Source: a virus
Reading direction: 5' to 3' (one strand)
IMG/VR virus record: IMGVR_UViG_3300021519_000070
Coordinates: 1-24,973 of that record
Length of the DNA: 24,973 nt
This document shows, piece by piece, positions 1 through 24,973 of this stretch (position 1 is the stretch's first letter; every line of letters begins with the position of its first letter). The notes beneath the pieces were generated by a model. It saw only the letters and a list, made by a program, of their open reading frames with translations. It had not been told where the DNA came from and did no database searches. Made by a program: the position numbers and the translations under genes.

Positions 1-22
1 GTGGGTGTGCCTCCGCGCGGGG

Positions 23-55
<33 letters not shown>

Positions 56-142
56 GGGGACCCGCGCTGCGCTGTGTCTGCATACGAAGGGTTCACGCAC
101 GAATTTTTTTATTTTTGTAAACGTATGTGTTAGGGTGGCAAC

Positions 143-577
143 ATGACCTACTACTCCCTGCCCTACGAGCCACGCCGGCTCGAAGCGACCGAGGCGCGGT
201 TGGAAGCGATATACGGCGCGGCCAAGCTGGGCTTGAAGGGTGACACGCTGGCAATCGCCGCTGGCATGTTGCCGGTCGAGTACCGCCGGCTACGCGAGTT
301 CGACCCCGCCGCCGAGTACGCCGAGATGAAGGGCCGCGCTGACAGCGAGATGGCCCTGTCCGCCGTGCTGCACACCGCAGCCGACGCTGGCGACGCCAAG
401 GCGGCGCTGGACATCCTCAAGCACACGCACGGCTGGGTAGCCAAGCAGGCGCTGGACATCAACGTCGACCAACGCATCAGCATCACGCAGGCGTTGGAGA
501 TGGCGCAGACGCGCGTGCTGGAGATCGTCGACACGACGTACACGGCGGTTGAAGACCAAACGAAGAAGGTAGCGTGA
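143..577 (+). CDS. Putative terminase small subunit
   Basis: 144-aa protein placed just upstream of the large terminase, where tailed phages normally encode the small subunit that recognises the packaging site and loads the motor. The N-terminal half (about residues 15-50) is helical and contains a helix-turn-helix-like stretch (LGLKGDTLAIAAGM), which suits DNA recognition. The central part includes LKHTHGWVAKQ, a motif I associate with phage small terminases, and the C-terminal third looks like an oligomerisation helix. AGGG at 132-135 lies about 7 bases before the ATG. GC-rich codon use matches the large terminase but differs from the two genes in between. The assignment rests on position, size and motif rather than a catalytic signature. 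Confidence 0.7.
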   Translation: MTYYSLPYEPRRLEATEARLEAIYGAAKLGLKGDTLAIAAGMLPVEYRRLREFDPAAEYAEMKGRADSEMALSAVLHTAADAGDAKAALDILKHTHGWVAKQALDINVDQRISITQALEMAQTRVLEIVDTTYTAVEDQTKKVA

Positions 578-578
578 T

Positions 579-992
579 ATGCCAGGCTTAAGTAAAGGGT
601 TCCCCGCCGGCGTTTACGGAATAGGCGTTAGAGATATGCTTTTTCCCGGAGAAGAAACGTATTTTAAGGCTAACCCTAACGTAGCGGGCATGGCAGCAGA
701 AGATAACAAGATTATTATGAACCCGTACAGCACGTTAAAAGATAACGAAAAACAAGCTGTGATGATGAACGAAGCGGCGCGGGTTCATATGCGGACTAAA
801 TTGATTGACCCGCCTAACTATGACTTGACGCCCGAGCAAACTACGGCGTTTAAGGACTATTCAAAAGATATTAATGATGTCAGGCAAACTATCGCCGCGC
901 GACTATTGTCGGGTGATCCGTCGGCGTTAAAATCTACCGCCGCGCAAGATGAATACGTTACTAAATTACGTCAATTTATGGGTGTGAAATGA
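579..992 (+). CDS. Conserved-looking phage protein of unknown function
   Basis: 137 aa, starting one base after the small terminase stop. I cannot assign a function. The sequence looks helical and soluble, with no signal peptide or membrane segment. A recognisable block runs from about residue 33 to 70 (NPNVAGMAAEDN, then NEAARVHMRTK), followed by LTPEQ near residue 84 and a helical C-terminus ending KLRQFMGVK. The gene is visibly AT-richer than the terminase genes around it, with many AAA, TTA and GTT codons, which points to a separate origin. Its C-terminal half weakly resembles that of the next full gene (LTPxQ, then K-x-x-S-x-D, then a final L-(R/K)-x-(F/Y)-M), so the two may be distant paralogues. 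Location between terminase subunits suggests late expression but does not define a role. Confidence 0.75.
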   Translation: MPGLSKGFPAGVYGIGVRDMLFPGEETYFKANPNVAGMAAEDNKIIMNPYSTLKDNEKQAVMMNEAARVHMRTKLIDPPNYDLTPEQTTAFKDYSKDINDVRQTIAARLLSGDPSALKSTAAQDEYVTKLRQFMGVK

Positions 993-1004
993 CGGAGATC
1001 ATCA

Positions 1005-1040
1005 GTGGCTAAGGCCAGCCTCAAGCGATGGAAGTGCTAG
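1005..1040 (+). other. 11-codon GTG micro-ORF, possible gene remnant
   Basis: A GTG start preceded by GGAG (994-997, seven-base spacer) opens MAKASLKRWKC and then a stop. It fills the gap between two genes of unknown function. The good ribosome-binding site and lysine-rich start suggest the beginning of a former gene cut off by the downstream AT-rich gene, or a small leader that couples translation to the ATG at 1044. At this length chance is a serious alternative. Confidence 0.2.
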
Positions 1041-1043
1041 TTA

Positions 1044-1625
1044 ATGCCGCAGATGAATAACTTAGCGCCGGCGCCGTTAAACGCGCTGGCACCCGTTACC
1101 GATAATAACCCTTATATTTCGTCGTTAATATCAAAGGCGGCTAAAGAATACCCCTTTATAACTCAACATAACCCGTATGTATTTATGGGCACCGACCCCA
1201 CACGCGACTATGCGGAAACTTGGCCTGCCGATGAAGAAGGCACGCCAGATAGGCCGCGCCCCAAAGAATTACCTGCGGGGCGTATTGGGGTACAGGTATT
1301 TAGGCCGACTGAGTTTGGCCCTAGTGATTTAGCCGCTGAATTTTTGCACATAGATCCTAAAGCAAATGAAACCCGCGCATCGTTGCGCGCGTCGCTTACA
1401 CCTGCACAAATAGAACAGCTAAAACACGCGTCACGCGATTACCAAAGTACGATAGACAGGGGTGAAAGCGAAGATAGAGCGGTCCAAAACGCTACCGATA
1501 GCGCGTTGCGAGGATACACCGTTGGTCAATGGCCGGCAGAAGCTAACGCGTCTATGGGGTATTCTCCGACGCAGCTTCAGCTGCTTGAAGATCTAAAACG
1601 GTACATGCGGACAGGTAAAAAATAA
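1044..1625 (+). CDS. Conserved-looking phage protein of unknown function
   Basis: 193 aa; its stop TAA overlaps the ATG of the large terminase (TAATG), so the two are probably translationally coupled. No catalytic motif is recognised and there is no membrane segment. The N-terminal 35 residues are Asn/Pro/Ala-rich. A central block contains YAETWPADEEG (about 56-66) and FLHIDPKANETRASL (about 105-119). The C-terminus is helical with LTPAQ, RGYTVGQWPAEAN and a final LKRYMRTGKK. Base composition is AT-richer than either terminase, like the 579-992 gene. GGAAG at 1030-1034 is a plausible ribosome-binding site. It may be a distant paralogue of the preceding gene. Whether it is a virion component or a packaging accessory cannot be told from sequence. 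Confidence 0.75.
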   Translation: MPQMNNLAPAPLNALAPVTDNNPYISSLISKAAKEYPFITQHNPYVFMGTDPTRDYAETWPADEEGTPDRPRPKELPAGRIGVQVFRPTEFGPSDLAAEFLHIDPKANETRASLRASLTPAQIEQLKHASRDYQSTIDRGESEDRAVQNATDSALRGYTVGQWPAEANASMGYSPTQLQLLEDLKRYMRTGKK

Positions 1626-3154
1626 TGCAGGAGCCACAATATAGTGCACAGGACGAGATGGCGCTTATGGCGCAACTGTGGACGCCGGCGCTTAAGGACG
1701 ACCCGCTGAAGTTCGTGTTGTACTCGTTCCCGTGGGGACAGAAGGGCACGCCGCTGGAGAATTTCCACGGCCCGCGCAAGTGGCAGCGCGAGGTACTGCA
1801 AGACCTGACCGACCACATCAAGCAGAACAACGGCAAGCTGGACTTCGACACGTTCAGGATGGCGACATCGTCGGGACGGGGTATTGGCAAGTCGGCGCTG
1901 GTCAGTTGGCTGGTCATCTGGATGCTATCGACCCGCATCGGGTCAACGACCATCGTGTCGGCCAACTCGGAAGCGCAGCTACGGTCGGTGACATGGGCCG
2001 AGATAACCAAGTGGCTGTCTATGAGCTTGCAAAGCCACTGGTTCGAGGTGTCGGCTACCCGCGTCATGCCGGCCAAGTGGCTGACCGAGCTAGTCGAGCG
2101 GGACTTGAAGATGGGCACCCGCTACTGGGGCGTCGAGGGGCGGCTGTGGTCAGCGGAGAACCCAGACGCCTACGCCGGCGTGCACAACTTCGCGGGTGTG
2201 CTGCTCGTATTTGACGAAGCCAGCGGTATCGACGACAGCATCTGGTCCGTTGCCGCCGGTTTCTTCACTGAAAACACGCCCAACCGCTTTTGGTTGGCGT
2301 TTTCCAACCCACGGCGCAACACCGGGTACTTCTACGAGACGTTTAACGCCAAGCGGGAGTTTTGGCGCAACAAGTCGGTGGACGCCCGCACGGTCGAAGG
2401 CACGGACAAGGCCGTCTACCAGCAGATCATCGACGAATACGGCCCCGACAGCAGCCAGGCGCACGTCGAGGTGTACGGGATGTTCCCGAACGCCAGCGAC
2501 GACCAGTTCATAAGCGTCAGCGCCGTGAGCGACGCCATGAACCGGATCAAGCAGAAAGATCCGACCGCCCCGCTGATCGTAGGGGTGGACCCGGCCCGGT
2601 TTGGGGCGGACAGCACGGTCATCGTCGTGCGCCAAGGACGCGACATCGTCGAGATCCGCCGCTACAAGGGCGACGATACGATGGAAACGGTCGGTCGGGT
2701 GATCGACATCATTGAGGAATACAAGCCGGCGATGGTCGTCATCGACGAAGGCGGGCTGGGTGCCGGCGTCGTGGACCGGCTGAAGGAGCAGAAGTACAAG
2801 ATCAGGGGCGTGAACTTCGCCAACAAGGCGAAAAACCCGATGATGTGGGGCAACAAGCGCGCTGAGATGTGGGGCGACATGCGCGAATGGCTCAAGACGG
2901 CGGCGATACCCAACGACAAGTACCTCAAGTCGGACCTCATCAGCCCGCTGATGAAGCCCGACAGCAAGGGGGCGATATTCTTGGAAAGCAAGAAGGATAT
3001 GAAGTCTCGTGGGCTGGCGTCACCCGACGCCGCTGACGCCATAGCCGTGACGTTCGCGTTCCCGGTAGCGCACCGGGAAGCCCGCGCGATTGACGCAAGA
3101 ACGCGCACAGCGTACTCTCGCGGCGCAACCTCTGGCTCCTGGATGGGATCTTAA
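1625..3154 (+). CDS. terL: Terminase large subunit (packaging ATPase/nuclease)
   Basis: 509 aa, a normal length for a large terminase. It powers DNA translocation into the prohead through the portal and cuts the concatemer. The ATPase domain carries a Walker A motif SGRGIGKS (residues 83-90) and a Walker B strand with catalytic Glu, LLVFDE (about 193-198). A coupling-type motif SNPRRNTGYF follows at about 227-236. The C-terminal RNase H-like nuclease domain has the expected acidic residues: Asp322 in GVDPARFGADS, Asp374 in VVIDEGG, and Asp468/Asp471 in SPDAADAIA. The ATG overlaps the previous stop in TAATG. Neighbours are a putative small subunit upstream and the portal downstream, as in P22-like phages. 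Packaging mode (headful or cos) cannot be decided from this window. Confidence 0.96.
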   Translation: MQEPQYSAQDEMALMAQLWTPALKDDPLKFVLYSFPWGQKGTPLENFHGPRKWQREVLQDLTDHIKQNNGKLDFDTFRMATSSGRGIGKSALVSWLVIWMLSTRIGSTTIVSANSEAQLRSVTWAEITKWLSMSLQSHWFEVSATRVMPAKWLTELVERDLKMGTRYWGVEGRLWSAENPDAYAGVHNFAGVLLVFDEASGIDDSIWSVAAGFFTENTPNRFWLAFSNPRRNTGYFYETFNAKREFWRNKSVDARTVEGTDKAVYQQIIDEYGPDSSQAHVEVYGMFPNASDDQFISVSAVSDAMNRIKQKDPTAPLIVGVDPARFGADSTVIVVRQGRDIVEIRRYKGDDTMETVGRVIDIIEEYKPAMVVIDEGGLGAGVVDRLKEQKYKIRGVNFANKAKNPMMWGNKRAEMWGDMREWLKTAAIPNDKYLKSDLISPLMKPDSKGAIFLESKKDMKSRGLASPDAADAIAVTFAFPVAHREARAIDARTRTAYSRGATSGSWMGS

Positions 3155-3157
3155 CCA

Positions 3158-3574
3158 ATGGCTAACTCGAAGTCTATCGGGATCGCGTATCTCGACCAAG
3201 ACATTATTGGCGCGCAATACGTCTATTCCGACAGCGAAATTGGTTATACCGCCGCTGCTCAAGGCACGGTGACGCAAGCCACTAGCAAGTCAACCGGCGT
3301 CACGCTGAACAAGCCCGCTGGCCGCATCACCATGAACAACGCGGCTCTGGCCGGCGGCGCGGCTGCGTCGTTCACGCTGACCAACAGCTTCATCAGCTCC
3401 AACGACGTTTTGGTTTTGGCTATTTCGGGTAACTCGGTAGCCGACCCCATCACGTACACCGCGTATACCAGCGCCCTAGCGGCTGGTACGGTGGTTATCA
3501 ACCTACGCAACCTGACGCTTACGTCGCAATCCGAAGCGGTGATCATCAATTTTGCCCTTATCCATTGCCAATAG
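3158..3574 (+). CDS. Putative small beta-rich virion protein
   Basis: 138 aa with alternating Thr/Ser/Ala/Val typical of small phage beta-sandwich structural proteins. The C-terminal 100 residues include NKPAGRITMNNAALAGG (about 49-65), an FTLTNSFISSNDV segment, and an ending with LTSQSEAVIINFAL. I recognise this pattern from uncharacterised phage virion proteins but cannot name a family. There is no signal peptide, membrane segment or catalytic motif. The gene begins three bases after the large terminase stop; no strong Shine-Dalgarno is visible, so coupling to terminase translation is likely. Position before the portal suggests a head-associated or decoration protein; this is inference. Confidence 0.7.
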   Translation: MANSKSIGIAYLDQDIIGAQYVYSDSEIGYTAAAQGTVTQATSKSTGVTLNKPAGRITMNNAALAGGAAASFTLTNSFISSNDVLVLAISGNSVADPITYTAYTSALAAGTVVINLRNLTLTSQSEAVIINFALIHCQ

Positions 3575-3576
3575 CT

Positions 3577-3711
3577 ATGCCGTTGAAAAAGTCTGCCGGT
3601 AAACCGGCTTTCCGTTCTAACGTCAAAGCCGAGATAATGGCTGGAAAACCTGTAAAACAAGCCGTGGCAATCGCGTATTCCGTAAAGCGCGCCGCGAAAG
3701 GCAAAAAGTAG
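3577..3711 (+). CDS. 44-aa basic phage protein of unknown function
   Basis: A complete short reading frame (ATG to TAG) fills the space between the beta-rich gene and the portal, starting two bases after one stop and ending four bases before the portal ATG. The product is very basic: it begins MPLKKSAGKP, has a central helix KAEIMAGKPVKQAVAIAYSV, and ends RAAKGKK. A Lys-rich short start followed by an AGKPxKQAVAIA helix recurs, in my recollection, in many phage structural clusters, usually without assigned function. Positive charge and small size would suit nucleic-acid binding or packing against a virion protein, but that is speculation. The tight fit between neighbours and codon use like theirs support a real gene. 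Confidence 0.75.
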   Translation: MPLKKSAGKPAFRSNVKAEIMAGKPVKQAVAIAYSVKRAAKGKK

Positions 3712-3715
3712 CCCT

Positions 3716-5980
3716 ATGGACCCTACAGGTATTATTGCGGCGGCTAAGGTTGCTAACGTCGGAGGCCCGACCCCTGACAAGGACCGCAATGATACCTTAG
3801 CCACCATGCGTGGCCGGTTTACTATGGCTATGTCGGCTTACAGCGACAGCCGCGAGGATGAGTTGGACGACCTGCGGTTCATGGCAGGCTCGCCTGACAA
3901 TCAGTGGCAGTGGCCGGCGGACGTGTTGGCGACGCGCGGCTCGATCCAGGGCCAGACGATCAACGCGCGTCCGTGCCTGACGATCAACAAGCTGCCGCAG
4001 CACGTCCGCCAGGTAACTAACGAGCAGCGGCAGAACCGGCCATCGGGCAAGGTCATCCCCGCCGACGACGACGGCGACGTCGAGGTCGCCGAGATCTTCG
4101 ACGGTATCGTGCGCCATATCGAGTACATTTCGGACGCCGACGTGGCCTATGACACGGCCTGCGACAACCAAGTGACCTACGGCGAAGGTTACATCCGCAT
4201 CCTGACCGAATATTGCAGCGAAGATAGCTTCGATCAGGAGCTAAAGATCGGTCGCATACGCAACTCGTTTAGCGTTTACATGGACCCGACGATCCAAGAC
4301 CCTACAGGGGCTGACGCCCAGTGGTGTTTCATCACCGAAGACATCAACAAGGCCGATTATTCCCGGATGTTCCCCGACGCCGCGCCGGTCAGTTCTATGC
4401 TGGCGCAAGGCGTGGGTGACCAGTCGCTAAGCCAGTGGCTGTCCGAAGATACGGTCAGAATTGCCGAATATTTCTATATCGACCATGAAAACGTGACTTT
4501 GAACCTGTATCCGGGCAATGTTACGGCGTTTGTCAACACCCCGCAGGACAAGCAATTAAAGGCCCAATACGGCGGAAAACCGCTGAAAAGCCGCGTTGTA
4601 GACCGTAAAAAGGTCATGTGGATCAAAACTAACGGCTACGAAGTCATCCAAGAGCGTGAATGGGCCGGCCAATGGATACCCGTCATCCGCGTGGTCGGAA
4701 ATGAGTTCGAAGTGGACGGCCAACTGCACGTTTCCGGCCTTGTGCGTAACGCCAAGGACGCGCAGCGCATGTACAACTACTGGGTCAGCCAAGAAGCCGA
4801 AATGCTGGCGTTGGCTCCCAAAGCGCCCTTCATCGGCTACGGCGGGCAGTTTGAAGGCTACGAAAACCAGTGGAAGACCGCCAACACGACCAACTGGCCG
4901 TACCTGGAGGTCAACGCCGACGTCACAGACGGCGCTGGAGCCACCCTGCCACTCCCACAGCGGGCGCAGCCTCCGATGGCGTCCAGCGGCTTGCTACAGG
5001 CCAAGGCGGGCGCGTCTGACGACATCAAATCGACCACCGGCCAGTACGACGCCAGTCTAGGCGCGCGAAGCAACGAGCGGTCGGGCAAAGCGATCCTCGC
5101 CCGCGAGAAGCAGGGCGACACCGGCACCTACCATTACGTTGATAACCTAGCCCGTGCGATCCGCCACGTCACCCGGCAACTGGTGGACATCATACCCAAG
5201 ATCTACGACACCGAGCGGGTGGCGCGCATCGTCGGGATCGACGGCGAAGTCGGCATGGTGAAGATCAACCCGTCGCAACAAGAGCCGGTCAAGAAGATCA
5301 TCGACCAAGACGGCAACGTGATCGAGAAGATTTACAATCCGTCTGTCGGCACCTACGACGTCATGGTCACGACTGGCCCCGGCTATATGACCAAGCGCCA
5401 AGAAGCCCTAGACGCTATGGGCAACATCCTCCAGACCAACCCGCAACTGTGGCAAGTGGCCGGCGACTTGTTCGTGAAAAACATGGATTGGCCCGGCGCG
5501 CAGGAAATGGCGGCACGGTTCAAGAAGATCATCGACCCGCGCGTGCTGGCGGACGACGACAAGTCGCCTGAGCTACAGCAGGCCGAGAAGATGAACCAGG
5601 CCATGCATCAGGAGCTAGAGCAGGTCACTGGGATGTTGAAAAACGTCGAGAAGTCGATGGAAGCGCAAACGCTTAAGGTCAAGGTGTTTGAAGCCGACAT
5701 TAAGGCGTTCGATGCGGAAACCAAGCGTATAGCCATCGTTCAAGCGTCCATGAACCCGGAACAGATCCAAGACATTGTCATGGGCACGATCCACGGCATG
5801 ATGACGTCTGGCGACTTGGTCATGCCGTCCGACGACCGTGGGGCTATGGGTGCCGGCGATGCCATGCCAGAGCAACCGCCAGAGCAACCGCCAGAGCAAC
5901 CGCCAGAGCAACCGCCAGAGCAACCGCCCGAGCCGCCGCCAGAGCAACCGCAAATGCCTGACATGGGGCAACCGCAATGA
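3716..5980 (+). CDS. Portal protein, P22 gp1 type
   Basis: 754 aa, close to P22 portal length (about 725). The portal is the dodecameric ring at one capsid vertex that docks the terminase, passes DNA, and then binds the gp4-like tail accessory protein. Supporting stretches include the N-terminal DDLRFMAGSPDNQWQWP (about 51-67), RPCLTINKLPQHVRQVTNEQ (about 86-105), and a central GARSNERSGKAIL region (about 450-462), all with the character of P22-like portals. Residues from about 630 to 690 form a helical, coiled-coil-like region matching the barrel of long portals. The C-terminus ends in a Pro/Glu/Gln repeat (listed separately) and probably lies disordered inside the capsid. The downstream gene overlaps its stop in ATGA. 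Confidence 0.93.
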   Translation: MDPTGIIAAAKVANVGGPTPDKDRNDTLATMRGRFTMAMSAYSDSREDELDDLRFMAGSPDNQWQWPADVLATRGSIQGQTINARPCLTINKLPQHVRQVTNEQRQNRPSGKVIPADDDGDVEVAEIFDGIVRHIEYISDADVAYDTACDNQVTYGEGYIRILTEYCSEDSFDQELKIGRIRNSFSVYMDPTIQDPTGADAQWCFITEDINKADYSRMFPDAAPVSSMLAQGVGDQSLSQWLSEDTVRIAEYFYIDHENVTLNLYPGNVTAFVNTPQDKQLKAQYGGKPLKSRVVDRKKVMWIKTNGYEVIQEREWAGQWIPVIRVVGNEFEVDGQLHVSGLVRNAKDAQRMYNYWVSQEAEMLALAPKAPFIGYGGQFEGYENQWKTANTTNWPYLEVNADVTDGAGATLPLPQRAQPPMASSGLLQAKAGASDDIKSTTGQYDASLGARSNERSGKAILAREKQGDTGTYHYVDNLARAIRHVTRQLVDIIPKIYDTERVARIVGIDGEVGMVKINPSQQEPVKKIIDQDGNVIEKIYNPSVGTYDVMVTTGPGYMTKRQEALDAMGNILQTNPQLWQVAGDLFVKNMDWPGAQEMAARFKKIIDPRVLADDDKSPELQQAEKMNQAMHQELEQVTGMLKNVEKSMEAQTLKVKVFEADIKAFDAETKRIAIVQASMNPEQIQDIVMGTIHGMMTSGDLVMPSDDRGAMGAGDAMPEQPPEQPPEQPPEQPPEQPPEPPPEQPQMPDMGQPQ
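5867..5950 (+). repeat. 12-bp tandem repeat encoding PEQP units at portal C-terminus
   Basis: Seven consecutive 12-base units based on CCAGAGCAACCG, each encoding Pro-Glu-Gln-Pro. Units 1-5 and 7 are identical and unit 6 (5927-5938) differs at three bases (Glu-Pro-Pro). Because the unit is a multiple of three, copy-number change would keep the frame. Near-perfect identity at the DNA level points to recent expansion by slippage rather than selection on the protein alone. Confidence 0.97.
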
Positions 5981-6339
5981 AAGCCGCCGACTTCATAGGT
6001 ATGTTGTTCTTGGCGCGCGACGTAACGCACTCGGTCCACCTGAACACCCGCAGCTACGCCAAACACAAGGCGTTGCAGAAGTTCTACGAGAATATCGTGG
6101 ATCTAGCTGATGGGTTTGCGGAAGCCTACCAAGGCCGCAACGGACTTATTGGCCCGATAACTTTGATGTCGGCCAAGAAAACCACCAACGTTGTAGAGTT
6201 TTTGGAAGGCCAACTTGTTGACATTGAAGAAGGCCGCTACGAAGTGGCCCCCAAGACCGACACCCCGTTGAATAACCTCATTGACGGTATTGTTGAGCAG
6301 TATCTCAGCGCGCTTTATAAACTTAAATTTTTGTCATAA
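5977..6339 (+). CDS. Helical phage protein with Dps-like ferroxidase residue spacing
   Basis: 120 aa, started within the portal stop (ATGA). It resembles a family of uncharacterised phage proteins that I recall as DUF5856; that name is from memory. The N-terminal region is two helices containing VTHSVHLNTRSYAKHKAL and VDLADGFAEAYQG. His18, His30, Asp45 and Glu49 are separated by 12, 15 and 4 residues, the same steps as His51, His63, Asp78 and Glu82 of E. coli Dps, whose di-iron ferroxidase site sits between subunits. The DxxAE element is also shared. The chain is shorter than Dps (about 167 aa), so a complete four-helix bundle is not assured. The E. coli Dps Asp67 equivalent is Gln34 here. 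A ferritin-like fold is inference; the function in phages is unknown. Codon use matches the portal. Confidence 0.8.
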   Translation: MKAADFIGMLFLARDVTHSVHLNTRSYAKHKALQKFYENIVDLADGFAEAYQGRNGLIGPITLMSAKKTTNVVEFLEGQLVDIEEGRYEVAPKTDTPLNNLIDGIVEQYLSALYKLKFLS

Positions 6340-6348
6340 GGCAGCGCA

Positions 6349-6762
6349 ATGGCATCAACATACGTCAAATATACCGCCGCCATAGAGCCAATGCTTGAAG
6401 GCATGAACGCCGGCACCGATAGCTGGAAAGTCGCCCTAGCGGCTACCGTCAACATTGCGGACACCACCTTCACCGCCGGCACAACCGATCTGGCTACGGC
6501 CAACGGCTACATCGCCGGCGGCAACGCGGCGACCATAACGACGGCAACGCAGACAGCCGGCACCTATAAGCTAGTCCTAACCAGCCCTACGGCTTGGACG
6601 GCAACCGGCGCCGGCTTTACGTTCCGTTATGCGATCCTGTGGGACACCACCACAAGCACCCCGGTCGCATATTGGGATTATGGGGCCAGCCAAGCCGTTG
6701 CCACCGGTGAAACGGTTACGGTAACTCTTGACGCTACCAACGGCGTTTTCCAAGCCACTTAA
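6349..6762 (+). CDS. Putative beta-rich virion protein
   Basis: 137 aa rich in Thr, Ala, Gly and aromatic residues, typical of small phage head or tail beta proteins. The N-terminal 20 residues (STYVKYTAAIEPMLEGMNAG) look helical, then come a WKVALAATVN strand and a C-terminal block with FRYAILWDTTTSTPVAYWDY (about 92-111) and VTVTLDATNGVFQ. This is a pattern I associate with uncharacterised phage structural proteins. An AAGG sequence precedes the ATG by about eight bases. It lies among other beta-rich genes between portal and scaffold, so a virion role is likely, but the exact place (decoration, tail accessory) cannot be set. Confidence 0.65.
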   Translation: MASTYVKYTAAIEPMLEGMNAGTDSWKVALAATVNIADTTFTAGTTDLATANGYIAGGNAATITTATQTAGTYKLVLTSPTAWTATGAGFTFRYAILWDTTTSTPVAYWDYGASQAVATGETVTVTLDATNGVFQAT

Positions 6763-6772
6763 AAGGTTAATT

Positions 6773-6814
6773 ATGAGCGGCACTCAGAAACAGCTTAGGA
6801 ACGCAAATGGCTGA
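6773..6814 (+). CDS. 13-codon micro-ORF overlapping the next gene's start
   Basis: ATG preceded by AAAGG opens MSGTQKQLRNANG and stops at 6812-6814, eight bases inside the gene that starts at 6807. The arrangement would let terminating ribosomes restart at 6807, which also has its own AGGA at 6797-6800. It may be a small coupling leader filling an otherwise empty 44-base gap. At 13 codons it could equally be chance, and I have no homologue in mind. Confidence 0.25.
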   Translation: MSGTQKQLRNANG

Positions 6815-7235
6815 CAACATCGTCTTACCCGGCACCGGAAGTAGTGTTGCCACCGACGACATCGGCGGCAATCAGTTCCAGCGCATGAAGCTGACGCTGG
6901 GGGCTGACGGCGTCAATGACGGTGACGTTTCATCTGCCAATCCAATGCCTGCAACGGTAACCAATGTAACCGGCGAATTGATTGAAGCTATTGAAGCTCT
7001 CCGCATGACGGTTGGCTCTCTCTCTCGAACAATCGGCATGAGCATCCCAGATTTGATTGGTCGCCAACGAGTTGTTGTTGATGCCATTACAGCCGGTTTA
7101 ACCCTGGCCGCTGTAACTACCGTTACAACTTTAACTAACCAAACCCAAATAGGTGGTTTTATTGCTGCCGATCAAATCCCCGCTTTTATGCACATGAGCG
7201 CCGATAGTTTGCGCCGAAACATTGTGGTGACGTAA
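6807..7235 (+). CDS. Putative virion structural protein
   Basis: 142 aa. The N-terminus is a recognisable phage module: MADNIVLPGTGSSVATDDIG, then QRMKLTLGADGVNDGDVSS ending near residue 45, a sequence type found at the start of many uncharacterised phage head and tail proteins. The middle (about 50-95) is helical, with ELIEAIEALRMTVGSLSRT as a likely coiled coil; the C-terminal part is Thr/Val-rich. There is no catalytic or membrane motif. Its stop directly abuts the ATG of the beta-propeller gene at 7236, so the two are probably made together and may interact. Specific role unknown. Confidence 0.7.
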   Translation: MADNIVLPGTGSSVATDDIGGNQFQRMKLTLGADGVNDGDVSSANPMPATVTNVTGELIEAIEALRMTVGSLSRTIGMSIPDLIGRQRVVVDAITAGLTLAAVTTVTTLTNQTQIGGFIAADQIPAFMHMSADSLRRNIVVT

Positions 7236-8672
7236 ATGACAACGACCAACGGCAATCGCAAAATACTCGACCTTAAGCGTTGGGAAATGGTAACACCCGC
7301 ACCCGTTGCAACGGTGGCGGCGGCGACGATCATCTCGTCACGTTGTTATCGACAACAACAGCTTTACGTCCAAGCCGCTACTATAGCTTACTTGTATTCC
7401 ACCCTTGAAGATGGCTGGGTTCAGGTTCCCTCGCCCGCTCTGGCCGGTACTTTTGCCGCAGGCGCTGCGGGTGTTGCTGGTGCGTTTTCGACCGGAACAA
7501 CTCTGGCCGCATCCCTGACTGCCACTGGCGGATCGACAACAACGATCATAACCAACCAGACGTTAGCCCGAAGCATTTCTGGTTACCAAGTCCACATCCT
7601 ATCCGGCCCCAATGCGGGCGTCACGTTGCCGATTGTCAGCAACACAGTTGGTGCTACTGCCACCATTACCGTTGCCGCACAGGTGTCTGCTTTTACCGCA
7701 TCAACAGTTTACCGCATCATTTCTCCGGTTTGGTACGTCGTGGGTTCCGGCACACTTGCTGCCGGTTCGTTCCGAAAATACGACTTCCCCACAAACACTT
7801 GGACCTCGCTATCCATCACAGGCTTACCCGCAACGATAGCGACTGACGGACGGCTTATGTCCACGCCATCATGGATGGGTTCGGCCTATATACCTTTTGC
7901 TACCGGCACCGCCACCAGCGCGACGGCCACAACGCTCGTTAACAGCGCCAAAACCTGGACCGTTAATCAGTGGAGCAATTATCAGGTCCGCATCGTCAGC
8001 GGCACGGGTGCGGGTCAGATCAGGGCCATTACATCCAACACGGCGACCGCGCTGACCGTGGCAACGTGGACCACCACGCCCGACGTTACGTCGGTCTATA
8101 ATATCGAGGGTAATGATGATTACCTTTATTATATAGGTAACGGTGCGGTCACTATGTACCGCTACACGATTTCAACCAACACTTGGACGACGTTGGCCCC
8201 TACGGCTGCTCGCGCTGCTGCCCCTGGTTTAGGTGCTTCTGGTCACTGGGTCTGGGGTGCAACTGACCCTCTGTGGACCAGTGAAAGCGCAATTCAAAAC
8301 GGTCGCTACCTATACAGCTTCCGGGCGGGCGCGGCGGCTTCCAACCCGCTCGATCAATATGACATAGCACTCAATACTTGGGTCAGTGGTATAGTCAATG
8401 CCCCCGCGACCGAAACATTTACCACCGGCACGAAATACGCTTATAACGGAAATTACCTTTATATTCAAAAAGATGCCACTGGCCGCTGGTTCCGCTATTC
8501 GTTTCCAGATCAGGCAATGGATGGTTGGACGACCATGCTCTACACCCAAGGCGCGGCGGTCCTCGGCGATACGGCTTTCGACGCCACCTTCACGGATGGC
8601 GCAACAAACATTCCGTACATTTATATGCTGCTGAATACCTCAACTGTAATGCTTCGTCAGATGGTGATCTAA
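7236..8672 (+). CDS. Kelch-like beta-propeller virion protein
   Basis: 478 aa. At least three kelch-type blade ends are visible: FRKYDFPTNTWTSL (about 179-192), MYRYTISTNTWTTLAP (about 307-322) and LDQYDIALNTWVSG (about 365-380), plus a degenerate fourth near FRYSFPDQAMDGWTTM. Each has the Tyr-Asp/Thr...Asn-Thr-Trp signature of kelch repeats. Two copies of a beta module are inserted between blades, around residues 96-162 and 226-290. They share YQV-(H/R)-I-(L/V)-SG followed by a Val/Thr-rich strand and an STVYRI or TSVYNI ending. There is no signal peptide or active-site motif. Propellers in phages usually serve as structural or adhesive virion parts; a surface-exposed role is inference. The ATG directly follows the previous stop. 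Confidence 0.75.
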   Translation: MTTTNGNRKILDLKRWEMVTPAPVATVAAATIISSRCYRQQQLYVQAATIAYLYSTLEDGWVQVPSPALAGTFAAGAAGVAGAFSTGTTLAASLTATGGSTTTIITNQTLARSISGYQVHILSGPNAGVTLPIVSNTVGATATITVAAQVSAFTASTVYRIISPVWYVVGSGTLAAGSFRKYDFPTNTWTSLSITGLPATIATDGRLMSTPSWMGSAYIPFATGTATSATATTLVNSAKTWTVNQWSNYQVRIVSGTGAGQIRAITSNTATALTVATWTTTPDVTSVYNIEGNDDYLYYIGNGAVTMYRYTISTNTWTTLAPTAARAAAPGLGASGHWVWGATDPLWTSESAIQNGRYLYSFRAGAAASNPLDQYDIALNTWVSGIVNAPATETFTTGTKYAYNGNYLYIQKDATGRWFRYSFPDQAMDGWTTMLYTQGAAVLGDTAFDATFTDGATNIPYIYMLLNTSTVMLRQMVI

Positions 8673-8766
8673 CTATCTATAGGTGAATTAAGCAGTCGCA
8701 ACAAAACGCAGACAACCTTAACTTTCTTCTTGTTACGTAAGGCTTTAAAATGACCGGGGTGGGAAT

Positions 8767-9078
8767 ATGAGCCTCCTGCTTCTGTTTAATAAAGCCACTG
8801 GCGCGTACACTTTAACCGCCCTTAACGGCACCTATGCCGTCACGGGCCAAGCCGCAACGTTGACCGTTAACCGCGTCTTGATGGCAACCAGCGGTATGTA
8901 CGCTGTTACAGGCCGGGCTGCGACGATTGCCGTGGGCAGGTTGCTTTCTGCGGGCTACGGGGTATATTCTATCGCCGGATACCCTGCAACTATATCTTAC
9001 GTAGGGCCACCCACCCCGACAACGACTACCGAATACTTCATTGAGATCCGGTCCTTTACGGAGCGCAGGAGATTTTAA
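8767..9078 (+). CDS. Small beta-repeat protein with 22-residue period
   Basis: 103 aa built mainly of three copies of a 22-residue repeat beginning at residues 21, 43 and 65: GTYAVTGQAATLTV, GMYAVTGRAATIAV and GVYSIAGYPATISY. A partial earlier copy begins at Gly12 (GAYTL). Such short YxxTGxxATL repeats are familiar from uncharacterised phage structural proteins. The C-terminal tail is PTPTTTTEYF then a basic RSFTERRRF. GGGG/GGGA immediately upstream gives a ribosome-binding site. A 94-base gap precedes it, the largest internal gap in this part of the cluster, and no clear promoter or terminator is seen there. Likely a virion beta protein. Confidence 0.7.
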   Translation: MSLLLLFNKATGAYTLTALNGTYAVTGQAATLTVNRVLMATSGMYAVTGRAATIAVGRLLSAGYGVYSIAGYPATISYVGPPTPTTTTEYFIEIRSFTERRRF

Positions 9079-9384
9079 GTGGCCCTAAATCTTAAAGCCA
9101 TCACGACCCGGCTGGGGTATCAGCAAATCACTACGCTGACTTCGGCAACTTCGCTGACGGTTCCGATTACGGATGTTAACGGCCTAAGCTGCCGGCCATC
9201 TATTGCGATCATCACACCCGAAACGCAAGCCGTTCGTTGGCGCGACGACGGCATCGCCCCCTCGGCTACGGTGGGGATGCCGCTCGCAGTCGGCGTAACT
9301 TTGCAATACGACGGCGACCTGACCAAGATCCAGTTTTTTGAGCAGGTTGCCAGCGCCAAACTTAACATCAGCTATTACGCTTAA
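9079..9384 (+). CDS. Small conserved phage structural-type protein
   Basis: 101 aa, starting at a GTG that directly follows the previous TAA. The sequence is beta-rich: an N-terminal LTSATSLTVPITDVNG segment, an AVRWRDDGIAPSATVGMPL segment (about 52-70) and a C-terminal IQFFEQVASAKLNISYYA. I recognise the AVRWRDDG...VGMPL...L.YDGDL pattern from many phage clusters near the scaffold and coat genes, where it is usually left as hypothetical. Cap-like or decoration roles are possible. There is no catalytic motif. Translation is likely coupled to the upstream repeat protein because of the zero-base spacing. Confidence 0.7.
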   Translation: MALNLKAITTRLGYQQITTLTSATSLTVPITDVNGLSCRPSIAIITPETQAVRWRDDGIAPSATVGMPLAVGVTLQYDGDLTKIQFFEQVASAKLNISYYA

Positions 9385-9394
9385 GGGGCGGGAT

Positions 9395-9886
9395 ATGAAC
9401 GTTGCAAATGACGGCTCTGCGCCCATCAACTTCGGCGAGTATTTTGCCACTCAATTCCTGCCTGACCTGGCGCGGATGGCTGCGCTTCAATCCGAGCTAG
9501 CCGCGCGGCAAGGTTCGATGGCTGCTGTAGAGCAGACGCTCAAGCTGAAAAGCGACGCCGAAGACGCGCTGGCAAAGGCCAAAGTGACGGCGGATGATCT
9601 TGTAGCCAACGCCAAAAAGAAAAACGATGCCGCGCAAGTGCGGTCGGATGACGTTGACAACCGCGAAGCCGCGCTTGTTGCAAAGTCGCAGGCTTTTGAA
9701 GCCGACTACGCTGTACGCAGCCAAGCCCTAGCCGACGCCGAACGCGCGGCTGCGGCCACGGAAGCCCAACTCGCCAAGCGCGAAGAAAATCAAAACGCCC
9801 AAGCCGATGCTTTGGCTAGCACCGAACAAGCCCTGAACGCGCGCGTCGCAGATTTCCAAGCGAAAGTTGCCGCTATCAGCGCCTAA
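9395..9886 (+). CDS. Coiled-coil protein upstream of scaffold
   Basis: 163 aa from the ATG at 9395, which has GGGGCGGG just upstream; a longer in-frame version begins 57 bases earlier inside the previous gene but lacks a better signal. After about 35 residues with a hydrophobic FGEYFATQFLPDLARM stretch, nearly the whole chain (about 35-160) is an Ala/Glu/Lys/Gln-rich helix with heptad-like spacing, consistent with a long coiled coil. It lies directly before the scaffold gene. An accessory scaffold or internal core protein is plausible, but no family is certain. There is no membrane segment or enzyme motif. Confidence 0.7.
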   Translation: MNVANDGSAPINFGEYFATQFLPDLARMAALQSELAARQGSMAAVEQTLKLKSDAEDALAKAKVTADDLVANAKKKNDAAQVRSDDVDNREAALVAKSQAFEADYAVRSQALADAERAAAATEAQLAKREENQNAQADALASTEQALNARVADFQAKVAAISA

Positions 9887-9934
9887 GCCTAACCCTACTG
9901 GCGGGGATCACCAGGGACTTCTCAGGGGTCATAC

Positions 9935-10723
9935 GTGGATAACGAACTTCCTACAGCGGTTACAGCGGATACGCCCGCGCCGGAATTGGAGTTAACGGTA
10001 GCTCCAACCACCGAAGATACATCTACGCCGGAAACGCCAGTCGAAGAAGCTTCCAAGGTTTTCTCGCAAGAAGAATTGGACGCCATCGTTGGCAAACGCC
10101 TAGCGCGTGAACAAAGGAAATGGGAGCGAGATCAGGCTCAACGTTTTGCTGAACAACAGATCAGAACTGCTCCGGCAGGCGACTTGTATGTCAGCGATTT
10201 TGAGACCCCGGAAGCTTACGGCGAGGCGTTAGCCGAGCGTAAGGCCGAGGAATTGTTGGCACGGCGTGAAGACGCCAGACAGCAATCTGCAATTCTCGAC
10301 GCCTATCACGACAAGGAAGAAGAAGCGCGAGCCAAATACGACGACTTTGAACAAGTCGCGTACAACCAAGCACTTCCGATCTCTAACGTGATGGCGCAAG
10401 CGATCCAAGCCTCGGATATAGGGCCGGAGTTGATTTATCACCTCGGTTCTAACCCAAAAGAGGCAGATCGTATCGCCCGTTTGCCCGCGATCTTACAAGC
10501 TAAGGAAATCGGACGGCTAGAGGCCACGCTGGCGTCGAACCCCCCGGTAAGAAAGACTTCATCTGCCCCGGCACCTATTGCGCCTGTTACCGCACGAGCC
10601 AATGGCTCTACCGCTTACGACACCACCGACCCCCGGTCTATCAAGGCCATGACTACCTCGGAATGGATAGAAGCGGATCGGCAACGCCAGGCCAAGAGGT
10701 ACGAGGCTTCGCGTAACCGCTAA
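9935..10723 (+). CDS. Capsid assembly scaffold protein
   Basis: 262 aa from a GTG start preceded by CAGGGG with a seven-base spacer; no in-frame ATG lies nearby. The first 45 residues are acidic and Thr/Pro-rich, as in many scaffolds. A motif SQEELDAIVGKRLAREQRKW (about 44-63) starts a long charged helical region running to about 190. The C-terminal 60 residues are Pro/Ala-rich and then basic (DRQRQAKRYEASRNR), which suits electrostatic binding to the coat protein as in P22 gp8. It lies immediately before the major capsid gene, the standard arrangement. Scaffolds direct procapsid assembly and leave before or during DNA packaging. P22 gp8 is similar in size (about 303 aa). Confidence 0.85.
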   Translation: MDNELPTAVTADTPAPELELTVAPTTEDTSTPETPVEEASKVFSQEELDAIVGKRLAREQRKWERDQAQRFAEQQIRTAPAGDLYVSDFETPEAYGEALAERKAEELLARREDARQQSAILDAYHDKEEEARAKYDDFEQVAYNQALPISNVMAQAIQASDIGPELIYHLGSNPKEADRIARLPAILQAKEIGRLEATLASNPPVRKTSSAPAPIAPVTARANGSTAYDTTDPRSIKAMTTSEWIEADRQRQAKRYEASRNR

Positions 10724-10740
10724 CCCTTTGGAAGGTTCAA

Positions 10741-11955
10741 ATGGCTAACTCCATTCTCACGATTGACATGATCACCAGGAAAGCCCTGGAGATCCTTGAA
10801 AACAACCTCGTCCTGACGCGCAACTGCAATCGTCAATATGACGATAGCTTCGCCGTTGAAGGTGCCAAGATCGGCTCCACCCTTCGTGTCCGTCTGCCCG
10901 ACCGGGCTCTGGTCACGGACGGCGCGGCCCTGCAAGTGCAAGACGACAACGAGCAGTACACCACGCTCACCGTCGCTTCGCAAAAGCATATCGGCGTCAA
11001 CTTCACCTCTGCCGAACTGACGATGCAACTGGACGACTTCGCCGAACGTGTCCTGAAGCCTCGTATCTCGCAGTTGGCTTCCAGCATCGACGCCGACGTC
11101 GCTAACTCCTTCCAGAGCATTTATAGCTCGGTCGGCACCGCCGGCACGACCCCGGCTACGTCTCTTGTCCTGCTGCAAGCTCAACAGAAGCTGAACGAAT
11201 ACGCTTCGCCGATGAGCGACCGTTATGCCACCGTCAACCCGGCTGCCAACGCCGGCCTTGTCGAAGGCATGAAGGGTTTCTTCAACCCGACCGACACCAT
11301 CAGCAAGCAGTTCAAAAACGGCATGATGGGTACGGGCGTGCTGGGCTACGACGAAATCAACATGTCGCAGTCCGTCCGCCAGTTCACCACCGGCACCCGT
11401 TCGCTGGCCGACACAATCCTCGTCAACGGCGCTATCGCTACTCAAGGCGCTACGACCATCAGCATCGACGGCGGCACTGGCTCGGCGACTGTTGTGGTCG
11501 GCGACGTGTTCACCATCGCGTCCGTTTACTCGGTTAACCCGCAAACCCGCGAAAGCACTGGTTCGCTCCAACAGTTTGTCGTTACCGCAGCCAACACGGC
11601 TTCAAGCGGCTCTTGGACGAGCATTTCGGTTTCGCCGCCGATGTATACGCCCGTCAACGCCCTAGCTACCATCAGCGCGTTCCCCGCCGACAATGCGGCG
11701 GTTACGTTCATTGGTGCGGCTTCTACCGCCTACCCGCAGAACCTGGTGTATCAAAAGAACGCCATCACGTTCGCCACCGCCGACCTCCTGCTTCCGCAGG
11801 GCGTCGATATGGCGTCGCGTCAAGTCCACAACGGCATTTCGCTCCGCGTTGTTCGTCAATACGACATCAATAACGACCGTATGCCCTGTCGTATCGACGT
11901 TCTGTACGGCTACAGCGTGATCCGTCCGCAAATGGCCGTTCGGGTTTGGGGTTAA
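10741..11955 (+). CDS. Major capsid protein, P22 coat type
   Basis: 404 aa (P22 gp5 is about 430). It forms the icosahedral shell with the HK97-type fold. P22-coat-like stretches include MANSILTIDMITRKALEILE (1-20), GSTLRVRLPDRALV (about 45-58), AERVLKPRISQLA (about 101-113) and a C-terminal NDRMPCRIDVLYGYSVIRP (about 379-397). Residues about 230-320 are Thr/Gly/Val-rich with GDVFTIASVYSVNPQTRES, matching the inserted I-domain of P22-type coats. A strong GGAAGG lies just upstream of the ATG, fitting very high expression, and a GC-rich hairpin follows the stop. The scaffold gene is immediately upstream and the gp4-like and gp10-like genes follow. Confidence 0.93.
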   Translation: MANSILTIDMITRKALEILENNLVLTRNCNRQYDDSFAVEGAKIGSTLRVRLPDRALVTDGAALQVQDDNEQYTTLTVASQKHIGVNFTSAELTMQLDDFAERVLKPRISQLASSIDADVANSFQSIYSSVGTAGTTPATSLVLLQAQQKLNEYASPMSDRYATVNPAANAGLVEGMKGFFNPTDTISKQFKNGMMGTGVLGYDEINMSQSVRQFTTGTRSLADTILVNGAIATQGATTISIDGGTGSATVVVGDVFTIASVYSVNPQTRESTGSLQQFVVTAANTASSGSWTSISVSPPMYTPVNALATISAFPADNAAVTFIGAASTAYPQNLVYQKNAITFATADLLLPQGVDMASRQVHNGISLRVVRQYDINNDRMPCRIDVLYGYSVIRPQMAVRVWG

Positions 11956-11963
11956 TCTTGGTT

Positions 11964-11985
11964 GGCCCCCGGTTCGCCGGGGGCC
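11964..11985 (+). terminator. GC-rich hairpin after major capsid gene
   Basis: A perfect 9-bp inverted repeat (GGCCCCCGG / CCGGGGGCC) encloses a TTCG loop, beginning 9 bases after the coat stop codon. The following sequence (ACATTTAAT) is only weakly T-rich, so it may be a partial terminator, an mRNA-stabilising hairpin or a processing site that separates the coat message from downstream genes. Phages often place such an element right after the coat gene. Confidence 0.75.
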
Positions 11986-11988
11986 ACA

Positions 11989-12007
11989 TTTAATCGAAAG
12001 GATTAAA
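11989..12007 (+). promoter_or_regulatory. AT-rich inverted repeat over a ribosome-binding site
   Basis: TTTAATC and GATTAAA form a perfect 7-bp inverted repeat around a GAAAG loop. The likely Shine-Dalgarno AAAGGA (11997-12002) lies in the loop and the first bases of the 3' arm, with the ATG at 12013. Weak A-U pairing would expose the site readily, so the element may tune translation of the following gene. Chance cannot be excluded at this length. Confidence 0.4.
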
Positions 12008-12012
12008 TTACT

Positions 12013-12411
12013 ATGGCTATTTCCAATGGTGCCGGCGGCTATCAAGTCGGCGACGGCAACCTTAACGAAGTTGTCTTCACCAACTTCACCGTCCCCGCCG
12101 CGTATACCGCTGCGGCTACACTCACCACGGCTGACCTTGCGTCGGGCGTGGTCATCTATACCTCGGCCAGCACGGCCAACCTGACCTTGCCCACGGCGGC
12201 TATCACCGACGCCGCGTTCACCAGCGCCAAGGTTGGTAGCTCGTTTGACCTCGCGCTCGTCACTACCTCAACCGGCGTTCCGACCATCGTAATCGGCACC
12301 GGCTGGACCCTAGCCAGCACCTCTGGCGCGGGCGTGGCTTCTAAAAGCGTCCTGTACCGCGCCGTCAAGACCGACACCGCGGCGTATTCGCTTTACCGCA
12401 TCGCGGGTTAA
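12013..12411 (+). CDS. Putative capsid decoration protein
   Basis: 132 aa, Thr/Ala/Val-rich and predicted beta-structured. It begins MAISNGAGGYQVGDGNLNEV and contains a central ASTANLTLPTAAITDA segment and a C-terminal GTGWTLASTSG stretch. I know this sequence style from small phage proteins next to coat genes, but no family name is certain. The gene stands alone between two strong GC hairpins (11964-11985 and 12420-12441) with its own ribosome-binding site inside a small inverted repeat. That suggests separate, high-level expression like the coat, which is why a capsid decoration (cement) role is proposed; this is inference. No enzyme or membrane motif is present. Confidence 0.65.
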   Translation: MAISNGAGGYQVGDGNLNEVVFTNFTVPAAYTAAATLTTADLASGVVIYTSASTANLTLPTAAITDAAFTSAKVGSSFDLALVTTSTGVPTIVIGTGWTLASTSGAGVASKSVLYRAVKTDTAAYSLYRIAG

Positions 12412-12419
12412 TAGGTTCT

Positions 12420-12441
12420 GCCCCGGCCCTATGGCCGGGGC
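12420..12441 (+). terminator. GC-rich hairpin after the putative decoration gene
   Basis: A perfect 9-bp stem (GCCCCGGCC / GGCCGGGGC) with a CTAT loop begins 8 bases after the stop codon and is followed by ATTACTTTA. Like the hairpin before the gene, it lacks a strong T tract but would be very stable in RNA. It probably ends or protects the preceding message. Confidence 0.75.
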
Positions 12442-12460
12442 ATTACTTTAAGGGTAACTT

Positions 12461-12685
12461 ATGCTCATATACCTATGGCATCCCATCCAAGGCATTAAAA
12501 TTGCCAACCTAGAAGCCGAAGCGGCTTACGACGAAGAAAACGGTTGGACCCGCTACGAACTTGGCGACAAGCTGCCGTTCACCCGCGAGATTGCAGAAAA
12601 CGTAATTTTGAGTGATGATGGCGAAGCCATAAACAGTATGCCTCCGCGCCGGCGCGGACGTCCTCCGATAAACCGGGAAGTGTGA
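12461..12685 (+). CDS. Small phage protein with AT-hook-like C-terminus
   Basis: 74 aa. The N-terminal 30 residues (MLIYLWHPIQGIKIANLEAE, then YDEENGWTRYE) form a short beta/aromatic region, the middle is acidic, and the C-terminus contains PPRRRGRPP (about 61-69). The RGRP core with flanking basic residues matches the AT-hook consensus that binds the minor groove of AT-rich DNA. Similar small proteins next to P22-like coat genes are familiar to me but uncharacterised. A weak AAGGGTAACTT precedes the ATG. Its stop lies one base before the ATG of the gp4-like gene, so it belongs to the head-completion operon. DNA binding is inferred from the motif only. Confidence 0.7.
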   Translation: MLIYLWHPIQGIKIANLEAEAAYDEENGWTRYELGDKLPFTREIAENVILSDDGEAINSMPPRRRGRPPINREV

Positions 12686-12686
12686 C

Positions 12687-13400
12687 ATGATTACCACGGC
12701 TGGCGATCAGATCAACGGCGCGTTGCGCCTGATCGGCATGTTGGCCGAAAGTGAAGTTCCGTCTGCCGCCACGTCGCAAGATGCGCTGTCGGCGCTCAAT
12801 CAAATGATTGAAAGCTGGAACACGGAACGGCTATCCACGTTTTCGACCCAGAACCAAGTGTTTAACTGGGCTCCAGGGCTTATCAGCCGAACGCTTGGCC
12901 CTTCCGGTGATTTCATAGGCAACCGGCCTATCCTGCTGGACGACAGCACCTATTTTCGCGACCCGGCCAACGGCATCTCGTTTGGCATAAAGTTGATCAA
13001 TCAACAGCAATATGACGGCATTGCCGTTAAAACTGTGACCAGCACATATCCGCAGGTCATGTGGATAAACATGGATTATCCTAACATCAACATGTTCATC
13101 TACCCAGTACCGACTAAAGTGTTGGAATGGAATTTTGTTTCCGTAACTGAACTTAGCGAACCTGCGGATCTGGCTACCGTGCTGGCTTTCCCTCCGGGCT
13201 ACCTGCGGGCGTTCCGCTATAACTTGGCGTGCGAACTCGCGCCCGAGTTTGGCGTCGAGCCCTCGCGTCAGGTCCAGCGCATCGCTATGGCGTCCAAGCG
13301 CACACTGAAGCGCATCAACAACCCCGACGACATCATGTCGCTGCCCTACAGCCTTGTCGGCACCCGCCAGCGGTTTAACATATTCGCGGGAAACTATTGA
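12687..13400 (+). CDS. Tail accessory factor, P22 gp4 type
   Basis: 237 aa. In P22, gp4 (166 aa) binds below the portal after packaging, seals the head with gp10 and gp26, and forms the platform for the tail. Supporting features are the N-terminal helical start MITTAGDQINGALRLIGMLA, the SQDALSALNQMIESWNTERL stretch (about 31-50) typical of this family, the LAFPPGYLRAFRYNLACELA region (about 173-192), and position between coat and gp10-like genes. It is longer than P22 gp4, with an extra central beta region (about 80-150). Its stop overlaps the next start (TGATG). Some family members are reported to have cell-wall hydrolase activity; no catalytic residue can be assigned here. Confidence 0.85.
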   Translation: MITTAGDQINGALRLIGMLAESEVPSAATSQDALSALNQMIESWNTERLSTFSTQNQVFNWAPGLISRTLGPSGDFIGNRPILLDDSTYFRDPANGISFGIKLINQQQYDGIAVKTVTSTYPQVMWINMDYPNINMFIYPVPTKVLEWNFVSVTELSEPADLATVLAFPPGYLRAFRYNLACELAPEFGVEPSRQVQRIAMASKRTLKRINNPDDIMSLPYSLVGTRQRFNIFAGNY

Positions 13401-14842
13401 TGCAAACGCCCATACTCGGCGCGTCTTACGTCACCCGCAGCGTCAACGCTGCCGACGACCGCATGGTCAATATGTTCCCCGAGGCTATACCCGAAGGCGG
13501 TAAAATGCCGGCGTACCTACAACGCGCGCCGGGGCTAAAGTTCTTGCAGTCTGTAGGCACCGGCCCGATCCGTGGCCTGTGGGCGCACCAGACGAACGGC
13601 TCAGACTTCTACGTTGTATCGGGGCAAGAAGTCTACAAACTGTCTAGCACCAGCGCCACGCCGCAGCTACTAGGCGCAGTGAACGGCACCGGGCCGGTGT
13701 CCATAGCGGATAACGGCACGCAGATATTCTTCGCCTGCAACCCTGACGCCTTTATATACAACGAGACGCTTGGGACGTTCGCGAAAGTTACCGACCCCGA
13801 TTTCCCCGGCGCGGTGACGGTTGCCTATCTGGATGGGTATTTCGTATTCAACCAGCCGAACAGCCAACTGCTCTGGGTCACTCAACTGCTGGACGGCACG
13901 CAGGTAGATCCGTTGGACTTCTCCAGCGCCGAAGGTTCGCCTGACGGCATTGTGGCTGTCATCGCCGATCACCGCGAACTGTGGGTCTTCGGAACCGACA
14001 GCACCGAAGTCTGGTACGACGCCGGCCTAGCCGGTTTCCCTTTGACCCGCATCGAAGGCGCGTTCAACGAGATCGGGTGCGTCGCGGCGTATTCCGTCGC
14101 CAAGCTCGACAACAGCCTTTTCTGGCTCGGCACCGACGCGCGCGGCCAAGGCATCGTCTACCGGGCGAACGGCTACACCGGCGCGCGGGTGTCCACGCAC
14201 GCCGTCGAATGGCAGATCCAACAATACGCAACAATGTCGGACGCCGTGGCCTACACTTACCAGCAAGACGGCCATTCGTTCTATGTGCTTAACTTCCCTA
14301 CGGCCAACACGACGTGGGTTTTTGACGTCGCCACCCAGGTGTGGCACGAACGCGCCGGGCTGACGGGCGGCGTGTTTACCCGCCAGCGCGCCAACAACCA
14401 GTGCAATTTCGGCGGCACTATTGTCGTCGGGGATTTTGAAAACGCCAACATCTACGCCTTGGACCTGAACACGTTTGCCGACAACGGCACCGAACAACGT
14501 TGGTTGCGCTCGTGGCGGGCGCTGCCCACCGGCCAGAACAACCTCAAACGCACCGCGCACCACAGCCTGCAACTCGACTGCGAGACGGGCGTGGGCCTCA
14601 ACACCGGGCAAGGCAGCGACCCGCAGGTCATGCTGCGCTGGTCGGACGACGGCGGGCATACGTGGTCCAGTGAGTTCTGGCGTTCGATGGGCGCTATAGG
14701 CCAGTACGGCTACCGGACGCTTTGGCGTCGGCTAGGCATGACCACCAAGCTGCGCGACCGCGTATATGAGATCAGCGGGACGGACCCCGTGCGCCTGTAC
14801 ATCATGGGCGCTGAGTTGGTCATGAGCGGGACCAACTCGTAA
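13400..14842 (+). CDS. Tail hub / packaged-DNA stabilisation protein, P22 gp10 type
   Basis: 480 aa, close to P22 gp10 (472). It forms the hexameric tail hub under the gp4 ring and holds packaged DNA in the head. The N-terminus (MQTPILGASYVTRSVNAADD, then MVNMFPEAIPEGGK) and ARAP-like block QRAPGLKFLQSVGTGPIRGL are characteristic, followed by a beta-propeller-type chain with repeated short strands such as LWVFGTDSTEVWYDAG and SLFWLGTDARGQGIVYR. I start it at the ATG at 13400, which overlaps the previous stop as TGATG; a TTG one codon earlier is less likely. The stop overlaps the next ATG (TAATG). Confidence 0.9.
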   Translation: MQTPILGASYVTRSVNAADDRMVNMFPEAIPEGGKMPAYLQRAPGLKFLQSVGTGPIRGLWAHQTNGSDFYVVSGQEVYKLSSTSATPQLLGAVNGTGPVSIADNGTQIFFACNPDAFIYNETLGTFAKVTDPDFPGAVTVAYLDGYFVFNQPNSQLLWVTQLLDGTQVDPLDFSSAEGSPDGIVAVIADHRELWVFGTDSTEVWYDAGLAGFPLTRIEGAFNEIGCVAAYSVAKLDNSLFWLGTDARGQGIVYRANGYTGARVSTHAVEWQIQQYATMSDAVAYTYQQDGHSFYVLNFPTANTTWVFDVATQVWHERAGLTGGVFTRQRANNQCNFGGTIVVGDFENANIYALDLNTFADNGTEQRWLRSWRALPTGQNNLKRTAHHSLQLDCETGVGLNTGQGSDPQVMLRWSDDGGHTWSSEFWRSMGAIGQYGYRTLWRRLGMTTKLRDRVYEISGTDPVRLYIMGAELVMSGTNS

Positions 14843-15708
14843 TGGCTGCTAACCCTATCGTCGTCCCTATCACGCCGCCACGGGTAGCCTTCCTGACGCC
14901 TGATGGTTTCATATCCCGCGAATGGTATAGGTTTCTCCTGAGCCTAGCCACGCAAGCCGCTGTGGGAACCGAAGACGTAAATTTCTTGTTGTTTGCCCCG
15001 GACACCGCGACGACGCTTGAAACCGGGCTGGACGACGTTCGGCAAACGCTAAACACGTTGCCGCCCACCGCGCAAGATCCGTTGCTGTTGGACACCCGGC
15101 AGGCGTTGGATCAGTTGCCGCCGGCGGCTACGGTGGACCAGTTTGCGGTTCTTCAATCAGCCATCGACGCGCTTGCCGGCGCACCCGCCGCCAATGCGTA
15201 TAGCGTTGTTTACGGCGGCGCTCTCGGCACACCGTCCAGCGGCACCATCACCAACTTGACCGGCACCGCCAGCATCAACATTAATGGAACGGTTGGCGCT
15301 ACTACGCCAACAACGGGTGCGTTTACAGCAATAACGGCGACCAGCATTAAATTTGGTTCTGGGACTGTTTTAAGCACGTATGAAGAGGGCACATGGGCTC
15401 CCGCATTTGCAGCGTGGACTACTGCGCCAACATTTTCAGCCGGACGATACATCAAGATTGGTTCGCAGGTAACCGTAATACTGTTAGGCCAAAGCGGCGT
15501 AAATGCGGGCAATCAAGCTATTACAGGCTTGCCTTTTGCAAACTCAAGCGCAGTTACCCCAACGGGTGCGTTAAAAGTTTTTGGCTCGTCTACACTGTCT
15601 AGTTTGTGCAACATTGACAACAGCGCAACATCAATAAATTCTTTTTCCCCTGTTACGTTAACCGGAAATTATTGGTCTTTAAGCCTAACCTATTTTGTGA
15701 CGTTTTAA
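14842..15708 (+). CDS. Putative tail fibre/adaptor protein
   Basis: 288 aa in the slot where P22 encodes its tail needle (gp26), directly after the gp10-like gene. The N-terminal 40 residues (VVPITPPRVAFLTPDGFISR, then EWYRFLLSLATQ) form a motif I recognise at the start of many phage tail proteins, probably the particle-binding part. Residues 63-94 contain two related segments, DDVRQTLNTLPP and LDTRQALDQLPP, 20 residues apart, likely helical. After about 125 the chain becomes fibre-like: GTVGATTPTTGAFTAITA then FGSGTVLSTYEEGTWAPAF, common in phage fibre ends. The 3' third of the gene is visibly AT-richer than the first part, so this gene looks like a mosaic with an exchanged tip. No needle-like long coiled coil is seen. 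Confidence 0.75.
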   Translation: MAANPIVVPITPPRVAFLTPDGFISREWYRFLLSLATQAAVGTEDVNFLLFAPDTATTLETGLDDVRQTLNTLPPTAQDPLLLDTRQALDQLPPAATVDQFAVLQSAIDALAGAPAANAYSVVYGGALGTPSSGTITNLTGTASININGTVGATTPTTGAFTAITATSIKFGSGTVLSTYEEGTWAPAFAAWTTAPTFSAGRYIKIGSQVTVILLGQSGVNAGNQAITGLPFANSSAVTPTGALKVFGSSTLSSLCNIDNSATSINSFSPVTLTGNYWSLSLTYFVTF

Positions 15709-15717
15709 GGATACACC

Positions 15718-17220
15718 ATGGCACTGACAAAAGTTTCTTACTCCATGATTAACGGCGCGCCAGCCGTTAACCTTGTAGATTTTGGCGGCGCTGCTGGCGC
15801 AAGTGATAACACTGCGGCGATGAATGCGGCTGCGGATGCAATCAACGCAATCGGCGGCGGCGTCATTCTCATCCCCTACGCTGGCGAATGGCGTATGAAC
15901 TGGATCTGCCTGTACAACAACATCACAGTGCAGGGCGTTGGTGGCTCGGGTGAATTTAACGTCAACTGCATCCGGCCTTTTGTCATTACAAGCGCAGCAA
16001 TTACGTTTGGTGACGGCAACACGATTGTTCGTTATTGCGGTTTAAATGATCTTCACATTAGCGGCATTCCAATAGCGGGTAGTTCAGCAGGAGGAGTTAC
16101 GCAAGTTGCACTTAATGCCGATTGGGGTTTGCGTTTGCGTGGTGGTACGGTTAACTTTACTGCTAATCGCGTAGTGGTCTACAACGGTCGTAGATCGGTC
16201 AGTCTTGAGCCGAGCACAACTCAGCCTGTAACTGGGGTGCGATTTAACAACGGTACAATTAGAAACGATATAACAGACTCAACCGGCGCACGTTCTATTT
16301 ATGTTGAATATGTCAATGCTAATGGGTACGCAACAGACAACAAGTTTGCCGAAACCAAAGTCAACGGACCGACACTTGGATATGCAGCAGTTGCTGTAGG
16401 ATGCCTGCTTGAGGTAACAGACTCCTATTGGGATGTTAAGCCCGGACACGGAATTCTTTTATCTAATTCGTCTAGTCTTGTTTGCCACAACTTGCAACTT
16501 GATCCTGGAACAACTAATGCAATAGTTATTGCGTGGGACGACACTCAAACCAATCCGGCGCGTTTTATTCGAGGAATTTTGCGACATGGTGGGCAGCGTT
16601 GGGAAAATTCAACTGGCAGCGGCGCATTGCCGGATGAAGCTGACTCTTACGCTTATAAACCGTTGTTTAAAGATACTTGGTTAAGTAACGCTACTTATGT
16701 TACAAATGACTCAGACGCATTTAATACATCTGTATATTTATCAAGAGCTGTTGTTAGCAGTGGAACGGTTGTAGCGGTTAACGGCGCTGGTTTTGTGCCA
16801 AATCCAGATAATACTTACCCGCTTGGCGGTGCTGCAAACAGATGGACCGTTGTTTACGCCACAACAGGCACAATTAACACCTCTGACGCTAACCAAAAGC
16901 AAAATGTATCCGCATTAGATGAAGCTGAACAAGCAGCAGCAAAAGCCATTAAAGGTTTGATGAAGAAGTTTAAATTTAAGTCTGCTGTTGTTGAAAAAGG
17001 TAACGACGCTCGGTATCATTTTGGTGTCATAGCTCAAGAAGTTAAAGCAGCGTTTGAAGCGAACGGTTTGGACGCCGCGCATTACGGCGTGTTTTGCTCA
17101 GACACTTGGCACACATTAAACGGTGAAGTAGTTGCAGATAAGACCGTTGGCGCAACTGCGGTTACGCAATTGGGTATCCGCTATGATGAACTGCTTTGCT
17201 TTGTGATTGGGGCGATGTAA
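15718..17220 (+). CDS. Beta-helix tailspike with C-terminal S74 self-cleaving chaperone
   Basis: 500 aa, preceded by AAGGATACACC. The N-terminus (MALTKVSYSMINGAPAVNLV) is a common phage tailspike start, followed by a pectate-lyase-type right-handed beta-helix entry (DFGGAAGASDNTAAMNAA, then GGGVILIPYAGEW) and Asn/Val/Ser-rich rungs to about residue 370. The C-terminal 112 residues are an intramolecular chaperone of peptidase family S74: Ser389 in NTSDANQKQN with Lys394 five residues on, the same spacing as the Ser911/Lys916 pair of endosialidase NF, then RYHFGVIAQEV (about 432-442). After trimer folding this domain should cut itself off before Ser389. No glycosidase residues can be assigned. 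The gene is AT-rich compared with the head genes, suggesting acquisition for host range. Confidence 0.9.
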   Translation: MALTKVSYSMINGAPAVNLVDFGGAAGASDNTAAMNAAADAINAIGGGVILIPYAGEWRMNWICLYNNITVQGVGGSGEFNVNCIRPFVITSAAITFGDGNTIVRYCGLNDLHISGIPIAGSSAGGVTQVALNADWGLRLRGGTVNFTANRVVVYNGRRSVSLEPSTTQPVTGVRFNNGTIRNDITDSTGARSIYVEYVNANGYATDNKFAETKVNGPTLGYAAVAVGCLLEVTDSYWDVKPGHGILLSNSSSLVCHNLQLDPGTTNAIVIAWDDTQTNPARFIRGILRHGGQRWENSTGSGALPDEADSYAYKPLFKDTWLSNATYVTNDSDAFNTSVYLSRAVVSSGTVVAVNGAGFVPNPDNTYPLGGAANRWTVVYATTGTINTSDANQKQNVSALDEAEQAAAKAIKGLMKKFKFKSAVVEKGNDARYHFGVIAQEVKAAFEANGLDAAHYGVFCSDTWHTLNGEVVADKTVGATAVTQLGIRYDELLCFVIGAM

Positions 17221-17306
17221 TGTACGAAAAAACAACCGCTGTTGACCACATTGAAATACTAGCTGACCGCGCTGTCGCTGTGGCACAAACTAAGGAACAA
17301 ATATGA
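17220..17306 (+). CDS. 28-aa ORF after tailspike, possibly a truncated gene
   Basis: The ATG overlaps the tailspike stop (TAATG) and its TGA overlaps the next ATG (ATGA), so it fills the gap completely. The product starts MYEKTTAVDHIEILAD and ends AVAVAQTKEQI. The first part resembles, from memory, the start of small (roughly 55-60 aa) proteins that commonly follow phage tailspikes, while the end does not. It therefore may be a shortened version created at a recombination joint, or an intact small coupling peptide. AAGGA near its end (17291-17297) probably serves the next gene. Confidence 0.5.
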   Translation: MYEKTTAVDHIEILADRAVAVAQTKEQI

Positions 17307-17803
17307 CCGTTAATCTCTCAGCGTTTGGCGGCGTCGGCTGGCAATTCTTCGACAACAACGGCGTGCCGCTGACCGGTGGTTTGATCTACACCTACGCTGC
17401 GGGCACCACGACACCGCAGGCGACTTACACAACCAGTACGGGAACGATTGCACACGCCAATCCTATCGTGCTGAATTCCGCAGGGCGCGTGCCTGGTGGT
17501 GAGATGTGGCTTGTGGCGGGGCTAAATTACAAGTTTGTCTTGCAGACTTCAACGGCAACCACAATTGCCACTTACGACAATATCTATGGTTCTGGTTCGC
17601 GGGTTGCGTTTTTAGACAACTTTACCGGAACTGGATCACAAACCAGTTTTACGCTAGCCGCTGCACCGTCAGATGAGAACAACACACAGGTCTACGTCAA
17701 CGGTGTTTACCAGCAGAAAAACACTTTTTCGTTGAGTAGCGCAACGTTGATATTTTCAACCGCGCCGCCGTACACTTCAACCATTGAAGTCACTTATTTC
17801 TGA
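17303..17803 (+). CDS. Tail protein with P22-tailspike-like head-binding domain
   Basis: 166 aa. Residues about 10-95 (FDNNGVPLTGGLIYTYAAGT, then a short Thr-rich link, ANPIVLNSAGRVPGGEMWLV and a YKFVLQTS strand ending ATYDNIYG) follow the order of the P22 gp9 head-binding domain: GKIYIG, the Ile-Asn-Ala-Ala-Gly-Lys turn, then a strand ending AIYDANG. The remaining part (about 105-166) is a small beta domain with TQVYVNGVYQQKNTFS. Unlike P22 gp9 there is no beta-helix, so this looks like a stand-alone tail-attachment piece that could anchor the separate spike or serve as a short appendage. It starts in an ATGA overlap with the 28-aa ORF. The attachment role is inference from the domain resemblance. 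Confidence 0.75.
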   Translation: MTVNLSAFGGVGWQFFDNNGVPLTGGLIYTYAAGTTTPQATYTTSTGTIAHANPIVLNSAGRVPGGEMWLVAGLNYKFVLQTSTATTIATYDNIYGSGSRVAFLDNFTGTGSQTSFTLAAAPSDENNTQVYVNGVYQQKNTFSLSSATLIFSTAPPYTSTIEVTYF

Positions 17804-17814
17804 TTGGACCCCGC

Positions 17815-18150
17815 ATGACTGTCACCGTCAAAGTCCTGATCCCGGCCAAGGTCGCCGAGGCCGCGCAGACCACGCAGTACACCGCGACCGGCGTCACCAC
17901 GCTGATCGACAAACTGACCGCCACGAATTACAGCGCCGTAGCGGCCACGTTGAGCGTCAACCTGGTGACGCTGGCCGACACCGCCGGCAACCAGAACTTG
18001 ATCGTCAAGACCAAGACCTTGCAGGCCGGCGAAACGTACACCTTCCCTGAGATCGTCGGCGCGGCGCTGGCACCCAGCGGCTTCATCAGCACCATCGCCG
18101 GCACGGCCACCTCGATCAACATCCGCGCCAGCGGGCGGGAGATCAGCTAA
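17815..18150 (+). CDS. Small beta-rich phage structural-type protein
   Basis: 111 aa, Thr/Ala/Val-rich, with regular alternating strands: VTVKVLIPAKVAEAAQTTQY, YSAVAATLSVNLVTLAD and KTKTLQAGETYTFPEIVGAAL. This compact beta-sandwich pattern occurs in many uncharacterised phage proteins near tail genes. It is distinctly GC-rich (GAC, GCC, ACC codons), contrasting with the AT-rich tailspike upstream. Its stop overlaps the ATG of the cupin-like gene (TAATG). There is no signal peptide or catalytic motif. Probably a minor tail or head component. Confidence 0.7.
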   Translation: MTVTVKVLIPAKVAEAAQTTQYTATGVTTLIDKLTATNYSAVAATLSVNLVTLADTAGNQNLIVKTKTLQAGETYTFPEIVGAALAPSGFISTIAGTATSINIRASGREIS

Positions 18151-18614
18151 TGGGCGAAATCGTCCAGCTACAAGCGACGGCGCTCGACATGGCCGGTAGC
18201 ATCGACACGCTTAAAGCTGAAATGCTCAAGCTGGAACAGTTTGAACCTGAAACGAAAAACATTTTCCACGGCGGAATGTACTGCCGCCAGGTGCTGCGCC
18301 CGGCGGGCTGCTTGATTGTCGGTAAGGTCCATAAGAAAGAACATTTCTATTTCGTCGTATCCGGCACCATCCTAGTGACCACGGACGAAGGCCCGCAAAC
18401 CATTACCGGCCCGTACCTGTTATGCAGCACGCCGGGAACGCAACGGGCCGTCTACGCGCAGACGGATGCGTTGTGCATGACGTTCCACCGAACTGATGCT
18501 ATAACGGTTGAAGATGCTGAGTTGGACTTGGTAGAAGAAGATTTGTCCAGCCCTTTTGGGCCGGGCAATAAAATTAAATCTGCGCCGATAGAGGTGTCGC
18601 CATGTCTTTCATAG
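18150..18614 (+). CDS. Cupin-fold phage protein
   Basis: 154 aa. After a helical N-terminus (about 1-30) the chain has a cupin-like core. Motif 1 resembles GKVHKKEHFYFVVSG (58-72) with His61, Glu64 and His65; motif 2 is STPGTQRAVYA (93-103) with the Pro-Gly turn but Arg99 where a metal-binding His is usual. A degenerate metal site is thus likely. Cupins bind metals or small ligands or act as structural barrels, and several unrelated phages carry such a gene in tail clusters, where its job is unknown. A low-complexity acidic tail follows (about 120-135). Its 3' end overlaps the next gene by 13 bases. Confidence 0.65.
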   Translation: MGEIVQLQATALDMAGSIDTLKAEMLKLEQFEPETKNIFHGGMYCRQVLRPAGCLIVGKVHKKEHFYFVVSGTILVTTDEGPQTITGPYLLCSTPGTQRAVYAQTDALCMTFHRTDAITVEDAELDLVEEDLSSPFGPGNKIKSAPIEVSPCLS

Positions 18615-19354
18615 CCGCCGCATTAATCACTTCCGCCATCGGCGCGGGCGTAGGAATTTACGGCGCTAACAAGGCCGCGTCCGCGCAGAAGAACGCCGCC
18701 AACCAGCAAGCACAGACGGCCACAGACACACTGGCCGCGCAGAGGGAGATCCAAGCGCCGTTCACGACCGCGGGGACCGCAGGCGTGAACGAACTTGCCC
18801 GGCAGTTGGGCGTGGCTGGCGACAGCGCCTCGGCTGGCTACGGTTCGCTGATGAAACCGTTCGACGCGTCAACCTTCCAAACCGACCCCGGCTATGCGTT
18901 CCGGCTGGCCGAAGGTAACAAGGCGCTCGAACACTCGGCGGCGGCGCGGGGCGGCTTGCTGTCCGGCCAAGCTATGAAGGGCGCGATGGACTACGGGCAA
19001 AATATGGCGTCGAACGAGTACCAGAACGCTTTTAACCGCTACACGTCCGAACGCGACAACCGCTATAACCAACTGCTCGGCCTGACCAACGTCGGCACCG
19101 GCGCGGCGGGTTCGATGACTAGCGCGGCGGGTACGGCGGGGGCCAACACCGCTAACGCGCAAGGCAACGCCGGCGCAGCTACGGCGTCCGGTTACGTTGG
19201 CGGGGTGAACGCCATAAACGGTGGGTTGAACAACGTGTCGAGCTACTTCCAGAACAAGCCGTTGAACGACATGCTGACGAATATGTACGCGCGGCCCATT
19301 ACCAACTATAACCCGCAAAACCTTGCGGGTAGTTCCTCGCAATACGGGTACTGA
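18602..19354 (+). CDS. DNA ejection protein, P22 gp7-like
   Basis: 250 aa. The N-terminus is a glycine-zipper-type hydrophobic stretch (FIAAALITSAIGAGVGIYGA, about 3-22) followed by an Ala/Gln-rich helix (NKAASAQKNAANQQAQTATD). The middle has the family-like stretches REIQAPFTTAGTAGVNELAR and PGYAFRLAEGNKALEHSAAA, and YQNAFNRYTSERDNRYNQLL (about 142-161). The C-terminal third is Gly/Ala/Asn-rich. This matches gp7-type ejection (pilot) proteins, which leave the virion with the DNA and help form a channel across the periplasm. In P22, gp7 is about 229 aa and precedes gp20 and gp16; here it likewise opens an ejection module. The start overlaps the cupin-like gene. Confidence 0.8.
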   Translation: MSFIAAALITSAIGAGVGIYGANKAASAQKNAANQQAQTATDTLAAQREIQAPFTTAGTAGVNELARQLGVAGDSASAGYGSLMKPFDASTFQTDPGYAFRLAEGNKALEHSAAARGGLLSGQAMKGAMDYGQNMASNEYQNAFNRYTSERDNRYNQLLGLTNVGTGAAGSMTSAAGTAGANTANAQGNAGAATASGYVGGVNAINGGLNNVSSYFQNKPLNDMLTNMYARPITNYNPQNLAGSSSQYGY

Positions 19355-19358
19355 AGCT

Positions 19359-20081
19359 ATGGCCGACAATAGCATCGCTCTTGGTATTCAACCTATGGCA
19401 ACGCCGGATTACGCCGGCGCGACCATGAACCGCCTAAACATGATGCAACACTTGCAAGCGCGGGATGAAGAACGGCAACAACGAGCTAACGCTATGGCGC
19501 AACAAACGCGCCAGAACGCGCGGCAGGATTTGCTGGATACGAACGCCGCTACTGACCGCGCAACGACGCTAAGCGACCAAGACCTTGCAAGGAAGGCAAC
19601 GGCAAAAGCGTTGCAAGATGAACTTTTGGGCCGTGACGTTAATGCTATGCGGTTTATGGCCGATCCGACGCAACGCGCGGAATATTATAAAACTCACGTA
19701 GCGCCCATTCTTTTAACCCGAGGCATTACGCAAGAACAACTCGATCAAATTACGCCTGAAAGCGTGGCCGCAGGGCAACACCTGGCCAAAAACGATCTTG
19801 ACCAACTCAGCGCGCAACTTGGCGAAAAGCGCCCCTTGCCGACGTTGCACGAAGCCGGCGGTCGGCTGTACGCGCAAGACCCAGTCACGGGTGCAGTTAC
19901 GGCGGTGCCGGGCACCACACCAACCGCGCCGGCGGGGTACGTGTACGGCGCGGGCGGTAAATTAGCTTTCATACCCGGTGGCCCTGGCGACCCAAACCAA
20001 GCTGGCAACTTAGCTTCTGCTAGGCGAGCGCCGCCTACCGCTGCTGGCGGCGGTAAAAATTCTCCGTGGAGTAAATACTAA
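19359..20081 (+). CDS. Putative internal virion/ejection protein
   Basis: 240 aa from the ATG at 19359; an in-frame TTG 36 bases upstream is inside the previous gene and not preferred. Residues 25-130 are a charged, Gln/Arg-rich helical region (QARDEERQQRANAMAQQTRQ and following), and the C-terminal 70 residues are Pro/Gly-rich with PAGYVYGAGGKLAFIPGGPG. That last motif recurs, to my memory, in ejection-type and other internal phage proteins. Position between a gp7-like gene and a very large helical gene corresponds to P22 gp20. AT-richer codon use (GCG/CAA/AAC mix) links it to the following two genes. TAATG overlap with the next gene. Confidence 0.65.
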   Translation: MADNSIALGIQPMATPDYAGATMNRLNMMQHLQARDEERQQRANAMAQQTRQNARQDLLDTNAATDRATTLSDQDLARKATAKALQDELLGRDVNAMRFMADPTQRAEYYKTHVAPILLTRGITQEQLDQITPESVAAGQHLAKNDLDQLSAQLGEKRPLPTLHEAGGRLYAQDPVTGAVTAVPGTTPTAPAGYVYGAGGKLAFIPGGPGDPNQAGNLASARRAPPTAAGGGKNSPWSKY

Positions 20082-20833
20082 TGGCTCTGCCCCCACCCCC
20101 GGTTGGAACTGTTGAAGAAGGGCATATTTACAAAGGTGGTCCCCCCGGCGATAAAAATTCGTGGGAGCCCGTTGGTAGGGGTTTGTCTTCGGTCAACGCC
20201 GCGCCTACGCCACAAGCGCAAACCGATGCGTATAAGACCGACCTAGAACGCATACAAAAAGACCGCGAAGAACTTACTAAGTACAATAGCCAACCCGCCG
20301 CGCTTAACCAATTTCTAGCACTCAATAAAAACACCGGCACGGGCGGTTTCGGCATGGCCCCAGAGCCCGGCGGGCTTAACATGTTAAACCCAATAAACTT
20401 TCCAGGTATGATAAGGCGCAATCTTCCGGGTGGCGTAAAATATAGTCCTGAACTTCAAACTATGGAAAGCATTACCGTGCCAATGCAAGGCGCAATGCGG
20501 CCTCAAGGATCTGGCGCTACGTCGGATTTTGAACAAAAACTTTTTTCAAAAGGCGTACCCGGAATAGATAAACTTGGCCCGGCCAACCAATCAATTATAG
20601 CTAACCGCATAGCCGTTATTAACGAACAACAAGATCGGTTAAATTTTAAGGAAAAATATCTGGCAACCCACGGGACGTTAAACGGGGCCGAACAAGAATT
20701 TCAAAAATACGTAACCGCAAACCCGTACACTAGGATGGCTAAAGGCGCAAAAGGACAAGACATTGTTGCCTTAGTGCCAGACCATAAGGCATACGGTGCC
20801 GCCGCGCCGACTGTAAGTAACTGGAACCATTAG
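20081..20833 (+). CDS. Conserved ejection-module protein
   Basis: 250 aa. It starts MALPPPPVGTVEEGHIYKGG then PPGDKNSWEPV, a short N-terminal segment seen in many phage internal virion proteins. A helical part follows (about 45-80), then a conserved-looking core YSPELQTMESITVPMQGAMR and PQGSGATSDFEQKLFSKGVP (about 120-160). The end includes KFxEKYL-like helical sequence and VALVPDHKAYGAAA. I recall the MQGxxRPxGSGxxSDxE pattern from phage ejection or injection proteins but not a catalytic function. There is no lytic transglycosylase Glu motif. It sits between two other ejection-type genes with one-base and three-base gaps. Confidence 0.65.
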   Translation: MALPPPPVGTVEEGHIYKGGPPGDKNSWEPVGRGLSSVNAAPTPQAQTDAYKTDLERIQKDREELTKYNSQPAALNQFLALNKNTGTGGFGMAPEPGGLNMLNPINFPGMIRRNLPGGVKYSPELQTMESITVPMQGAMRPQGSGATSDFEQKLFSKGVPGIDKLGPANQSIIANRIAVINEQQDRLNFKEKYLATHGTLNGAEQEFQKYVTANPYTRMAKGAKGQDIVALVPDHKAYGAAAPTVSNWNH

Positions 20834-20836
20834 GTA

Positions 20837-23143
20837 ATGGCCCGTACAATTACGGTAACTTTTGGCGACAAAACGCAACACGTCTATCAAGACGTGCCGG
20901 ATGACGTAAATCCGCAAGATGTTATTAAACGCGCGCAAACCGAATTTAGCAAACCCGTCATTAATGTTGATGGTGGGCGGGCGGCGAAAGCTGCGCCCGC
21001 AGCGCCGGCTGCGGAAGATACAGGCTTTCACCCGTTCCGTGACATAGCGGAAGGGTTTACGGAACCGTTCCGTCAAGTTGGGCGAAACTACGCTGATAGC
21101 GCCGCCCGCGCCAACGCTACCGCCACCGAACCGTTTAACCCTAGTAGAGCTATTCGCGACTTACCTGGCGGTATTGCCCGCGATGTTCGCAATGTAAGCT
21201 CGGTGCTTACCTCCGTTCCCAGCGCCTTAATGGGCGCGGTAACTAACCCTATCGCAGGCGCGGTTACGGCGGCTGGCTTCAGGGGCGTTAGCGGCCCTAG
21301 CGTGTCCACCCAAGGCGGGCTTCATGTTGATGCGGGCCGGCCCTTGAACAGGCAAGAAACGCAAGCTGCGCTTAACGCCGAATTGCAAACGGCGGCTTCG
21401 GGGGCAAGAGTTCCAGGTAAGCCCCCTGTTGGGATCATTGGCCCCCGTGCGCCCGCCCCGCCCGCAGCTGCGCCAGCGCGGGTGTTAAACGCAGGTGAAA
21501 AACAAGCCGCAAAATTAATTCGAGATGCGCTTGGCCCTGATGTCGATAAAGCCTTAGTGATATTGAAAAATACGCCCGAAGGCGTTTTGCCTACCCAAGC
21601 GCTTGCGGACGCTGGCATTGACGCCGACACCTATATGGCGCTCGCAAAAGCCGTAGCCAAAAGCCCCAAGGGCGCGCAGACGTTCCGCCGGATTGCGGAA
21701 GGCCAAGAAGCCGAACGTGTCAACACCATGAACCGGGTAGCCAGCGGTGCTACAGACACCAACGCCATGCAAGCCATCGACGCTTCCGGGCATAACCTTA
21801 ACGCCCTGTCGGGGCCAATGCGCGAAAAAAGTTTAGCCCGCGCTAACAGGGGCAACACCGAAATTCCGCCGCTTGAAGCGGAAGCCGCCGCCGCTCGCGA
21901 TTTAGCCACTATAAAAACGGCGCAAGCTCGGGCGCTTGGCCCGCTGGCACAACGCACGGCTAACGATGTAAACGCGCTTGATGCTGTAGGTCCAGAAATT
22001 TACAACTACGAAGCTGTAACCCCGACAACAGAACGCCTTGTGGCTAGTCCCAGCGGCGTGACCCAAGAAGTTATTAACCGGGCTAAAGTTACGGCAGGCC
22101 GCGCGGAGGAAGGGCTGTCCAACGCCGCGCAAAGCAGTCTGGCGGCGGGCGAAGCTGCGCGCACGGCAGAAAGCAAACTGGCGGATCTCAAAGCCGCTGA
22201 CATTGAAAAATTAGACCTTGATAAACTTACGGCACAAATGCGTGCGCGTGTGTCGAAATCGGGCACTGAAACCGCTGCGCGCGACGCTGTTGAAGCTGCG
22301 ATACAAGAGTTAAAAACGCGTGCAAAATCTACGGGCGGCATCGTCGATGCAAACGACGTATATGAAGTCCGTAAAAATTCTTTGAATGATGAAATCCGCA
22401 ACCGGCTTAAGAATGAAAAGCCAAAAGTTCTTGATAAACGCGTAGCTGATATATTGTCTAGCCTTCGCCCAATGTTTGATAGCGCGCTTGAAGACGCAGG
22501 GGGAAAAGGTTGGACTGATTATCTAAACGTGCACGCATCTGGCGCGCGCAACATTGAACGTCAAAAATTAGGCGCGGAAGCGGGGCGTTTGTACCGCACC
22601 AGTAAACCTACGTTTGAAAGACTTGTGGGCGGTAACGCGCCAAAAATAGTCCGCAAAACTATGGGCGGCGGCACATATGACATTGAACAAGCCTTAGCGC
22701 CGGATAATCTTCCTTCGCGCCTTCCAGCGATGCAAGAAGTCGCAGGGCAACTTGCGCGCGATAGACGGATAGATGAGCTAGCGACATCAGGTCAATCAGG
22801 GGCGCAAGAGCTGCTTAAAAGAGAAGGTGGGTTAGCGCCCGCAGTCCTGCGTAAATTTCTGTTCCTTGGAAGCCCCAAATTGGCGGCTGTCGAAACTTTT
22901 GCGTCCACGCTAAATGATATGCGCGTGGCCCCGAAAATCCAAGCGGCCTTAGTCGAAGGGTTTCGCTCAGGTAAAAGCGCGTCTGAATTGCTTGCGTTCG
23001 TTCCCTTGCGCGACCGTTTGCGCCTTGCGCCTACATTAACAAACCCTTTATTTTGGACTACCGCCGGCGTAGTGTCGCAGGTCCAACCGAAGAACGCTAT
23101 GGCGCCCTCCGCGCCGTCTAGTGTAAACGCGATGGGGCAGTAA
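20837..23143 (+). CDS. Large helical internal virion (ejection) protein
   Basis: 768 aa, mostly Ala/Arg/Glu/Leu-rich helix, corresponding in position and character to P22 gp16 (about 609 aa), which enters the cell with the DNA. The N-terminal 35 residues (MARTITVTFGDKTQHVYQDV) form a small beta segment. Residues about 60-200 are Pro/Ala-rich with an IRDLPGGIARDVRNVSSVLT stretch; residues 330-470 form a long Ala-rich coiled region; and a final globular part includes PLRDRLRLAPTLTNP. Two mildly hydrophobic stretches (SVPSALMGAVTNPIAGAVTA, about 126-145, and NPLFWTTAGVVSQVQ, about 741-755) could interact with membranes. No enzyme motif is seen. Composition is AT-richer than the head genes. Confidence 0.75.
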   Translation: MARTITVTFGDKTQHVYQDVPDDVNPQDVIKRAQTEFSKPVINVDGGRAAKAAPAAPAAEDTGFHPFRDIAEGFTEPFRQVGRNYADSAARANATATEPFNPSRAIRDLPGGIARDVRNVSSVLTSVPSALMGAVTNPIAGAVTAAGFRGVSGPSVSTQGGLHVDAGRPLNRQETQAALNAELQTAASGARVPGKPPVGIIGPRAPAPPAAAPARVLNAGEKQAAKLIRDALGPDVDKALVILKNTPEGVLPTQALADAGIDADTYMALAKAVAKSPKGAQTFRRIAEGQEAERVNTMNRVASGATDTNAMQAIDASGHNLNALSGPMREKSLARANRGNTEIPPLEAEAAAARDLATIKTAQARALGPLAQRTANDVNALDAVGPEIYNYEAVTPTTERLVASPSGVTQEVINRAKVTAGRAEEGLSNAAQSSLAAGEAARTAESKLADLKAADIEKLDLDKLTAQMRARVSKSGTETAARDAVEAAIQELKTRAKSTGGIVDANDVYEVRKNSLNDEIRNRLKNEKPKVLDKRVADILSSLRPMFDSALEDAGGKGWTDYLNVHASGARNIERQKLGAEAGRLYRTSKPTFERLVGGNAPKIVRKTMGGGTYDIEQALAPDNLPSRLPAMQEVAGQLARDRRIDELATSGQSGAQELLKREGGLAPAVLRKFLFLGSPKLAAVETFASTLNDMRVAPKIQAALVEGFRSGKSASELLAFVPLRDRLRLAPTLTNPLFWTTAGVVSQVQPKNAMAPSAPSSVNAMGQ

Positions 23144-23148
23144 AGCGT

Positions 23149-23328
23149 ATGGAAGCACAGATCCACCACGTAGACGCGCATCTCAACCTACATGAGGCTG
23201 TCTGCGCCGAACGGTACGCAGGCATACAGTTTCGGCTTAAACGTATCGAGTATATGTTTGTAACTGGCGTAGGCGCTATTTTTGTGCTTCTGCTCGGTAT
23301 CGTTTTGCAGCTAAGCATACACAAATGA
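23149..23328 (+). CDS. 59-aa small membrane protein of lysis cassette
   Basis: Complete short gene starting five bases after the preceding stop and ending in an ATGA overlap with the endolysin. The N-terminal 35 residues are soluble and amphipathic (MEAQIHHVDAHLNLHEAV, then RYAGIQFRLKRIEYM), followed by a single transmembrane helix (FVTGVGAIFVLLLGIVLQL, about 37-55) and a short tail. One C-terminal membrane helix after an amphipathic helix resembles XhlA-type accessory holins. Direct coupling to the endolysin supports a lysis role, such as holin, antiholin or accessory. A spanin is less likely since no lipobox or Rz-like long coil is present. Confidence 0.7.
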   Translation: MEAQIHHVDAHLNLHEAVCAERYAGIQFRLKRIEYMFVTGVGAIFVLLLGIVLQLSIHK

Positions 23329-23702
23329 TCTTCGGGGGCCGGTCAATCAGTCGCATGGCCGGCCTTCACCCGGATCTGAAGAAGGTTATGAACCAAGCCA
23401 TCCTGGCGACCGATCTAGATTTCACCGTTCTAGAAGGCGTGCGGACGTTGGAGCGCCAGAAGCAGATGGTCGAAAGCGGCGCATCAACCACGCTCAACTC
23501 CCGCCACCTAGACGGCCATGCCGTCGATATAGCACCGTTTGTCGGGGGCGAAGTCCGCTGGGACTGGCCCCTGTATTACAAGCTTGCCGGGATCGTAAAG
23601 GCTGCGGCCAAGGAAGTCGGCGTCCCGATTGAATGGGGCGGTGACTGGAAGACGTTTAAGGACGGGCCTCACTGGCAACTGCCGTGGGCAAAATATCCAT
23701 AA
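23325..23702 (+). CDS. Endolysin, M15 family peptidase
   Basis: 125 aa. It should cut the peptide stems of peptidoglycan (L-alanyl-D-glutamate or related endopeptidase). The zinc-binding signature is intact: SRHLDGHAVDI gives His61 and Asp68, and FKDGPHWQL gives His116, with Asp113 in the catalytic D-x-x-H position. The substrate-side motif LEGVRTLERQKQMVESG (about 36-52) is typical of phage M15C enzymes. There is no signal peptide or separate wall-binding domain, so export needs a holin, matching the small membrane genes on both sides. The ATG at 23325 overlaps the upstream stop; Met11 (MAGLHPDL) is a possible internal start that keeps the whole domain. Confidence 0.92.
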   Translation: MIFGGRSISRMAGLHPDLKKVMNQAILATDLDFTVLEGVRTLERQKQMVESGASTTLNSRHLDGHAVDIAPFVGGEVRWDWPLYYKLAGIVKAAAKEVGVPIEWGGDWKTFKDGPHWQLPWAKYP

Positions 23703-23713
23703 GGAGAACTAGC

Positions 23714-23872
23714 ATGGGCTTCCTAAAAGGCAAGAAAACCTACGTCACTGCGTTGCTGACCATCATCGGCGCTGCCGCTGCCTTCGCCACCGGCGACGCA
23801 ACGGCCATCCAGGCTGTCCAGATGGGCGTCACGGCGCTATTGGCGGCGTTTATTCGTAACGGTATGGGCTAA
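23714..23872 (+). CDS. Holin-like small membrane protein
   Basis: 52 aa from an ATG with an excellent Shine-Dalgarno (AAGGAG, 23701-23706, seven-base spacer). The N-terminus is basic (MGFLKGKKTY), followed by a hydrophobic helix (VTALLTIIGAAAAFATG, about 11-27) and a second amphipathic or membrane helix (AIQAVQMGVTALLAAFIRNG, about 31-50). The size, charge pattern and location just after the endolysin fit a small class II-like holin. The gene overlaps the convergent minus-strand gene by four bases. Whether this or the 59-aa protein is the actual pore former is not decided by sequence. Confidence 0.75.
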   Translation: MGFLKGKKTYVTALLTIIGAAAAFATGDATAIQAVQMGVTALLAAFIRNGMG

Positions 23873-24126
23873 AGCGCGACGCCGTAGAACTGGTCATTCC
23901 AGCCTTCCACGACGCGCATGGTATACTTAGTGGCGTACTTCGGCTTGACGTAGTCAGGCCGAAGGCCGACCAGCGCCCGCTTGCGTAGGGCGATGGCGTG
24001 GTCCAGGTATTCCTTGGTGTGGAACCCGTCGCCGGACGCCAGAAGCATCATCGACGTGTTGTAGATCTTGTAGCCCATAATGGGTAAACCGCGCAGCGGC
24101 TTGTAGGTGTCAATCTTAACGTACAT
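23869..24126 (-). CDS. Small phage protein of unknown function
   Basis: 85 aa from the ATG whose complement lies at 24124-24126, with GAAGGG seven bases upstream on the minus strand; a longer in-frame version exists but lacks such a site. The protein begins MYVKIDTYKPLRGLPIMGYK and has a central HTKEYLDHAIALRKRAL helix, then RPDYVKPKYATKY and WNDQFYGVAL. It is basic, has no membrane helix and matches no family I can name. It overlaps the previous minus-strand gene by 11 bases, so it is the third gene of a probable early operon, and its stop interlocks with the holin-like gene's stop on the other strand. Confidence 0.7.
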   Translation of the reverse strand: MYVKIDTYKPLRGLPIMGYKIYNTSMMLLASGDGFHTKEYLDHAIALRKRALVGLRPDYVKPKYATKYTMRVVEGWNDQFYGVAL

Positions 24127-24316
24127 TAGATGGCCCTTCGTTGTAGATCTCAATGCGTTCGCGCGCGGCGCGCAGGATGCCGTACCGCTGGTGCAGGCGG
24201 CGTAGGATGACCGCGCGGCGCGCGCCCTTGCGTTCCGCCGTCAGTAGATCCCATACCTCGGCCTCGGTCAGCGCCGTAAGTCCCGCGCACAGCGTGCGCC
24301 AGTTAACCACGTCCAT
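24116..24316 (-). CDS. Small helical phage protein of unknown function
   Basis: 66 aa, very basic and helical: MDVVNWRTLCAGLTALTEAE, then VWDLLTAERKGARRAVILRR and LHQRYGILRAARERIEI. The alternating hydrophobic and Arg-rich pattern could suit nucleic-acid binding, but there is no clear helix-turn-helix. I have seen comparable small proteins (LTExEVWxLLxxExxGxRRxxILxRLHQRY) next to phage helicase genes, function unknown. Its start overlaps the helicase stop by 14 bases and its end overlaps the next gene by 11, so all three are probably translated from one message. Confidence 0.75.
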   Translation of the reverse strand: MDVVNWRTLCAGLTALTEAEVWDLLTAERKGARRAVILRRLHQRYGILRAARERIEIYNEGPSNVR

Positions 24317-24973
24317 TCAATTCCCCTAAAGCTATGTCGGACACCGCGCGCTTATCGTGCAGCGACGCCCATATTCGTTCGTCAATAGTTTTATTACCAA
24401 TCAAAACATAACACCAGACATCTTTTGTTTGGCCGCTACGAAGGATGCGCCCCAAGGTCTGTTCGTACAGTTCCAAGGACCAGGGCAGCGAGACGAACAC
24501 GACCTTGCTGCCGCCGTATTGCAGGTTCAGGCCGTGGCCCGCCGACTTGGGGTGTACCAGCAGCAGTTCGATCTGGCCGGCGTTCCAACGCTCGGTCGCT
24601 CGGTCGTCGTCGATGGTCTGCGCGTGCGGGTAGCGGCGTTGTAGCTCGGCCAGTTCTTCCTTGAAGTTGTAAACGATTAAAGTGTTAGCGTGCTGGTTCT
24701 CGGTTAGTAATTCGTCCAGCCGGTCGAACTTGTGGCTGCTAAACCAGTGCGCCGTCTTCGTCTGCTTGTACCGGCCATCGTCGATAGGCGCGAACGTCGT
24801 GTCGTAGATGAACCCTGACGCCATCTGTTGCAGCTTGCTTGTGACCGCTGCGGCGTTCAGCGCAACGATCTGGTCGTTGCCGAACTCGACCAGGAAGTCG
24901 CGTTTCATTTTCTCGTAGGGCTCGCGGTCGTCCAGGTCGCACCGCACCTCGACCGTGTGCAGGGGGGCAGCGT
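24303..24973 (-). CDS. SNF2-type helicase, C-terminal part (truncated at window end)
   Basis: At least 223 residues open to the window end; an in-frame GTG near 24947 is internal, not the true start, because the frame continues upstream with ordinary codons. It is the second RecA-like domain of a superfamily 2 helicase of the SNF2 type: NTLIVYNFKEELAELQRRYP is the motif IV region, LLLVHPKSAGHGLNLQYGG is motif V, and QTLGRILRSGQTKDVWCYVL is motif VI with the Arg fingers (compare the QxxGRxxRxGQ of SNF2 proteins). A typical start YEKMKRDFLVEF of the linker region precedes them. Walker A/B motifs should lie beyond the window. Such phage helicases act in replication or recombination, opposite in direction to the late genes. 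Confidence 0.92.
   Translation of the reverse strand, partial: AAPLHTVEVRCDLDDREPYEKMKRDFLVEFGNDQIVALNAAAVTSKLQQMASGFIYDTTFAPIDDGRYKQTKTAHWFSSHKFDRLDELLTENQHANTLIVYNFKEELAELQRRYPHAQTIDDDRATERWNAGQIELLLVHPKSAGHGLNLQYGGSKVVFVSLPWSLELYEQTLGRILRSGQTKDVWCYVLIGNKTIDERIWASLHDKRAVSDIALGELNGRG

Follow-up and report, generated by a model that had tools for sequence, protein, structure and literature searches.

We analysed a 24,973-base virus record (IMGVR_UViG_3300021519_000070; the whole stretch is called the window below), which we read as being of the P22-like podovirus type. PHROGs profiles recognise terminase, portal, scaffold and major head protein in the window, and the named genomes closest to it are those of podoviruses whose head genes are of P22 type. 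The portal gene (3716..5980, plus strand; phrog_156, E=9.9e-129) ends in a tract of PEQ/PPE repeats (window positions ~5840-5975), immediately upstream of the overlapping start codon of a gene for a 120-amino-acid protein (5977..6339, plus strand). The portal stop and this start share a 4-base ATGA overlap, so the gene lies directly 3' of the portal gene, in line with the 'post-portal' position given in a preliminary description of the locus. Of 80 close IMG/VR relatives, 76 likewise have the portal gene as neighbour; the ATGA overlap could be checked in 77 and is present in 74 of these. Elsewhere in the window, an ORF at 18150-18614 matches short tail fiber/adhesin families (phrog_12032, E=4.3e-30).

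The 120-residue protein belongs to DUF5856 (PF19174; E=8.7e-19, 68.8 bits against a curated cut-off of 34.6), the family named for it in the preliminary description, and to phrog_858 (E=1.9e-23), labelled 'starvation-inducible transcriptional regulator' in PHROGs. Relatives occur in 1388 phage records. Carriers include podoviruses, small myoviruses, Ackermannviridae (LIMEstone1 ORF78 and Det7), a huge phage and T4-like phages, where the gene is rI.-1 (= mobD.6); rI.-1 of T4 is itself a DUF5856/phrog_858 member. The position of the gene depends on the group: directly after the portal gene in podoviruses, beside rI in T4-like phages, and between virion protein genes and primase in Ackermannviridae. 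Strict phage specificity of the family is nearly, not fully, true. A scan of genome contigs found one MAG contig with a DUF5856 member, which has the same portal neighbour as in the window, and one further genome among 299 of the MAG's phylum has a member flanked by cellular-looking genes. Our literature search found no mention of DUF5856 and no published functional claim.

The preliminary description drew attention to His18 (6028..6030), His30 (6064..6066), Asp45 (6109..6111) and Glu49 (6121..6123; all plus strand), spaced by 12, 15 and 4 residues like the ferroxidase residues His51, His63, Asp78 and Glu82 of E. coli Dps, and to a further histidine, His21 (6037..6039, plus strand). All are present in the ORF as described. 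The exact H-12-H-15-D-4-E pattern arose in 0.011% of shuffles of the protein sequence and in one of the 178 six-frame stretches of at least 60 amino acids in the window, the DUF5856 protein alone; its rarity in both indicates that the spacing is not a chance product of composition. The homologues did not contradict the proposal either: H21, H30, D45, E49, Y114 and L116 are invariant in 84 of 84 DUF5856 members less than 90% identical to one another, and H18 is kept in 83 of them. Eight DUF5856 and six Dps proteins were also put into one joint alignment, in which just four columns are fully invariant: H21, H30, D45 and E49.

Comparison of the DUF5856 and Dps profiles by hhalign gave a probability of 90% and an E-value of 1.6e-6 over 110 columns, pairing H21 with H51, H30 with H63, D45 with D78, E49 with E82, and Y114 with W160. 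The score, 43, was far above the controls: the profile when reversed reached 15, and none of 100 shuffles exceeded 16.6. A search of the PDB with the DUF5856 profile found the Dps protein NapA at E=3e-4, phrog_858 is matched by phage Dps proteins (E=2.5e-4 and 5.6e-4), and phrog_3636, a Dps family, by a DUF5856 member (E=5.7e-5). Pfam Ferritin (PF00210) left the window protein unmatched, below its cut-off, unlike Dps, and picked up one of 16 DUF5856 members, at E=0.15. These computations show that the window protein is homologous to Dps, as a shortened and diverged relative.

The proposed match to the Dps residues held for H30, D45 and E49, but the first ligand is H21, not H18. H21 falls at the position of His51 by HMMER, by hhalign and in the joint alignment, which excludes H18 as the homologue of His51; the second alignment of the first helix offered earlier, with His21 as ligand, was thus the right one. 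The homologous spacing is H21-9-H30-15-D45-4-E49, and both HMMER and hhalign open a 3-residue gap in the A–B loop of the window protein, a loop that is usually 3 residues shorter in DUF5856 than in Dps. Three kinds of family member argue for the same register. First, in members with a longer loop, it is the distance from H21 that approaches that of Dps: the loop of L113 (HLRVSGRGSFAKH) gives a distance of 12 from H21, equal in length to that of NapA (HWNVKGTDFFNVH), which has the full Dps loop, and members from huge (jumbo) phages have an H21–H30 spacing of 13. In L113 and the jumbo-phage members H18 and H30 are 15-16 residues apart, and H21 and H30 12-13. Second, residues 21-22 are His-Trp, as in Dps, in L112, L120, L148, L156 and the bacterial L310. 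Third, H18 is absent and H21 kept in L112 (Arg) and L310 (Lys). The exact 12-residue distance between H18 and H30 is partly coincidental, because H18 lies 3 residues upstream of the ferroxidase histidine and the loop has lost 3 residues. Judged by the alignments, the 12-15-4 match is genuine, but it reflects the true homology only indirectly and is in part coincidence.

The AlphaFold2 monomer model (75 sequences; mean pLDDT 94.8, pTM 0.88) has four helices: helix A (residues 3-23; 5983..6045), helix B (27-55; 6055..6141), helix C (72-90; 6190..6246) and helix D (96-118; 6262..6330), all plus strand, with Tyr114 of helix D at the position of Dps Trp160 by hhalign. Helices B and C are joined by a loop (residues 56-71; 6142..6189, plus strand) in which the BC helix of Dps is absent. 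In a Foldseek search of the PDB the best 25 matches listed were all Dps, with TM up to 0.73 and a best E-value of only 0.11. VIA-align gave Z=14.2 over 118 residues for MsDps2 and Z=13.1 over 117 residues, at 2.4 Å, for E. coli Dps; the best 50 matches listed were Dps, bacterioferritin/ferritin and other ferritin-like proteins. Since a Z near 13 can be common among helical bundles and be reached by chance, we give the sequence evidence more weight than the structural match. The model of a T4-type rI.-1 homologue has the same fold (pLDDT 90.9, Z=13.6 to MsDps2). The mini-ferritin-like fold suggested from a few residues is, therefore, the one predicted, an antiparallel four-helix bundle of the ferritin/Dps type. 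PA2169, YciE and YciF-type proteins, which are similar in size, are ferritin-like bundles too (Z 12-13); the comparison with them is by fold only, and we found no sequence link between them and the window protein.

DUF5856 shares with Dps (E. coli Dps, MsDps2, NapA) the four-helix fold along the whole chain, the same four ferroxidase residues in the same order, an aromatic residue at the Trp160 position and, in some members, the His-Trp pair. The window protein is, however, shorter (120 amino acids against 167 in E. coli Dps), and it lacks the BC helix and the carboxylate of Dps Asp67. Q34 stands in place of the latter, and position 34 is mostly N, G or Q in DUF5856; Gln is also found at the Asp67 position in two Dps proteins of the Dps alignment. 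The basic DNA-binding N- and C-terminal tails of Dps, which not all Dps proteins have, are absent too, with helix A starting at residue 3 and helix D reaching residue 118 of 120. With no BC helix, no third carboxylate and no tails, the window protein is Dps-like rather than Dps proper. On this evidence it is nevertheless predicted to work like a Dps.

Dps proper is also carried by phages, as is known for Lactobacillus phages (PMC6669764) and the gut 'Gratiaviridae' (PMC8008677), and E. coli Dps matches 141 phage records, 95 of them Streptomyces phage. The phage Dps family phrog_3636 (Streptomyces, Lactobacillus and Campylobacter phages) resembles DUF5856 in being phage-borne, in the shortness of two proteins from Streptomyces phages and in the weak reciprocal profile matches, and differs in having the full Dps loop length and, in most members, His-Trp. 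Two Streptomyces phage Dps proteins (L299:1456-1857 and L300:1468-1866; 132-133 amino acids) have a complete ferroxidase set and hardly any N-terminal tail; in contrast to DUF5856, they keep Asp67 and match Pfam Ferritin.

In Dps the ferroxidase residues meet across a two-fold axis. In the window protein H30 is separated from D45 and E49 by 15-19 residues of one predicted helix, about 22-28 Å at 1.5 Å per residue, so that one monomer cannot form a four-residue site; the invariance of all four residues then points to the Dps-type two-fold arrangement in DUF5856. We therefore favour, with a probability of roughly 70%, a reading in which the protein is a shortened mini-ferritin, a relative of Dps, with an Fe(II)-oxidising site between subunits. 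Each 120-residue subunit would be a bundle of four antiparallel helices, and His21 at the end of helix A and His30 at the start of helix B would form the site together with Asp45 and Glu49 from the middle of the partner's helix B. The near-invariant His18, one helical turn before H21, may add a ligand that replaces the missing Asp67. Such a site would most likely bind Fe(II), which peroxide or oxygen would oxidise, so that phage DNA would suffer less Fenton damage while in the infected cell and, for some phages at least, also when packaged in the particle. We infer the dimer site, iron binding, its oxidation and any cage from the homology and the predicted fold.

Some relatives are indeed found in virions. 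LIMEstone1 ORF78 was identified there by mass spectrometry with 3 unique peptides and 28% coverage (PMC3296691). In the T4-like Klebsiella phages ValerieMcCarty03/04, gp108/100 gave 26/27 spectra in CsCl-purified virions, the authors' cut-off being 15 (PMC13119998); the gene adjoins rI, which makes it the rI.-1 homologue, and its product is 34% identical to the window protein. As the mass spectrometry comes from distant relatives, it is only gene position that suggests virion presence in the window's own podovirus group. The virion association, the coupling of the gene to the portal in this group and the missing third carboxylate would also fit a ferritin-like protein whose metal (for example, Zn or Mn) is structural, holding a dimer near the portal or head, and which has no ferroxidase activity. 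We consider this unlikely, though the most serious of the alternatives: the retained ligands are exactly the ferroxidase set of Dps, no other Dps feature is equally conserved, and the gene has no recognised head gene as neighbour in T4-like phages, among others. A relative of the window phage carries within its head gene block an ORF annotated as a 2OG-Fe(II) oxygenase (L082:20893-21504), possibly a second iron protein near the DUF5856 gene.

T4 rI.-1 has been proposed to be an accessory protein of lysis inhibition: it lies in the rI operon, and lysis inhibition collapses slightly later when it is over-expressed (Golec et al. 2010, as reported in PMC6832632). Such a role is very improbable for the family. 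The effect, as reported there, is small, comes from over-expression and could be indirect, via the handling of iron or redox state. No rI is annotated beside the gene in the podovirus relatives of the window or in Ackermannviridae, and the authors of the RaK2 genome note that the homologue is present while lysis-inhibition genes are absent (PMC3622015).

The names given in PHROGs and RefSeq ('starvation-inducible transcriptional regulator', 'DNA binding protein') would make the protein a transcription regulator that binds DNA, which is less probable again. These names most likely derive, by remote homology, from that of Dps ('DNA protection during starvation'); they imply that a remote link to Dps had been noticed earlier, and already hint at Dps. 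No DNA-binding domain was found in the window protein, which has a slightly acidic pI of 5.9 (family median 5.3) and only two residues before helix A. DNA binding through basic tails, as in Dps, is thus not expected, and the earlier suggestion that the protein might bind DNA during packaging gains no support. That the protein is a generic four-helix bundle with His and acidic residues placed by chance is barely credible: four-helix bundles do give middling structural matches to many proteins, but the residues are invariant across homologues only 23-40% identical to the window protein, the profile matches to Dps are reciprocal, and the shuffles together with the conservation rule out a chance origin of the pattern.

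The iron-oxidising mini-ferritin reading gives a widespread phage family without established biochemical function a candidate Dps-type iron site. It would also account for the odd name 'starvation-inducible transcriptional regulator', for which 'Dps-like ferritin' is the better fit. More tentatively, it is possible that DUF5856, T4 rI.-1 included, is a distinct minimal class of mini-ferritins, packaged in the virion and with an inter-subunit iron site that may be His-rich through His18, so that phages would carry or deliver, along with their DNA, a protein that oxidises iron and consumes peroxide. If true, this would tie virion proteins to the iron and peroxide chemistry of the infected cell.

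Similar folds were seen in other viral proteins in BFVD. Giant viruses of eukaryotes encode two proteins whose predicted fold resembles that of the window protein (TM 0.74-0.75), A0A481ZC29 of Pithovirus LCPAC404 (115 amino acids) and A0A7D3V608 of Fadolivirus (129 amino acids). Three phage proteins (A0A6J7XDU5, A0A6J7WIS1 and A0A8S5MNG7), annotated as prohead protease (333 and 432 amino acids) and NUDIX hydrolase (713 amino acids), contain a stretch matching the ferritin-like fold and may be domain fusions. A DUF5856 member is also encoded on a bacterial contig (L310:1459-1815, minus strand; genome G212, about 0.9 Mb), where its neighbours are ORFs resembling oleate hydratase and a lipoprotein, as judged by eye. 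This protein has His-Trp, a spacing of 9 residues, Lys in place of H18 and, where Dps has Asp67, an Asp; from these residues it looks intermediate between DUF5856 and Dps.
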